DNA of 64,000 bases from Marinicella meishanensis. GTDB taxonomy: Bacteria; Pseudomonadota; Gammaproteobacteria; Xanthomonadales; Marinicellaceae. The notes beneath the pieces are model-generated. The model saw only the letters and a program-made list of their open reading frames with translations, did no database searches and was not told where the DNA came from. Within the stretch, counting starts at the first letter, position 1; the number at the start of each line of letters is the position of its first letter. The stretch covers positions 310,001 through 374,000 of the forward strand of contig NZ_JAIOUV010000003.1 of NCBI RefSeq assembly GCF_019931145.1, read 5' to 3'. Positions 1 through 64,000 of the stretch are shown in pieces. A program made the position numbers and the translations under genes.

Positions 1-3000
1 GTTTTATTCTTGTTGGTTTTCATCTTTGGAAGCTTTTTTGTTAAAGCCCAAAACTTTCACCATGTATCAACTGATTCAGGTCTGGATCACCCATATGTCC
101 GTTCCATTATTCAAGGGGGAGATGGACGGATCTGGGTAGCCACCTTAAAAGGGGTGAGTATCTATGATGGTTATGAATTGAAAAAACTCACTGGTAAAGG
201 GTTTGATCACTTGAATAAAGTCATCAGCATGCAACTGCAGTCGGACAGTTCAATGATCGTGATTGGCACGGCAGAATCTGGGGTCTTTCTGACGGATGGA
301 AACAGGATCAGCACAGTGGAATGGCAGGTTCCCGGACCGACTGACCATTTAAATGATGTCATTGTTGTGGGCAAACAAATTTGGCTGATCTATCCCAATG
401 AGATTTTTCTCATGCAGGAAACAGTGGTAAGCAAATCCATAACCAACCCAATCAAACGCAGAACCTATTCTGCCTTGTTTGATGCCAATACTGGACATGT
501 GTGGCTGGCTGGGACTGACCGGGTGTTTCGTTTGGACGTGGACAATTTAGCTGCTCAAGAAGTATTGATCAAAGCCGAAACAATGAACCGCAGAAAACTG
601 ACATTGGCTCTGGGTGAAATGGGACAACTGTGGCTGGGAAGGTCTGATGGTTTGTATCGATTGGACACGGTTTGCGATTGCTTTGTGCCAGCTTTTGATG
701 TATTCACAGGCATGGAAATTTCGGACTTGGTCAGCATCAATCAGCAATTGTGGATTGCAACGCCAGTGAATGGATTGCACATGTATGACTTCAGAAGCCA
801 AAATAAAAAGCAGTTCAAAAAAGGAAATTTAGCGGCTGGTCAGATCAGTGACAACAGTGTCATGTCCTTGTATGGGGGTGAAAATGACATGCTTTGGTTA
901 GGTACATTTAATAACGGCTTTCATTTCATTGATACAAAAAATTTGGCTTTCAATCCAATGTACAACCAACACGCTGGATTGTCATGCAGTTCTGGAACCA
1001 CTGTTTTTGATGTCTATGAACAGCCTGGTGGAATGTTGTGGTTGGCGACGGAGCAAGGATTGGTCATGCATCAGCCATCTACGCAGCGTTGTGAATCTTT
1101 TGTCACCAGAGGTTTGGTCGATAATACACCACAAGCCAAGCTGATTTATTCAATATTCCCAGTTCAGCCCGATTTGTTTTGGTTAAACACCTCCGAGGGT
1201 TTGTTGAGCTTTGACTTATTAAGCCATAAATTCCAACCATTGGGTGATTCAAATTTTTTGGCCAGCAACTATTTCATCTCTGGGGCTGGGGCCAGTGATT
1301 ACTACCTGGGTGCCTCTGACGGATTGTATTTGATGGATGGATCAATGCAAATATCGCAAAAAATTCCTGTGGCAGGCACTGGTGACTCCACAATTCTGAT
1401 CGATAAACACATCACAACAACATTGGGTCAGCATTATTTTGGAGCCAAAGAGGGCTTGTTTAAGTTAAGAGCTAATGAACTGGTTCCATTTCCCGTTCAA
1501 CTTGAAAACGGTTTGCAGGTTAATCACATCACCGGATTGGCCAGTGATAATCAGGGTGGCTTCTTGTTGGCTTCTGAAGAAGTTGTGCTGGTTCATGTAG
1601 ACCACCAAGGGCAGATAGAGGATTTGTCTGGTTTGTTTGAAACTGTAAACAATCAGCCGCTGATTTATGAAATGATTTGGGTTGATGATGCGCTGTGGTT
1701 GTCCAGCGACATGGGGATTTATCGGTTGAATTCAAACCATTCAGAAGTGCTGCACTTTGGTCCTGAAGATGGGTCAATCAATGGCGGATTCATCAAGAAA
1801 GCAAGTCATCTAGGTGCATCAGGCACCGTTTACTTTGGTGGTAAACAAGGATTGGTTGCCTTTAAACCAGAGGCCATCAAGACCAATTTGACAGCGCCAA
1901 AAATTGTGATCACAAAAGTCAATCAACTCAACAAATCATTGACGATGGGAGAGCAGCTGTTGGGTGGATTTCAGCTCAATCAGGACGTCAATCAATTAAA
2001 AAAAATGCAGCTGAATCACCAAGATTTGACCATTGGATTTGAGTTTGCGGCTTTGGACTATGCCAGCCCTGAGGACAACCGATATGCTTTCAGGTTGTTG
2101 GGTTTTAATGACACTTGGAACATGGTTGATGCCAAGAACAGAACGGCCACTTACACCAACTTGAATCCAGGAGAATACACTTTTGAAGTGAAGGCTGCCA
2201 ATAAAGACGGGGTGTGGACTGAACAACCCAAGTCATTGGCCATCACAGTCAAACCTGCCCCCTGGTTTTCACCACTGGCTTATGCCTTGTATGTACTGAC
2301 TTTTGTGGTGGCCTTGTTTGCCTTTATTCGTTACCGCACTGCGGCGGCCAACAGGCGGGCCCAGCAACTTGAAGTGGAGGTCAATCAGCGCACCCAGGAA
2401 CTGAAAACCCAGAAGCAGATGGTGGAGTCGTTGTTGGATCACAAGAATGAATTGTTTGCCAATGTCACCCACGAATTCAAGACGCCACTGGCTTTGATCA
2501 AGGGGCCCACCGATGAATTGCTCAAAGAGGGTGAGCTGTATCCACACAAATCGAAGTTGAACATGATCAAACGCAATGCCAATCGTTTGCTGGTGATGGT
2601 GGGGCAGATTTTGAAATTGTCTGAAGTGGAACAAGAACAAGCCGTGGTGCGGGAAAACCAGACGGTGGAGCCGGTGTTGAACATGTTGTTTGAGGCTTAT
2701 GCCATCTTGGCCAGAGACAAAAACATCCGCTTGCATTTGGACAACCAATCCAAGTCCCAGATCCACGCCACCGCCGAATATTTGGAAATGGTGGTGGGTA
2801 ACCTGTTGTCCAACGCCATCAAATACACCGGCGTGGGAGGCGAGGTGACCCTCAGCAGTATGGACCAAGATGGGCAAGTGATCATCACCGTCAAAGACAC
2901 CGGTTCAGGCATAGCCGAGCAAGACCAGAGCGCAATATTCGACCGTTTCACCCGCTTGGACAGCCACCGCAACATCCAAGGGACAGGCATTGGTCTGGCG

Positions 3001-3978
3001 GTGGTCAAAGAAATCACCCAAGCCAACGGTGGGCAAGTCAGCTTGATCAGTGAGTTGGGCCAGGGCAGTGCATTCACCATTCGCATGCCGCAAGCCCAAT
3101 GGCAAGAACTGGTGTCCATGGAGTCAACGGTGGTTGATCAAATGGTACAAAAAACGGCGCATGAAATGGTTGAGGACCAATTACCCACCACCGCCAAAAA
3201 GCGCAGCGCGGCCATTAAACTTCTGGTGATTGAGGACAACGCCGACATGCGCACCCACATCGATGATGTGCTGCGAGATAAATACCACTGTTTTTATGCC
3301 GACCGTGGACAAAGCGGCATTGCCACAGCACTCAAAGAAATGCCGGACATCATCATTTGTGATGTGATGATGCCAGGGATGGATGGCTTTCAAGTCACCC
3401 GCATATTGCGGCACGACGCCAAAACATCTCACATTCCCATCATCTTATTGACGGCATTGAATACCAAAGAAAGTCGCATCAAGGGCTGGCGGGAAAACAT
3501 TGATGTCTACTTGACCAAACCGTTTGATGCCAGTGAATTGCATGCCACATTGGGGGCCGTTTTGAATGTGCGGAAAATTTTGCAACAAAAGACCCAGGCC
3601 AGTTTGGGCGTTTCAGGCACCACCGAAAACTTGGATTTGCCCAAGCAGGACCTCAAGTTTGTCAAAAATTTGAAGTCAGTCATTGCTGAAAATTACCCTG
3701 ACATCATGTTCATGCGGCCGCAATTGGCCAGCGCTATGGCCGTCAGTGAACGGCAGCTGCAGCGCAAAGTCAAAGCCTTGGTGGACGACAGCCCGATGAA
3801 TCTGTTGCGCGATTATCGACTGGAAATGGCTGCTGCCAAGTTGGCCGAAGGCTTACAAGTCGGTGTCGTGGGCGATGATTGTGGCTTCAGCTCCGTGTCT
3901 TACTTTGCCGCCTGCTTCAAGAAGAAGTACGGCATGACACCCAAGAAATACCAAATGACTGTCAATAAAAAAACGTGA
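1..3978 (+). CDS. Hybrid two-component sensor/AraC regulator (HTCS), 5' end cut by window
   Basis: A single protein carrying sensor, kinase, receiver and DNA-binding parts. The frame is open from base 1, and the first visible residues form a hydrophobic signal or anchor segment ending near KAQ, so the true start probably lies just left of the window; the first internal start is TTG at 10. Numbering from that TTG: two-component propeller (Reg_prop) repeats up to about 640, a Y_Y_Y domain about 660-745, a membrane segment about 754-775, HisKA with His821 in THEFKTPL, HATPase with N box about 922-940 and glycine boxes DTGSG and GTGIGL, a receiver with phospho-acceptor Asp1118 in CDVMMPGMDG, and an AraC-type HTH about 1243-1318. 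This architecture is best known as the Bacteroidetes HTCS family controlling polysaccharide use. No carbohydrate genes are adjacent, so the ligand and target are unknown. The stop is TGA at 3976-3978. Confidence 0.93.
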   Translation, partial: VLFLLVFIFGSFFVKAQNFHHVSTDSGLDHPYVRSIIQGGDGRIWVATLKGVSIYDGYELKKLTGKGFDHLNKVISMQLQSDSSMIVIGTAESGVFLTDGNRISTVEWQVPGPTDHLNDVIVVGKQIWLIYPNEIFLMQETVVSKSITNPIKRRTYSALFDANTGHVWLAGTDRVFRLDVDNLAAQEVLIKAETMNRRKLTLALGEMGQLWLGRSDGLYRLDTVCDCFVPAFDVFTGMEISDLVSINQQLWIATPVNGLHMYDFRSQNKKQFKKGNLAAGQISDNSVMSLYGGENDMLWLGTFNNGFHFIDTKNLAFNPMYNQHAGLSCSSGTTVFDVYEQPGGMLWLATEQGLVMHQPSTQRCESFVTRGLVDNTPQAKLIYSIFPVQPDLFWLNTSEGLLSFDLLSHKFQPLGDSNFLASNYFISGAGASDYYLGASDGLYLMDGSMQISQKIPVAGTGDSTILIDKHITTTLGQHYFGAKEGLFKLRANELVPFPVQLENGLQVNHITGLASDNQGGFLLASEEVVLVHVDHQGQIEDLSGLFETVNNQPLIYEMIWVDDALWLSSDMGIYRLNSNHSEVLHFGPEDGSINGGFIKKASHLGASGTVYFGGKQGLVAFKPEAIKTNLTAPKIVITKVNQLNKSLTMGEQLLGGFQLNQDVNQLKKMQLNHQDLTIGFEFAALDYASPEDNRYAFRLLGFNDTWNMVDAKNRTATYTNLNPGEYTFEVKAANKDGVWTEQPKSLAITVKPAPWFSPLAYALYVLTFVVALFAFIRYRTAAANRRAQQLEVEVNQRTQELKTQKQMVESLLDHKNELFANVTHEFKTPLALIKGPTDELLKEGELYPHKSKLNMIKRNANRLLVMVGQILKLSEVEQEQAVVRENQTVEPVLNMLFEAYAILARDKNIRLHLDNQSKSQIHATAEYLEMVVGNLLSNAIKYTGVGGEVTLSSMDQDGQVIITVKDTGSGIAEQDQSAIFDRFTRLDSHRNIQGTGIGLAVVKEITQANGGQVSLISELGQGSAFTIRMPQAQWQELVSMESTVVDQMVQKTAHEMVEDQLPTTAKKRSAAIKLLVIEDNADMRTHIDDVLRDKYHCFYADRGQSGIATALKEMPDIIICDVMMPGMDGFQVTRILRHDAKTSHIPIILLTALNTKESRIKGWRENIDVYLTKPFDASELHATLGAVLNVRKILQQKTQASLGVSGTTENLDLPKQDLKFVKNLKSVIAENYPDIMFMRPQLASAMAVSERQLQRKVKALVDDSPMNLLRDYRLEMAAAKLAEGLQVGVVGDDCGFSSVSYFAACFKKKYGMTPKKYQMTVNKKT

Positions 3979-3992
3979 GCTTGACTGCGACT

Positions 3993-5865
<1,873 letters not shown>

Positions 5866-5950
5866 TCCGGTTAAGAACATCAGTTCATAAGCAATAACTC
5901 AAAGCCTAATCGAAGTGTGGTCAGACAAACATTCATCTAAAGTTGTGTTG

Positions 5951-6114
5951 GGCTTCGATAGGTTCAAACATCTGATCGATCTTTTTGACAAGTTCACTGA
6001 GTTTGTCGAAGTGTCAGTAAGTCCGCAAGTACATCAAGTCTTAGGGGCTGCGACAGGCTCAGCCAGCTGGTCGGTCTTGTTGAATAGTCACTGATCACCT
6101 TGTCGAGCTTGGCC
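5951..6114. repeat. Cluster of degenerate CTTCGACAGGCTCAGCC-type repeats
   Basis: At least four related elements sit in this spacer: GGCTTCGATAGGTTCAAAC at 5951-5969; the inverted form TTGACAAGTTC..GTTTGTCGAAG at 5985-6011, which is itself an inverted repeat; GGGGCTGCGACAGGCTCAGCC at 6044-6064; and ACCTTGTCGAGCTTGGCC (inverted) at 6097-6114. They resemble a short dispersed intergenic repeat that I remember from many proteobacterial genomes. The copies are imperfect, so the element looks old or decayed. I saw no other clear copy in the window. Confidence 0.5.
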
Positions 6115-6170
6115 TGCCGTTGAACAAAGAAAGCTGCCCGATGCTGTGGTGATCGGTGCTCAATAATTAT

Positions 6171-6192
6171 GGGCCTGATGGCGCTCAGGCCC
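6171..6192 (-). terminator. Terminator-like hairpin after the M14 peptidase gene
   Basis: A perfect 8-bp stem, GGGCCTGA (6171-6178) and TCAGGCCC (6185-6192), with a 6-base loop lies 6 bases past the peptidase stop. On the minus strand the hairpin is followed by an A/T-rich stretch rather than a pure T-run, so termination strength is uncertain. It may also stop transcripts from the aldo/keto reductase side. Confidence 0.55.
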
Positions 6193-6198
6193 GTTCAA

Positions 6199-8853
6199 TC
6201 ATTGCTCACAAACCAGGGTGTTGGCTGCGGGCCGGGTGATGGGCACCACATTGTAAGTGCCTGAGCCATAGTCGGCATCCAAAGCGTTAAAGGCAAAAGT
6301 GCCGCTGGTGCATTGTAAGTTCAATTCAATGCTGCCCCACAAGAACAACTGCACGTCGTTGGGGTTGAAATCGGCCCCAAACACACCACCCCGGGCTTGG
6401 TACACCTCGTCGAACACGATGTTGACGTTGCCGTTCGTCTCGGTGACGGTGCCACCGCTGCCAATGAACCAATCCTGGCCGCCATCCAAACCGTAGCTGT
6501 ACCACAAGATCACCGCGTTGCCATTGATGGTTTGTTGCAGGTGGAAGCCTTCGCCACCACGGGTGGGGTCAAACCACGAACCAATCAGGCTGCCACCAGT
6601 GAGGGCTGGTGGTGGCAATTCGATGTCATCAATCTCACTCAGGGAAACGATGCCGTCGGCGGCCGCGATTTGTTGGATCGACGTGCGGAATTTGCGGCCA
6701 TCGGGATAGGTGTACTTCATGTGGCCGCGGAAACTAAGCAAAGTCCCATCATTGGCCGTGACAAATGGTTCTGGTGGCAAGAATATCATTTCCACCGATC
6801 CAGCCGGCAACAATTCAACGGCTTCAGGGTCAAAGTCCGGTCCAAACACCCCGCCTGAGGCTTGCAGCACTTCCGGGAAGAAATAGGCATTGGTGGCCGC
6901 TATTTGGTTGGCCGACAAGAACCACTGGGCCTGTCCAGCGTCATCAAAGGTGTACCATTGCATCAGCACCTGATTGCCATCCAGCACTTCGATGTTGAAG
7001 CCTTCGCCCCCACGGCCCGGATCAAAATACAAAGCCGATGAAGGGTAGGCCACAGCGGGTCCAAAGGCTTGGTTGCTGACGGTGAAACTGATGGTGGTGT
7101 CAAACCCACCATTGATCGAATCAACCCCATTACTGTCCTCGTAGTTGACCCATTGACCACCGGCCCAGGTGACCGCGGTTTGGGGATCGGCATCGAGGCT
7201 TTGTCCAACCATGTCGGTGGTGAACAAGCGCCAATTCAGCTCGACGGTGTCGGCGGCATTGACCGCCGGGTCAATGTTGAAATCAACCACTGCGGTGTCG
7301 TCTTGATAAAACCCATAGCTTTCCCAGGCACTGGATTTTTCATTGACCCAACGGTGGTTGCTCAGGTTTAAGTCCACATCCACGCCATCCAGCTCAGCCC
7401 GCACGATGGGATCCAAAGCGGTCGATTGGCCGGGCAGGGCGGCAATTTCACCGGCCTCGTTGCGCCAGCGCATGGGCTTGTCAAAACGGATCAATAAACT
7501 GTAGTCTTTGCCGGACAAGATGTCTTGGTATGACACCTGATGCAAGGTCCGCTGGCCGTCTTCACCCATGTCCCATTCGGCATCATACACAATGGCATTG
7601 GTCGCCGGATCAACCACCCGCAGCTGGGTGATGGAAGGCGGACCGGCTTGGCCATACCATATGACCATATGTGACTCAGCCAGGTTTTCTCGAACCCTTT
7701 TGATTTCAGATTCAGGCAATATGAATCCATCATGGCCATTGATGGCAAAGCCGCCATAATCGGCCCCAAACCCGGGCAATTCTGGGTGGGTATCAGGCTG
7801 ACCTTGGGCCGGTGCACTGCTGGGTTCAATCTCCAAAGTCCAAGAAGGGATTTCATACGTCACGGCAAAGTACTCGTCGGTTGAACCAATTCCAAATCCT
7901 GCCTGACTAGGCAGATCGAGGTATCGTTTGGCTCCCGGTAAATTTTGATGGTGTCTGGTGAAATCATTCAACAGCCGAGTTTGTAACGTGTTTCTGTTTT
8001 GGTTGAAAGTCAATTCAGAGAAAAATACTTGCGAATAGGAGTGCACATCCGTGTAAACCCGCATTTGATCGTCATCCACCAAATCAGCCGCCGCCAATCT
8101 GGCTTGGGTTTCTGGTTCAGAATCCACAAAAGGCCCATGATAACGCAATTCGCGAACATCTCCAGAGGAGCTGTTGCTGGTAGCCCAGTATGGGTTGTTG
8201 TTGCGGTTCAAGTCGACCCCATTAAGGTGGTCTTCTCGGGTGCTCAAGTCTTCATCGGTGTCACGCATGTTTTTGCGTCGCATGCGGCCATCTCTGGGCC
8301 AAAATTGAGGGCTGGTGATGTCATCTCCCAACCAATTGTCGGTGGGGTATCGCTGGGTTTGTAAAAAGCCATCGACGTTGTTAACCGGGATGGTGATGAT
8401 GGTGGTGTTTTCCAGCAGGTACTGATAAAAAGAACGGTCATCACTGCGGTCATGGAAATCGGTGATGATTTGGGTCAGGGTTTCTGGAGACTGCCATTCC
8501 CGGGCATGAATGCCTCCATTGATCATCATGGCCCCTTCTTTGACGCCATATTGGGTGGTGTTGTCGGCATCACTGAGGACATAGGCCCAGATGTCGCGGT
8601 TGTAATGCGTCTGCCCCACCACATGGCCGGTGACATAGGCATTGTTCATGGCCATGGACTGGTGTTTGGTGAACAGGCCGTTGTAGCTGCGAAAGCCATC
8701 AAAAGGTTCGGGGGTGTCGACCGGAATGGGTACCGGATAACCCAATCCCAGCACACTGTTTTCTTCGGTCCAACTGCGGATGATGGTTTGGGCTTCTGCC
8801 ACACCCAACCCCAGTGCCAGCAGCAGACACCATTTTCCAATAGGTGTTTTCAT
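6199..8853 (-). CDS. Secreted M14 zinc carboxypeptidase with duplicated C-terminal module
   Basis: An exported metallocarboxypeptidase of 884 residues. A signal peptide ends near AEA (residue 21). The zinc ligands are His116 and Glu119 in GGIHAREW and His271 in DVHSYSQ; Arg217 in VDLNRN and the Glu of TLEIEP (341 or 343) complete the catalytic set of family M14. The catalytic domain covers about residues 50-400. The C-terminal half is beta-rich and holds two copies of a module beginning FDPGRGGEGF (about 609) and FDPTRGGEGF (about 761), each with a following WY/WF aromatic pattern; its role is not known to me. The start is supported by AGGAGG upstream and an ATGA overlap with the preceding gene, so the two proteins are translated together. 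The substrate may be extracellular peptides or murein peptides. Confidence 0.92.
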   Translation of the reverse strand: MKTPIGKWCLLLALGLGVAEAQTIIRSWTEENSVLGLGYPVPIPVDTPEPFDGFRSYNGLFTKHQSMAMNNAYVTGHVVGQTHYNRDIWAYVLSDADNTTQYGVKEGAMMINGGIHAREWQSPETLTQIITDFHDRSDDRSFYQYLLENTTIITIPVNNVDGFLQTQRYPTDNWLGDDITSPQFWPRDGRMRRKNMRDTDEDLSTREDHLNGVDLNRNNNPYWATSNSSSGDVRELRYHGPFVDSEPETQARLAAADLVDDDQMRVYTDVHSYSQVFFSELTFNQNRNTLQTRLLNDFTRHHQNLPGAKRYLDLPSQAGFGIGSTDEYFAVTYEIPSWTLEIEPSSAPAQGQPDTHPELPGFGADYGGFAINGHDGFILPESEIKRVRENLAESHMVIWYGQAGPPSITQLRVVDPATNAIVYDAEWDMGEDGQRTLHQVSYQDILSGKDYSLLIRFDKPMRWRNEAGEIAALPGQSTALDPIVRAELDGVDVDLNLSNHRWVNEKSSAWESYGFYQDDTAVVDFNIDPAVNAADTVELNWRLFTTDMVGQSLDADPQTAVTWAGGQWVNYEDSNGVDSINGGFDTTISFTVSNQAFGPAVAYPSSALYFDPGRGGEGFNIEVLDGNQVLMQWYTFDDAGQAQWFLSANQIAATNAYFFPEVLQASGGVFGPDFDPEAVELLPAGSVEMIFLPPEPFVTANDGTLLSFRGHMKYTYPDGRKFRTSIQQIAAADGIVSLSEIDDIELPPPALTGGSLIGSWFDPTRGGEGFHLQQTINGNAVILWYSYGLDGGQDWFIGSGGTVTETNGNVNIVFDEVYQARGGVFGADFNPNDVQLFLWGSIELNLQCTSGTFAFNALDADYGSGTYNVVPITRPAANTLVCEQ

Positions 8854-9962
8854 GGTCGACCTCCTTTGAATGACTGCAGCCAGGATTTCACCTGATCATC
8901 GGTATCATGCTCGGTGATCAATTCTTGCAAAGCGATTCTGGCGGCTTGGGAATGATTCATTTTTAAAGCGAGTAAGATGTGATTCTTTGATTCACGATTT
9001 GAGACCAGGTTGTAATGAGATTTCAACGCGTTGATCAATTGGATGTCTGATGTGCGGGTCATGGCAAAAGCCGCTGCAGCGGTGGTATTGGGCTTCAACA
9101 GTTGCTTCAACAAGGTTTTTTGCACTTGGGCATCATGCTGATATGGAGCCAATAAACTGGTGCTGAATGGATCGTCATCTGCCAACTCGACGGCATACAG
9201 CAGCATCGATTTGCTATCGGCTTCATTCAAATATGAGGGGATCTGACGCAACGTCCAATCCCTGACTGGTTGATCCTCAGAACCGATGGCAATTTTCAAT
9301 AAACTCAAGTCACCGGTGATCAAGCCCAAGTGACTGATCAAGCGGTCATGAGCAGTCATGTTTGTGGCAGTGGTTTTGAGTCGTTCGGTCAATGCCTGGA
9401 TGGTTTTCGCATCGGCCGAGGCAATGCTTCTTTTAATCCCGAGCCATTGCGGCTGGCGTTGTGGGTTGGCTTGGGCATTGATTTCAGCGATGGCGTCCAA
9501 TGCCAAACCCAAGTCTTGATGCAACAGCTGATTCAGGCGCTTTTCGGTGCGGTACATGGTCCACACATTCTCAATCCCAGCTGCTTGGCTATTCAGGTGA
9601 AACACCGGCACCAACAAAGGCCCTTCATGACCCTGGCGGGTGGCTTGTACCTCGTATCCCTTCATCAGGTCTACCAGGCTTTGAAATTGGGGTTGCGGTG
9701 GCTGAGCAGCCAAAGCCAGCAACAACTCATGAAAAATGTACTCTTTTTGGATGGGTGCCAAGTCGGCCTGTTGCAGCGCCATGACAACTGCATCAGGGTC
9801 TTTGGCAGTAAAGTATTGTTGGGTGTAATCGCGGCTCAAGGCGTGTAGTTCGGGATCTGATGTCAATGCGCCAATTTCATGGTGGTCATAAACCACCGCG
9901 TGGGTCATAAATGACCAAGCAAGCAAACACAACAAAACACCTGTAGGCAGACATTTTTTCAT
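8850..9962 (-). CDS. Secreted helical-repeat (HEAT-like) protein of unknown function
   Basis: A 370-residue protein with a signal peptide (MKK...LLCLLAWSFMTHA). I do not recognise a named family. The mature part consists of repeated amphipathic helices, for example around TLRQIPSYLNEADSKSMLLY, AAAAFAMTRTSDIQLINALK and AARIALQELITEHDTDDQV, which resembles HEAT/armadillo-type repeats. ATG at 9962 was chosen because GGAG lies six bases upstream and it gives a clean signal peptide; the frame is open slightly further. The gene overlaps the M14 peptidase by ATGA, so the two products probably act together outside the cytoplasm. I infer a chaperone, inhibitor or scaffold for the peptidase, without direct evidence. 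Confidence 0.75.
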   Translation of the reverse strand: MKKCLPTGVLLCLLAWSFMTHAVVYDHHEIGALTSDPELHALSRDYTQQYFTAKDPDAVVMALQQADLAPIQKEYIFHELLLALAAQPPQPQFQSLVDLMKGYEVQATRQGHEGPLLVPVFHLNSQAAGIENVWTMYRTEKRLNQLLHQDLGLALDAIAEINAQANPQRQPQWLGIKRSIASADAKTIQALTERLKTTATNMTAHDRLISHLGLITGDLSLLKIAIGSEDQPVRDWTLRQIPSYLNEADSKSMLLYAVELADDDPFSTSLLAPYQHDAQVQKTLLKQLLKPNTTAAAAFAMTRTSDIQLINALKSHYNLVSNRESKNHILLALKMNHSQAARIALQELITEHDTDDQVKSWLQSFKGGRP

Positions 9963-9991
9963 GGACAACTCCGATGATGGTCGAATCAATG

Positions 9992-10020
9992 ATTTTAGAC
10001 GATGTGTTTCGTATAATCAA
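9992..10020 (-). promoter_or_regulatory. Sigma70-type promoter for the helical-repeat/M14 operon
   Basis: Read on the minus strand, TTGATT (10015-10020) and TAAAAT (9992-9997) are separated by exactly 17 bases and lie about 30 bases upstream of the ATG at 9962. Both hexamers are near consensus. Confidence 0.6.
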
Positions 10021-10152
10021 TTAATGTTCAATGAATGCAGCAGGTTGGAAAAAATTTGCAGCCATATCAGTGGTCAACCATGGGGTCAATTTGGCTCCCA
10101 ATCAAAATCATTGTTCCTCTGTGCACTGAATTGGTTAGAATCATGAATTCAT

Positions 10153-10181
10153 GTGAAAAAGTGGTGGCTGAATGGTAAAAT
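10153..10181 (+). promoter_or_regulatory. Promoter candidate for parC
   Basis: TAAAAT at 10176-10181 is preceded by TG at the extended -10 position (10173-10174). A weak -35, GTGAAA at 10153-10158, is 17 bases upstream. The parC ATG follows 28 bases later. Confidence 0.45.
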
Positions 10182-10209
10182 CTCTGGCTTTTGAATTGGC
10201 GCTGTTTGT

Positions 10210-12450
10210 ATGACGCAATCAATGGATTTTGAAACCATTTCGATGGGTGAGTATGCCGAGCGATCTTACCTGGATTATTCGATGTACGTGGTGCTGGATC
10301 GGGCTTTGCCGTTTGTCGGTGATGGCCTGAAACCGGTGCAACGCCGGATCATTTATGCGATGAGTGAATTGGGCTTGTCAGCCCAGTCCAAACACAAGAA
10401 ATCAGCGCGCACCATCGGTGATGTGATCGGTAAATTCCACCCCCATGGTGATTCGGCTTGTTATGAGGCCATGGTGTTGATGGCGCAGTCGTTTTCTTAC
10501 CGCTACCCGTTGGTCGATGGCCAGGGTAATTTTGGTTCGGCCGATGACCCCAAATCCTTTGCCGCCATGCGGTATACCGAATCGCGCCTGACCCCGTATG
10601 CCAAAACCTTGTTGCGTGAATTGCCCCAAGGCACGGTGGATTGGGGGCCGAATTTTGATGGCACCTTGGAAGAGCCCTTGTGGTTGCCTGCGCGCTTGCC
10701 CAATGTGTTGCTCAATGGGGCATCAGGCATCGCTGTGGGTATGGCCACCGATGTGCCGCCGCACAACCTGAAAGAAGTGGCCACAGCCACCTTGCACTTG
10801 TTGGACCACCCCAAAGCGGAAGTGGCTGAGCTGTGTGAATTCATTCAGGGGCCGGATTACCCCACCCAGGCGGAAATCATCACCCCCAAAGCCGACATCT
10901 TGAAGATGTATGAAACCGGTCATGGTTCGATCCGCATGCGGGCGGTGTATGAACGCGATGGCAACGATGTGATCATCACGGCTTTGCCGCATCAGGCTTC
11001 AGGCAGCAAAGTGCTGGAACAAATCGCCAGCCAGATGCGGGCCAAGAAACTGCCCATGGTCAGTGACCTCAGGGATGAATCGGATCATGAAAATCCGGTG
11101 CGCCTGGTGATCACTGGGCGCTCCAATCGGGTGGATTTTGAGGCCTTGATGCTGCACTTGTTTTCGACCTCTGATTTGGAAAAGACCTACAAGGCCAATT
11201 TGAACGTGATTGGCCTGGATCGACGACCGCAGGTGAAGAACCTGAAAATGATCTTGCAGGAATGGTTGCGTTTTCGCACCGAAACGGTCCGCCGCCGCCT
11301 GCAATACCGGTTGGATAAAGTGGATGCCCGTTTGCACATCTTGGCCGGTTTGTTGATTGCTTATTTGGATCTGGATGAAGTGATTCGCATCATCCGTGAA
11401 GAGGATGACCCCAAAGCCGAGTTGATCAAGGCCTTTAAGTTATCAGAAATCCAGGCCGATGCCATTTTGGACACCCGCTTGCGCAATTTGGCACGCCTGG
11501 AAGAGATGAAGATCCGCACCGAGCAGATCGAGTTGCAAGCCGAGAAGGAAGAAATTGAGGGCATTTTGTTGTCCCGGGCCCGCATGAAAACCTTGATCCG
11601 CAATGAGCTGAAAGAAGACTTGGAACAATTCGGCGACGAGCGCAAGACCCAGTTGGCCAAGCGCGAAGCGGCACAGGTGTTTGATGAAACCAAGCTGGTG
11701 CCCAGTGAACCCAGCACCATCATCCTGTCCAAAGCCGGATGGGTCCGAGCGGCCAAGGGCCATGACATCGATACCGTTGGCTTGAATTACAAGGCCGGTG
11801 ATGAGTACCAAGACCATGCACATGGACGCAGCAACCTGACTTCGGTGTTCTTGTCACCAGATGGTCGGGCCTTTTCCTTGCCGACCCACACCTTGCCCTC
11901 GGCTCGGGGACAAGGCGAGCCACTGGCCACCAAATTCAATTTCAAACACAACATGTTGCCGATCTCTGTCACCTGTCAGCTGCCCAATGCACGCTTGTTG
12001 ATGTGTTCGGATGCCGGCTACGGTTACCACGGGGTGATGGAAAACCTCTACAGCAAAATGAAAGCTGGCAAGCACGTGTTGTCGGTGCCCAAAGGCTTTT
12101 CTGCCATGAAGCCGGCCTGGATTGAGAAGTTGCCTGAGGCCCATGTGGTGTGCATCACCACCGCAGGTTACATGTTGGTGTTCCCTTTGGAGGAATTACC
12201 CGAATTGGCCAAGGGCAAAGGCAACAAATTGATCAACATCCCGGCCAAACGCCTGAAGTCCGGTGAGGAGAAGTTGGCCGCCACTTTGGCCATCACTCCA
12301 GAGGATTCTTTCCTGGTTCATGCCGGGGCGCGGTACATCCGCTTCAAGTGGAAAGATTTGACCAATTACATTGGACATCGGGCCAAACGTGGTTTAGTGT
12401 TACCCCAAGGATTTAGAAATGTGGATCGAGTTGAAATTGAAAAAGATTAG
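10210..12450 (+). CDS. parC: DNA topoisomerase IV subunit A
   Basis: ParC is the breakage-reunion subunit that, with ParE, decatenates daughter chromosomes. The 746 residues match E. coli ParC (752) and are too short for GyrA. The winged-helix/tower region includes the active-site Tyr122 in [10 protein letters not shown]. The quinolone-determining region reads [11 protein letters not shown] (Ser82 and Glu86 at the positions of E. coli Ser80 and Glu84), so the fluoroquinolone-sensitive residues are kept. A long coiled-coil arm lies about 370-490, followed by the C-terminal beta-pinwheel repeats. parE is not in the window. The last 32 bases overlap the next gene, a secreted esterase, in another frame. 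Confidence 0.96.
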
Positions 12451-13243
12451 TTTGTTGGTTTTGTTGTTGTGGGTGTTGCTGGCCCAAGCCACCGTGCCCA
12501 GTGTCAATCGCTGTCCGGACATGGTGTTCAAGGACAGCAATGAAAACACCTCGGTGTCTTCCACCGGGGGTGGCGGGGCCTTTCCCGGGGTGTTTCAATT
12601 CACCATCAATGGTGACAACACCTATCATTATTATGTGCCGACCAGTTATGACCCGTTGGAGCCCATGCCTTTGATGGTGTTGTGGCATGGTGCCGCAGGA
12701 CCCGGAAATGCCAATGCCGCCGCACAACAGATGCGCAATTACTGGGCTGCCACCGCCGAGACCCATGGTTTCATAGTTGCCGCACAGGCCTCGACCGGAT
12801 TGAATGGTGGTTGGTTGCCAGTTGAAGATTCAGGCCGTTTGATAGACATCTTCATTGACCTCGAAACCCGTTATAACATCGAATCGACCCGCCGTTATGT
12901 GTGGGGTTTTTCAGCCGGTGGTCATGTGATGCATGCCATCGCCTTGAATGTGTCTGAGTATTTTGCTGCCTACGCCATCAGTGCCGGCTATTTGGATGCT
13001 TTTGCCAACCTCAATGGCTACACACCAGGTAATGCAACCCGCACCATTCCGGTGTTTTTGTCGGTTGGCAATACCGACCCGTTTTTGCCCAACATGCAAA
13101 GCGATCGCACCACTTTCTTGAACGCAGGGTGGTCAGAAAACGGTAATTTCTGGCTGGATGTGTTCAATGGCGGTCATCAATTGCCAGCAGACCTGCCGCA
13201 GAAAGCCTGGGAAAAAATTTGTCACTTCACCAATTTGGATTGA
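12419..13243 (+). CDS. Secreted alpha/beta-hydrolase, PHB-depolymerase/LpqC-like esterase
   Basis: A 274-residue exported serine hydrolase. After a short basic N-terminus and hydrophobic signal (to about ATVPS, residue 27) the beta-sheet core contains [13 protein letters not shown] (oxyanion region) and the nucleophile elbow GFSAGG with Ser165. A late Asp in [10 protein letters not shown] and His in NGGHQLP fit the rest of the triad. The pattern matches the polyhydroxybutyrate depolymerase/feruloyl-esterase-like group; the true substrate could be a polyester, a feruloyl ester or another acyl ester. The ATG lies inside the end of parC but has a good AAGGA seven bases upstream, so this start is credible. 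rimB follows after only four bases. Confidence 0.85.
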
Positions 13244-13247
13244 GTCC

Positions 13248-13700
13248 ATGAGCGACAAAAAAACCATTGAAGTGGGCTGGAAAGAATACGGCGCGCTGCC
13301 TGATTTGGGGGTTGATCGGATTCACATCAAGATCGACACCGGTGCCCGCACCAGCGCGATCCACACCTTGCAGAACAAACCATTCAAAAAAAACAACCAA
13401 CTTTGGGTGCGGTTCACGTTAGCACCCCATCAGGATGACGACGACACCACCATCGAATGTGAGCTGCCGATCAAAGACCAACGCACCGTCACCAGTTCCA
13501 ATGGCCAAACCACCGATCGCATCGTGGTGGAATCACGTCTGGTCATTGGCGGCCAGGAACGCTTGATTGAAATCACCTTGGTGTGTCGCCAGGAAATGCG
13601 CTTTCGCATGTTGCTGGGGCGTCAAGCCATGGCTGGCATGATTGTGCGGCCTGACCGTTCTCACCTCACCACCAAAAGCAAAGGAAAAAAATTCCCATGA
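13248..13700 (+). CDS. rimB: RimB-like retropepsin-fold (ATP-dependent zinc protease family) protein
   Basis: A 150-residue protein of the family once called ATP-dependent zinc protease (COG4067), now seen as retropepsin-like. The key motif [12 protein letters not shown] places the catalytic-type Asp at residue 30, and LLGRQAM near the end is the second family block. In Pseudomonas the homologue RimB modulates RimK, the S6 glutamate ligase, and here the gene overlaps rimK by ATGA, which supports that role. The start is the ATG just after the esterase stop; a frame open further upstream inside the esterase gene is not used. The symbol rests on context plus motif. Confidence 0.82.
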
Positions 13701-14602
13701 AAATAGCCATCTTGTCCAGAAACCCAAAACTTTATTCCACCCGAAGGTTGGTCGAAGCGGCCACCGAATTGGGTCATGAAGTGCAGGTGTTGGATCACCT
13801 GCGTTGTTACATGAACATTTCTTCCAGCAACCCCACCTTGCATTACCGCGGGGATGATTTGTCAGGCTTTGATGCGGTGATTCCGCGCATCGGTGCCTCG
13901 GTCACCTTTTATGGCACCGCGGTGCTGCGGCAGCTGGAAATGATGGGGGTTTATCCGGTCAATGAAAGCGTCGCGGTGACCCGCTCCAGAGACAAATTGC
14001 GTTCCTTGCAGTTGTTGTCCCGCAAAGGCATCGGTATGCCAGTGACCGGCTTTGCCAACTCGCCGGATGACATTCAGGATTTGATTAAAATGGTCGGTGG
14101 GGCACCCTTGGTGATTAAACTGCTGGAGGGCACCCAAGGCATTGGGGTGGTGCTGGCGGAAACCAAGAAAGCCGCTGAATCGGTGATTGAAGCGTTCTTG
14201 GGCTTGAATGCCAACATCATGGTACAAGAATTCATCAAAGAAGCCGGCGGTGCCGACATCCGTTGTTTCGTGGTGGGTGGCAAAGTGGTGGCGGCGATGA
14301 AACGGCAAGGGGCTGAAGGTGAGTTTCGCTCCAATTTACACCGCGGCGGCTCGGCCACCTTGGTGAAACTGTCCCCTGAAGAAAGGCGCACGGCCGTGAA
14401 AGCCGCACAAATCATGGGCCTGAATGTGGCTGGGGTGGATATTTTGCGCTCCAATCGGGGCCCCGTGGTGATGGAAGTGAATTCCTCACCAGGCTTGGAA
14501 GGCATTGAAAAGTCGACCGGTAAAGACGTGGCCAAATTGATCATTCAATTCATCGATAAAAACGCCAAACCGCACCGCACCCGCACCAAAGGCAAAGGCT
14601 GA
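13697..14602 (+). CDS. rimK: Ribosomal protein S6-L-glutamate ligase family (ATP-grasp)
   Basis: RimK adds glutamate residues to the C-terminus of ribosomal protein S6. The 301-residue length equals that of E. coli RimK (300). The N-terminal preATP-grasp domain starts [18 protein letters not shown]. The ATP-grasp core shows [34 protein letters not shown] and the Mg-binding end [15 protein letters not shown]. The tail after residue 290 is strongly basic. Translation is coupled to rimB by a 4-base overlap. A long perfect hairpin follows the stop. Confidence 0.93.
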
Positions 14603-14617
14603 TAACGCAACCTGCAG

Positions 14618-14646
14618 CCAAGCCATGCCACCCTGGCATGGCTTGG
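14618..14646. terminator. 13-bp perfect hairpin between convergent genes
   Basis: CCAAGCCATGCCA (14618-14630) pairs perfectly with TGGCATGGCTTGG (14634-14646) around a CCC loop. It lies between the ends of rimK (+) and the OmpA lipoprotein gene (-), the usual place for a shared terminator. Neither side has a T-run, so it may act as a 3' end stabiliser or work with Rho. Confidence 0.5.
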
Positions 14647-14657
14647 CCGCAGATCAA

Positions 14658-15740
14658 TTACTCGTCTTGTGGCAGGATGATTTCCACCCGCCGATTCTGC
14701 TGACGACCTTCGCTGGTGTCGTTGCTGGCCACCGGGTAAGTGAACCCCAATCCTTGGGTGGTGATGCGGTCGCCATCAATGCCGGCATCGGTCAGGTATG
14801 TTTTCACCGACGCAGCCCGTTGTTCGGACAACCTCACATTGTAATCCTCGCTGCCGATGTTGTCGGTGTGCCCTTCAATCACCACCGCTTGGGCCAAGTC
14901 TTCATGCAAGGCCTTGACCAGGGGCTCTAGATTGCGGGTGGCACCAGCCTTGAGGTCTGATTGATTGAACTCAAACAACACATCACCCAAGGTGATGACC
15001 AATCCACGTTCAGTTTGTTTGGCTTTCAAATCCGACAACTCCGCTTCCAGCTGCTGCATGGCGGCTTTGGCCGCGTTGGCTTCGGCGATGGCGGCCTCGG
15101 CCTTGGCGGCCTCGGCAGCGGCCACGATTTTCGCTTTTTCGGCTTCACTCATGGCCGAATCAGCGGCGGCTTCTGCTGCCAGTTGTAAGCGTTCGGCTTC
15201 GGTTTTGGCCAACATGGCCAATTCCCGCTGCTCTTCAGCGAAGGCCGCGGCTTGTAAGGCTTCATCCCGCACCAGCTTGGCCGCCTCGGCTTCTTGTAAG
15301 GCCATTTGCCGTTGTAATTCAGCGGCCTCGGCAATGGCTTTGGCGGCAGCGGCCCGTTGTTCTGCTTGTTCGGCTTCCAAAGTCCTGGCCTGTAAAATCA
15401 GCTGACTTTGCTGGTCCACCAATTGTTCGCGGCGGTCTTCATACCAACGGGTTTCGGCCGCATAGCGGGCCAAATCAAGCAAGCGGCCGGTGGCGTAGAT
15501 TGAATAATCCAAATCCTCATCGTCCATGTCTGGGCCTTGGGTTTTGACGGTGTTCAATGCCCTTTGCGCGCGGGCCAGTTCTTCACCGCCACGACTGGCC
15601 AAGTCATTGTTGGACATCAGGTCACTCAAGCGATTGTCCAGTTGCATGACCCGCGGGTCGGGATCGGGGGTGGAGGCACAGCCTGCCACCAGGCTCACCA
15701 GGATCAATATCAGAAGCTGTTTCATGTGTGTGTGGTTCAT
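14658..15740 (-). CDS. OmpA-family lipoprotein with DUF4398-like N-terminal part
   Basis: A 360-residue envelope lipoprotein. The lipobox LVAGC gives the acylated Cys near residue 21. Residues about 30-115 look like DUF4398 (repeated NDLASRGGEELARAQRALN-type helices). About 105-245 is an Ala/Glu-rich coiled coil, and about 250-358 is an OmpA-like peptidoglycan-binding domain with GHTDNIGSEDYN and the NRRVEI end. It probably tethers the outer membrane to murein. The start ATG at 15740 has GAGGAG upstream and overlaps the stop of the preceding DUF4398 gene by ATGA; a second ATG six codons in is less likely. The long Ala-rich coil is of the type seen in TolA-like periplasm-spanning proteins. Confidence 0.88.
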   Translation of the reverse strand: MNHTHMKQLLILILVSLVAGCASTPDPDPRVMQLDNRLSDLMSNNDLASRGGEELARAQRALNTVKTQGPDMDDEDLDYSIYATGRLLDLARYAAETRWYEDRREQLVDQQSQLILQARTLEAEQAEQRAAAAKAIAEAAELQRQMALQEAEAAKLVRDEALQAAAFAEEQRELAMLAKTEAERLQLAAEAAADSAMSEAEKAKIVAAAEAAKAEAAIAEANAAKAAMQQLEAELSDLKAKQTERGLVITLGDVLFEFNQSDLKAGATRNLEPLVKALHEDLAQAVVIEGHTDNIGSEDYNVRLSEQRAASVKTYLTDAGIDGDRITTQGLGFTYPVASNDTSEGRQQNRRVEIILPQDE

Positions 15741-16108
15741 TGTTGACTCCTCTTGCGTTCCAGTTCTGCGCGCAGCACATTGACGGTGGTTTGCAAGTCC
15801 TCATAAGCTTTCAAAGCTTTGGCGTGCAGTGATTTGGCATCGGCCACTTCGGCGTCTCGTTGTGACATCTTGGCAGCAATTTCAGCCTCAACCCAATCTC
15901 GATCGTCTTGCTTCACACGGGCTTGGGCCAAGCGGTCTCGTGCCGATTGCAACAACATGGGGGCGTGTTGTTGGGCGCCGCTGCGCACCGCTGATTCAAT
16001 CAATACCTGGGCTTGGTTGATGGCTTTCATGCTGTCGTTCTTGTCGGCCTGTGCCGGCAGCAGCCACATCATCAACAGCCAAGGGATCATGTGCTTGATA
16101 AATTTCAT
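15737..16108 (-). CDS. Small secreted DUF4398 protein
   Basis: A 123-residue exported helical protein with a signal peptide ending near PAQA. The mature part (NQAQVLIESAVRSGAQQHAP, ARDRLAQA, then long Glu/Lys/Ala helices) has the pattern I associate with DUF4398. A GAGGAG ribosome site precedes the ATG. It overlaps the OmpA/DUF4398 lipoprotein by ATGA, so two DUF4398-type proteins, one soluble and one anchored, are made from one message. Function is unknown; envelope upkeep is the likely area. Confidence 0.78.
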   Translation of the reverse strand: MKFIKHMIPWLLMMWLLPAQADKNDSMKAINQAQVLIESAVRSGAQQHAPMLLQSARDRLAQARVKQDDRDWVEAEIAAKMSQRDAEVADAKSLHAKALKAYEDLQTTVNVLRAELERKRSQQ

Positions 16109-16205
16109 GGTGTACTCCTCTCGCTAACAAAACAGCAGCGTAGCAACATTTCTGTGGCAAATGCATGACCGGGTTCAAAGAAACCGTCATTGCTGGCAAA
16201 AAGAT

Positions 16206-17255
16206 TCAATCCTTGGTCTGTTGATCTGTGACATGTAATAACTCCCGGAGCACCGAGGTGGCATAGCAGCCTGCGGGTAACTGCATGCTGATCAGCAAGT
16301 CGTTACCTTGCCATTCATGGGCCAATGCTTGGGGTCGCAGGCGCATGCTGCGGCGGTCGTGTTGCAGCCGGTGCTGGGCAAAGCCTTTGGCATAAATGGG
16401 CCATTGTTCGGCAATGCCTTGTTCCAATGAAGCACAATCCAAGGTGCTGGGTAAGGGGCCTTCACCCCACAAGGGGGCGGTGATGTGCAGGTCGAAGGCA
16501 GCCAATCGTTGGCGCAATTCGGCCGCTGTGGCCGCCTGTTCATGAAACCAGGATTGGCTGCCATCCAATTGCAACAAATCACCGGGAATTACCTGATCCC
16601 AGAGACCTTGCTTGATGCGATGGGCCACGGTCAAGTTGAACAAATGACTGCGGGCTGTGGACAACAACAGGCTGCGTTGGTTTTTGTTGCGCACGCGGAT
16701 GCGGCCTCTGAACCAATCTTGGACCCGTTGGATGTTCGTCATTTGGTGGCCAAAGCGTTGTGGCCCAAAATAATTCGGCACACCTTGCTGGCTGATTGCG
16801 CCGAGGTTCTCGGTCAGCTGTTCCCGGTCGCCTTCGACTTGCCGGATGCGGAGTGCAAAGCGGTTGTGTTGCAGTTGACCCCGTTTCAGCTTGCTTTGGT
16901 GTTGTTGACTTTCCAGGATGCGGATTTCCGGAGGCAGTTGGGCTGTGATGGTCGCCAAGTCGGTGACCTTGGGCAGTTGCACACTGAACCACTGACGGGT
17001 GACGGCATGGCGATCTTTGAGGCCGGCATAACCCACTTGTCGGGCCGGCACCCGACAAGCGCTGGCCAATTGCGTGGCGGCCCAAGCGGTGTTGCTGTTG
17101 ATTTTTTCCACATAAAACCACCAATGTTCGCCACTGCCTGTGAAATCAATTTCAATGACTTCAGTGACATCAAAATCAGCCGGTTGCTGTCGCAACAGGC
17201 CACGGTTGGTCACGTGGTTCAGGGTGGGGAAAAGGGTGTCGAAATCAAGACCCAT
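16206..17255 (-). CDS. truD: tRNA pseudouridine(13) synthase
   Basis: TruD makes pseudouridine-13 in tRNA(Glu) and similar tRNAs. The motif VGYAGLKDRHAVTRQWFS places the catalytic Asp at residue 81, against Asp80 in E. coli. The later blocks NYFGPQRFG and RSHLFNLTVAHRI also match the family. I chose the ATG at 17255 because it aligns with the E. coli N-terminus and has a short GAAG in place; the frame also holds an ATG at 17300 that would add 15 residues. Length is then about 349, the family norm. It is transcribed in the same direction as the two DUF4398 genes, 97 bases apart, and divergently from the Rap1a-like gene. Confidence 0.93.
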   Translation of the reverse strand: MGLDFDTLFPTLNHVTNRGLLRQQPADFDVTEVIEIDFTGSGEHWWFYVEKINSNTAWAATQLASACRVPARQVGYAGLKDRHAVTRQWFSVQLPKVTDLATITAQLPPEIRILESQQHQSKLKRGQLQHNRFALRIRQVEGDREQLTENLGAISQQGVPNYFGPQRFGHQMTNIQRVQDWFRGRIRVRNKNQRSLLLSTARSHLFNLTVAHRIKQGLWDQVIPGDLLQLDGSQSWFHEQAATAAELRQRLAAFDLHITAPLWGEGPLPSTLDCASLEQGIAEQWPIYAKGFAQHRLQHDRRSMRLRPQALAHEWQGNDLLISMQLPAGCYATSVLRELLHVTDQQTKD

Positions 17256-17409
17256 GCCAGGCTTCAAATCATCATGAATGGTCCTCCATTGTAGCCACAT
17301 ACCGGGCTTACGTCATCCCCAGAATGTGGCCATTTTGGCTGGCCAGGCATTGACATATATTTGACGTTGGTTTGACTAAAATAATGATTTTAACCGTTGG
17401 AAAATGTCC

Positions 17410-17850
17410 ATGAAAAAAACCTTATTTGCTGTTCTCATCGTGGGTTGGTTCACCAACCAAGCACAGGCTGCCAGTGCAGAGGAAGCCTTGGTCGCATCCT
17501 GTGAAGGTTTCATCGAGAGCAACGTCATTCCTGAGGACAGCGTGTGTTATGAGTACATCAATGGCTTCATCGACGGGGCGGTGTTGACCGACAGTGCCAT
17601 CATTGAAAACCTGACCAAAGAAGAAAAACAATTCTCCAGTTTTTTCGAACGGGCCTACAAAACCCGGGTGGGCAACACCCGCAAACCCATACCGCCGACT
17701 TATTTTGCCAAATTTTGTTTGCCCGAAGAGCAAAGCAGGAAGGTCATCATTGAAAACCTGATCCATGAATTGGATGCCAAAATCATCAAGCAACAATCGT
17801 TCAAACAGACCTTATACGACACACTTAAGCGGGTCTACAGCTGCGAATAA
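17410..17850 (+). CDS. Secreted Rap1a/Tai-like small protein
   Basis: A 146-residue exported protein with a signal peptide ending at QAQA. Four cysteines remain in the mature part (SCEGF, VCYEYINGFIDG, FCLPEE, YSCE). The CYEYINGFIDGA block resembles the Rap1a/Tai family, whose characterised members are immunity proteins against type VI amidase effectors. No effector or type VI gene is in the window, so an immunity role is only a possibility; many family members stand alone. The ATG at 17410 has GGA eight bases upstream; the ATG at 17404 is too close to that site. Confidence 0.68.
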   Translation: MKKTLFAVLIVGWFTNQAQAASAEEALVASCEGFIESNVIPEDSVCYEYINGFIDGAVLTDSAIIENLTKEEKQFSSFFERAYKTRVGNTRKPIPPTYFAKFCLPEEQSRKVIIENLIHELDAKIIKQQSFKQTLYDTLKRVYSCE

Positions 17851-17894
17851 ACATAGGGGTGGGTTGACATCTGTGTAACGATATTATGACAATA

Positions 17895-17912
17895 ATGTCA
17901 CCAAGCTGTCAT
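17895..17912 (+). promoter_or_regulatory. Pho-box-like direct repeat upstream of PhoB-like regulator
   Basis: ATGTCAC-CAAG-CTGTCAT consists of two 7-base repeats whose TGTCA cores start 11 bases apart (17896 and 17907), the spacing of the Pho box bound by PhoB. The TGTCA at 17896 also forms an inverted repeat with TGACA at 17887-17891. A -10-like TAACTA (17919-17924) follows about seven bases after the box. Autoregulation by the downstream PhoB-like protein is the natural inference. Confidence 0.55.
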
Positions 17913-17926
17913 AATCGTTAACTAAG

Positions 17927-18643
17927 ATGTCAACTTTCGATGAAAACCCAAATGAAATGCAGAACAACATTTTGATTGTTGAAGACGACATGGCCATCCG
18001 AGAAATGATGGCATTCTCATTGCGTCGCGAAGGATTTGAGACTTACAAGGCATCTTCTGGCAATGAAGCGTTGGAACAATTGAACCAGGTGCATCCCGAC
18101 TTGATCGTGATTGATTGGGGTTTGCCTGACATGAGTGGCATTGATTTAATCGACATGATCCGACGGGATGACGTGATCAAAGAAGTGCCCATCATCATGT
18201 TGACGGCCCGCGCTGAGGAAAGTGACAAGGTCAAAGGGTTGGAACGCGGTGCCGATGACTACCTGACCAAACCCGCCTCGATGTTGGAACTGATGGCCCG
18301 CATCCGCGCCCACTTGCGCCGCTCCAGTGGTTTTGAAACCAATCACCGCATTGAATACAAAGGCATCGTGATGGATGCCGATGCCCATGAAGTGAGCATC
18401 GATGGCAACCCGATCAATCTGAGCTTGACCGAATTCAAACTGCTCAAACTGTTTTTACAAAATCCCAACAAGCTGTTGGCCAGGGAACACATTTTGAATC
18501 ACATTTGGGGCCGCAACACTTTTGTCGAAGACCGCACGGTCGATGTGCACATCCTGCGCCTGCGCAAAGCCCTGAAAAAACACCACAAAGAAAAGTGGAT
18601 TCAAACCATCCGCGGTGTGGGGTACAAGCTGGCCCACACCTGA
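17927..18643 (+). CDS. PhoB-like OmpR-family response regulator, orphan
   Basis: A 238-residue receiver plus winged-helix regulator. Receiver: Asp20/Asp21, phospho-acceptor Asp63 in IDWGLPDMSG, Lys115 in DYLTKPAS. Winged helix about 140-235 with TEFKLLKLFLQNP, VEDRTVDVHILRLRKAL and TIRGVGYKL. The sequence around IREMMAFSLRREGF and PIIMLTARAEESDKVKGLERGADDYLTKP is very close to PhoB, the phosphate-starvation regulator. No phoR partner follows; the next gene is on the other strand. If the Pho-box-like promoter is used, the ATG at 17957 (MQNNILIVEDD) would be the better start, since the ATG at 17927 lies only three bases past the -10. I keep the longer form but mark the start as open. Confidence 0.9.
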   Translation: MSTFDENPNEMQNNILIVEDDMAIREMMAFSLRREGFETYKASSGNEALEQLNQVHPDLIVIDWGLPDMSGIDLIDMIRRDDVIKEVPIIMLTARAEESDKVKGLERGADDYLTKPASMLELMARIRAHLRRSSGFETNHRIEYKGIVMDADAHEVSIDGNPINLSLTEFKLLKLFLQNPNKLLAREHILNHIWGRNTFVEDRTVDVHILRLRKALKKHHKEKWIQTIRGVGYKLAHT

Positions 18644-18672
18644 GCGGATTCAGCGCCGTCCCCGGCCACCAA

Positions 18673-19905
18673 TCAAAACTGAATGGTTTTCACCTCAGCC
18701 CACGGCACCCAGCGATAATTCTCGCCTGATTTCAGCAGCAACCCATTGTTGTCACGGGTCACACTGTTGTTGCCGTAGGCCAACAAAGTGCTGCCATCAT
18801 GCAGGGTCAACTCGACCGCTTGCTCGTGTTTGACGGTGATTTGTTTGATGGTGCGCAGGGGAATCTGGCGGTTCGCTTCATTGACATCGGCATACAACAA
18901 ATCAGCTTGGCTGACCAAGCTCATGTCGTAGGTGATGGCATCGGCTTGCACCGATGACCCGTCTTGCAAGGTCACGGTGCCACGCAAGGGTTGTTGCATC
19001 TGGGCATAGTCATCAAAATCCAACCAGGCCACATCGACGTCTTCGATCACCAGCTTATTGAATTGGGACCATTCAATTTCCACCCGTCCCAGATCCGGGT
19101 GATCCACCCAAATGCCACGGTTGCTGGTGTTGACGTCGTTGGTGCCGGTCAGGTTCAAGGTGTTGCCATCGGTCAATTCGACCAATGAATAATTGCCATT
19201 CTTTTCAATGCTTTTGATGTCGGCAAATTTGATTTCATAATCTTTGTTGGCTTCGTCGTTGCCATCCAACTCTTCGTCGGTGAGGCGTTCGTCTTTGTCC
19301 CACATCACCCGACCCTGAAACGTGCCAATGGATGAGGTCACGGTGCCATAAATGCCGTCGCCGAAGGTCAGGGCATTGGCCGGTGCTTTGGCAAAAGTCA
19401 CCAAGGTCAATTCATCCATGTCAAATTCTTGGGTGTTGCCCTGGGCGTCTTTGACATAGATGTCAGAGCGCAGGTCGTTGGAGCTTTCGCCGTCACTGAC
19501 AATGGTGGTGCCGTCGTGTAAGGTGGCGGTGAATAAGGGTTGCTCGGCGTCAATGGCCAATTGTTTGATCGCTCCAAAAGGCACATTAAAATAAGGGGGA
19601 TCGATCTCTTTTCCAAAGAATGATTTGAAGGTGATTTGTAAATCACCAATGGTGGCTTGGGGACCGGGTTGGTGGTCTAACAAGGCCTCTTGTTCGTCAT
19701 CGGTCAAGTGTTCAAAGCCAACGGTACCGATCTTGACGCCGTTGAAAATGTCACTGAGGAAGGTCTCTTGATCACCCCAGCGAATGCTGCCGGTGTGGGT
19801 TTGTCCTTTTTTATCGGTGACGGTGCCATATATGATCGGTTCTGGTTTGGCTGCAACCGAGCCCACTGCGGCGCTTAACATCGCCGTTAATAAGATTTTT
19901 TTCAT
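18673..19905 (-). CDS. Secreted protein with three two-part beta modules, unknown function
   Basis: A 410-residue exported protein (signal peptide ending SVAA) that I do not recognise. It is built from three repeats: GTVT starts at residues 27, 187 and 309, and an L-x-DG-x-T-[IL] unit with a following GI/GL-x-V strand appears at about 129, 244 and 368. The composition is acidic and rich in short beta strands; there is no Cys, no membrane anchor and no C-terminal tail like that of the other secreted proteins here. It lies convergent to the PhoB-like gene and 95 bases downstream of the TMEM175-like gene. A structural or binding role is possible but unproven. Confidence 0.7.
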   Translation of the reverse strand: MKKILLTAMLSAAVGSVAAKPEPIIYGTVTDKKGQTHTGSIRWGDQETFLSDIFNGVKIGTVGFEHLTDDEQEALLDHQPGPQATIGDLQITFKSFFGKEIDPPYFNVPFGAIKQLAIDAEQPLFTATLHDGTTIVSDGESSNDLRSDIYVKDAQGNTQEFDMDELTLVTFAKAPANALTFGDGIYGTVTSSIGTFQGRVMWDKDERLTDEELDGNDEANKDYEIKFADIKSIEKNGNYSLVELTDGNTLNLTGTNDVNTSNRGIWVDHPDLGRVEIEWSQFNKLVIEDVDVAWLDFDDYAQMQQPLRGTVTLQDGSSVQADAITYDMSLVSQADLLYADVNEANRQIPLRTIKQITVKHEQAVELTLHDGSTLLAYGNNSVTRDNNGLLLKSGENYRWVPWAEVKTIQF

Positions 19906-20000
19906 GATTTCAATGCTTTTCAGTGTTCAATGATTATGTCAGTTTTACAAAAATTATGCATGTAACAAAAGTCCTGTATTGGCCGCCTGTGTTCTGGCGG

Positions 20001-20738
20001 TCACCCTGTGGTCGCTTGTGAGGCCACCCATTGCCGGTGTCGTCGCCGTTCAATCCTGGCCACCAGCGGCCAGATCAGCATGTAGACAAAACCAGTGAAT
20101 GGCACCCAATGGCCCTGGGTGAAGTACACCAACACCATGTTGGCCAAACACACGGCGGCCATCGCTTGATTGACCACTATGGCGGTTTCTGACTGGTAAA
20201 TTTCCTGCGGTGACAAGCGCAGTTGAGTGGCCATTTTCTTGGCATGCTGGTACAAGGCCATAAAAATCAGCGAGATGCAGGCAAAGCCGATGGAGAAGTA
20301 GTAAAACAACTGCTTCAACTCTTCATAGCTGGATAATTTGAACTGGCTCGGCAGGTAGCCCAGGGTGAGCCAGGCAAACAGGCCTTCAAACATCATTTTC
20401 AAGGGATAGACATAAATCAAGACGATGGCCAGCAGGCTGACCGACAACACCACGGTGCGGGTGTCCTCCAGCCCAAAGCGCCGGCTCCACACCGAGTGAC
20501 TGTGCCAAATGAGCACCAATTGGGCGACACTCAACAAGAAGGCCGGGATGTGTTTGGAAATGCCCAACAATTCGGGAATGCTGCGCGGAATTTGATCGAT
20601 GGAAATCACCAACATGGTCACCGCAAAGGCAAAAGCGGCGTCGACGAACACCTCAATGCGGGTCATGGCCAAGCCGCGGATGCGAAAGCCGTGCTCAACC
20701 GGGCATTGTTCTATGAATTCTTCCGTCAAAGGCTGCAT
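20001..20738 (-). CDS. TMEM175-like (DUF1211) potassium channel protein
   Basis: A 245-residue integral membrane protein with about six hydrophobic segments. The first contains R27-IEV-FVDAAFAFAVT, the signature RxxxFxDAxFAFAxT of TMEM175/DUF1211 channels, which conduct potassium in bacteria. Later segments lie at roughly 64-80, 97-115, 142-160, 185-205 and 210-226. It follows uvrA by 20 bases on the same strand, so they may share a message, though a functional link is not obvious. The start is the first ATG; an ATG at residue 25 (just before the signature) would shorten the cytoplasmic N-terminus. Confidence 0.83.
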   Translation of the reverse strand: MQPLTEEFIEQCPVEHGFRIRGLAMTRIEVFVDAAFAFAVTMLVISIDQIPRSIPELLGISKHIPAFLLSVAQLVLIWHSHSVWSRRFGLEDTRTVVLSVSLLAIVLIYVYPLKMMFEGLFAWLTLGYLPSQFKLSSYEELKQLFYYFSIGFACISLIFMALYQHAKKMATQLRLSPQEIYQSETAIVVNQAMAAVCLANMVLVYFTQGHWVPFTGFVYMLIWPLVARIERRRHRQWVASQATTG

Positions 20739-20758
20739 GGCAATTGTCTGGGTTCAAA

Positions 20759-23593
20759 TCATTTTGATTTTAGCATGGGTTTTAAGAACTGCCCGGTGTG
20801 GCTGTGTTTGGTTTGGGCTATTTGTTCTGGGGTGCCGGTGGCAATGATTTCACCGCCGCCATGCCCACCTTCGGGCCCCAAATCAATGATCCAGTCAGCG
20901 GTCTTGATCACATCAAGGTTGTGTTCAATGACCATGATGGTGTTGCCGTTGTCGCGTAAGTGGTGCAGCACTTTGAGCAACTGTTTGATGTCTGCAAAAT
21001 GCAAACCAGTGGTCGGTTCATCGAGGATGTATACGGTTTTACCGGTGTCACGCTTGGACAGTTCTTTGGCCAGTTTCACCCGCTGGGCTTCACCACCGGA
21101 CAAGGTGGTGGCGTTTTGGCCCAGGGTGATGTAGCTCAATCCCACGTCCAGCAAGGTTTGTAACTTGGTGGCGATGCTGGGAATGGCGGCAAAGAAAGGC
21201 AAGGCATCTTCCACCGTCATGTTCAGCACTTCGTAGATGTTTTGGCCTTTGTATTGAATGTCCAGTGTTTCGCGGTTGTAGCGTTTGCCTTTGCAGGTGT
21301 CGCAGGTCACATACACATCCGGCAGAAAGTGCATTTCTACCTTGATCACCCCATCACCCTGGCAAGCTTCACAGCGGCCGCCTTTGACATTGAAACTGAA
21401 GCGGCCAGGCTTGTAACCACGGGCCCGGGATTCCGGGGTGTTGGCGAACAAATCGCGGATGGGTCCGAACAACTGGGTGTAGGTGGCGGGGTTGGAACGC
21501 GGGGTGCGACCAATCGGTTTTTGATCGATGTCCACCACTTTGTCAAACAAGTCGATGTTTTCAAAGCCCTGGTGCGGTTGGGCATGGTGGGTGGCGCGGT
21601 TCAGGTGGTTGGCCAGCACTTTGTAAACCGTTTCATTGATCAAGGTCGATTTGCCTGATCCCGAGACCCCAGTGATGCAAGTGAACAAACCCACCGGAAT
21701 TTCCACATCCACATTCTTCAAATTGTTGCCTGAGGCGCCTTTGAGCTTGAAGGTTTTGTCCGGATCAAATGGATGGCGTTGTTCCGGGATTTCAATTTTC
21801 AGTTCACCGGTCAGGTATTTGCCGGTGATGGAATCGGCACTGGCGCAGATTTCTGCGGGTGTGCCTTGGGCCACGATGTGACCGCCGTGCACGCCAGCAC
21901 CGGGGCCGATGTCGACCACATGATCGGCCAGACGCACGGCATCTTCATCGTGTTCCACCACGATCACGGTGTTGCCCAGGTTTTTTAAATTGACCAGGGT
22001 TTTCAGCAGCTTTTCGTTGTCGCGTTGGTGCAGGCCGATGGAAGGTTCATCCAGCACATACATCACCCCGACCAAGCCGGCACCAATTTGCGAGGCCAGG
22101 CGAATGCGCTGGGCTTCGCCACCGGATAAAGAGTCGGCCTTGCGGTCCACCGTGAGGTAGTTCAAGCCGACATTGACCAAAAAACTCAAGCGTTCTTTGA
22201 TTTCTTTGATGATTTTGTCGGCAATTTCGGCTTTTTGCCCACTGAGCTGCAATTCCTCGAAATGACGCAAGGCACCGGCAATCGACATGGCGTTGATGTG
22301 GGGTAAGGGCACGTCATTGATGAACACGTGGCGGGCACTGCGGTTCAAGCGCTGGCCTTCGCAGACGGGGCACGGCTTCTTGCTGATGTATTTGTTGAGT
22401 TCCTCGCGCACCATCGACGATTCGGTTTCTTGGTAACGCCGTTTCATGTTGTTGGCGATGCCTTCAAAGGGGTGGTTGCGCTCGTATTGGCCTTTGTCAC
22501 TGTAATAGGTGAAACGGATGTTTTTCTCACCACTGCCGTAAAACAACACGTCTTGCACTTCTTGGCTCAAATCTTGCAGCGGGGTGTTGACGTCGAAGCC
22601 ATAAGTTTTGGCCACCGCTTGCAGCAGTTGAAAGTACCAGCCGTTGCGTTTGTCCCAACCACGCACGGCACCGTCGGCCATGGACAGTTTTTTGTTGACG
22701 ATGATTCGCTCTGGGTCAAAATATTGACTGACGCCCAGGCCATCACATTCGCTGCAAGCCCCATTGGGGGAGTTGAACGAAAACAAGCGCGGTTCCAACT
22801 CACTCAATGAGTAATTACACACCGGACAGGAAAACAAGGAGCTGAACATGAGGTTGATGGCAGCTTGATCCTGTGTATCATCAAACGACACCACCATGGC
22901 CAAGCCTTCGGACAGGGCCAGTGCGGTTTCAAAGGATTCGGCCAGTCGCTGGGCCATGTTGTCTTTCACCTTGAAGCGGTCAACCACCGCTTCGATGTCG
23001 TGTTTTTGTTTGGGGTTCAACTTCGGCAGGTCGTCGATGTTGTACACCTTGCCATCAATCCGCACCCGCACAAAGCCGCTACCGCGCAGCTGTTCCAACA
23101 ACAGCAGGTGTTCCCCTTTGCGGTTGCGTACCACCGGTGCCAACAACATTAATTTGCGCCCAGCTTCCAGGGCCAACACCTTGTCGACCATTTCTGAGAC
23201 CTCTTGGGCTTCCAATGAAATGTCGTGGTCTGGACATTTGGGGGTGCCGATGCGGGCATAGAGCAAGCGCAAGTAGTCGTAGATTTCGGTGATGGTGCCC
23301 ACCGTTGAACGGGGGTTGTGCGAGGTTGATTTTTGTTCAATCGAAATGGCTGGTGACAAGCCTTCGATGTGGTCCAGGTCGGGTTTGTCCATCATCGACA
23401 GGAACTGCCGGGCATAGGCCGACAAGGATTCGACGTAGCGACGCTGGCCTTCGGCATAAATGGTGTCAAAGGCCAGGGACGATTTGCCGGAGCCTGACAG
23501 GCCCGTGATGACAATGAATTCATCGCGTGGCAAGTCGATGTCGATGTTTTTCAGGTTGTGGGTTCTGACCCCTCGCAGGGAGATGGATTTCAT
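20759..23593 (-). CDS. uvrA: Excinuclease ABC subunit A
   Basis: UvrA recognises bulky DNA lesions and loads UvrB in nucleotide excision repair. Both ATPase modules are complete: Walker [10 protein letters not shown] at residues 31-39 and a second GVSGSGKST near 640, with [16 protein letters not shown] and [16 protein letters not shown] signature loops and [11 protein letters not shown] and [11 protein letters not shown] Walker B/D loops. The zinc-finger pairs CPVC..CSEC and [16 protein letters not shown] are present. ATG at 23593 gives 944 residues (E. coli 940); an upstream in-frame TTG at 23602 is less likely. I looked for a LexA operator upstream and did not find one. Confidence 0.97.
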
Positions 23594-23720
23594 GTTGGTC
23601 AAGGGTGAATCAAACCCATCATTGTAACCAAAAACGGTGTCGATATTGTGCTCAAATTGGATAATTTTTTCAGGCTGAAAACAGTGACTTGTGGTCGATG
23701 AGATCAGGCCCGACTTTGGT

Positions 23721-23726
23721 TATAAT
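23721..23726 (+). promoter_or_regulatory. Consensus -10 upstream of the small membrane protein gene
   Basis: TATAAT at 23721-23726 lies 24 bases before the ATG at 23751, which has GGAG seven bases upstream. No strong -35 is present at 17 bases. It would drive the two genes 23751-25001. Confidence 0.4.
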
Positions 23727-23750
23727 GATGACACTGTATCGGAGACTGGA

Positions 23751-23942
23751 ATGAACACACGTGGCGCGACATTATTGACATTGGCAGCCATCGCATTGGC
23801 CTTGTACTTCATTGGTTTCACCACCGGTGCCGTGGTCGTGGTGGTGCTGGCGGCGGCGGTGGAGTTGTGGTTTTGGATCAAACTGCTGGACCATGACGAC
23901 CGCCAGGACGCCAAAAATTCATCCACCGATCACCATCCTTAA
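23751..23942 (+). CDS. Small membrane protein, unknown function
   Basis: A 63-residue protein with a hydrophobic stretch from about residue 8 to 45 (LLTLAAIALALYFIGF then AVVVVVLAAAVELWFWIKLL), enough for two short membrane helices in a hairpin, followed by a charged tail rich in Asp, His and Asn. The ATG at 23751 is supported by GGAG and the TATAAT upstream; the frame opens earlier but without a ribosome site. The next gene starts four bases after the stop. I do not recognise the family. Confidence 0.6.
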   Translation: MNTRGATLLTLAAIALALYFIGFTTGAVVVVVLAAAVELWFWIKLLDHDDRQDAKNSSTDHHP

Positions 23943-23945
23943 ACC

Positions 23946-25001
23946 GTGCGACTCATGGCCGGTGGTACCAGCCGCCTGCGGTTGATTTGCTGTGGGGCCG
24001 TGTTGTGGGCCTTCGTGACCCAAGCCACCCCCACCTCGCACGGTGACCGCATGGCCCAAGCCCACACGTTATTGACCCAAGTCCTGGCGCAAAGGATGGT
24101 GCCGAAAGCCAATGGGGCCATGGGCCGCAACCGAGCAGGCTATTTTCACGTGCGCTTTCAAATGGGCATGCACCACCTGGTGGATCACGGCTTGGCCAGT
24201 CAGGACCCCAAGGCCATTTTGAAATTTGTTAAAGCGGCCGAATACGCCCTCCGGCACCAACTGCCTGATGGGGATTTCCAATTAACCCGGCCGGCAAAAC
24301 TGGCTGGACTGGGCCAAGCCAGCCCGGCAGATCGGGCCAGTGGTGTGGCCTTTTTCACTTACTCTTTGGGCGTGGGACTGCACGCTTTGCACCACAGTGC
24401 TTGGTGGCAAAGCTGTCAAGCCTGTGCGCCATTGCGCACCCGGGTGGTGATGCTCACCCAACAACTGCAACCCACCTTGGTATTTTTACTGAAGCAAGAA
24501 GGCCGTTTGATGGCTGCTGATCGCAATGCCCCCAATCGCCTGTTGTTCAATGGTTTGGCCTTTTATTCGCTGAGTCAATTGTTGGATTCTGAGCCCGCTG
24601 CCGCAGCGGCCCATCGTTTCATCCAACAGGCCACCCAACAGGTTCATGTTGATGGCTATTTCATCGAAGGCGGCGGTTTTGACTCCAGTTACAACGGCGT
24701 GGCTTCCGCTTTGTGCCTTCGCTTGGTGCTGATGGGTTACCCCGAGCCAAATTTGGTCGCTGTCTGTGACCGGGCATTGACCTGGCAAATACAACGCATT
24801 TTACCCAGCGGTGAAATCGACAGCCGCGGCAACAGCCGGGTGCGCACCGATGGCACCGGTGAAGCTTTTTTGGGCCGATCCAAGGACGTCGATGCAGCAC
24901 ACACCATTGAAGCTTTGCTGTTGTTTGCTGTGCTGAACCGCAATCCAGTTACCGTCAGCTTGGCCCAGCAGGTGTTACAACATTACCGCAACAAACGCTG
25001 A
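23946..25001 (+). CDS. Secreted alpha/alpha-toroid-like protein, unknown
   Basis: A 351-residue protein with an N-terminal signal-like segment (LRLICCGAVLWAFVTQATP). The rest is helical, with spaced blocks such as HHLVDHGLASQDPKAILKFV, QLPDGDFQL, NRLLFNGLAFYSLSQLL, DGYFIEGGGFDSSYNGVASA and LPSGEIDSRGNSRVRTDGTG. The repeated pairs of helices and the DGYFIEGGGFDSSY turn recall (alpha/alpha) toroid folds of polysaccharide lyases, glycosidases and terpene-cyclase-like proteins, but I cannot name a family. GTG at 23946 follows the previous stop directly; ATG at 23955 is an alternative. It is probably co-transcribed with the small membrane protein. Confidence 0.68.
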   Translation: MRLMAGGTSRLRLICCGAVLWAFVTQATPTSHGDRMAQAHTLLTQVLAQRMVPKANGAMGRNRAGYFHVRFQMGMHHLVDHGLASQDPKAILKFVKAAEYALRHQLPDGDFQLTRPAKLAGLGQASPADRASGVAFFTYSLGVGLHALHHSAWWQSCQACAPLRTRVVMLTQQLQPTLVFLLKQEGRLMAADRNAPNRLLFNGLAFYSLSQLLDSEPAAAAAHRFIQQATQQVHVDGYFIEGGGFDSSYNGVASALCLRLVLMGYPEPNLVAVCDRALTWQIQRILPSGEIDSRGNSRVRTDGTGEAFLGRSKDVDAAHTIEALLLFAVLNRNPVTVSLAQQVLQHYRNKR

Positions 25002-25150
25002 CTAAACCCGTATTAAAATCCCAGTCATCCCAAACACCTTATTAATGACAATGGTGGCCTTGTGGTCCAGTTCTGATAAACCACACAGTACGCACTTCCA
25101 GGCTGCTCTGCCATGTAAAATCCAGGTTAAAATGTGAAATACAAAACATA

Positions 25151-25179
25151 TTGACTATGTAAATAAGTACAAATATACT
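25151..25179 (+). promoter_or_regulatory. Strong promoter for the peroxidase-kinase-regulator operon
   Basis: TTGACT (25151-25156) and TATACT (25174-25179) are separated by exactly 17 bases, 30 bases before the ATG at 25210. Each hexamer differs from the sigma70 consensus by one base. No FNR-type site was found here. Confidence 0.65.
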
Positions 25180-25209
25180 GAAATAATATCCACATAATGG
25201 TATTCGTTG

Positions 25210-26184
25210 ATGTTTTTATTAAATGCTGGGTTTACTGATCGTCAAGTATTGGCTGGCTTGTTGTTTGTTTCATTGGGCTGTGCGAAAGCCACTGAACCGA
25301 CTTTCATCACCCCGATTCCACAACACATGGCTGTTGATGAAGCCAAGGCCAAGCTGGGTAAAACATTGTTTTTTGATAAACGTTTGTCCACAGACAACAG
25401 CATTTCTTGTGCCACATGCCATGATTTGAATGGTGCATTTGGGGCCGATGGCCAGCAATTTTCATCGGGGGTCAATGGCTTACAAGGGACCCGCAACTCA
25501 CCAACTGTGTTCAATGCCGTGTTCAACTTCAAACAATTTTGGGATGGGCGGGCGCATGACCTGGTGGAACAAGCCAGGGGCCCAGTGACCAATCCGGTTG
25601 AAATGGGCATGGCAACTTGGACCGAAGTGGTCAGAAAGTTGGCTGATGACAGTCAATATGTGGAGGCCTTTCAACAAATATATGGGCAGGGCATCAATGA
25701 AGACCTGATCGTGGATGCCATCGCTGAATATGAAAAACAATTGATCACCCCCAATTCACCCTTTGATCAATTCCTTAATGGTGATGAATCGGCAATCACT
25801 GCCAAACAAAAAAAAGGTTATGAACTGTTCAAAGCCTATGGCTGTGTGTCATGCCACCAAGGGAAAAATGTGGGTGGCAACATGTTCCAAAAAATGGGTG
25901 TACTCAAAGACATCAATCTCCAGTCGGGTAGTTTGAATGAAGATTTGGGTCGCTATGAAGTCACCAAAAATGAGTGGGACAAGCGTGTGTTTAAAGTGCC
26001 AAGTCTCCGGCTGGCAGTCAAAACAGCGCCATATTTTCACGATGGGTCAGTCAAAACCATCGAAGAAGCTGTCGACATCATGATTGAATTCCAATTGGGC
26101 AGGACGGTGCCTAAAGACGATCGCAGTTCAATCATTGCCTTTTTAGAATCTTTGGTGGGTGAAATTCCTGAAGGAGTGCTGTGA
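25210..26184 (+). CDS. Di-haem cytochrome c peroxidase (CCP/MauG family)
   Basis: An exported di-haem protein of about 324 residues. Two haem c sites are present: CATCH at 67-71 and CVSCH at 212-216. Between them lies WDGRAHDLVEQARGPVTNPVEMGM with a candidate distal Met at 132 or 134, typical of bacterial cytochrome c peroxidases, which reduce hydrogen peroxide in the periplasm; MauG-like and MbnH-like enzymes of the same fold instead modify proteins. An N-terminal hydrophobic signal ends near Cys24 in SLGCAKA; the lipobox is poor, so soluble or lipid-anchored is open. Start at ATG 25210 rather than TTG 25207. It overlaps the kinase gene by one base, so the three genes downstream of one promoter form an operon. 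Confidence 0.92.
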   Translation: MFLLNAGFTDRQVLAGLLFVSLGCAKATEPTFITPIPQHMAVDEAKAKLGKTLFFDKRLSTDNSISCATCHDLNGAFGADGQQFSSGVNGLQGTRNSPTVFNAVFNFKQFWDGRAHDLVEQARGPVTNPVEMGMATWTEVVRKLADDSQYVEAFQQIYGQGINEDLIVDAIAEYEKQLITPNSPFDQFLNGDESAITAKQKKGYELFKAYGCVSCHQGKNVGGNMFQKMGVLKDINLQSGSLNEDLGRYEVTKNEWDKRVFKVPSLRLAVKTAPYFHDGSVKTIEEAVDIMIEFQLGRTVPKDDRSSIIAFLESLVGEIPEGVL

Positions 26185-27938
26185 TGAAACCATCTATCCT
26201 GCTATTGATCTATTTGAGTCTGGCCATCGGCGGTGCCGCCGGCATTGTGTATTACCAATCGACGCTGCCAGACACCGAACAAATGAACAACGATGTGTCG
26301 CAGAAACTGTTGTCCATTGATGGCTTGAATGCCAGTGTGGGTGAGTTGGCATTGCGCAGCCGCCATCACATTGACAACAACTACGATAACTTAACCCGAA
26401 CAACGGCACTGTTGGAGCAGTCTTTGGTGTCGTTGGAGCAACGGTATTTCAACCCTGAACAACTCAAAGACCCCATGTTGCTGCGCAATTTTGAATTGCT
26501 GAATAAAGAAATCATGATTCAAAATGACTTGATTGAAAGCTTCAAATCCCACAATTCAGTGCTCAGGAATTCTGTGCGATATGCACCAGCAGCGGGACAA
26601 AACTTGATGCAAATTGCCCGTGAAGCCAAATTAATCGAGGCCGAAGGGTTGTATGCGCAAGTCGTCAGAGAATTGTTGGAATATGCCTTGTTGGGTTCAT
26701 CACTCAGTGAAGAGAAATTGAAAATTGCCTTGCCCAAACTGGCAGAAATCGAAACTGCTCTGCCTGAATTTGCCCAAATTGCCCATTTGGAGTTCACCCG
26801 TCATGTGAAAACAGTGTTGGATGAAAAAGCACTGACCGATCAATACTTAAGCAAAGCCTTGTTGACCACGTCGAGCAGCAAAATTCAGGGGTTGAGTCAA
26901 GCGTGGAATCAATGGATCATGCAGCAGTCCAGTCAAGCGGCTCGTTTGGATCAATGGGTCATGGCCTACATTGCATTCTTATTGGTGGGACTGGGATTCA
27001 TTGCTTGGAAATTGAGGTCCCTTTACCTGCACCTGGATCATGAGGTGGCGGTACAAACGGCAGAGGTGCAAAAAGCGTTTGATGACTTGAAGGAATCAGA
27101 ATCGAAATTGGTGCAATCCGAAAAAATGGCGTCTTTGGGTCAAATGGTGGCTGGTGTGGCCCATGAAATCAACACCCCGCTGGGCTACATTTCCAGTAAT
27201 GTGGACACCATCAGACTCAACATGGGTGAGCTGGATGGCATTTTGCAATCAGTAGACATGATTTCTCAAGAGATTTCGCAATCCAAGCCCAACACCAAAA
27301 AAATCGGCAACATCGTCAAGCGCATGGTGCATGTGTATCGCAGCATGCGACAAAGAGAGACCTTGTCAGAAATCGAAGACTTGCTGCAAGACTCATCGTA
27401 TGGCCTGTCAGAGATTTCAGATTTGGTCAGTTCGTTGAAAGATTTCAGTCGCTTGGATCGCACCAGCGTGTTGGACACCGACCTGCATCAAGGCTTGGAT
27501 GCCACATTGAAAATTTGCAGCAGCCTCATCGGCCAGCGCCAAGTCATCAAAACCTATGGCCAAAACATTCCCTTGATCGAGTGCATGCCGGCACAGTTGA
27601 ACCAAGTGTTCATGAACATCATCACCAATTCCGCACAAGCCACTGCAGATGATGGGGTCATTGAAATCATCACTCGAGCCACTGACCAAGGTGTTGAAAT
27701 CGAATTCAGTGACAACGGTTCCGGTATGAGTGAATCAACCATCAAACAGATCTTTGATCCATTTTTCACCACCAAGGAAGTGGGAGAGGGCACCGGCTTG
27801 GGCATGTCGATATCTTATAAAATCATCAAAAGCCATGGGGGTGATATCGAAGTCAACAGCTTGTTGAATCAAGGCACCCAAGTGACTGTGAAGTTACCCC
27901 TCAAACAGTCTCAGGCTTCATTGAGTGTGATTAAATAA
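26184..27938 (+). CDS. DAHL-type membrane sensor histidine kinase
   Basis: A 584-residue sensor kinase. The first helix is at about 6-25, a long all-helical periplasmic region spans about 26-257, and the second membrane helix lies at about 258-278. The periplasmic block IESFKSHNSVLRNSVRYAP and its helical pattern fit the DAHL (double all-helical ligand-binding) sensor domain as I remember it. HisKA follows with His327 in AHEINTPLGYISSN, then a long helical insert, and HATPase with NIITNSAQA, DNGSGM, FFTTKE and GTGLGMSIS. ATG at 26184 has AGGAG eight bases upstream and overlaps the peroxidase stop. Its position between a peroxidase and a regulator suggests it senses a small molecule tied to peroxidase function; this is inference. 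Confidence 0.9.
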   Translation: MKPSILLLIYLSLAIGGAAGIVYYQSTLPDTEQMNNDVSQKLLSIDGLNASVGELALRSRHHIDNNYDNLTRTTALLEQSLVSLEQRYFNPEQLKDPMLLRNFELLNKEIMIQNDLIESFKSHNSVLRNSVRYAPAAGQNLMQIAREAKLIEAEGLYAQVVRELLEYALLGSSLSEEKLKIALPKLAEIETALPEFAQIAHLEFTRHVKTVLDEKALTDQYLSKALLTTSSSKIQGLSQAWNQWIMQQSSQAARLDQWVMAYIAFLLVGLGFIAWKLRSLYLHLDHEVAVQTAEVQKAFDDLKESESKLVQSEKMASLGQMVAGVAHEINTPLGYISSNVDTIRLNMGELDGILQSVDMISQEISQSKPNTKKIGNIVKRMVHVYRSMRQRETLSEIEDLLQDSSYGLSEISDLVSSLKDFSRLDRTSVLDTDLHQGLDATLKICSSLIGQRQVIKTYGQNIPLIECMPAQLNQVFMNIITNSAQATADDGVIEIITRATDQGVEIEFSDNGSGMSESTIKQIFDPFFTTKEVGEGTGLGMSISYKIIKSHGGDIEVNSLLNQGTQVTVKLPLKQSQASLSVIK

Positions 27939-27946
27939 GCAGCCAG

Positions 27947-28867
27947 ATGCCAACACTTGCCGATACAGTTGTCACCCAACCCAGGCCACAAGTGTTGTTG
28001 GTAGACGATGAACCTCGGATTTTGCGTTCATTGCGGGCCGCCTTGAAAAGAGACTATGACATCACCACGGCCAGTAATGGTCGTGACGCCCAAAAAATCA
28101 TCAAGGCCAATGCCAATTTGTCGGTGATCATTTCGGATGAGCGCATGCCAGGTTTGTTGGGACATGAGTTGCTGGCTTGGAGCAAACAGCACCGGCCACA
28201 GGTGACCCGGATTTTAATGACGGGTTATTCAGATTTGCAAGCCATTCAAAACTCCATCAATGAGGCCGAAGTTTTCAAGTACATCACCAAGCCATGGAAC
28301 ATTGGTGAGTTAAAAGCCGTGATTGATGATGGCATCATCCATGAAAATACCCACCATCAATTCCTTGACAGTGACCGCCCGGAACCGACCAATGAATGCC
28401 TCTTGGCGATCATGAATCGGGTGAATTCAAATGACGGTATTTACCACAAAGTGGCCAAGTCATTGGCCAAGAAAACGGTCATGGCTGATGACATCGGCGC
28501 CGTGTTCAACGTGTTGGAGCGCCATTCAAACGTGGGAGTGTTGTTTGTCGATGATGATCGGGTCGATGCAGACACGGTCAACACAGTGACCTTGATTCAT
28601 GAGAAATACCCCAGTGTGGTGATCATCGTGGCCACTTCAGCAGCCGACGGTAACAGCGCCATCAAACTGTTGAACAGTGGGCAAATTTTCCGGTACTTGG
28701 TGAAACCATTGACCGCCACCCGGTTGTTGCCCATGTTGCAAGCCGCCATCAAGCAGTATGAGGAAAAAGCCGCCAAACAGGCCCACATCAAACAAGCATA
28801 CAGTGATGATACAGGCGATTCATTGATCAAAGCCTATTGGCAAAAGGTCATGAAATTGTGGCACTGA
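27947..28867 (+). CDS. Double-receiver response regulator without output domain
   Basis: A 306-residue protein. The first receiver (about 15-125) is complete: Asp20/Asp21, phospho-acceptor Asp64 in ISDERMPG, Thr92 region MTGYSD, and Lys115 in YITKPW. The SDERMPG and LMTGYSD forms resemble the RpfG/HD-GYP-associated receivers, but no HD-GYP follows. A second, degenerate receiver-like fold occupies about 195-265, with VGVLFVDDD (Asp202 or 203), VVIIVATSA and FRYLVKP (Lys253). Nothing resembling a DNA-binding or enzymatic domain follows; the tail is helical. It lies eight bases after the kinase gene, so it is the likely partner. It may act by protein-protein contact or as a phosphate relay or sink. 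Confidence 0.85.
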   Translation: MPTLADTVVTQPRPQVLLVDDEPRILRSLRAALKRDYDITTASNGRDAQKIIKANANLSVIISDERMPGLLGHELLAWSKQHRPQVTRILMTGYSDLQAIQNSINEAEVFKYITKPWNIGELKAVIDDGIIHENTHHQFLDSDRPEPTNECLLAIMNRVNSNDGIYHKVAKSLAKKTVMADDIGAVFNVLERHSNVGVLFVDDDRVDADTVNTVTLIHEKYPSVVIIVATSAADGNSAIKLLNSGQIFRYLVKPLTATRLLPMLQAAIKQYEEKAAKQAHIKQAYSDDTGDSLIKAYWQKVMKLWH

Positions 28868-28884
28868 ATGGCAAGTATTCAATC

Positions 28885-30798
28885 TCAGTCAGCCGGGTAG
28901 CCCAAGACCGACAGGACCGCTGAAATTTCATCCAAAATGGTGGGGTCATCAATGGTGGCTGGTGCGGTGAAATCCTCGCCGTTGGCCATGGCACGGATGG
29001 TGCCGCGCAAGATTTTTCCGGAACGCGTTTTGGGCAATCGTTGCACCAGGGCGACGTTTTTGAAGGCCGCCACTGGGCCGATTTTTTCCCGCACCCGTTG
29101 AATCAATTCGCCACTGAGCTGTGCCGGCGAGGTCTGCACGCCGTCTTTGGTGACCACCAAGCCCAAAGGCACTTCGCCCTTCAGCGGACAGTTCACCCCC
29201 ATCACCGCACATTCCGCCACCGCTGGGTGAGCTGCCAACACTTCCTCCATCGCCCCGGTTGACATGCGATGACCGGCAACGTTAATCACGTCGTCGATGC
29301 GGCTCATGATGAACAGGTAGCCATCCTCATCTTGGTAGCCAGCATCACCGGTCAGGTAGTGGCCTGGAAAGGTCGATAAATATGAGGCTTTGAAACGGTC
29401 ATCGTCTTGCCACAAGGTGGGTAAGGTACCCGGTGGCAGTGGTAATTCAATGACGATGTGGCCCATGGTGTTGTGTGGCACTTCATGACCCAGGGCGTCC
29501 ACCACTTTCACCGCATAGCCAGGCACGGCTTTGGTCGGTGAACCGGGTTTCACGGGCAAGGCTTCAATGCCCAGGCAGTTGGCGGCAATGGCCCAACCGG
29601 TCTCGGTTTGCCACCAGTGGTCGATGACCGGAACTTTTAACTGTTCCTGGGCCCAGCTCAAGGTGTCGGGATCACAGCGTTCACCGGCCAAAAACAAAGC
29701 CTTGAAATGGCTGAGGTTATGCTGCTGTATCAAGTGGCCATCGGGATCCTCTTTGCGGATCGCCCGAAAAGCCGTGGGTGCGGTGAACAAGGCTTTGACC
29801 CGGTGCTCGGCGATGACCCGCCAAAAAGCCCCGGCATCGGGTGTGCCCACCGGTTTGCCTTCATACACCACGGTGGTCGAACCATTGATCAATGGCGCAT
29901 AACAGATGTACGAATGACCGACCACCCAGCCGACATCGGAGGCCGCCCAAAACACCTCACCAGGCTGGATGTCATAGATGTGTTGCATGCTCCATTGCAT
30001 GGCCACCGCATGCCCCCCGTTGTCTCGCACCACCCCTTTGGGTTGGCCGGTGGTGCCTGAGGTATACAAAATATATAAGGGATCGGTGGCTTGGACCGGC
30101 ACACAGGCCACCTGCGGTGCGTGGCGCATGATGCTGGCCCAATCCACATCACGGGGCGCATCCAGGTTGGCCTGACATTCAGGCCGTTGCAAAATCAAAC
30201 ACCGTTCGGGCTGGTGCTGAGACTGCCGCAAGGCTTCATCCAACAACGGTTTGTAAGCAATCACCTTATTCACTTCGATGCCACAGGAGGCCGCGAGGAT
30301 GAGTTTGGGTTGGGCATCATCGATGCGGGCGGCCAATTCTTTGGCCGCGAACCCACCAAACACCACCGAATGCACCGCACCGATGCGGGCACAGGCCAAC
30401 ATGGCAATGATGGCCTCCGGTATCATGGGCAAATAGATGATCACCCGATCACCCGCTTCCACACCCAATTGGTCCATGGCCCCGGCCAAGCGGGACACAT
30501 GATGCAACAGTTGTTGATAAGTCAGGGTGTTTTGCTGCTGCGTGACGGGACTGTCATAGATGATCGCGACTTGGTCACCGCGGCCGGCCGCCACGTGGCG
30601 ATCCACCGCATTGTGACAGGTGTTCATCACCCCACCGGTGAACCACCGATAAAATGGTGGCTGGCGGTCGTCCAGCACCCGCTCATAGGGTTCAAACCAA
30701 TCAATCTGACTGGCCGCTTCGGCCCAAAATATTTCGGGTTGTTCGATCGATTTTTGGTATTGTGTTGGGTAATCATTTCCCACAATCTTCAGCCACAA
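28885..30798 (-). CDS. Propionate/acetate-CoA ligase (acyl-CoA synthetase)
   Basis: An AMP-forming short-chain acyl-CoA synthetase of about 637 residues, PrpE/Acs-like. Motifs: YTSGTTGQPKGVVRDNGGHA (P-loop), WWQTETGWAI, YLTGDAGYQDEDGYLFIMSR and, near the C-terminus, RLPKTRSGKILRG with the Lys that is acetylated in this family. The order of residues around ASDVGWVVGHSYICYAPL favours the PrpE (propionyl) side over acetyl-CoA synthetase, but this is not certain. The frame starts with TTG at 30798, which has GGGG upstream; GTG at 30783 is an alternative and gives a more typical N-terminus. Convergent with the double-receiver gene. An enoyl-CoA hydratase gene lies upstream but is separated by a terminator. 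Confidence 0.9.
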   Translation of the reverse strand: MWLKIVGNDYPTQYQKSIEQPEIFWAEAASQIDWFEPYERVLDDRQPPFYRWFTGGVMNTCHNAVDRHVAAGRGDQVAIIYDSPVTQQQNTLTYQQLLHHVSRLAGAMDQLGVEAGDRVIIYLPMIPEAIIAMLACARIGAVHSVVFGGFAAKELAARIDDAQPKLILAASCGIEVNKVIAYKPLLDEALRQSQHQPERCLILQRPECQANLDAPRDVDWASIMRHAPQVACVPVQATDPLYILYTSGTTGQPKGVVRDNGGHAVAMQWSMQHIYDIQPGEVFWAASDVGWVVGHSYICYAPLINGSTTVVYEGKPVGTPDAGAFWRVIAEHRVKALFTAPTAFRAIRKEDPDGHLIQQHNLSHFKALFLAGERCDPDTLSWAQEQLKVPVIDHWWQTETGWAIAANCLGIEALPVKPGSPTKAVPGYAVKVVDALGHEVPHNTMGHIVIELPLPPGTLPTLWQDDDRFKASYLSTFPGHYLTGDAGYQDEDGYLFIMSRIDDVINVAGHRMSTGAMEEVLAAHPAVAECAVMGVNCPLKGEVPLGLVVTKDGVQTSPAQLSGELIQRVREKIGPVAAFKNVALVQRLPKTRSGKILRGTIRAMANGEDFTAPATIDDPTILDEISAVLSVLGYPAD

Positions 30799-30856
30799 AA
30801 CAAAACCCCATTATCCAACCTGCGGCCGCACAAAAACCATTAGACTTTAGGCTTAT

Positions 30857-30883
30857 AAAAAAGGCGCCAGCGGCGCCTTTTTT
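30857..30883 (-). terminator. Intrinsic terminator after enoyl-CoA hydratase gene
   Basis: The stem GGCGCC (30863-30868) / GGCGCC (30872-30877) with an AGC loop is flanked by six A (30857-30862) and six T (30878-30883). On the minus strand it has a six-base T-run and lies 20 bases past the enoyl-CoA hydratase stop. It would work in either direction. Confidence 0.85.
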
Positions 30884-30902
30884 GATGCCTTGTTGATTGT
30901 GC

Positions 30903-31679
30903 TTATTTGCCGGCGAATTTCGCGGCGCGTTTTTCCAGGAAGGCGGCGGTGCCTTCGTTTTTGTCTTCAGAGGCGCAGCAGATGCCGAAGGCCTTGACTT
31001 CGTAGTCCAGGGCGTCGGGCAGGGCGCATTCGAGGCCTTTGTTGATGGCATCGATGGTCATGCTCAGGGCGATCGGTGCTGAGTTGGCCAGTTGTTCGGC
31101 CACTTTGGTCACGGTGGGCAACAATTCGCCTTGAGGGACCACCCAGTTGGCCAGGCCAATTTGTTCGGCTTTGTCGGCCGAGACCATGTCACCGAGCAGG
31201 TTCATTTCCATTGATTTGCCTTTGCCGACCAAGCGAGTCAGGCGTTGGGTGCCGCCGAAGCCGGGGATCACACCCAACTTGATTTCCGGTTGGCCGAATT
31301 TGGCGTTGTCCGAGGCGATGCGCAAATGACAGGCCATGGCCAGCTCGCAACCTCCGCCCAAGGCAAAACCGTTGACTGCGGCGATCACCGGTTTACCACA
31401 GTTTTCGATGTGGTTGAACACGCTTTGACCGTAGCGGGCAAATTGCATGCCGGTCATGGCATCGGTGGTGGCCAGTTCTGAAATATCGGCACCAGCCACG
31501 AAGGCTTTGTCGCCGGCGCCGGTGATGATGATCACCGCCACTTCATCGTTGTCGGTGGCGTCCATGACGATGCCGTCCAATTCACGCAAGGTGGCCTGAT
31601 TCAGGGCATTGAGTTTATCGGGGCGGTTGATGGTGATGGTGAGGATGCGGTTTTCCAATTGGGATAAGACGTTGGCCAT
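30903..31679 (-). CDS. Enoyl-CoA hydratase/isomerase (crotonase family)
   Basis: A 258-residue crotonase acting on 2-enoyl-CoA thioesters, the standard length for a single-domain enoyl-CoA hydratase. Both catalytic glutamates are present, in NGFALGGGCELAMACHLR and FGQPEIKLGVIPGFGGTQ, and the oxyanion-hole block AFVAGADISEL is intact, so it is likely a true hydratase of beta-oxidation or branched-chain breakdown. It is a single gene with its own terminator, adjacent to the propionyl/acetyl-CoA synthetase gene. No clear ribosome site precedes the ATG at 31679. Confidence 0.93.
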   Translation of the reverse strand: MANVLSQLENRILTITINRPDKLNALNQATLRELDGIVMDATDNDEVAVIIITGAGDKAFVAGADISELATTDAMTGMQFARYGQSVFNHIENCGKPVIAAVNGFALGGGCELAMACHLRIASDNAKFGQPEIKLGVIPGFGGTQRLTRLVGKGKSMEMNLLGDMVSADKAEQIGLANWVVPQGELLPTVTKVAEQLANSAPIALSMTIDAINKGLECALPDALDYEVKAFGICCASEDKNEGTAAFLEKRAAKFAGK

Positions 31680-31802
31680 GAGGTTTGTGTGATTTTAAGA
31701 GCCCGAAATTATAGCAACAAAAGCCCAGCGCACCAAATCATTAGAATAACGTTAAATCGTGTGACAATGCGGTGACTAACGCGCCTAAATTGAACTTATT
31801 AG

Positions 31803-31844
31803 TGGCTGGCGTGTCTTGTTTAACTCGAATGGCTGGCGTACAAT
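31803..31844 (+). promoter_or_regulatory. Promoter of the FKBP gene with a 10-base direct repeat
   Basis: TTGTTT (31816-31821) and TACAAT (31839-31844) are spaced 17 bases apart, 29 bases before the ATG. The 10-mer TGGCTGGCGT occurs at 31803-31812 and again at 31830-31839, 27 bases apart, bracketing the -35 and touching the -10. It could be a regulator site or chance. Confidence 0.5.
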
Positions 31845-31872
31845 ACGCGGCTGATTTTATAAGAGGTTAACC

Positions 31873-32601
31873 ATGAGAAAACGAATGACCATTTTGTTTT
31901 TGGCCCTGTCTTTGTCTGCCATGGCCCAAAACGAACAAGCGGTTCCCAAAAGTTCAGACATTCAGTTTGACAAAGCCGCCGCTTCTTATGCCATTGGCTA
32001 CCGCATGGGCTTGCAAGCCGCCGGTCGTGAAGGCAGTGATTTTGAGCTGGACATTGAACAAGCTGTTAAAGGCTTGCGTGATGCCGCCACCAAAAAAGAA
32101 CCTTCGGTAGATCGTGAAGTGATGACCGCAGAGTATGGAAAATACCAACAAAAACTGCAGCTGTTCCAACGCGAAGGTTTCATGGAAATGGCCACTGACA
32201 ACCAAAAGCGCAGTGATGAATTTTTGGCGCAAAACCGCGGCAAAAACGGCATCAAAGAGTTGGCTTCTGGCATCCAATACCGCGTGATTGAAACCGGTGC
32301 CGGCCGCAATGCCAGCCTGGATGACAAAGTCAAAGTGCATTACAGCGGTAAATTGATTGGTACCGAGGTGTTTGACAACTACCAAGAATTTGACAGCACC
32401 TACAAAAACGGCCAACCCCTGGAAATGGACATGACCAAAATTGGCATGCCTGGCTGGCGTGAAATCATTCCGATGATGAAAGCCGGTGACAAATGGCAAG
32501 TGTTCCTGCCACCCGAAATGGCTTATGGCGTGCAAGGACAAGGCCCCATTGGCCCCAACGAAGTGTTGGTGTTTGATGTGCATTTGCTGGAAATCCTGTA
32601 A
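31873..32601 (+). CDS. Periplasmic FKBP-type peptidyl-prolyl isomerase (Mip/FkpA-like)
   Basis: A 242-residue exported foldase that catalyses cis/trans proline isomerisation. The signal peptide is MRKRMTILFLALSLSAMAQ. Residues about 35-125 form the helical dimerisation arm (YAIGYRMGLQ and following helices). The FKBP domain lies at about 135-242 with VKVHYSGKLIGTEVFD, GWREIIPMMKAGDKWQVFLPPEMAYG and VFDVHLLEI. The PPIase core has an insertion around NYQEFDSTYKNGQ compared with the simplest members, but the binding-pocket aromatic residues seem retained. A ribosome site AGAGG lies before the ATG. It is followed by two hairpins, the second a clear terminator. Confidence 0.93.
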   Translation: MRKRMTILFLALSLSAMAQNEQAVPKSSDIQFDKAAASYAIGYRMGLQAAGREGSDFELDIEQAVKGLRDAATKKEPSVDREVMTAEYGKYQQKLQLFQREGFMEMATDNQKRSDEFLAQNRGKNGIKELASGIQYRVIETGAGRNASLDDKVKVHYSGKLIGTEVFDNYQEFDSTYKNGQPLEMDMTKIGMPGWREIIPMMKAGDKWQVFLPPEMAYGVQGQGPIGPNEVLVFDVHLLEIL

Positions 32602-32617
32602 AATCCAAGACACATCG

Positions 32618-32672
32618 CCAATCAATGTTTGATTGGAGTGAAGAGGCAAGTTGATCAAACTTGCCTTTTTTT
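32618..32672 (+). terminator. Tandem hairpins ending in an intrinsic terminator after the FKBP gene
   Basis: CCAATCA/TGATTGG (32618-32636, 5-base loop) is followed by GGCAAGTT (32645-32652) / AACTTGCC (32658-32665) with a GATCA loop and seven T (32666-32672). The second is a textbook intrinsic terminator. It ends 10 bases before the Nudix gene starts, so that gene needs a promoter inside this region or some readthrough. Confidence 0.85.
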
Positions 32673-32682
32673 GCTTTAAACC

Positions 32683-33270
32683 ATGGAATATTTCAGCCAA
32701 CAAGTCAAACCCCACCTCAATCAGGATCTGATTGATGAACAACTGTGGCAAGGCTCGGGTGGTGACATGGTGCGGGCGGCGGCGGTGTTGTTTCCGTTTT
32801 ATTGGAAACAAGGGGCGCCGTGGGTGTTGTTGACCCAGCGCAACGAACAACTGAAGCACCATTCTGGGCAGGTCAGTTTCCCCGGCGGCGGCTATGAGGT
32901 GCAGGACAAAAACATCAAGCACACCGCCTACCGCGAAACCTTTGAGGAAATCGGGGTGCCACGAGAGCGCATCCAACTGTGGGGCTTTCTGGACGGTCTG
33001 CCGTCCATCAGTGGCTTCCACGTGACACCCTTTGTGGGTGAAATCCAGGACGTGGACAACCTGGTGATTGATGACAATGAGGTGGCCAAAGTGTTTGGCG
33101 TGCCCTTTGCTTTTTTTCAGGATCCGAACAACCGGGTCAAAAACCGCGTCAAAACCCCGTTTGGGGTCAGACATTATTATGTATTCGACTACAAAGGCAA
33201 CGTGATTTGGGGCTTGACTGCCCAAATCATTGTACAATTGGTCGACAGAATGAACCAAGAACAACCATGA
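32683..33270 (+). CDS. Nudix hydrolase, NudL/CoA-diphosphatase type
   Basis: A 195-residue Nudix enzyme. The box reads [20 protein letters not shown] then TFEEIGV; the standard Glu of the first half is replaced and an Asp lies nine residues before the Arg, as in E. coli NudL and other CoA pyrophosphatases. The preceding [10 protein letters not shown] block is the NuCoA signature ([13 protein letters not shown]), so hydrolysis of CoA or a related nucleotide is likely. The last bases overlap miaB by ATGA, making it the first gene of a run with miaB, phoH and ybeY. Confidence 0.87.
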
Positions 33271-34598
33271 GTGGCAAAGTATTTATCAAAACCCACGGCT
33301 GTCAGATGAATGAATACGATTCTGACAAAATGCAAGACGTGTTGCTCAAATCGCACGGCCTGGAAGTGACCGACGTCGAAACCGATGCCGATGTGATCCT
33401 GATCAACACCTGCTCAATCCGTGAAAAAGCCCAAGAAAAGGTGTTTTCACAATTGGGCCGTTGGCGCAAGATCAAAGAAAACAACCCCAATGTGATCATT
33501 GGAGTGGGTGGCTGTGTGGCTTCTCAAGAAGGGGATGCCATCATCAAACGGGCGCCTTATGTGGATTTGGTGTTTGGTCCGCAAACCATCCACCGTTTGC
33601 CTGAGTTGTTGGAAGCCCGCCATCAACAGCAACAACCACAGGTGGACATTTCATTCCCCGAAATCGAGAAATTCGATCACTTGCCCAAACCCCGCAAAGA
33701 AGGTCCCGCGGCTTTTGTCTCGATCATGGAAGGTTGCAGTAAGTATTGTTCGTTCTGTGTGGTGCCTTACACCCGCGGCGAAGAGGTGTCACGGCCACTG
33801 GATGGTGTGTTGGCTGAAATCATGCAGTTGGCCGAGCAAGGGGTCAAAGAGGTCAACTTGTTGGGTCAAAACGTCAACGCCTACCGCGGTTTGTCACACG
33901 AAGGGGATGTGGTGGACCTGGCCTTGTTGATTCACTATGTGGCGGCCATTGAGGGCATCGAGCGCATCCGCTTCACCACCTCACACCCGGTGGAATTCAC
34001 CGATGGTTTGATCGAAGCCTATCGGGACGTACCACAACTGGCCAATTACCTGCACTTGCCGGTGCAATCTGGATCCGACCGCATTTTGTCGATGATGAAA
34101 CGCGGGCACACGGCATTGGAATACAAACAAAAAATCCGCAAGTTGCGGGAAGTGCGACCCGACATCAGCCTGTCATCCGATTTCATTGTTGGCTTTCCTG
34201 GTGAAACCCAAAAAGATTTTGACGACACCATGAAGTTAATTCATGACATTGGCTTTGACCAGTGTTTCAGTTTCATTTACTCAGCCAGACCGGGTACACC
34301 GGCGTCATCGATGCCTGATTTGGTCAGTTTGGATGAGAAAAAGGCTCGATTACAGCATTTACAAGCCACCATCAATGACATGGCGGCCAAAATCAGTCAA
34401 AATATGGTGGGTACCACCCAGAAAATTCTGGTTGAAGGCACATCCAAGTGGTCAGACGAAGAACTTTCTGGTAAAACTGAGAACAACCGGGTGGTCAATT
34501 TTGCTGGATCGCAGCGGTTGATTGGGCAGATGGTCGATGTGGTCATCACCGAAGCATTAAGAAACTCTTTGAGAGGTCGTGTATTGATTAATGAATAA
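33267..34598 (+). CDS. miaB: tRNA-2-methylthio-N6-dimethylallyladenosine synthase
   Basis: MiaB adds the methylthio group at position 2 of i6A37 in tRNA. The 443 residues contain the N-terminal iron-sulfur cysteines Cys12, Cys49 and Cys83, the radical-SAM triad Cys157, Cys161, Cys164 in CSKYCSFC, and the TRAM end [21 protein letters not shown]. coli MiaB is 474 residues; the shortening is at the ends. The start ATG overlaps the Nudix stop; an earlier frame opening inside the Nudix gene is not used. The end overlaps phoH by 8 bases. Confidence 0.97.
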
Positions 34599-35568
34599 TG
34601 TGAAAAATATCAAACCAACCGTCCGCAACATGGAATTCGCGGACGTGAACAACGGAAGTTTGGTTAATTTGTATGGACAGCAGGATGTGCACCTCAAGTT
34701 ATTGGCGGAGCACACCGGAACCGACATCCACGCCCGTGGACAAAACTTCCAAATCAAAGGTAACGCCGAACAGGTCGATCAAGCAGTCAAGATGCTGCAT
34801 TTGTTGGTCAAAGAGGCCCGCAAAGAAGCCTTGAACCCGGAAATTGTGCATGTGATCCTGGCCGGCAATGCCAGTAAACCCGATTACGAACCCCAGGAAG
34901 TGGCGATCCAAACCAAAGCCGGGGTCATCACTGGGCGGTCGGACAACCAAAAAGAATACCTGCACAACATCGTCACCCATGACATCAACTTTGGCATTGG
35001 GCCGGCCGGTACCGGCAAGACTTACCTGGCCGTGGCCTGCGCGGTGGAAGCTTTCTTGACCGATCGCGTGCGCCGCTTGGTGTTGGTGCGTCCCGCGGTC
35101 GAAGCCGGTGAGCGCCTGGGCTTTTTGCCCGGTGACCTGAGTGACAAGGTCGATCCATATCTCAGGCCATTGTATGACGCCTTGTATGACATGCTGGGCC
35201 ACAACAAAGTCGAAAAAATGCTGGAAAAAAACCAGATCGAAGTGGCGCCATTGGCCTTCATGCGGGGGCGGACATTGAATGACGCATTTGTGATCCTGGA
35301 TGAAGCCCAGAACACCACCGTCGAGCAGATGAAGATGTTCCTGACGCGCACGGGCTTCAACACCACGGTGGTGGTTACCGGGGACATCACGCAAATTGAT
35401 TTGCGGCCGGGTGAAAAGTCCGGTTTGAAGCACGCCATGGGCATTTTGCCCAACATCAAGGGCATCAGTTTCAGTTGGTTCAAGTCCAAAGACGTGGTGC
35501 GCCATTCACTGGTGCAAAAGATTGTTGATGCTTACGACAATGAAAAGAGCCACCATAAATCCGAATGA
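34591..35568 (+). CDS. ybeZ: PhoH-like ATPase (YbeZ)
   Basis: A 325-residue PhoH-family ATPase. An N-terminal KH-like part (about 20-80) precedes Walker A GPAGTGKT (137-144) and Walker [10 protein letters not shown] (about 235-243), with [10 protein letters not shown] as sensor region. In E. coli ybeZ lies between miaB and ybeY and is thought to help ribosomal RNA maturation with YbeY. The same order is kept here, with an 8-base overlap upstream and an ATGA overlap downstream. Confidence 0.94.
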
Positions 35569-36011
35569 TCCGCGTTGATTTGATCAACGAACAGACCTTA
35601 GCTGCACCCGAAGCCAACCAGTTTCAATACTGGTTGGCGGCTTTGGAAAAGCACCAAACCGCCGAGGGCGAGGTGTGCATCAAAATCGTTGATGAAGCCG
35701 AAAGCCAGTCGCTCAATCACACTTATCGAAATAAAAATCGCCCCACCAATGTGTTGTCATTTCCCAGTGAGGTGCCTAAATTTGTGGCATCCGATCACCT
35801 GGGCGACCTGGCGATTTGCGCGTCTGTCGTGGCCCAGGAAGCCGCTGAACAAGGCAAATCGGTTGCGGACCACTGGGCCCACATGACCATCCACGGCGTG
35901 TTGCATTTATTGGGTTTTGACCACGTGGATGACTGCGATGCCGCAACCATGGAAAGCCTGGAAGTGACGATCCTGCAATCGCTCAACATCGACAACCCAT
36001 ATGCCGCGTGA
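35565..36011 (+). CDS. ybeY: Endoribonuclease YbeY
   Basis: YbeY is a zinc-dependent endoribonuclease for 16S rRNA 3' maturation and 70S quality control. The 148 residues include the metal site [11 protein letters not shown] with His110, His114 and His120, and the conserved [13 protein letters not shown] block. The start overlaps phoH. In E. coli corC and lnt follow; here a TPR lipoprotein gene follows instead. Confidence 0.95.
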
Positions 36012-36043
36012 ACCCGCCGCCAAATCCGTCCAAGGAGACTTAT

Positions 36044-36763
36044 ATGTGCTGTAAAAACCTTTTGCTGATCGGCTTGACCTGGCTACTGTGTGCTTGTGCC
36101 AGTGACCCCGGTGTGCGCATTGATCAAGTCCCCATGTATGGCGGCATGGACCGGTCGGCTGATCCCAGGCTGGCGGCAGGCGATGCCCAATTCACCGCCC
36201 AAGTCTTGGCTGAGTATGGTGATCCGCGAACTGGCAGCTTGGCTTATGTCGATCAAGGCTTCGCTTATTATGCTGAAGACAACTTGGATGACGCCATGCG
36301 CCGCTTCAACCAGGCTTGGTTGTTGGACGACAGCAACCCGGAAGTGTATTACGGTTTTGGCAGTGTGCTGTTAATGACAGCAGGGGCGTGCCCAGCCCAG
36401 GACATGCTGTAGCGATCTGAACCTTTGGACTGGCAACAACGAAGCACCCAATTAACCATCTATTGGGCGGATTTGGCGTACGTAACGGCCTTGTGTTTGG
36501 CCGCTGATCCACCCTACCAGCCACGCCCAAATCGAGGCGAAATTTGGCGACAAGTGGATCAGTGGCTGGCCCAAGCCCAGGCCACCGGCTTGGCAGCGCA
36601 ATATGTGCAGCAAAAGTGGTGGCAGTCATTGTATTTTCGGGGCAAGTACGCCGCCGCTTGGGCCAAAATCGCTGAATTGCGTGTCTTGGGCGGATCACCC
36701 GATCCCCGCACCCTGAATCTGTTGATGCGGGCCATGCCGGAGCCCAAACCAGCAGGTGATTAA
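36044..36763 (+). pseudogene. TPR lipoprotein gene interrupted by an in-frame TAG
   Basis: ATG 36044 (AAGGAG upstream) begins a lipoprotein of the pattern LLCAC (Cys18) followed by MYGGMDRSADPRLAAGDAQF and a TPR pair (YVDQGFAYYAEDNLDDAMRR, LLDDSNPEVYYGFGSVL). A TAG at 36410-36412 stops it after 122 residues. The same frame stays open for a further 117 codons to TAA at 36761-36763 and looks coding, with a further TPR-like stretch (LYFRGKYAAAWAKIAEL). A CAG-to-TAG change would explain this. It could be a decayed gene, a sequencing error, a truncated but working lipoprotein, or two genes, the second starting weakly at TTG 36425. Last gene of the miaB-phoH-ybeY run. Confidence 0.65.
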
Positions 36764-36802
36764 AGCCCCATCACAGCCGATGGTTGGGTCTTGACCGGAA
36801 GG

Positions 36803-37816
36803 TCATTCAAAATCATCGGCAAAAATCAAGTCGTCACCGGACATCAAAACTTCCAGCGTGAATGCGTTGTTGGCTGGGTCGGTGTCGGTGGTGCCAACCG
36901 GCACAATCACCTGTGCGGTGTTGGACAGCGTGCCAGTGGCCGCCACATCCATGGTACCCACCGCCTCAAACACCACTTGGCTGTTGGCCGGTAAGTTGAC
37001 GGACTCAGTCAAGTTGCCATTGCCAGTGGGCATGCCGCAAGCGGCACCGTTGTTGGGCGTACACATCCACTGCACACCGTTCAACTCACTGGGGAAAAAG
37101 TCAATCACACTGGTGGCGTTGGCCGCTGCCGGGCCGGCATTGCTGATGGTGATGGACAAGGTCAAATCATCACCCGGGACATAGGTGGCTGGATCGGCCA
37201 TTTGACTGACGGCCAAATCAACTTCATTGGCCACCACCGGGCAGTCGACCACTGCGCGAATGACGAAATCTCCCGACACCCCCAGCAGACAGCTGTCGAA
37301 CCACAAATTGGGTGGAATGGCGAAGATTGAGTTTTTGCCGGTTTGACAGCCATCGGCATCGGTGACCAGACTGGGGCCAGTTGGTATTGGGGTGTTTTCA
37401 AACTGAAAAGCGATCACATAAGTTTCTCCTTGGGTGACTGGCACAATCAGGGGAATAACGCTGTTCTCATCCAAAAAACGGTATTCATTGAACACCCCAT
37501 CATTCAACACCGGACCCACAATGGTTTCTAATTCCATGCCTGGTTCGGGAAAGGTGCCGGCCTCGAAAATACCAATGCCTTGTTCAATCGTGCTGGCGGA
37601 GCCGCCATTCAATGAACGCCAAAAGATTTGCACCGCCACCAAGTCGCCATCACAGGGCGACTCCAGCCAGGCGGCGCCCAGCTCATTGGCCACAAAGCCC
37701 GATTGGATGGCCCCTTGACTGAAGTCCACCAAGGAGTCGTTTTGCAGGGTGACCTCGGCGGCATCGCTGTGTGACCACAGCAAGCCAAGGAGGCCGATTG
37801 TCATGTGCTTTTTCAT
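36803..37816 (-). CDS. Secreted DUF11-containing protein with DLIFADDFE tail
   Basis: A 337-residue exported protein. The signal peptide ends near SDAA. The first two thirds are a beta-rich domain of unknown type with several Cys (about 50-200). A DUF11-like repeat follows (about 205-325), recognisable by VDLAVSQMADPATYVPGDDL, SITISNAGPAAANAT and TDTDPANNAF. The protein ends in DLIFADDFE. GAGGTG lies before the ATG at 37816. DUF11 proteins are usually outer surface or wall-associated. The same nine-residue tail form ends three other secreted proteins in this window, so it is probably a shared export or anchoring signal (inference). Confidence 0.82.
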   Translation of the reverse strand: MKKHMTIGLLGLLWSHSDAAEVTLQNDSLVDFSQGAIQSGFVANELGAAWLESPCDGDLVAVQIFWRSLNGGSASTIEQGIGIFEAGTFPEPGMELETIVGPVLNDGVFNEYRFLDENSVIPLIVPVTQGETYVIAFQFENTPIPTGPSLVTDADGCQTGKNSIFAIPPNLWFDSCLLGVSGDFVIRAVVDCPVVANEVDLAVSQMADPATYVPGDDLTLSITISNAGPAAANATSVIDFFPSELNGVQWMCTPNNGAACGMPTGNGNLTESVNLPANSQVVFEAVGTMDVAATGTLSNTAQVIVPVGTTDTDPANNAFTLEVLMSGDDLIFADDFE

Positions 37817-38104
37817 GTTTCACCTCTCTCAATCAATGTCACACACCGACCTGGAACAGGCACACACAACTGTAATGACTCAATCAAACTAGCATGATTT
37901 CAGACAGCAAAATGATAAGCCTTTCACAAAAAGTACATCATTGCCCCATTTGACTTGCTGTGAACCCAGCAATGGTCGATATGGCCGGTGAGACAAGCCG
38001 CAGCCATGGCCAGGAATGGTGGATTGGTCACAGTTTGTCATGACTTCACGGAATAAGCTGGGTGATGAATTGTTCACTGGCTTTTTTCGGGTTAAGCTGT
38101 GGTT

Positions 38105-39616
38105 ATGAAGAAGACATTTGCCTTGAGTTTGTTGCTGTGGATGGTGCCGCTATGGGCCCAAGTGGATTGTGCCATCACCCCAGAACGGTCGCTGGCCGGC
38201 GCCATGGTGTTGGGCAATGGCAATCCCGGTTCGGTCAACACCACCATGATCCAAGCGGCGTTGAACCAAGGTGGCCCAATCCGATTCAATGTCGGCCAAG
38301 CACCGGTGGTGATCAATTTAACCAATACCTTATTGGTGACCAAAGGCGCGGTGATTGATGGTGGCGGGGTGGTGACCCTCAGTGGCATGAATCAGCGGCG
38401 CTTGTTTTTGTTGCGCAACACCCAGAACCTGACTTACACCTTCACGGTACAAAACATGCGCCTGATCAATGGTTCCATCCCCAGTGGCAGTGGTGCCGCG
38501 ATCTATCGCTTCAATGAAGGCCCGTGGCAAGCCCTCAGTCTGGAAGCGATCAATGTGGACTTTGCCAACAACCACGCCATTCAAGTGGAACAAGACGGCG
38601 GTGGAGGGGCGATATACGCCACCGGCATGGACCAGGTGTTGATTCACAACAGCACCTTCAGCAACAACTCAGGCAGCAACGGCGGAGCCTTCTATGCTTT
38701 GGGTACCGATGTCATTCGCATCACCGACTCGGTGTTTGATGGCAACCACGCCACCGGCAACAGTGGCAATCCGGGCAATGGCGGTAATGCCGGGGCCATT
38801 GGGGTGGATGGGGCCGAGCGCACCATCAATGTCTGCCGCAGCCAAATCATCAACAACACCGCCCAGGCTTTTGGGGTGGGCTTTTTCTCGGTGATGTATG
38901 ATCAGCAGAGCCTGTCGGCCTTCACCGATGTGCTGTTTGAAAACAACACCAATGCTTTGGATTTTGGCTTGGGCGGAGGGGCTTACATCCAGGGTGGGCC
39001 GTTCATCTTGGATCGCACCAGTTTCATTGCCAATGAATCACGCGGATCAGGCGGTATTTTCTTTGGTCCTGGGGCCAACGGCGAAATGCGCAACAGCACG
39101 GTCTATGGCAACGTCGCCACCAACACCTTGGGTGGTGGCATGTCGATCGACGGTTCGGCCGATGTCACCCTGCGGCATGTGACCATCGTCAACAACCACG
39201 CCCCTTGTGATGTGTGTTTTGCCGGTGGCATCGCCGTCGGTGGCAGCAACTTAACCACTTTGTACAACAGCATACTGGCCAACAACACCGGTGGTAATGT
39301 GTTCAATCCCTGGAACATCCTCAACCCAGTGGCCGGGTTCGACAACCTGCAATTCCCGCAACAGCGACCCAATGGCCAAAGCGAGGTCCAAGCCACCAGC
39401 AACACCTTGTGGCAAGACCCCGTACTCAGCGCCCCGGCTTACTTGGGTGGTTACACCCCGACCATGGCCCTGGCTGACAATTCTCCGGCCATCGACCAAG
39501 CCACCCCAGCCCAGTCCACCGCCACCGATCAGCGCTTGAAACCACGCCACATGACGGCCGATTTGGGGGCTTTTGAATTGCAGGCTGATTTGATTTTCAT
39601 TGACGGCTTCGACTGA
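38105..39616 (+). CDS. Secreted parallel beta-helix protein, choice-of-anchor Q type, DLIFIDGFD tail
   Basis: A 503-residue exported protein. The signal peptide ends near WAQ. The body is a right-handed parallel beta-helix with many Asn-rich rungs (for example IHNSTFSNNSGSNGGAFYAL, VLFENNTNALDFGLGGGAYI, GGMSIDGSADVTLRHVTIVN). The end, DPVLSAPAYLGGYTPTMALA, DNSPAIDQA and TADLGAFEL, matches the choice-of-anchor Q domain as I remember it. The last residues are DLIFIDGFD. ATG 38105 was preferred over GTG 38099 for the signal peptide. Such proteins are usually surface-exposed or released. Confidence 0.85.
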   Translation: MKKTFALSLLLWMVPLWAQVDCAITPERSLAGAMVLGNGNPGSVNTTMIQAALNQGGPIRFNVGQAPVVINLTNTLLVTKGAVIDGGGVVTLSGMNQRRLFLLRNTQNLTYTFTVQNMRLINGSIPSGSGAAIYRFNEGPWQALSLEAINVDFANNHAIQVEQDGGGGAIYATGMDQVLIHNSTFSNNSGSNGGAFYALGTDVIRITDSVFDGNHATGNSGNPGNGGNAGAIGVDGAERTINVCRSQIINNTAQAFGVGFFSVMYDQQSLSAFTDVLFENNTNALDFGLGGGAYIQGGPFILDRTSFIANESRGSGGIFFGPGANGEMRNSTVYGNVATNTLGGGMSIDGSADVTLRHVTIVNNHAPCDVCFAGGIAVGGSNLTTLYNSILANNTGGNVFNPWNILNPVAGFDNLQFPQQRPNGQSEVQATSNTLWQDPVLSAPAYLGGYTPTMALADNSPAIDQATPAQSTATDQRLKPRHMTADLGAFELQADLIFIDGFD

Positions 39617-39634
39617 ACGCACAGCCATCGTGGA

Positions 39635-40405
39635 TCAATCGTCGCGGTTGATCACAAAGGTGGCCACCACCGGCAAGTGATCACTGGCCACCCGGGCCAG
39701 GCGCATTTTGGTGCTGCTGACATGGGTGCAATGCAGTTTGCCGCGGTAGTAAATCCGATCGAGTCCGCCACGAGGCGCGAACGACGGGAAGGTTTTCATC
39801 GCCACTTCGTTGCCCCGTAAGGAGGTGCGGTCGGTGGCACACAAAAAGTCTTTGCCGATGATGAGCAAGGCCCGCAGCATCGAGCGCCAATCATTGAAAT
39901 CACCACCAATGATGCACGGTTGGTTGATGTCCAAGGCGGTGAACTCAGGTGATTTGAACAATTTGCCGGCTTGTTTTTGGCGTTCTTTGGCCGACAGACC
40001 CAGATGCAGATTGAACACCTCTAAAAATTGAAAATCGGTTTTTGATTCACTGATCTGAATGGTCGTGTGCTGGCAACCGCGTTTCTTTTTGTCTTCGATG
40101 CTCAGGTCGATGTTGCTTTGCTTGATGATGGGAAAGCGGCTCAAAGTGGCATTGCCGTAGCGGCCTTGTTTTAAAGTGACATTGTGTCCCAAGGCATGGT
40201 GCTCATAGCCACAATTGTCGGCCAATACCTGGGCCAAATTGAGCTCGTTGGAGCGGGGCACCCCCTCATCCACTTCCTGTAACAGCACCACATCGGCGTC
40301 CAGTGTTTGGATGATTTTGATGATCCGCTCAGGGGCAAATTTGCGGTCGATACCGATGGCGCGGTGGATGTTGTAGCTGAGGACTTTGAAGGTTTTCAAT
40401 GGCAA
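39635..40405 (-). CDS. Endonuclease/exonuclease/phosphatase-fold protein
   Basis: A 256-residue enzyme of the EEP superfamily. The blocks are SYNIHRAIG, VVLLQEVDEG (metal Glu), FNLHLGLS, CIIGGDFNDW (Asp/Asn), GGLDRIYYRG and ASDHLPVVATF (Asp-His), so the catalytic set is complete. It may be a phosphodiesterase or a nuclease; the short form without a signal peptide resembles the YbhP/YafD group. The start is TTG at 40405, without a clear ribosome site, so the N-terminus is uncertain. Convergent with the beta-helix gene, 18 bases apart. Confidence 0.87.
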   Translation of the reverse strand: MPLKTFKVLSYNIHRAIGIDRKFAPERIIKIIQTLDADVVLLQEVDEGVPRSNELNLAQVLADNCGYEHHALGHNVTLKQGRYGNATLSRFPIIKQSNIDLSIEDKKKRGCQHTTIQISESKTDFQFLEVFNLHLGLSAKERQKQAGKLFKSPEFTALDINQPCIIGGDFNDWRSMLRALLIIGKDFLCATDRTSLRGNEVAMKTFPSFAPRGGLDRIYYRGKLHCTHVSSTKMRLARVASDHLPVVATFVINRDD

Positions 40406-40552
40406 TTTTTTGATTTTTTATGATTGTACCAAATTGAGAGATGCCATCAATACCAAAGTCCAACGAGCACAAAACAAGATCGAATTTTTGCAGCTGACCC
40501 ACAGGACTCTGTTATGATGATATGACCAATAACCAGAGAAAAAGGTGGAAAT

Positions 40553-41467
40553 ATGAAAAAAGTGTGTTTATCAATGGCCATGGCTCTCATGGCAAGCAGT
40601 CCCGTGGGTGCTGAAGTCATTTGGGATGAAGGAATTGACGGTGACTTGTCCAATGATCAAGCCGCTCCCACTCCGATATTTTTTGCATTGGACAGCACTC
40701 AGGACACCGTGATCGGCAATGTGGGTGGCGCCAATCCAGGTGAGTTTTTTGATGACATGACATTCGATGTGTTTTATGGATTTTGCTTGGAGAGTGTTTT
40801 GTTGGTGGATTACGTCGCTGATGGCGGCAACACCACTTCGGGCTTCAATTTGTGGGAAGGGCCAGATGCCTTAACCACGTTCTTGGGCAGCACGACCAGT
40901 GGTCCGGCAAACATCGGACAGAATGTGTTGGATGGCACCACGCCGGTATCAGCCGGAACTTACACACTGGACATCCGTGAAGGAACCCCCAACCAATCTT
41001 ACGAAATTGATTACGTGTTGTGTAATGAAGCCTATTACAACGAAGCCTTTGACGGGGATTTTTCCGATGATGACACCACCCCAACTGACTTGGGTGTGTT
41101 GCCACTGACTGACAATCAGATTTCAGGGACCATTGGTGGTGCTGGTGGTTTGTTCGTGGACGCGTTGTCATTTACCGTGCCGACCGGATTCACCGCAGAT
41201 GTGATTCTGCGGGCTTATGTGGCCGCCGGAGGTAATGACACCAGTGGCTTCAACTACTATGAAGGTGTTGGCGTTGGTGGTGCAGTGGTCAGTTCAGCGA
41301 GTTTTGGTGCCACTGATATTGGCACCACCACTTTGACCACAGGGCCGTTACCTGAAGGGACTTATACGCTGGTTCTGCTGGAGGGAACCGAAGGTCAACA
41401 GTATGGATTCGATTTCCAATTGACTGACTTGATTTATGACAATGGCTTTGAATTGATCGTCAGATGA
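40553..41467 (+). CDS. Secreted protein with internal duplication and DLIYDNGFE tail
   Basis: A 304-residue exported protein (signal peptide ending SPVGA) of unknown family. It is an internal duplication with a period of about 136 residues: GGNTTSGFNLWEG (91-103) recurs as GGNDTSGFNYYEG (227-239), and AGTYTLDIREGT (134 on) as EGTYTLVLLEGT. Each unit is beta-rich and acidic, resembling pre-peptidase C-terminal-like beta domains. The tail is DLIYDNGFE followed by LIVR, a variant of the tail in three other proteins here; the extra four residues are unusual. AAGGTGG precedes the ATG. It is followed by a terminator hairpin. Confidence 0.75.
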   Translation: MKKVCLSMAMALMASSPVGAEVIWDEGIDGDLSNDQAAPTPIFFALDSTQDTVIGNVGGANPGEFFDDMTFDVFYGFCLESVLLVDYVADGGNTTSGFNLWEGPDALTTFLGSTTSGPANIGQNVLDGTTPVSAGTYTLDIREGTPNQSYEIDYVLCNEAYYNEAFDGDFSDDDTTPTDLGVLPLTDNQISGTIGGAGGLFVDALSFTVPTGFTADVILRAYVAAGGNDTSGFNYYEGVGVGGAVVSSASFGATDIGTTTLTTGPLPEGTYTLVLLEGTEGQQYGFDFQLTDLIYDNGFELIVR

Positions 41468-41486
41468 AACATTGATCCCAGACACA

Positions 41487-41526
41487 GGGCATCCTCAGGC
41501 ACGGCCAGAGGGTGCCCTTGTTGTCT
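41487..41526 (+). terminator. Terminator after the duplicated secreted protein gene
   Basis: GGGCATCCTC (41487-41496) pairs with GAGGGTGCCC (41508-41517), a 10-bp stem with one G-T pair, followed by TTGTTGTCT. It lies 20 bases past the stop and serves the plus strand. Confidence 0.7.
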
Positions 41527-41548
41527 GCAGATGTGCCCATGCTGAGAA

Positions 41549-41986
41549 TCAAGCCAAGCGCACCACCAGGACGTCACAGCCACAGCCGTGGATCACCCCG
41601 CTGGAAGTGGAACCCAACAACAAACCCAAACCATGCCGCCCGTGTGAGCCAATGACAATGGCATCGGCGTCGTGTTCTTCGGCGAATTTTTTGATTTCGG
41701 TGGCGGTACTGCCCGAAATGATGCGCAAGGCGTCGGCCGCCAGTCCATGCTTCTCGATCAAGCCCTTGAGGTGATTGGTGGCCGATGTTTTGACTTGAGA
41801 TTCAATTTGGCTGGTGTCAATCACCACCGGGGCATAGGGCGCGGTGGGTAAGGCACACATGATTTCCATCACATGCAACAAAGTGATCTGGCTGGCGTCT
41901 TGGGTGATGGCCAGGGCTTTGGTGATGAGGTCATCTGAATCGACACAAGGATCGATGGCAACAACGGTGTTTTGGTACAGTGTCAT
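41549..41986 (-). CDS. Universal stress protein (UspA family)
   Basis: A 145-residue Usp-domain protein. The nucleotide-binding motif GSHGRHGLGLLLGST (G-x2-G-x9-G-S/T) and the N-terminal VVAIDPCVDSDDLITKALAI are typical. The ATG at 41986 has GGGAG seven bases upstream; the frame opens further but without support. An FNR/ANR-like site lies upstream, so expression is probably raised when oxygen is low. Confidence 0.92.
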   Translation of the reverse strand: MTLYQNTVVAIDPCVDSDDLITKALAITQDASQITLLHVMEIMCALPTAPYAPVVIDTSQIESQVKTSATNHLKGLIEKHGLAADALRIISGSTATEIKKFAEEHDADAIVIGSHGRHGLGLLLGSTSSGVIHGCGCDVLVVRLA

Positions 41987-42016
41987 GGACGGCTCCCAAT
42001 TGATCTCAATACATCC

Positions 42017-42058
42017 AGCATAGCACTGCTGGGGACATGATGCATTGATCTTGATCAA
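42017..42058 (-). promoter_or_regulatory. FNR/ANR-type promoter of the universal stress protein gene
   Basis: TTGAT-CTTG-ATCAA at 42045-42058 is a perfect FNR consensus half-site pair. Read on the minus strand, a -10 TATGCT (42017-42022) sits where a class II FNR promoter needs it: with the site centred at -41.5 the start would be near 42010. The gene starts at 41986. Confidence 0.75.
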
Positions 42059-42103
42059 AAAACCAACGGTTTTAATGAACACAGTGGCCGTTGTTGATTC
42101 AGG

Positions 42104-43741
42104 TCATCTGCGCCAGGACTTCCACCACAACACCGCGGTCAAGGCACCGGTCAACAGCGCTGAGTTGGGGGCAAAGTTGAACCATCGGGCGGCGTCATCC
42201 AAAGCATAGAGCAGGGTGGTCGATATCACCCCACCAACGGCCAGCAGGGCCAGGCGATCCTGTTGTGCGGCCCGTAGTTTGGCTTGTTCGGCCGCTTGTT
42301 GTTCCAGCTTTAAGTGCCGCGGCAAGGGTTTGACTTGTTGGCTGAGTAGTTGGTGTAACAACATCGGCGCTTCAGCCGCCTGCTCAATCCACTTGGGCAG
42401 GTTTTCTTTGACTTTTTCCATGGACTGTTGTGGCCCATAATGGTCGCGCATGATGTCCCGCAAAATCGGCTCGGACAATTGCCAAATGTCCAGTTGGGGG
42501 TACAACTGACGCCCCAAGCCCTCGATGTTGAGCAGGGTCTTTTGCAGCAAGATCAATTCTGGCTGGACGATCAGTTTGAAGCGTTTGGCCATTTGAAAGG
42601 TTTTTAACATGACCTCACCAAAGGAAATTTCTTCGATGGGCTTGGCCATATAAGGCTCACAAATGGTGCGGGTGGCGGCCTCCAGGTCTTCTAAGTTGGT
42701 GTCGGCTGGTACCCAACCGGATTCAATGTGCAATTCGGCCACCCGGCGGTAGTCTTGTTTGAAAAAGGCCATGAAGTTATTGGCCAAATCGACCCGGTGG
42801 CCTTTGGGTAATGAGCCGCAGATGCCGAAATCCAACAACAGAATTTTGGGGTCTTCCGGGTTATCACGGCTGATGAAGATGTTGCCGGGGTGCATGTCGG
42901 CATGAAAAAAGTTGTCACGGAACACTTGGGTGTAAAAGATCTTGATGCCTTTTTCAGCCAGTTTTTCCAAATTGATGCCGGCGGCTTTGAGGCCATCGAA
43001 GTCTTTGATGGAAATGCCATGAATGCGTTCCTGCACCATGACCTTTTCTTTGGTCAGGTCCCAATAGATTGTGGGGATGTACAAATCCTTGGATCCGGCG
43101 AAATTTTTCTTCAACACCGAGGCATTGGCAGCCTCGCGTTGTAAATCCAGTTCATCGTAGATGGTTTTTTCGAATTCCTGGACGATTTCGGTGGGGTCCA
43201 CCTGGACCCCGGGGTTCAGGTGTTTTTTGGCCAATGACGCCAATGCATGCATCAAGCGCACGTCTTTTTCAATTTTCTTACCGATCCCAGGGCGCAACAC
43301 TTTGATCACCACGGCATCGCCGTTTTGCAGGGTGGCGGCATGTACTTGGGCGATGGAGGCCGATGCCAGGGCTTGTTCTTCCACCGAGGCAAATTGTTGT
43401 AACAAGTCCTCGGTCAATTGGTCTTTGACCACCCCTTTGGCTTGTTCCCAGCTGATCGGTTCGACATCATCCTGTAATTTTTCCAAGGCTTGGGCAATTT
43501 CTGCGGGTATCAGATCGGGGCGGGTGGACAAGGTCTGTCCGAGTTTGATGAAAATGGGTCCCAGCGATTCCAAAGCCCCTCGCACCCGCTGGCCGTCGCT
43601 CATGTGCCGGAGTCCTTTTTTGCCAAATGGGGACAGGATGTTGATCAAACTGAAGAAGTTGATGCCACGGCCGCCGATCAGGTTGGTCAGTCGATAGGCC
43701 GCCAGGGTGTGGGTGATTTTGAGTAATCGAAACAGTTTCAT
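42104..43741 (-). CDS. ubiB: Ubiquinone biosynthesis ATPase/kinase-like protein
   Basis: UbiB is the atypical kinase-like ATPase needed for ubiquinone synthesis in bacteria. The 545 residues match E. coli UbiB (546). The family KxGQ motif is in IFIKLGQTLSTRPDL (Lys66, Gln69); LASASIAQVHAA is the Ala-rich loop, DNFFHADMHPGN the catalytic loop and LLLDFGICG the DFG. A C-terminal pair of hydrophobic segments (about 498-540) anchors it to the inner membrane. It is last in the dehydrogenase-ubiE-ubiJ-ubiB run, 15 bases after ubiJ. Confidence 0.96.
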   Translation of the reverse strand: MKLFRLLKITHTLAAYRLTNLIGGRGINFFSLINILSPFGKKGLRHMSDGQRVRGALESLGPIFIKLGQTLSTRPDLIPAEIAQALEKLQDDVEPISWEQAKGVVKDQLTEDLLQQFASVEEQALASASIAQVHAATLQNGDAVVIKVLRPGIGKKIEKDVRLMHALASLAKKHLNPGVQVDPTEIVQEFEKTIYDELDLQREAANASVLKKNFAGSKDLYIPTIYWDLTKEKVMVQERIHGISIKDFDGLKAAGINLEKLAEKGIKIFYTQVFRDNFFHADMHPGNIFISRDNPEDPKILLLDFGICGSLPKGHRVDLANNFMAFFKQDYRRVAELHIESGWVPADTNLEDLEAATRTICEPYMAKPIEEISFGEVMLKTFQMAKRFKLIVQPELILLQKTLLNIEGLGRQLYPQLDIWQLSEPILRDIMRDHYGPQQSMEKVKENLPKWIEQAAEAPMLLHQLLSQQVKPLPRHLKLEQQAAEQAKLRAAQQDRLALLAVGGVISTTLLYALDDAARWFNFAPNSALLTGALTAVLWWKSWRR

Positions 43742-43756
43742 GTGGGGGGTTCCAAA

Positions 43757-44353
43757 TCAGGACTTCAAGGCCGCCAGTTTGCGTTCCAAGCGCACCACAT
43801 CGGCGCGTAAATCGTCCACTTGATCCAAAAAAGCTTCCATTTCATGGGGTGAGATCAGCTCCCGATTTTCTTCCAGCAAGTATTCTTGACTGCTTTGTTT
43901 GATCGATTGCAACCATTGGGAGCCCATATTGAAAGCGCTGTGCAAAAACTGGGACACCTGATAGCCCGGACCATCACCCAACAAATCACACCAAACTTCT
44001 TCCCAGTCGGGGCGCAGTTGTTTCAGAAAGTCGGCGACAAATTGCCCCGCTGCGGCATCACCGTTGATGGTCACGGTATCCAGACCAGCGATGTGCTGGT
44101 TGGTGCCCATGGCGAACAGCGCCGAAGGCTTGCCACTGATGGTGGTGTTGACTTCGGTGTCGGTGTCGGTATGCACGGTTAGGGTGTCTTCCTGGATGGC
44201 AATCACCACCGCCAGGTTGATCAGTTCAAGCTGTACCTTGACTTGTTTACCGGCATGGGCTTGGAGTTTTTTGGCAGCCGCCTGATCATACCGAATCAGC
44301 TTTTGCAGGGCGGCATTCAGCATGCGGGCCAATGGATTGGCAGCGGCCGTCAC
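43757..44353 (-). CDS. ubiJ: Ubiquinone biosynthesis accessory factor UbiJ (SCP2 domain)
   Basis: A 198-residue protein. An N-terminal SCP2-like lipid-binding domain (about 10-115, with VTINGDAAAGQFVADFLKQL) is followed by a linker and a C-terminal coiled coil (LDQVDDLRADVVRLERKLAAL). This is the UbiJ plan; UbiJ with UbiK organises the soluble ubiquinone-synthesis complex. The start is GTG, overlapping the ubiE stop as GTGA. The gene order ubiE-ubiJ-ubiB is the enterobacterial one and supports the symbol. Confidence 0.92.
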   Translation of the reverse strand: MTAAANPLARMLNAALQKLIRYDQAAAKKLQAHAGKQVKVQLELINLAVVIAIQEDTLTVHTDTDTEVNTTISGKPSALFAMGTNQHIAGLDTVTINGDAAAGQFVADFLKQLRPDWEEVWCDLLGDGPGYQVSQFLHSAFNMGSQWLQSIKQSSQEYLLEENRELISPHEMEAFLDQVDDLRADVVRLERKLAALKS

Positions 44354-45096
44354 AACTTGTACCCTTTGTGGATGGCCACGATGCCACCACTGAGGTTTTC
44401 ATGGCTGCACATCTCCAAACCGGCGGCCTCAAACATGCCTTGTAAGGTGTCTTGGTCTGGGTGTTGTTCAATGGACTCCACCAGGTATTGATAAGAGTCC
44501 CGGTCATTGGCCACCAAGCGGCCAATTTCAGGCAATACCTTGAATGAATAGAATTGATACAGTTGTTTGAGCACGGTGTTGTTGACTTTGGAAAACTCCA
44601 GCACCAAGGCTTTACCGCCTGGTTTCAGCACCCGGTGCATTTCATTCAGGGCCTGTTGTTTGTTGGTGACGTTGCGTAAGCCAAACGCCATGGTGATGGC
44701 ATCGATGCTGTTGTCTGCCAGCGGCAGTTGTTCGGCATTCATTTGTTGGCAAGTGAAGCGACCAAAAAAGCCGGCATCGATCATGCGGTCTTGTCCCACG
44801 TCCAACATGGCTTGGTTGATGTCACCGATGATCACATGACCATTGGGTCCGATCAAAGGCATCAACAAAGCGGCGATGTCGCCGGTACCACCGGCCAGAT
44901 CCAGCACCTGATCCCCTTCATGGATGCCACTGGTGCCAACAAAATGCCGTTTCCACAAGCGGTGCACACCGCCTGACATCAAGTCGTTCATCAAGTCATA
45001 CTTGTTGGCCACCGAGGTGAACACCTGGCCCACCAGCCCTTCTTTGTCTTGGGTGGCGACTTGCTTGAAGCCAAAATGGGTGGTTTTGTCATTCAT
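44350..45096 (-). CDS. ubiE: Ubiquinone/menaquinone biosynthesis C-methyltransferase
   Basis: UbiE methylates the quinone ring (2-polyprenyl-6-methoxybenzoquinol and demethylmenaquinol). The 248 residues contain THFGFKQV, YDLMNDLMSGGVHRLWKRHF, the SAM motif VLDLAGGTGD, FGLRNVTNKQQAL and KPGGKALVLEFSK, all UbiE hallmarks. I chose ATG 45096 because AAGGA lies seven bases upstream; ATG 45111 overlaps the previous stop and would add five residues. Coupled downstream to ubiJ. Confidence 0.96.
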   Translation of the reverse strand: MNDKTTHFGFKQVATQDKEGLVGQVFTSVANKYDLMNDLMSGGVHRLWKRHFVGTSGIHEGDQVLDLAGGTGDIAALLMPLIGPNGHVIIGDINQAMLDVGQDRMIDAGFFGRFTCQQMNAEQLPLADNSIDAITMAFGLRNVTNKQQALNEMHRVLKPGGKALVLEFSKVNNTVLKQLYQFYSFKVLPEIGRLVANDRDSYQYLVESIEQHPDQDTLQGMFEAAGLEMCSHENLSGGIVAIHKGYKL

Positions 45097-45107
45097 GGTG
45101 GGTTCCT

Positions 45108-45995
45108 TCATGCGTCTTCAAACAACTGTCGTTTCAATCTGATCAGGGCGGAAATGTCTTCGTTGCCATGATCCATGTCCATCAATTGGGCATACTCGGT
45201 CAAACTGTCATCAATCAAGGGCATTTGGGCCCCCAGTTCCTTGACCGTGGCCTGACAAATCTTCAAGTCTTTGTGCAACAAACTCAATTTGAAGCCGACG
45301 TTGAATTCATCGTTGACCATGGTGGTGCCGCGGTTGTCAAGGAACCAGTTACCGGCCGCGCCCGCGCTCAACACCTCAATGGTTTTTTTCATGTCCAAAT
45401 TGCATTGTTCGGCCATGGCCAGTGCCGAACACACCGCTTGCGCCACGCCAGCCACCATCACCTGGTTGACCGCTTTGGTGGCTTGACCTTGTCCCACGCG
45501 TCCCATGTGGGTGATTTGTGAGCCGATCGCTGCGAACACCTCGGTGGCCCGTTTGTATTGTTCCCGATCGGCCCCGACCATGATCGATAAGGTGCCTTTT
45601 TTGGCCCCTTCCACGCCGCCAGAGACCGGTGCATCAATAAAACTGATGCCCCGCGAAGCGAGGTCATCGGCCAAGGTGCGGGCGGTGTTGGGGCTGACAG
45701 TTGAACAGTCAATCACCACCGAGCCCGGTTTGAGGTGATCAATGAAATCATGCACCACCGCCTTCAGGTCATCATCGGCAGCCACGCAGGTGAGCACGCA
45801 ATCGGCTTGCGAGAACAAATCTTCATCGTCTTCAAATTCAGCCAGATTCAATTCATCATTCATGGCCATGGCTTTGCCTTCGGTGCGGTTTTTAACCCCG
45901 ATCAACAAGCCTTGTTCATGTAAATTGCGGGCCATGGGTCGCCCCATGGCGCCCAAGCCATAGACCACCACTTTGTTGAGTTTGATCTCGCTCAT
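45108..45995 (-). CDS. 3-hydroxyisobutyrate dehydrogenase-like (beta-hydroxyacid dehydrogenase) protein
   Basis: A 295-residue NAD(P)-dependent dehydrogenase. The Rossmann motif is VYGLGAMGRPMARNL, substrate binding DAPVSGGVEGAKKGTLSIMVG, and the catalytic Lys174 is in GQGQATKAVNQVM. The family covers 3-hydroxyisobutyrate dehydrogenase, tartronate semialdehyde reductase and glyoxylate or succinic semialdehyde reductases; the substrate cannot be assigned. The start is ATG 45995; an ATG at 46031 overlaps the -10 element and so cannot be translated from that promoter. The stop is close to ubiE, so this gene heads the ubi operon. Confidence 0.88.
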   Translation of the reverse strand: MSEIKLNKVVVYGLGAMGRPMARNLHEQGLLIGVKNRTEGKAMAMNDELNLAEFEDDEDLFSQADCVLTCVAADDDLKAVVHDFIDHLKPGSVVIDCSTVSPNTARTLADDLASRGISFIDAPVSGGVEGAKKGTLSIMVGADREQYKRATEVFAAIGSQITHMGRVGQGQATKAVNQVMVAGVAQAVCSALAMAEQCNLDMKKTIEVLSAGAAGNWFLDNRGTTMVNDEFNVGFKLSLLHKDLKICQATVKELGAQMPLIDDSLTEYAQLMDMDHGNEDISALIRLKRQLFEDA

Positions 45996-46029
45996 AAAGA
46001 ATTCGATGTCAGTTTGAATGGATGTGAGC

Positions 46030-46050
46030 ATTATAACCGATCACTGTGAT
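46030..46050 (-). promoter_or_regulatory. Promoter with palindromic operator candidate upstream of the dehydrogenase-ubi operon
   Basis: On the minus strand TATAAT (46030-46035) lies 34 bases before the ATG at 45995. Just upstream, between the -10 and the expected -35, is the inverted repeat ATCAC-A-GTGAT (46040-46050). A protein bound there would block RNA polymerase. Confidence 0.5.
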
Positions 46051-46141
46051 TGAAAAATCAAGCGCTGTAACTTTCTGCGGTTTGGTGCGTTCACATGAAT
46101 ACTGGAGCAGCCACCGTTTCGATGATTTTGCGAAACAGTGG

Positions 46142-46171
46142 TTGACTATTGCCCAAATAATCCCATTAAAT
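46142..46171 (+). promoter_or_regulatory. Promoter of the M16 peptidase gene
   Basis: TTGACT (46142-46147) and TTAAAT (46166-46171) are separated by 18 bases. The gene starts 35 bases later with AGGAG as ribosome site. Confidence 0.55.
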
Positions 46172-46206
46172 GAGGCAAATTTGCCAATCCTCAGGAGTCA
46201 CTTATC

Positions 46207-49083
46207 ATGAAAAACACCTTATTTTCGGTTCTCAGCCTGTTGCTGTTGGTCGCTTGTGCGCCCAGCAAACAACTCAAACAATTGGATGACAATTCAGATG
46301 GCCAAAATGCGGCTGCGGACAATCGGGTTTTCACCCAAGCTTACGACATGCGTGAACTGGACAATGGCTTGAAAGTCATTGTGGTGAAAACCGACTACCC
46401 CGGCGTGGTGTCGCTGCAAATCCCGGTGCAAACCGGTTCACGCAATGAAGTGGAGCCGGGGAAATCTGGTTTTGCCCACTTTTTTGAGCACATGATGTTT
46501 CGCGGCACGGAGAATTTTTCTCAAGAAGAATACGGTGCCATGTTGAAAGAGGTGGGGGCCGATCAAAATGCCTACACCACCGATGACTACACCAATTACC
46601 ATGTGACCTTCATCAATGAAGACCTGGAGCGCATGCTGATGTTGGAAGCCGATCGGTTCAAAAACCTGAAGTACTCTGAGGCCCAATTCAGGACCGAAGC
46701 CTTGGCCGTCAAAGGTGAATACCTGAAGAACAGTGCCAACCCATTCAGCAAATTATTTGAAACCGTGCGCAAAAACGCGTTCACCGAACACACTTACCGC
46801 CACACCACCATGGGCTTTTTCGAAGACATCGAAGACATGCCGAATCAATTGGACTATTCATACACCTTTTTCGACCGTTGGTACCGCCCAGAAAAAGCCG
46901 CGGTGATTGTGGTCGGTGATGTGGACGTGGAGGCCACCCACCAATTGGTGCAAAAATACTTCGGCGACTGGGAACGCGGTAACTACAGCGTGGACATCCC
47001 CATTGAACCACCGGCCCAAGGCAGCCAGTACCACCACATCGAGTGGGAATCGCAAACTTTGCCCATGTTCGGCTTGGTCTTCAGAGGGGCCTCGGCCGAC
47101 CCAGCCATGATCGATAAGTCGGCCATTGACATGTTGGGCAGTGTGTTTTTCGGTCAAAATTCAGACGTTTATCAGGATCTGGTGGTCAGCCGCCAATTGG
47201 TGGATGCCTTGTATTTTTACTCGCCTGACAGCAAGGACCCTGGTTTGATTTATTTGTTGGCCCGCCTCACCGATTCAGCCCATTATCCGGCGGTCAAACA
47301 AGCCTTGTTGGACACCATCGTCGAAGCCCGCACCAGCACGGCCGATGCGCAGAAACTAAATGACATCAAATCAGCGGCCCGTTATGGTTTTGCCAACAGT
47401 TTGGACAATTCTGAAGCCATTGCCGACATGCTGGCTGCAGTGGTGCAATACGATCGCGATCCTGAGCACATCAATCGCCAGTATGCCCAATTGGATGCCG
47501 TGACCCCAGCCGACGTCAAATGGGCCGCCAACAAATACCTGGTGGATGATGGTCGCATCATGGTCACCCTGGCACAGGCTGAGGTAATTGAGGGCATCGA
47601 CAATGATTTTCAATTGGCACAAATGGTGGCAACTGCCAATGAGCCCAAAGAGGCTGCATTCCAAGTCACCGACATGACCAACACCAGTGACGTGGTGGAC
47701 GTGAACTTTTTGTTCAACACCGGCGCCGCCCAAGATCCGGCCGGCAAGAAAGGCTTGGCGGCTTTGACCGCTTCAATGATCACCGATGGGGGCTCTGCCA
47801 GCAAATCCATCAAAGAAATCCAACAAGCCATGTTACCAATGGCGGCTTATTTTTCGTCGCAAATTGACAAAGAAATGATTTCGCTCAGTGGCCGGGTTCA
47901 CCGCGAAAAAGCCGAACCCTGGTTGGACTTGGTGCTGGACAGCTTGTTGCAGCCTGGTTTCCGTGAGGATGATTTCAAACGCTTGAAAACCCAATTGATC
48001 AATGCCGTGCAAACCGACCTCAAACAAAACAATGATGAAGAGCTGGGTAAAGAGGTGCTGTACCAAAAACTGTATCCGAATCATCCCTATGAGTCATTGA
48101 ATTATGGTCATGTCAGTGATCTGGAAAGCCTGACTTTGGACGACGTCAAACAGTTTTATCAGGCGCAATTGACCCAAGCCAATTTGAACATCGGCATCAC
48201 CGGCAATTTGTCTGCTGAACTGAAACAACATTTGTTGGATCGGGTGACCCAAGAATTGAATGCCAAGGGTGCTGAACCGGTGGCCATTGGCCCGGCACCT
48301 GAGTTGAGTGGTCGCCATGTGACCATTGTGGAAAAGCAAACCATGCCAACCGCCGTGTCATTTGGTTTCCCGATTGAGGTCAACCGCTCACACCCAGATT
48401 GGGTGGCCTTGTGGTTGGTGCGTTCTTATTTGGGTGAGCACCGCAATTCCAACTCATTCCTGTATCAACGCATCCGCGAAGCGCGGGGCATGAACTACGG
48501 TGATTATGCCTACATTGAATATTTTCCTCGTGGCATGTACCGCACCCAACCTGAGGCCAATTTGGGTCGCTCAGAGCAAATCTTCCAAGTGTGGTTGCGG
48601 CCCTTGCGCGACAACAATGACGCCCATTTTGCCACACGCACCGCCATGTATGAGATGGAAAAGTTGATCGAAAATGGCTTGACCGAAGCCCAGTTCACCG
48701 CCACCAAAGCCTTCTTGAGTAAATACGCCGGATTGCTGCTGAAAGGGCAGGACCGGGTGTTGGGTTATCAAATGGATTCAGACTTCTATGGCACCGATGA
48801 TTTCATCAGTTTGGTGCAGGATGGCTTGAATGCGTTGACTTTGGCACAAGTCAACCATGTGATCAAACGCCATTTACAAACCGATGACATCCATTTTGTG
48901 TTCATCACCAATGACGGGGCGGACATGCAATCGCGCCTGGTCAATGACACCACTTCAGCAATGACCTACAATGCCGAGAAACCGGCTGACTTGTTGGCCG
49001 AAGACGAAGTGATCCAAGACTACCCGTTGCAGCTGGATGCTGATCACGTTGAAGTGCTGAACATCGACGAAGTGTTCCAATAA
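46207..49083 (+). CDS. M16-family zinc metallopeptidase lipoprotein (pitrilysin-like)
   Basis: A 958-residue exported peptidase. The lipobox LLVAC gives Cys17. The inverted zinc motif HFFEH (His91, Glu94, His95) is intact, with a downstream Glu in the ALAVKGEYLKNSANP region as third ligand, so the first half is catalytic. The second half (about 490-940) is the inactive partner M16 domain that closes the clamshell; SFGFPIEVNRS and REARGMNYGDYAYIEY (the R..Y pair) are typical of it. The whole gene is a fused pair of the kind often encoded as two adjacent genes. The substrate is unknown; likely peptides in the periplasm or on the outer membrane. A strong bidirectional terminator follows. Confidence 0.94.
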   Translation: MKNTLFSVLSLLLLVACAPSKQLKQLDDNSDGQNAAADNRVFTQAYDMRELDNGLKVIVVKTDYPGVVSLQIPVQTGSRNEVEPGKSGFAHFFEHMMFRGTENFSQEEYGAMLKEVGADQNAYTTDDYTNYHVTFINEDLERMLMLEADRFKNLKYSEAQFRTEALAVKGEYLKNSANPFSKLFETVRKNAFTEHTYRHTTMGFFEDIEDMPNQLDYSYTFFDRWYRPEKAAVIVVGDVDVEATHQLVQKYFGDWERGNYSVDIPIEPPAQGSQYHHIEWESQTLPMFGLVFRGASADPAMIDKSAIDMLGSVFFGQNSDVYQDLVVSRQLVDALYFYSPDSKDPGLIYLLARLTDSAHYPAVKQALLDTIVEARTSTADAQKLNDIKSAARYGFANSLDNSEAIADMLAAVVQYDRDPEHINRQYAQLDAVTPADVKWAANKYLVDDGRIMVTLAQAEVIEGIDNDFQLAQMVATANEPKEAAFQVTDMTNTSDVVDVNFLFNTGAAQDPAGKKGLAALTASMITDGGSASKSIKEIQQAMLPMAAYFSSQIDKEMISLSGRVHREKAEPWLDLVLDSLLQPGFREDDFKRLKTQLINAVQTDLKQNNDEELGKEVLYQKLYPNHPYESLNYGHVSDLESLTLDDVKQFYQAQLTQANLNIGITGNLSAELKQHLLDRVTQELNAKGAEPVAIGPAPELSGRHVTIVEKQTMPTAVSFGFPIEVNRSHPDWVALWLVRSYLGEHRNSNSFLYQRIREARGMNYGDYAYIEYFPRGMYRTQPEANLGRSEQIFQVWLRPLRDNNDAHFATRTAMYEMEKLIENGLTEAQFTATKAFLSKYAGLLLKGQDRVLGYQMDSDFYGTDDFISLVQDGLNALTLAQVNHVIKRHLQTDDIHFVFITNDGADMQSRLVNDTTSAMTYNAEKPADLLAEDEVIQDYPLQLDADHVEVLNIDEVFQ

Positions 49084-49102
49084 GGCACTGATTTTACCAG
49101 TC

Positions 49103-49138
49103 AAAAAAAGGCCAGCCCCTTCGGGCCGGCCTTTTTTT
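49103..49138. terminator. Bidirectional intrinsic terminator
   Basis: The stem GGCCAGCCC (49110-49118) / GGGCCGGCC (49123-49131) has one mismatch and a CTTC loop, with seven A before (49103-49109) and seven T after (49132-49138). It lies between the convergent M16 and LVIVD-protein genes and serves both. Confidence 0.88.
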
Positions 49139-49157
49139 GGTCATTGCATTGATCCAA

Positions 49158-51515
49158 TCATTCAAAATCGGTGGCAAAAATCAAATCGTCGATGGTTTGA
49201 CACATGCCTGGTACTTGCACGTGGCTGAGGGCCAGGTTATCCAAATACCAGCCGCCATCATTCACCGAACCATCGGTTGAATAACTGAAGCGCACTTCGA
49301 CTTGTTGCCCTTGGTTGGTAGACAAATCCACGGTGTGTTGTTGCCAGCTGTTTTGCACCCCAGAAAATGCAGGTGTGTTTTCATCGAAGCCACATTCATC
49401 TGATGAAGCCCGGAAGGTGTCGGGGTAAGCCGGTGACACGGCCGGCTTGGTCCAAGGTCCGCCGTTGACACTGATTTCTACCAGGCCACCATCCCAACGT
49501 TCTTCGATGTTGTACAAGGTTTGAAAACTCAATTCTGAAGCCTGACCTGGGGTCAGGGTGAACGGTTGTGACGTCAATCGGTTGCACGTGTTGCTGCTGT
49601 TTTGTGACCAGTAACTGCGGCTGCCTTCAAACACTTCATCGGTCACCATTTCCCAGCCCAAGTGCCGCCCGGTTTGGGCAATGCCACCATCACCGACTTC
49701 GGCGCCAGCGGTCCAAGTGCCATCGGCCAGAGGGCCCAAGGGCGAACCAAACAGCTGTAAATTGTTTTGCTCTTCCGCTTGATTGCTGCTGTCTTCAGCC
49801 CGCACCACATAATGATAGGTCTCCTCATGGATCACCGAGAAGTCGGTCCAATTCAGCTGGCTGATGCCACTGGCCACCAAATTGGCTGGACCCGGTTCAA
49901 ACCCTTCCTCGGTGGATCTGTAGACATTGTAGCTGGTGTTCGATTGGCAATATGACGAGGCGGCATTCCATTGCACATTCAAACTGCAGGCTTTATCAAA
50001 TCCATTGTTGATGGCAGCCACGCCACTGAATTCAGGGGCTGCGGTACAGACCCCGGTGGTTTGGGTTTCGCTGCAGGTGCTGCGGGTGAATTCACACAAA
50101 CCATCGGCACTGACTTTGGACACTTGGTAGCCCACATTCACTTGCCCAGAAGCGGTGTTGTCGACATACAACTCGGTGGTAATCTGATTGGCGATTTGGA
50201 TGAAATTATTCGCCGCACAGCCCCCTTCAGAGCGGTATATGGTGTAACTTTCCCCAGCGGCCAGGCTGTCATTCCACGTCAACTCAATGCTGTTGTCGCC
50301 CAGTGCGCGGGCTTGCACGTTGCTGGCCGGGGCCACCACTGGACACAACTTCGGTTCCAGCACGAACAAACCGCCTTGGATGTCTCCCAGGATCACACTG
50401 CCACTGTCAAAAAATGGGTAATTACTCCAGGCCCCACTGAAACCATTGCTGTTGTTGCTGGGGTAGGTGTCAAAATTGGCCACTTCGAACAAATTGCCAT
50501 TGCCGATGTCGCTGATGTCCAACACACTCAGACCGCTGGTGTAATTGGACAGGTAGGCATAGCCACCCTTGATGTATAAATTGTGATCGGTTGAAGCTTC
50601 AGGGCCCAGGTAAGTGCCAATGATGGTGGGGTTATCGAGGTCTTGCATGTTCCAAATGTAGGTTTTGGTGTTGTGACCGAGGTTTTGTTCGTCCAATTCG
50701 TCGTTCATCAAAAAATATTGGTGGTCTTCGGTCAACCAGCCTTGGTGGGTGTACCGCGAATCGCTGTATGGGGTTCTGGATATTTGCACCGGAGCGGCTT
50801 TGTTGGTCACATCCACCAAGGTCATGGTGTCTTCATTGGAGTTGAAACAGATTTCTTTGCCTTGGTGATCGGTATCTGGCCCGTCATAAATGACACATTG
50901 GGCATCGTGGGTGTAGCCATCATCACTGAAACAGCCGGCAAACACCGGCGCCGCGGGTGTGGAAATGTCGATCATGTGCAGGCCGCCGCTGCAATCGGCG
51001 CCCACCACATAGGCATAAGCACTGGCCTCATTGATCACGATGTTGTGGGCATCGCCAAATTCGGTGTAATGGGTGGTGACTGCAAAGGTCACTGGAGGAC
51101 TGGGCACATTGCGCAGCTGAGTCAAGTCAAACACCTGCATGCCATGGCCACTGGCTTCAGAAACGATGTAGGCGTGGTTGTCATGGGTTTTGATGTCGCG
51201 CCAAAAGCTGTTGCTGGTGGCGGTGGGCAAATACCCCAAGTACACCGGTGTGGTGGGTGCTGAAATGTCGACGAACGCCGTGCCATTGGACATGCCCAGC
51301 AAGGCGTATTCTTTGCCATCCAGCGGATCCGTCCAACCCCAAATGTCGTTGCCTGAACCGGTGCCATCACCGAGGTCTTCCAAATGAATCCGATGCAACA
51401 AATCGGTTTCTTCACAGGGGTAAAAATCGGCCATGCCATTGATGCATTCAGTGAATGGGTGGGCATGTAAGCTGCTGACAAACAGGGTCAGGAGGAGGGT
51501 GGTTATGTGTTTCAT
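49158..51515 (-). CDS. Secreted LVIVD-repeat (choice-of-anchor B) protein with DLIFATDFE tail
   Basis: A 785-residue exported protein. After the signal peptide (ending HAHP) comes a beta-propeller of LVIVD-type repeats, about 50-390, recognised by GTAFVDISAPTTPVYLGYL, GLHMIDISTPAAPVFAGCF, MTLVDVTNKAAPV and LSVLDISDIGNG; this is the choice-of-anchor B plan. FN3-like domains follow (about 395-600), then a jelly-roll-like domain (about 620-765). It ends with DLIFATDFE. The DAHNIVINEASAYAYVVGAD repeat block carries likely calcium or metal residues. Function unknown; cell-surface or released. Confidence 0.85.
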   Translation of the reverse strand: MKHITTLLLTLFVSSLHAHPFTECINGMADFYPCEETDLLHRIHLEDLGDGTGSGNDIWGWTDPLDGKEYALLGMSNGTAFVDISAPTTPVYLGYLPTATSNSFWRDIKTHDNHAYIVSEASGHGMQVFDLTQLRNVPSPPVTFAVTTHYTEFGDAHNIVINEASAYAYVVGADCSGGLHMIDISTPAAPVFAGCFSDDGYTHDAQCVIYDGPDTDHQGKEICFNSNEDTMTLVDVTNKAAPVQISRTPYSDSRYTHQGWLTEDHQYFLMNDELDEQNLGHNTKTYIWNMQDLDNPTIIGTYLGPEASTDHNLYIKGGYAYLSNYTSGLSVLDISDIGNGNLFEVANFDTYPSNNSNGFSGAWSNYPFFDSGSVILGDIQGGLFVLEPKLCPVVAPASNVQARALGDNSIELTWNDSLAAGESYTIYRSEGGCAANNFIQIANQITTELYVDNTASGQVNVGYQVSKVSADGLCEFTRSTCSETQTTGVCTAAPEFSGVAAINNGFDKACSLNVQWNAASSYCQSNTSYNVYRSTEEGFEPGPANLVASGISQLNWTDFSVIHEETYHYVVRAEDSSNQAEEQNNLQLFGSPLGPLADGTWTAGAEVGDGGIAQTGRHLGWEMVTDEVFEGSRSYWSQNSSNTCNRLTSQPFTLTPGQASELSFQTLYNIEERWDGGLVEISVNGGPWTKPAVSPAYPDTFRASSDECGFDENTPAFSGVQNSWQQHTVDLSTNQGQQVEVRFSYSTDGSVNDGGWYLDNLALSHVQVPGMCQTIDDLIFATDFE

Positions 51516-51804
51516 CGAATCAGCCAGTCAAAAAAGTAGTGACAAAATAGCACAAAACGCCCCCGAATGCTCTGATCAATGTCAAGAAATGCGGTGCCAG
51601 TGCCATGCACATCCCTTTGCAGACCCACCAGCCACCACCAATGACGGTGGTGTGCTTAATTGTCAGCGGTTGGCATGCACGTCAGACAATTCATTCATGG
51701 GTGTTGAACCTTCAGCCGCGCTTCACCAAACGGCCACTTGTTTGGGGTGCGCAAAAGATCTGTGGTGATCCCGGGAACCAGGCTCGCCACAGACCGGGCT
51801 TGGG

Positions 51805-52446
51805 TCAGCTTTCGCGCGCCGTGATGAACAGTTCAACCCGGCGATTTTGGCCGCGGCCATAATCGGTGTTGTTATCCGCAATCGGTTGCGACTCGCCCAA
51901 ACCAATGGGTGACAAGCGGCCCCCGGGTATGCCTTGTGCTTGCAAGTAATCTGCCACGCTGTAAGCCCGTCGGTATGACAAATCGCGGTTATACGCATCG
52001 CTGCCGACCGAATCGGTGTGACCGATGACATCCAAGGTGGTGTCTTTGTATTTGTACAATACCTTGGCCACCGAATTCAGTGGCGGGTAAAAACTGCTTT
52101 TGATGTCGTGCTGAGCGGTGTTGAAAGTGATGTTGCTGGGCATGATCAGCTGGATTTGGTCACCCTGTCGGGCCACTTGCACCCCGGTGCCCTCCAATTC
52201 GCGGCGGAGCTCGGCTTCCTGATGGTCCATGTATGCACCGATGCCAGCGCCAATGGCGGCACAGCCTGCGGCGGCATTGCGGGCACTTTTGGAATTTTTG
52301 GTGGCGCCAATCAAACCACACACAATGGCACCAGCGGCACCGTATTTGACGCTTTTGCGCACTTTTTGTTCGCCGGTGTAAGGGTCAGATGTGGTGCAAG
52401 CTGACATGCTCAGGGCCAAGGCCACAGCAAAGATGGTTTTTTTCAT
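51805..52446 (-). CDS. OmpA-family outer membrane lipoprotein (YiaD-like)
   Basis: A 213-residue lipoprotein. The lipobox LSMSAC gives Cys17. A glycine-zipper-like segment (about 35-75: KYGAAGAIVCGLIGAT, AAIGAGIGAYMD) is followed by the OmpA-like domain (about 100-212) with VIGHTDSVGSDAYNRDLS and GRGQNRRVELF. This is the YiaD plan, anchored in the outer membrane and binding peptidoglycan. An AT-rich region with no T-run terminator follows the stop. The gene stands alone, 289 bases from its downstream neighbour. Confidence 0.92.
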   Translation of the reverse strand: MKKTIFAVALALSMSACTTSDPYTGEQKVRKSVKYGAAGAIVCGLIGATKNSKSARNAAAGCAAIGAGIGAYMDHQEAELRRELEGTGVQVARQGDQIQLIMPSNITFNTAQHDIKSSFYPPLNSVAKVLYKYKDTTLDVIGHTDSVGSDAYNRDLSYRRAYSVADYLQAQGIPGGRLSPIGLGESQPIADNNTDYGRGQNRRVELFITARES

Positions 52447-52548
52447 GGTTGCTCATTTCATTTTGTAGGGGCTTTCATGATAAGCAGGCGATGCTTAATA
52501 AACTGTGAACAGGCCTTAAAAATTTGGCCAAATGGCCGCTGGCCAGGC

Positions 52549-52579
52549 AAAAAAAAGAGGGCCTAACCCCTCTTTTTTT
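52549..52579 (-). terminator. Intrinsic terminator after the secreted alpha/beta-barrel-like protein
   Basis: AGAGGG (52556-52561) pairs with CCCTCT (52568-52573). The minus strand shows the hairpin followed by eight T (complement of 52549-52556). It lies about 20 bases past the stop at 52600; the T-run at 52573-52579 lets it work in both directions. Confidence 0.82.
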
Positions 52580-52599
52580 CTGTTTGCGATCGACTGGAT

Positions 52600-53376
52600 T
52601 CAGTCTTCTTTGGCATCCTCTTTTTTGGGATGGAAATCTGCGCGATGGCGCCAAATGGTGTAATCACCACCACTGTGCGCGCCAGAGAACTTATCGAACA
52701 ATTTTTCGGTTTTCTTCTCTGATTTCAGGTGTTTTTTGGCGAATTGATAAAAATTTTCATCCATTGGAGCCATGTCGGCATAATTTTCAAACGGCGTGGC
52801 CAGCCCCACGGCATGGGCCCCACCAACTGGATAAAACCATGACCAATTTCTGGGCCACTCATGGTCTTTGGCCAAGGTGCTCATTTCACCAATGGCTTCT
52901 GACATTTGGCCGCCTTTGCCGGGTTTGATGTGAAACATGGTCACCCCGACATAATTGGCTTTGGTGTCTTCTCCCCAGTGGCTGTTTTTTTGATCCAGTT
53001 CAGAAAAGTTGTGGTGATAAGTTGCCACATGTGGGTGCACCGTTTCATTGAAGTGTTTGCCCATGTTTTCGCGGCTCCATTCACCGTAACTGTCTTGATC
53101 TGCCCAAGCGAAGCAACAAGAGCGGATCACGTAACGATTCAAGTCTTTGCCAGTCACTGGTACATAGACATGCCATGTTCTGGGATCTCCGCGTTCGGTG
53201 CGCAGCGCGAGGTGCGCTTTTAAGGCCTCTTCAAACTCATTTTCATGCCCGGCTTTGGGCACGGCCACCCAAGAGTCAGCGATCATCTGCTCGGGTTTTT
53301 CATTGTCGTGATCATCTGCCACACACCAGGCAGGTAAGAAGAGTAATGCCAGTAAAACTGAATAGAACTTATTCAT
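52600..53376 (-). CDS. Secreted protein with two dimeric alpha/beta-barrel-like halves, unknown
   Basis: A 258-residue exported protein (signal peptide ending PAWCVA). Two halves look alike: SWVAVPKAGHENEFEEALKA followed by RTWHVYVPVTG and FAWADQDSYGEW, and FHIKPGKGGQMSEAIGEM followed by NWSWFYPVGG and FENYADM. This pattern (strand, helix, strand with Trp/Tyr) fits antibiotic-monooxygenase-type or dimeric alpha/beta-barrel folds in tandem. It is rich in His, Trp and Glu, which could bind metal or haem. ATG at 53376 has AGGGG upstream; an earlier in-frame start is not supported. I do not know the function. Confidence 0.68.
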   Translation of the reverse strand: MNKFYSVLLALLFLPAWCVADDHDNEKPEQMIADSWVAVPKAGHENEFEEALKAHLALRTERGDPRTWHVYVPVTGKDLNRYVIRSCCFAWADQDSYGEWSRENMGKHFNETVHPHVATYHHNFSELDQKNSHWGEDTKANYVGVTMFHIKPGKGGQMSEAIGEMSTLAKDHEWPRNWSWFYPVGGAHAVGLATPFENYADMAPMDENFYQFAKKHLKSEKKTEKLFDKFSGAHSGGDYTIWRHRADFHPKKEDAKED

Positions 53377-53539
53377 TGATTTTCCCCTAATAAAATAAGA
53401 TTGCTGAGAACACACACAGCAACCTGTTTCAGGGTTGACGTACAATCAATATAAAGTAAATGCTATGGAATGTCCAGAAAAACGCAACAGCCACAAACAG
53501 TTAGCAGATGTTGTTAAGTGGCATCGGGGTCTATTGCCA

Positions 53540-54298
53540 TCACATTTGCTTGGAGTGGATGCGGGGTTGCGCCTGGATGTTCATGAGCTTTCTGATCTCA
53601 TACATCATCACGCCCTGGGTGTAGGTCAGGTAAAAATATTTTTGGAACAAATCACTGTCCTCTGACAATTCACTGGCAAACTTTTGCTGGTGTTCATCGC
53701 GGCGGATGCTGGTCCATTCGGTGGCATCAATGCGGGCATGGGGGTCGCCAAATTGCATGGTTTGAACCAAGCCTTCCGGCACCGGGGTGTTGCTGTCGAA
53801 AGGATAGCGCAGGGCATATTGGCCGGTGTCGGTCAACAACACCTGCAGCTGGCACATGGGCTTGAAACCCAAATATTCACCTTCATTTTTGGATCGTTTG
53901 AGGAACACCAAAAACCGTTGGCCTTCGCCTTCGCGATTGGGGTAGTAGCAAACATGGTCTTCAAAGCCCTTGCTGCTGACGATCAAAAATTCGTCTTTTT
54001 GCACCCCTTTGTAAGGCACCCTTACGGTCAGAAAGGCCTGGCCTTTGGCATTCAATTCCCGGGTCTGCTCATAATCGACGTTGAGCAATTGGGCAATGGC
54101 CACCACATCTGCCCATTCGGCGGCCGCCTCAAATGATTCAAATGCCATGGGTGGCAAAGTGGTGTAATCAAATTCAAAGTCCCGATTGGCTTCAGGCAAC
54201 AGGGCTTGGCCGGGTTGTTGGGCATGGATTAAGGGGCTGGCAAGCAAGCCAAGCCAAATCATCAGTGCAATTAATGGGCGTCTTGTTTTCATGCTCAT
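53540..54298 (-). CDS. Secreted protein of unknown function, NTR-like fold possible
   Basis: An exported protein of about 252 residues with a signal peptide (LIALMIWLGLLASPLIHA). The core EWADVVAIAQLLNV, then VPYKGVQKDEFLIVSSKGFE, HVCYYPNREGEGQRFLVFLK and LLTDTGQYALRYPF, looks like an OB/NTR-type beta barrel of the tissue-inhibitor-like kind, but I could not confirm it. Several in-frame ATG codons exist (54313, 54298, 54292); I list the middle one. It lies directly after psd, so it probably shares the SCO1-psd message. No function is assigned. Confidence 0.62.
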   Translation of the reverse strand: MSMKTRRPLIALMIWLGLLASPLIHAQQPGQALLPEANRDFEFDYTTLPPMAFESFEAAAEWADVVAIAQLLNVDYEQTRELNAKGQAFLTVRVPYKGVQKDEFLIVSSKGFEDHVCYYPNREGEGQRFLVFLKRSKNEGEYLGFKPMCQLQVLLTDTGQYALRYPFDSNTPVPEGLVQTMQFGDPHARIDATEWTSIRRDEHQQKFASELSEDSDLFQKYFYLTYTQGVMMYEIRKLMNIQAQPRIHSKQM

Positions 54299-54323
54299 AT
54301 GGACCACTTTCATTGGCAATAAT

Positions 54324-55163
54324 TCACATCAATGTGCCAATTTTTTGACCCAGTTTCAAGGCCGATCCGGCCTGCAGGTCATCGTTGAAGATCACGGCGT
54401 CTTTGGGAAACAGTAAAATCACCGTCGAGCCCATGTTAAAGCGCCCCATTTCTTCACCTTTCTTGTACTGGGCTTGTCCTCGAACCAAGACATCGTTGAC
54501 TTGCCTGGCATAGGGTGGGGTGATGACCCCATTGCACACGGTTTCTATGCTGGAAACCAAAATCGCCCCAACATAAACATAAGCCACCCGACCCACCCGG
54601 GTGTTCAAATGGTTAACCAGACGTTCATTGCGGGCAAACAAACGTGGAATCTTTTGGGTGGTCCAATCCGCCACGCTGAACAGGCGACCGGGCACATGCC
54701 GCATCGACTTGATCTCACAGTCCAACGGGGCATGCAAGCGGTGATAATCCTTGGGCGACAGATAAATGGTGATGAATTTGCCGTCTTGAAAATCATCGGT
54801 CATGGTGGTGGCCAACAGTTCACCCACCGAATAATCATGGCCTTTGGCTTGTAGGATGCTCTCATGTTCAATGTCACCCAATTGTGAAATCACCCCATCC
54901 ACGGGGGACACCAAACTGTCGGCCCGGTCATGAATGGGGCGTGCATCGGGTTTCAAGGCCCGTGTGAAAAAAGCATTGAAATGTTCGTAATCATCGTAGT
55001 TTTTGGAGGCGGCTTCATCCAAATTGATGTTGAATTTTTTGATCATCCAATTCAAAGTCATGTGCTTGATGGGCTTGGCTTTGATGCGCATCAACCGGTG
55101 CATCAATTTGGACAACAAACGATGCGGCAAAATGTATTGGAAAAACAGGGCTATGGCTTTCAT
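54324..55163 (-). CDS. psd: Phosphatidylserine decarboxylase proenzyme
   Basis: Psd makes phosphatidylethanolamine and is processed at a Gly-Ser bond to form its pyruvoyl group. The cleavage motif is in NMGSTVILLF (Ser at about 245); the Asp of SPVDGVISQLGD and the His of YHRLHAPLDC form the charge relay. At 279 residues it is close to the family norm (about 285-320). The start overlaps the SCO1 stop by ATGA. Confidence 0.96.
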   Translation of the reverse strand: MKAIALFFQYILPHRLLSKLMHRLMRIKAKPIKHMTLNWMIKKFNINLDEAASKNYDDYEHFNAFFTRALKPDARPIHDRADSLVSPVDGVISQLGDIEHESILQAKGHDYSVGELLATTMTDDFQDGKFITIYLSPKDYHRLHAPLDCEIKSMRHVPGRLFSVADWTTQKIPRLFARNERLVNHLNTRVGRVAYVYVGAILVSSIETVCNGVITPPYARQVNDVLVRGQAQYKKGEEMGRFNMGSTVILLFPKDAVIFNDDLQAGSALKLGQKIGTLM

Positions 55164-55774
55164 GAAGACTCCATCAGGGCCATCAGGTCCTGAGTGATCA
55201 ATTGAACGTCGTGTGGGGCCGTGAACAACCCGATGCGCTCACCGGCTGGGTTCAGCACATACAAGGCTGAGGCGTGGTCCACGTCATACACCAAATCACC
55301 GGGTTCATGCTCGGCCACATTGTAGGCCACCCCCAACTGCGTGGCGATGGACAAGATGTTGGCCGCATCACCGGTCAAAGCATAGAACTCAGGATTGAAA
55401 AAGTTAATGTATTCTTTGAGGTTTTCCGGGGTGTCCCGGTTGGGATCGACGGAGATGAAAATGAAGCGTGGACTGGGCAAATTTTGTTGTTTCAGTTGGT
55501 GGTCGATTTTTTGCATGTCCAGCAAAGTGGTGGGGCAAATGTCCGGGCAATTGGCAAAGCCAAAAAACACCACCGAATAAGTGCCTTTGAAGGCCTCGGC
55601 GTCCCAGGCTTTGCCGTGGTGACTGGTTAAGGTGAAGCCAGAAAAAGATTTGCCTTGGGGAAACATTTTTAGTGCTTTGAAATCGGGTTGTGAAGCTTGT
55701 TCGCCACAGGCTGTCAAGCCCAAAGCCAATACCAAAACCAACATCAGAAGGGGGGTGTCATGCCGTTTCAACAT
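55160..55774 (-). CDS. SCO1/SenC-family copper chaperone lipoprotein
   Basis: A 204-residue thioredoxin-fold protein for cytochrome oxidase copper delivery. The lipobox LTAC gives Cys23. The copper site Cys76 and Cys80 is in FANCPDICPTT, with the His in VYDVDHASALYVL. The start overlaps the promoter region of the divergent prmB. Coupled downstream to psd by ATGA. Confidence 0.93.
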   Translation of the reverse strand: MLKRHDTPLLMLVLVLALGLTACGEQASQPDFKALKMFPQGKSFSGFTLTSHHGKAWDAEAFKGTYSVVFFGFANCPDICPTTLLDMQKIDHQLKQQNLPSPRFIFISVDPNRDTPENLKEYINFFNPEFYALTGDAANILSIATQLGVAYNVAEHEPGDLVYDVDHASALYVLNPAGERIGLFTAPHDVQLITQDLMALMESS

Positions 55775-55846
55775 ATCCAGAGATTAACCGTTGACCTGAA
55801 TCATAAAAACAGGCATTGTATACTTTTTTTATCTGGGGCGAAACCA

Positions 55847-56770
55847 GTGTTGCCAACCGTTGCGGACATATTCAAACAGTCGATTGACCGTTTGCAGCCA
55901 GCTGAAGTGTTTTATGGCCATGGGGTGGCCGAGGCCGAGGACGAAGTGGTGTTGTTGTTGATGCATGTGTTGCAGCTTGACTTTGCCGGATTGAACCGGG
56001 CCCATGACCAGCGCATGACAGCGGCACAGATTCAACGGGTCGATGCGCTCTTGACTCAGCGGGTGGAGCAGCGCATCCCCATGGCCTACTTGGTGGGGTT
56101 TTCGGTGTTTGCCGGTTTGTCATTTGTGGTGGATCAACGGGTGTTGATTCCCCGTTCACCGTTTGCCGAGTTGATCGACCAGGGCTTTGCACCCTGGGTG
56201 GATGTGGCGGCCGTTAATCACGCCTTGGACATGTGTACGGGATCCGGTTGCATCGGCTTGGCCATGGCCCATTATTTTCCAACGATGCAGCTGACGCTGG
56301 TTGACCTCAGCCCTGATGCCTTGGATTTGGCACGGCACAACACCAAGGCATTGGGATTGAGCGACCGGGTGCAGTGCCTGGAGTCGGATTTGTTCAGTCA
56401 TGTCAGCGGCCAGTTTGATTTGATTGTGGCCAATCCGCCGTATGTGGATGAACAGGAATACCGGGCCTTACCCGCCGAGTTCAGCCATGAACCGGCCATG
56501 GCCTTGGTCAGTGCCGCCCAAGGCATGGCCTTGCCGATTCAAATCTTGGCGCAGGCGGCTGATTACCTGACCGCAGGTGGGTATCTGTTCTTGGAAGTGG
56601 GCTACAACGACGGGGTCTTGGAGCGGTGTTTGCCCACCGTGCCATTGGAATGGATCGAATTCTCGCTGGGAGGGCAAGGAATATGTGTTTTTAGTCGAGA
56701 TGATTTGTTAAAGTACCGATCTGAGTTCAATCAATTTTTGCAAGCCCATGTCTCACAACACCTTCGGTAA
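55847..56770 (+). CDS. prmB: Ribosomal protein L3 N5-glutamine methyltransferase
   Basis: PrmB methylates Gln150 of ribosomal protein L3. The 307 residues match E. coli (310). [51 protein letters not shown] and [14 protein letters not shown] are strongly PrmB-like, the last carrying the NPPY motif. I chose GTG 55847 because TATACT lies just upstream (55819-55824), GGGGCG serves as ribosome site and the N-terminus then fits PrmB; the frame opens much earlier but inside the SCO1 gene region. An AAGGGGGG next to an ATG at 55760 is tempting but lies before the promoter. The end overlaps aroC by 23 bases. Confidence 0.92.
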
Positions 56771-57812
56771 AAATTTGCGCTTCACCTCGTTTGGTGAATC
56801 TCATGGCAGCACCATCGGTTGTGTGTTGGATGGGTTTCCTCCGGGGCTGTCAATCAGTGCCGATGAAATCAAAGCCGAGCTGGTGCGGCGGGCCACCGGT
56901 CGATCTCGCCACACCTCACAACGCAAAGAACAGGATGACGTGCAGATCGTATCCGGTGTGTTTGAGGGGGTGACCACCGGCCACCCGATTGCCTTGATCA
57001 TTGAAAACACCGACGCCAGAAGCAAAGATTACACCGAAATTGCACGACAAATTCGCCCAGGTCATGCCGATTTCTCTTATTGGAAAAAATACGGGGTGCG
57101 CGATTACCGAGGTGGCGGGCGTTCTTCGGCCCGTGAAACCACCATGCGGGTGGCTGCCGGGGCTTTGGCCCGCAAGTGGCTGCGGTTGAATCACAACATC
57201 GAGGTGGTGGCTTGGTTGGCCCAATTGGGTGACATCGAATTGGCTGCCGGTGATTTGACTCGGGTCGATGACAGCCCCTTTTTCACCGGTGAAATTGACC
57301 GGGTGCCTGAACTGAATGCTTACATGGATGCCTTGCGCAAATCAGGTGATTCGGTCGGAGCCCGCATCAACGCCAAAGCGGTCAATGTGCCGGCGGGATT
57401 GGGTGAGCCTGTGTATGGCAAACTGGATGCCGAACTGGCCTTGGCCATGATGAGCATCAACGCCACCAAAGGCGTTGAAATCGGAGCCGGATTTGACGCG
57501 GTGGCGCAAAATGGCTCGGTCCACCGCGATGAAATCATTGATGGTGAGTTTGCCAGCAACCACGCTGGCGGCATCCTGGCTGGCGTGTCCACCGGGCAAG
57601 ACATCACCCTGAGTGTGGCATTCAAGCCCACCTCATCTTTGCGCATTCCTGGCAAAAGCATCGATTTGGATGGCAACGCCATCGAAGTGGTGACCAAAGG
57701 CCGGCACGATCCTTGTGTGGGGATTCGGGCCACTCCCATTGTCGAAGCCATGATGGCCCTGGTGATCATGGATCACCTGATGCGTCACCAGGCACAACTA
57801 CATTCAGCATAA
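56748..57812 (+). CDS. aroC: Chorismate synthase
   Basis: AroC converts EPSP to chorismate, using reduced flavin. The 354 residues include all three signatures: [32 protein letters not shown] with [17 protein letters not shown], and [16 protein letters not shown] with [18 protein letters not shown]. The start overlaps the prmB end by 23 bases, so the two are probably translated together. asd follows after 19 bases. Confidence 0.97.
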
Positions 57813-57831
57813 GTAAAGCAACCTTCAAAAA

Positions 57832-58860
57832 ATGAGTAAACAATACAACGTAGCCGTGGTCGGCGCCACTGGAGCAGTCGGCAAAACCATGTTGGAAATC
57901 CTCGAACAAAGGGCGTTTCCCATTGACCAAATTTTTCCTTTGGCCAGCCACCGCAGTGCCGGTGACACCATCGACTTCAATAAAAAGACGGTGCGCATTG
58001 GCGATTTGACCGAGTTTGACTTTGCCCAGGCCGACATCGCTTTGTTTTCAGCCGGCGGAGACATCTCAGCCCAATATGCCCCTCAAGCGGCCGATGCCGG
58101 TTGTGTGGTGATTGACAACACCTCTTATTTCAGAAATGAAGAAGACGTGCCCTTGGTGGTGCCGGAAGTGAATCCGCAAGCCATCGAACAGTACCGCCAC
58201 ACCGGCATCATCGCCAACCCCAATTGCTCCACCATTCAAATGTTGGTGGCACTGGCTCCCATACACCGTCAAGTGGGCATAGAACGCATCAACGTCGCCA
58301 CCTACCAGTCCGTTTCAGGGGCAGGCAACAAGGGCATTGATGAATTGTCCGAGCAAACCCGCTCCTTGTTGAATTTCAAGCCATTGAAAACACAGGCATT
58401 TTCGCAGCAAATAGCCTTCAATGTGATCCCGCACATCGATCAATTTCAAAGCAATGATTACACCCGCGAAGAAATGAAAATGGTGTGGGAAACCCAAAAA
58501 ATCCTGGATGATCGCAGCATCCTGGTTAACCCGACCTGTGTGCGGGTGCCGGTGTTTTATGGTCATGCCGAAGCGGTGCATCTGGAAACCCGGGAGAAAA
58601 TCACCGCGGCCGAAGCCAAGTCATTGCTGCAAGCCGCTGATGGGGTTGAGTTGATGGATGACCCCAGTCAATTGCTGTATCCATCGCCGGCCGTTCACAG
58701 CGCCGGTAATGACCCGGTGTATGTGGGCAGAATCCGGGAAGACATCTCATATGAAAAGGGCCTGAATCTGTGGATTGTGTCCGATAACATCCGTAAAGGC
58801 GCGGCATTGAACAGTGTGCAAATTGCAGAAAAACTGATAAAAATACTGGATAAAGAGTAA
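57832..58860 (+). CDS. asd: Aspartate-semialdehyde dehydrogenase
   Basis: Asd makes aspartate semialdehyde for the lysine, threonine, methionine and diaminopimelate branches. The 342 residues show the Rossmann GATGAVGKTM, SAGGDISAQYAP, catalytic Cys132 in NPNCSTIQM, TYQSVSGAG and the His region VRVPVFYGHAEAV. It belongs to the form common in Pseudomonas and Gram-positives, without the longer E. coli-type insertions. No clear ribosome site precedes the ATG. fimV follows after 113 bases. Confidence 0.96.
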   Translation: MSKQYNVAVVGATGAVGKTMLEILEQRAFPIDQIFPLASHRSAGDTIDFNKKTVRIGDLTEFDFAQADIALFSAGGDISAQYAPQAADAGCVVIDNTSYFRNEEDVPLVVPEVNPQAIEQYRHTGIIANPNCSTIQMLVALAPIHRQVGIERINVATYQSVSGAGNKGIDELSEQTRSLLNFKPLKTQAFSQQIAFNVIPHIDQFQSNDYTREEMKMVWETQKILDDRSILVNPTCVRVPVFYGHAEAVHLETREKITAAEAKSLLQAADGVELMDDPSQLLYPSPAVHSAGNDPVYVGRIREDISYEKGLNLWIVSDNIRKGAALNSVQIAEKLIKILDKE

Positions 58861-58973
58861 GTTAGCTCACTTTTTTTAGATAAATTCTTGGCTTTTTATT
58901 GTAGAATTAGTTACCATCAATATCGGAAGTTTAAAATCGCTGTTAAATCGAACATAAAAGCATTGGGTAAATT

Positions 58974-61613
58974 ATGAAGCAAAAATTGATTTTATTGGTT
59001 TTGGTCATTGGCTTAACCATCGTCTCACAAACCTCTTTTTCATTGGGAATGGGCAAGATTCAAGTGTATTCAGCACTGAATGAGCCATTACAGTCCAGCA
59101 TCGAGCTGATCACCCATGCCGAAGAAGATTTGCAGAATTTGGAGGTGAAGCTGGCCAGCAGTGAAGACTATCAAAAAGTCGGTTTGGACCGGTCATTCGT
59201 CCCTTCCAACATCAATGTGGCGTTGGATGAAGACAATCCGTACTTGATTCGGGTGACTTCCAACGGACCTGTCACCGAACCCATCGTCAGTTTGCTGTTG
59301 GATGTGAATTGGAGCAACGGACGCATTTTGCGTGAATTCACCATTTTGTTGGATCCGCCGGTTTATGAAAGCAGCGCCAATGTGCAAGTGAACAATGTGG
59401 TGGTTGAGCCGATTCAAGATGATGTGATTGAAGAGCCCGTTGAGACCACAGCCGATACCCAGGCAGACACCAGCAGCGACAGCAGCCCAGCCTTACAACC
59501 CCGCAGTGATGAGACCACCACGTACACCAATGAAGATGTGCTGGCCCAAGATGATGACATCAGCGCCTCAGAGCCGGTGTCGGATTACGTGCCAGGGGAA
59601 ATCACCGTGGCTGCCGGCGACACCTTGTGGCGCATTGCCAATAACAATAAGGTGGGTGATTTGTCGACCCACCAAATGATGATGGCGATTTATAACAGCA
59701 ACCCCAGCGCCTTCCTGGACAACAACATCAACCAATTGGTCAAAGGCAGTCGCTTGCGCATGCCGACCGCTGATGAAGCGGCCAGCATCGGCTATTCCGA
59801 AGCTTTGGCACAAGTTGAGTCACATCACCAGTCATGGGCCCCTGCCCAACAAGATTACTCGGCTTTCCAAACCGAGGACGATCCGGTTGATGTGTATGAA
59901 GAACCCACTTCCTCGTTGGATTATGGGGTGCAATTGTCCGGTGGTGACAGCGACGGATCAGATGCCGGTCAGTCGAATGCCGATGAAGGCAGCGATGCCG
60001 ATATGCAAGCCATTCAAGAAGACCTGTATAACAAAGACTCTGAAAACACCGAGTTGAAAGAACGCATTTCTGAGCTGGAAGACATCGTCGAACAACAGCA
60101 AGAAGCTTTTGATATCCAAGATGACAGCTTGGCCAACCTGGAAAATCAACTGGGCAGCGACACCGATGCCGATCCATTGACCAGCGATGATGCCACCACA
60201 GATGATGGCACTGAAGACGACATTTGGAGCACTGTGGATGACACCACCGATGAGGCCGATGCCATGGCAGCCAATGATGACCCCTTCAGCCTGAGTGTTG
60301 ATGAAGTCAGCACTGATGACGGCCTGGGTGATGCTGGTCTGGGCGATGCTGACAACACCGATACCACCAGCGATGATGTTGCTGATGCCGACACCACTGA
60401 GCCGGCCACCACCGAACCAGCCAGCCCACCCAAGTTTGGTGGTGACAGTGGCGGTTCCGAGTCGATGGTGGATACCGCCATCAACTGGGTGATGGACAAC
60501 CTGCGTTGGGTGTTGATTGGTCTGGGTGGCTTGATCGTGTTGTTGATCCTGCCCAAAGTTTTGCGCCGCAGTGACGACGGCGATGATGACACCAGCTTCC
60601 TGGATGACATCAAGAACCGCAACAAAGAAGCCGAAGCCGCCGATGAAGACTTCGCTGAAGATGCGGTTGAGACCAAAATGAATCAACCGCTGATGGAGGA
60701 TGATGCCGAAATGGAAGCAGCCGACGAAGACGGTGATGATGTGTTGGCAGAATTGGATAAGAGCATTCAGTTTGATGAGGATGACACCGAAGACCTCGAT
60801 GACACCGAAGACGAGGACGACCCCTTTGCCAATGCCGGTGAAGTGGCCCAAGAAGACAGCGATGATGATGGTTTTGACTTGGATGGTTTCCTCAATGACG
60901 ACGACGATGATTACAATTCCAACACCTCAGTCACTGCTGACCACAGTGAAACCATGGCAGGGGTGAATTTTGATGACGAAGGTGACGATGATGAGGCAAC
61001 TGCTGATGACGACACCGAAGCCGCCGATGACGATGGATTGGATTTGGATACCGAAGATGATTTGTTCGAAGATTTCGACATGGACTTGGATGCCGATGAG
61101 TCCGACGATGACGCCGAGGACGATGACGCCGAAACCCCTGATGCCGACGATACCGAAGAAGCGGTGATGGCTGATGATGAAGATGACTTCAGTTTTGATG
61201 AAGATTTCGACTTCGACCTGGATGATGAACTGGATGAATTGGAACAAGCCGATGACGACTTGTCAGAGGCCGTTGAAACCGCTGCTGATGATGCCGAGGA
61301 AGCGGTTGAGGAGCTGGCAGCTGACCTGGACGCCGCCGATGACGAGTTCAATGACATGTTGGACATCTCGGATGACGACGGCGATACTTTTGCAATTGAT
61401 GACACCGAAGAGGACACGATGGACGAAGAAATAGACCTGGGCCTGGAAGATTTGTTGGAAGAAGGCGATGCCATCGACACCAAGTTGGATCTGGCCAAAG
61501 CCTATATTGACATGGGCGATGCCGAAGGCGCCAAGAACCTGCTGGATGAGATCATCAATGAAGGCACCGATGATCAAGTCGAAGCCGCCAAGAAACTGCT
61601 GGATGATATGTAA
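58974..61613 (+). CDS. fimV: FimV-like membrane protein with LysM domain and long acidic tail
   Basis: A pole-organising protein that in Pseudomonas supports type IV pili and twitching. The N-terminal secreted part (IQVYSALNEPLQSSIELI) matches FimV, a LysM domain lies at about 204-262 (ITVAAGDTLWRIANNN), a coiled coil at about 340-385, and one membrane helix at about 510-530 (WVLIGLGGLIVLLILPKVL). The cytoplasmic tail is extremely Asp- and Glu-rich and low in complexity, ending in the conserved FimV C-terminal module (DLAKAYIDMGDAEGAKNLL) near 840-879. The asd-fimV-truA-trpF-trpB order is typical. The DNA over the tail is dominated by GAT/GAC/GAA codons and can slip in assembly. Confidence 0.92.
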   Translation: MKQKLILLVLVIGLTIVSQTSFSLGMGKIQVYSALNEPLQSSIELITHAEEDLQNLEVKLASSEDYQKVGLDRSFVPSNINVALDEDNPYLIRVTSNGPVTEPIVSLLLDVNWSNGRILREFTILLDPPVYESSANVQVNNVVVEPIQDDVIEEPVETTADTQADTSSDSSPALQPRSDETTTYTNEDVLAQDDDISASEPVSDYVPGEITVAAGDTLWRIANNNKVGDLSTHQMMMAIYNSNPSAFLDNNINQLVKGSRLRMPTADEAASIGYSEALAQVESHHQSWAPAQQDYSAFQTEDDPVDVYEEPTSSLDYGVQLSGGDSDGSDAGQSNADEGSDADMQAIQEDLYNKDSENTELKERISELEDIVEQQQEAFDIQDDSLANLENQLGSDTDADPLTSDDATTDDGTEDDIWSTVDDTTDEADAMAANDDPFSLSVDEVSTDDGLGDAGLGDADNTDTTSDDVADADTTEPATTEPASPPKFGGDSGGSESMVDTAINWVMDNLRWVLIGLGGLIVLLILPKVLRRSDDGDDDTSFLDDIKNRNKEAEAADEDFAEDAVETKMNQPLMEDDAEMEAADEDGDDVLAELDKSIQFDEDDTEDLDDTEDEDDPFANAGEVAQEDSDDDGFDLDGFLNDDDDDYNSNTSVTADHSETMAGVNFDDEGDDDEATADDDTEAADDDGLDLDTEDDLFEDFDMDLDADESDDDAEDDDAETPDADDTEEAVMADDEDDFSFDEDFDFDLDDELDELEQADDDLSEAVETAADDAEEAVEELAADLDAADDEFNDMLDISDDDGDTFAIDDTEEDTMDEEIDLGLEDLLEEGDAIDTKLDLAKAYIDMGDAEGAKNLLDEIINEGTDDQVEAAKKLLDDM

Positions 61614-61631
61614 CAAGCACCCCGCATCCTC

Positions 61632-61637
61632 TATAAT
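61632..61637 (+). promoter_or_regulatory. -10 element for truA inside the fimV terminator region
   Basis: TATAAT at 61632-61637 immediately precedes the terminator stem. Transcripts starting near 61644 would lack the 5' arm of the hairpin and so escape it. The -35 is not clear. Confidence 0.5.
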
Positions 61638-61665
61638 AAGCCGGATTTTTTAATTCGGCTTTTTT
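61638..61665 (+). terminator. Terminator of fimV abutting the truA start codon
   Basis: AAGCCGGAT (61638-61646) pairs with ATTCGGCTT (61653-61661), with one G-T pair and a six-base A/T loop. A T-run extends to 61665, directly against the truA ATG at 61666. Confidence 0.72.
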
Positions 61666-62436
61666 ATGCGCATAGCTTGTGGCATTGAATACGATGGCAA
61701 CCCATTTTTTGGGTTCCAGATGCAAAAGCAAGAACCCACCATCCAGTCTTGTCTCGAGCAGGCCATCAGTCAAGTGGCCAATCACCCGGTGAAGATTTTC
61801 TGCGCCGGCCGCACCGACACGGGGGTCAGTGCCCGACAGCAAGTGATTCATTTTGACACCGATGCCGAGCGCACACCGCGCCAATGGACTTTGGGCATCA
61901 ACACGGCCTTACATGAAGGCATCGTGGTCCTATGGGTGCAGGTGGTGGCGGATGATTTTCATGCCCGATTTTCGGCGCTCAGCCGCAGTTATGAATACCG
62001 CATCTTGAACCGTTCGGTCAGGCCGGCAATCAATCGCCAGTATTTGACGTGGATTTTACGGCCTTTGGATCATGATGCCATGCATGAGGCCGCGCAGACG
62101 CTGTTGGGCACCCATGATTTCAATGCCTTCAGGTCCAGTCAATGTCAGGCGCCGCATGCCAAACGCACCTTGTTGCAGGCCGATGTGGTGCGTGACGGAG
62201 AAGAAATCATTTGTCACTTCTCCGCCAATGCGTTTTTGCATCACATGATCAGAAACATCGTGGGCACCTTGCTGAAAGTGGGCCACGGCAACAAGCCAGT
62301 CTGTTGGGTGACAGAGGTGTTGCGCAGTTTGGACCGCAAACAAGCGGGCATGACCGCACCGCCGCAGGGCTTGACCTTCACTGGGGTGACGTATCCTGAT
62401 CAATACCAGATACCCAATGATGCCACGAAGCAATGA
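61666..62436 (+). CDS. truA: tRNA pseudouridine(38-40) synthase
   Basis: TruA makes pseudouridine at positions 38-40 of the anticodon stem. The 256 residues start RIACGIEYDGNPFFGFQ and contain the catalytic Asp51 in CAGRTDTGVSARQQV. Later blocks YEYRILNR, GTHDFNAF and HHMIRNIVGTLLKVG match the family. The ATG directly follows the T-run of the fimV terminator, so no ribosome site exists; the family N-terminus leaves no later start. It may be translated from a short or leaderless message. trpF follows after five bases. Confidence 0.95.
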   Translation: MRIACGIEYDGNPFFGFQMQKQEPTIQSCLEQAISQVANHPVKIFCAGRTDTGVSARQQVIHFDTDAERTPRQWTLGINTALHEGIVVLWVQVVADDFHARFSALSRSYEYRILNRSVRPAINRQYLTWILRPLDHDAMHEAAQTLLGTHDFNAFRSSQCQAPHAKRTLLQADVVRDGEEIICHFSANAFLHHMIRNIVGTLLKVGHGNKPVCWVTEVLRSLDRKQAGMTAPPQGLTFTGVTYPDQYQIPNDATKQ

Positions 62437-62441
62437 ATTGA

Positions 62442-63086
62442 ATGAAACCAACACGCGTTAAATACTGCGGATTGAAAACCGCCGATGAGGTGGCCGCTGC
62501 CATCGACTGTGGAGTGGCTGCTGTGGGTTTTGTGTTCGTCGAAGCCAGCCCCCGATACATCACGGCCGCACAAGCCGCCCCCTTGATCCAGCAAGTACAA
62601 CAAGCTGGCATCCAAGCCGTGGCTTTGTTCGCCGATCACACGACCGAGGCGGTGCTGGCCATCACCGAACAAACCCAGCCCGATGTGTTGCAGTTTCATG
62701 GCCAGGAAACACCGGAATTTTGCGAACATTTTGATCGGCCTTATTGGAAAGCGGTGCCAATGCTGAGCCTCGCCGACCCGCTGTCCTACATGGCCCAATA
62801 CCCCAGCGCCAACGCCTTTTTGCTGGATGCTTTTGGTGGCACTCAGATGGGTGGGTCGGGACAGGCGTTTATGTGGTCTCGCATGCCGCAACAGACCAGC
62901 CACACATTGATCTTGGCCGGTGGCATCAAGCCTGAAAATGTGCAGCAAGCCTTGCATGAAACCGGGGCCAACTATATTGACACCAGCAGTGGCATTGAGT
63001 CGGCTCCTGGCGTAAAATCAGCAGAAAAAATGCAGGCTTTGATGCAAGCTGTCAGGGCCTTTGACCAAAACCACAAAAACCATTAA
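62442..63086 (+). CDS. trpF: Phosphoribosylanthranilate isomerase
   Basis: TrpF catalyses the Amadori rearrangement in tryptophan synthesis. The 214-residue barrel shows the catalytic Cys in [11 protein letters not shown] (family form KICG), the [11 protein letters not shown] block, the catalytic Asp in FLLDAFGG and the phosphate-binding [11 protein letters not shown] and [14 protein letters not shown]. Order truA-trpF-trpB is typical of pseudomonads and relatives. trpB follows after 16 bases. Confidence 0.95.
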
Positions 63087-63102
63087 CACCCACAACACCA
63101 AC

Positions 63103-64000
63103 ATGAAATATTCAGATTATCCAGACAGTCGCGGACATTTCGGGCAGTTCGGTGGCATTTTTGCCAGTGAAACCCTGATGCACTGCTTGACTGAACTGCA
63201 AGAAGCCTATGCCCTGCTGAAAACCGATGACGCATTCTTGGCCCAATTCAACCACGATTTGGCCGATTACGTAGGCCGACCCTCGCCCTTGTACTTGGCA
63301 GAGCGCCTCAGCGCAGCGGCCGGTGGTGCCAGAATTTGGTTGAAACGGGAAGACTTGAATCACACCGGGGCACATAAAATCAACAACACCGTGGGCCAAA
63401 TCCTGTTGGCCAAAGCCATGGGCAAAAAACGCATCATTGCCGAAACTGGCGCCGGTCAACACGGCGTGGCCACTGCCACCGTCTGTGCCCGCTTGGGCTT
63501 GGAGTGCGTGGTTTATATGGGCGAAGTGGACATCGCCCGCCAAGCCATCAACGTCTATCGCATGAAGCTGATGGGCGCCGAGGTGCGCAGTGTGGATTCA
63601 GGGTCGAAAACCTTGAAAGATGCGTTGAATGAGGCCATGCGAGATTGGGTCACCAACGTGGATGACACGTTTTACATCATTGGCACGGTGGCCGGTCCAG
63701 ATCCGTATCCACAAATGGTCCGCGATTTCAATTCGGTGATTGGCAAGGAGGCCAAAAAACAATTTGCTGAAAAGGTCGGCGGCCTGCCTGATGCCCTGGT
63801 GGCCTGTGTTGGCGGTGGCTCCAATGCCATGGGCTTGTTTCACCCATTCCTGGATGACACTGCAGTTGCCATCTATGGGGTGGAAGCCGGTGGTCATGGG
63901 TTGGAAACCGGTGAACACGCCGCCTCCATCAATGCCGGTAAAGTCGGTGTGTTGCATGGCAACCGCACTTATGTGATGTCAGACCGCCAAGGACAAATCA
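63103..64000 (+). CDS. trpB: Tryptophan synthase beta chain, 3' end beyond window
   Basis: TrpB joins indole and serine with pyridoxal phosphate. The first 299 residues are visible and the frame runs off the window without a stop. The N-terminus [19 protein letters not shown], the PLP lysine Lys92 in [23 protein letters not shown] and [15 protein letters not shown] are all present. The full protein would be near 400 residues. trpA is expected just to the right. Confidence 0.96.

Follow-up and report, generated by a model that had tools for sequence, protein, structure and literature searches.

Four exported proteins encoded in the window (the whole stretch of 64,000 nucleotides from Marinicella meishanensis analysed here) have otherwise unrelated bodies and yet end in much the same nine residues, which raises the question of what such a shared tail does. 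A sequence-only reading had listed the tails as DLIFADDFE, DLIFIDGFD, DLIYDNGFE plus LIVR, and DLIFATDFE, and translation placed every one of them at the gene and end named. DLIFADDFE (36806..36832, minus strand; genome match C9:346806-346838) forms the very C-terminus of a 337-aa protein (36803..37816, minus strand), identified from its open reading frame and a DUF11 match and classed as secreted by our heuristic. DLIFIDGFD (39587..39613, plus strand; also matched in the genome search) is the very C-terminus of a 503-aa exported beta-helix/choice-of-anchor Q protein (38105..39616, plus strand; NF041518, 1.6e-14; Beta_helix). DLIYDNGFE (41426..41452, plus strand; likewise matched) precedes LIVR and the stop codon in an exported 304-aa open reading frame (40553..41467, plus strand) without a known family, which gave zero Pfam or NCBIfam matches at E <= 1. 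DLIFATDFE (49161..49187, minus strand) is the very C-terminus of an exported 785-aa choice-of-anchor B (LVIVD) and InhA-like MAM protein (49158..51515, minus strand; TIGR04312, 1.2e-156; PF20773, 5.7e-19), and a similar tail is found in Marinicella relatives (L093 and L094).

Of the bodies originally proposed, DUF11, beta-helix and LVIVD were matched by Pfam and NCBIfam, whereas the duplicated beta domain of the 304-aa protein was recognized by eye only. Three of the tagged genes do lie within 5 kb, as had been pointed out, but the genome-wide distribution of tags over the contigs, rather than in one local cluster, makes this grouping look incidental. An AlphaFold model of the 785-aa protein (6 sequences; mean pLDDT 69.9) placed residues 775-781 in a strand after a low-confidence linker, with residues 769-773 and 782-785 below 50; prediction without an alignment for the 304-aa protein (mean pLDDT 38) was not usable. 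An M36 protease body was rejected for a tagged window protein, of which only a C-terminal part matched, scoring 65.8 bits where the cut-off is 1700. A few tagged proteins match rhombosortase-, myxosortase- and T9SS-dependent M36 models, and these matches were given no weight because the one in the window protein was partial and far below cut-off.

A terminal motif across the genome

The observed tail was confirmed to be real and far more widespread than first noted. Its consensus is the nine-residue DLIFxDGFE, with the general form D-[LV]-I-F-x-x-[GD]-F-[ED]. The sequence-only reading had proposed a genome-wide search of C-termini and a test for enrichment on signal-peptide proteins, and had held that random occurrence in cytoplasmic proteins, or the tail being merely the last strand of one common domain in all four, would refute it. 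A tail model gave 95 matches in the whole genome, 88 of them no more than 12 residues from a stop codon and on 88 separate genes. The model was built on 25 seed tails picked for being terminal; without these, 63 of 70 matches were equally close to a stop. The strict pattern D[LVIE]I[FY]..[DGSTNA]F[DE] was also searched in a sample of 764 kb with 634 called genes (window included), where it terminated 12 genes, all classed as secreted by the heuristic, and occurred 0 times inside proteins in 214,094 residues. With the window left out it ended 8 of 582 genes (8/8 secreted, 0 internal). Because the strict pattern is terminal in 12 proteins classed as secreted and never internal in this sample, the shared tail is not a product of chance. 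The enrichment was borne out by a home-made heuristic, which predicted a signal peptide for 73/88 tagged against 278/619 untagged genes and found no membrane segment after residue 70 in 85 of the 88 tagged proteins.

The bodies of 82 tagged proteins covered 60 Pfam families, none of which occurred in more than 5 proteins, and on this diversity the tag as the last strand of one domain was rejected. The family listings for this set covered 25 of 60 in one scan and 25 of 52 in another; among the matches listed, choice-of-anchor Q accounted for 12 of the 82 proteins, J for 2, and I and B for 1 each. At the DNA level, every synonymous codon was used at each core position, and codon choice at the first Asp, at Leu and at Glu varied as in the genome at large; such codon variation shows that selection acts on the protein. 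A repeat or terminator translated by accident could appeal to some codon bias towards ATT, TTT and GAT at the Ile, Phe and second Asp, but a DNA-level repeat as the origin of the tag was rejected on the codon variation, and we give an origin as a DNA-level element practically no credence.

The C-terminal position is usual without being strict, as 4 of the 95 tail-model matches lie at the mature N-terminus, directly after the signal peptide, in proteins without a C-terminal copy. Because four proteins carry such an N-terminal copy, the tag behaves like a docking peptide rather than like a cleaved C-terminal signal. A longer form, carried by three genomes (G377-G379), has a fixed 12-residue extension in 9 of 16 loci.

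Distribution and the association with T2SS-A

The tag was observed in other families of the order and was nearly absent outside it: in a class sample of 229 genomes (3 from the order, M. meishanensis among them), the only positives were M. meishanensis itself and one other genome with a single match (E 0.06). M. meishanensis has two type II secretion systems, one of which, T2SS-A, is encoded by gspC-gspD-gspE-gspF adjoining ftsEX. The sequence-only reading had suggested looking for a co-occurring processing or transport gene, and the secretin of this system, GspD-A, was profiled against the tag. Across 151 genomes of the order, with seven doubtful partial matches of family f2 put aside by hand as not A, GspD-A was present in 59 of 63 tag-positive genomes (absent from 4) and in 24 of 88 tag-negative genomes (absent from 64). 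Among genomes of the order with at least seven tags, 28 of 29 have it. A genus-level test stratified by family supported the association (p = 4.7e-4, or 1.3e-3 with the seven counted as A), and the same test with exosortase as a patchy control gene gave p = 0.17. The tag-positive genomes without GspD-A comprise three that are fragmented or incomplete (G118, G048 and G059) and one that is 97% complete in 130 contigs (G063). The 24 A-positive, tag-negative genomes had zero tag matches at E <= 0.1, and would number 31 if the seven excluded matches counted. No GspD above cut-off was found in the three long-tag genomes. The second, Xps-ordered system occurs in two tag-negative genomes (G022 and G007), both without T2SS-A.

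GspC-A gave a PDZ match in all 9 sequences tested (5 above the Pfam cut-off, while the remaining 4 fell short of it with E values from 9e-6 to 8e-5), and its Xps counterpart gave none. The co-occurrence is not proof: the profiling against the tag was confined to GspD, rhombosortase and exosortase, and further genes may have been lost in a matching pattern. In M. meishanensis the start of a tagged gene lies some 3 kb beyond gspF on its downstream side, and in another genome (G110) a tagged gene sits beside gspC. These two neighbour proteins show no homology, and the idea that T2SS-A is consistently linked to a tagged gene was rejected; no conserved tagged neighbour of the system was found.

Possible roles of the tag

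As originally suggested, the tag is by far best read as a shared signal for sorting, secretion or anchoring, a reading supported by terminal position, export, unrelated bodies, protein-level selection and occurrence in other families, although these data do not show whether export or retention is the step concerned. How type II secretion systems pick their cargo is an open question. We tentatively propose, at somewhat short of an even chance, that the tag is a short linear docking tag that recruits exported cargo to T2SS-A; the role as a signal in the cell, the reader and the PDZ contact are all inferred. Tagged proteins would enter the periplasm via a Sec-type signal peptide and then fold, and the exposed tag, as a rule at the far C-terminal end but now and then at the start of the mature chain, would be bound by an envelope machine that carries the cargo over the outer membrane. 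The reader would most likely be T2SS-A, acting via the PDZ domain of GspC-A or the secretin. Against a PDZ reading, classical PDZ ligands offer a free carboxylate, a pattern that neither N-terminal tags nor residues after the core fit. Counting against T2SS-A as the reader are the tag-positive and long-tag genomes without GspD-A or any GspD above cut-off, the A-positive genomes without a tag match and the lack of a conserved tagged neighbour, as well as two further observations. A choice-of-anchor B protein of the same genome (L088, one of two others there besides the window protein) has no tag, and in the published case of VesB export does not need the GlyGly tail, the type II determinant being an Ig fold.

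The main rival is surface retention, in which export could proceed by either type II system and the tag would then hold the proteins, without a covalent bond, to a receptor of the outer surface or matrix, replacing the anchors of homologous proteins. Homologous choice-of-anchor B bodies do end differently elsewhere, by eye with T9SS-like ends in Bacteroidota loci and, in L086 and L089 from two other Gammaproteobacteria, with a tail that is Gly-rich, hydrophobic and basic, and the tagged set includes choice-of-anchor Q, J, I and B proteins and bears the tag at either end. However, no receptor candidate was found, without a systematic search, and the T2SS-A association would need another cause; we regard retention as possible but doubtful. 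Even a retention signal would allow the location of dozens of proteins to be predicted in each genome of Marinicella and related bacteria. Less probable again is cleavage or conjugation at the tag by a sortase-like enzyme, as in other CTERM systems. The predominantly C-terminal position and the fixed extension of the longer form fit such processing, but nearly all tagged proteins lack a membrane helix or basic end, and N-terminal copies occur alone. Exosortase and rhombosortase were rejected as partners in M. meishanensis, where neither has a qualifying match: exosortase had none at E <= 1e-6, and the best match to rhombosortase (TIGR03902) scored 44.3 bits, below the cut-off of 84; in a panel of 50 genomes, 2 scored above it, namely G013 and G378, which carries the long tag. 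It is more improbable still that the tag is a structural remnant without a sorting role, either the first strand left over from a lost jelly-roll domain or the last strand of the body. The low-confidence strand at the end of the 785-aa model and a likeness of IFADGFESGDTSAWS to the start of a jelly-roll domain, an impression only, are outweighed by the spread over Pfam families, the absence of internal strict motifs from the 764-kb sample and the N-terminal copies.

Comparison with known signals

The tag is apparently an undescribed sorting label of exported proteins. Six tag strings had no match in the paper texts of the searched literature, and no description of it was among the literature matches listed. 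Pfam and NCBIfam matches of the four window proteins included no tail model, and four short strings, of which two were genuine C-termini and the others invented, returned 0 NCBIfam families; a nine-residue tail is near the detection limit of such family scans.

The original exclusion of PEP-CTERM, GlyGly-CTERM and T9SS domains held. In the last 40 residues of the tagged proteins the median peak hydropathy was 0.81 and 4/88 had a 15-residue stretch above 1.6, Lys or Arg followed the motif in 4/88, and the four window proteins matched no T9SS C-terminal domain model in Pfam or NCBIfam. PEP-CTERM shares the many-to-one design and the dozens of members per genome, but the tag has no tripartite architecture and no PEP motif, helix or basic end. 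The T9SS domain is likewise a C-terminal signal on sequence-unrelated cargo, with homologous bodies in Bacteroidota, whereas the tag is a nine-residue motif rather than a folded domain and occurs in Gammaproteobacteria. Encapsulins load unrelated cargo through terminal peptides, short motifs at the protein end; tagged cargo differs in being exported, not cytosolic. GlyGly-CTERM (signal model TIGR03501) also resembles the tag in being a C-terminal signal confined to certain lineages and shared, within a genome, by many unrelated proteins with signal peptides. The choice-of-anchor B body elsewhere carries a GlyGly-like tail, and in Vibrio GlyGly-CTERM has a link with type II secretion (PMC12369372). 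The tag nevertheless lacks a Gly-rich motif, membrane helix and basic end, numbers 88 in this genome against up to thirteen GlyGly-CTERM proteins per genome (PMC3237569), and is also found at the mature N-terminus. MYXO-CTERM likewise has dozens of members per genome, but the tag has neither its invariant cysteine nor its helix; cysteine is not among the seven commonest residues in any of its 11 core columns.

According to two papers (PMC7949064, PMC11981180), type II cargo apparently lacks a common linear sequence, and a conserved signal had not been identified. DLIFxDGFE, if read as proposed, would be such a common linear signal, and the occurrence of a nine-residue tag on no fewer than 88 proteins encoded in a single genome, with a strong order-wide association with one particular type II system, makes cargo choice directly testable. 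The fullest version, a portable linear export signal read by the GspC-A PDZ domain at either protein end and with a longer form in Acidobacteriota, we consider possible but doubtful. A further parallel is with substrates of PDZ-type GspC systems (EpsC/VesB and OutC/PelI), which are folded and Sec-exported like the tagged set; in PelI, a nine-residue exposed loop acts as a signal and contacts GspC and GspD. The determinants published for these substrates belong to the fold (an Ig domain, loops), whereas the tag is linear.

Occurrence and position of the tag

The sequence-only reading had described a shared tail (DLIFxDxFE) on four otherwise unrelated exported proteins, and all four tails were present exactly as written in the translations of window genes 36803-37816 (-), 38105-39616 (+), 40553-41467 (+) and 49158-51515 (-). 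The 40553-41467 product, which gave no Pfam or NCBIfam match and appears to be built of two similar beta repeats, was the only one of these with extra residues (LIVR) behind its tag. The 49158-51515 product is a 785-aa choice-of-anchor B (LVIVD) protein with an InhA-like MAM domain; Marinicella records matched it at 72 % and 64 % identity, and the window's lineage was inferred from these relatives. The genome that holds the window (C9:310001-374000) comprises 3.99 Mb in 15 contigs (C1-C15); PMC7691419 gives M. sediminis a 4.0-Mb genome and a place in the family Marinicellaceae, which GTDB assigns to the order Xanthomonadales.

Of 30 loci matching choice-of-anchor Q, some being adjacent or one protein counted twice, 22 had an open frame closing in a tag-like end when first screened with a loose pattern. 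A model aligned from 25 tails was then run against the whole genome (E ≤10; 150 of 152 candidates scored), and the surroundings of each of its 95 matches were examined. Of these, 88, in 88 different open frames, lay ≤12 residues from a stop codon. The 25 seeds, selected as terminal, were all recovered; with these excluded, 63 of 70 matches were terminal and 50 of the 63 met our signal-peptide rule. The count is a lower bound, as the model missed a clear tag at C10:198516 (DLIFFSAFD, in the control sample). Column counts across the 88 were D 82, L 60 or V 15, I 87, F 80 or Y 7, F 88 and finally E 59 or D 23. Selection on the tag operates at the protein level: codons for the first Asp, Leu and Glu match genome usage (Leu TTG 0.58 and CTG 0.35 versus 0.55 and 0.32 genome-wide), and those for Ile, Phe and the second Asp are biased to ATT, TTT and GAT, with synonymous codons also used.

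Enrichment among signal-peptide proteins, a check suggested by the same reading, was borne out in a control sample that combined the window with 700 kb picked irrespective of tags (764 kb in all, 19 % of the genome), in which a home-made caller predicted 634 genes with approximate starts. Proteins were classed as secreted by a crude heuristic (a signal peptide and no later membrane segment). The strict motif, D[LVIE]I[FY]..[DGSTNA]F[DE], ended 12 genes, all within the 171 classed as secreted, and occurred internally 0 times in 214 094 residues; with the window left out it ended 8 genes out of 582, each of them belonging to the 144 classed as secreted, again never internally. A looser pattern was found at the C-terminus of 15 genes, of which 13 were classed as secreted, one as membrane and one as cytoplasmic; its internal rate predicts 0.49. 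Three of the 15 do not fit the strict motif: chance seems to account for two, and the third, NFIFDADFE, may be a degenerate tag. Under one rule for both sets, a signal peptide was found in 73 of 88 tagged versus 278 of 619 untagged genes.

The bodies of 82 of the 88 tagged proteins were scanned (84 non-window proteins minus six of >1050 aa, plus the four from the window), with approximate starts and some clipped by the extent of the retrieved stretch. They matched 60 Pfam families, each represented by at most five members, and 52 NCBIfam families, of which choice-of-anchor Q was the most frequent (12 members). Among the matches listed (25 of each) were subtilase, M14, M64 and reprolysin-like proteases, endonuclease I, an ExeM/NucH-type extracellular endonuclease, lactonase, FG-GAP and Ig domains.

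Seven of the 95 matches lay >12 residues from the stop. Four of these, with cleavage points read by eye, have the motif immediately after the signal peptide (C1:68520, C12:99592, C15:68315 and C15:171212; for example ...PQQAHA|ELIFGNGFE), a placement improbable by chance (p = 2.6e-5, assumed rate 3 %), and none of the four carries a C-terminal tag. Of the other three, C8:411176 is internal, C8:292293 is the inner copy of a tandem, and C12:75289 lies 13 residues before the stop. Tandem double tags occur in two different proteins, after the signal peptide at C15:171212 and near the C-terminus at C8:292263-292316. What appears by eye to be the M. sediminis homologue of the C1:68520 protein (L305) has the tag at the same place, and a Lysobacterales MAG (L304) likewise has one at a mature N-terminus. 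The N-terminal tags therefore favour a bound peptide and disfavour a C-terminal cleavage signal.

Distribution and a candidate secretion partner

The suggested search of relatives gave a tag match in 63 of 151 Xanthomonadales genomes (E ≤0.1), including all 16 of the genus with 16-48 matches each, position being unchecked in both cases; a class-wide sample yielded 2 of 229, our genome included. For 30 loci from 12 other genomes of the order, the core lay ≤6 residues from the end in 22 and elsewhere in three, and was unrecovered by pattern in five. One family member, G019 (family f1, genus g3; 4.7 Mb, rated 100 % complete), lacks the tag and gave no rhombosortase-model match at E ≤1e-5.

Our genome has two type II secretion systems (T2SS). 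T2SS-A is a split cluster, gspC(PDZ)-gspD-gspE-gspF followed directly by ftsE-ftsX (C9:118617-125696); the second, at C8:64004-74519, was identified by its Xps gene order (E to N and D) and D/E/F matches. The gspC-D-E order recurs in other families of the order, with ftsEX adjoining in some. Because G019 had no GspD match at E ≤1e-30, the T2SS-A secretin, GspD-A, was profiled as a candidate for the co-occurring transport gene that the sequence-only reading had proposed seeking. Matches down to E 8.4e-63, fragments included, counted as presence, and seven partial matches in family f2 (38-44 % identity, E 4.8e-73 to 3.4e-55) were set aside by hand. Tag and GspD-A were both present in 59 genomes and both absent in 64, with four tag-only and 24 GspD-A-only (Fisher p = 1.8e-17); counting the f2 matches gave 59, 57, 4 and 31, respectively (p = 4.4e-14). 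As genomes are not independent, genera were compared within families: in f12 tag and GspD-A were both present in four genera and both absent in four, the corresponding counts being one and five in f2 and three and one in f1, and f8 was mixed (p = 4.7e-4, or 1.3e-3 with the f2 matches). This test omits genera of unlisted genomes, all without tag and GspD-A. Exosortase, the control gene, showed no association with the tag (28/63 versus 29/88, p = 0.17).

That the tag recruits proteins to T2SS-A is an inferred mechanism; it is our leading reading, held only tentatively. All nine scanned of 17 GspC-A frames matched T2SSC and PDZ, the latter above Pfam's cut-off in five and below it in four; the Xps counterpart gave no domain match at E ≤0.01. 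PMC11981180 regards the part of GspC that in some systems is a PDZ domain as a likely docking site, and deleting the PDZ domain of EpsC blocked VesB export, according to PMC12369372. The VesB precedent, however, indicates fold rather than tail, and the co-occurrence profile covers just three gene families. Recruitment to T2SS-A also sits poorly with the 24 genomes (31 with the f2 matches) that have GspD-A without the tag, and with G377-G379, which carry a longer form of the tag and have no GspD above the cut-off, merely weaker secretin matches. Limited reach of the model may explain part of the first mismatch, although a two-genome comparison does not show this: by eye, two degenerate tags, EQVFQDRFENG and SGDIFSDRFQ, stood out in G058 (GspD-A without tag; 400 kb, 307 genes) and nothing resembling a tag in G022 (no GspD-A; 395 kb, 281 genes), but core-pattern counts at C-termini (2 versus 0.7 expected and 1 versus 0.35) were not significant. 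Retention of proteins at the cell surface is the main rival for the tag's role, and we give it somewhat less weight than recruitment to T2SS-A.

Comparison with known terminal signals

The DLIFxDGFE-type tail is a real and apparently undescribed terminal tag, whose sorting role and mechanism are inferred. According to PMC11981180, no conserved T2SS signal is known.

In Acidobacteriota and a 'Deltaproteobacteria' MAG (L095, L096, L282, L285, L294 and others) we observed a longer conserved tail, IFADGFESGDTSAWSxxVP, of mostly fixed length. In G377, G378, G379 and G381, exactly 12 residues followed the core in 9 of 16 loci (four elsewhere, three unrecovered). Common ancestry of the short and long forms is likely, not proven.

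Choice-of-anchor B ends were labelled by eye at 34 of 79 loci (five of the 34 cut off) and at further genome loci. Many, such as the actinobacterial ones, bore no recognisable signal, and one of the two further such proteins in our genome (L088) lacks the tag. The end was ELFENGFE in a Lysobacterales MAG and IFADGFE[ST]GD[TS]SAWSxxVP in two further MAGs, one from Thermoanaerobaculia and one labelled 'Deltaproteobacteria'. In Marinicella relatives the protein ends in the tag (DDVIFIDGFEF and DVIFADGFQQPAVR), in Bacteroidota in a T9SS-like end, and in two other Gammaproteobacteria (L086, L089) in a Gly-rich, hydrophobic and basic stretch resembling GlyGly-CTERM.
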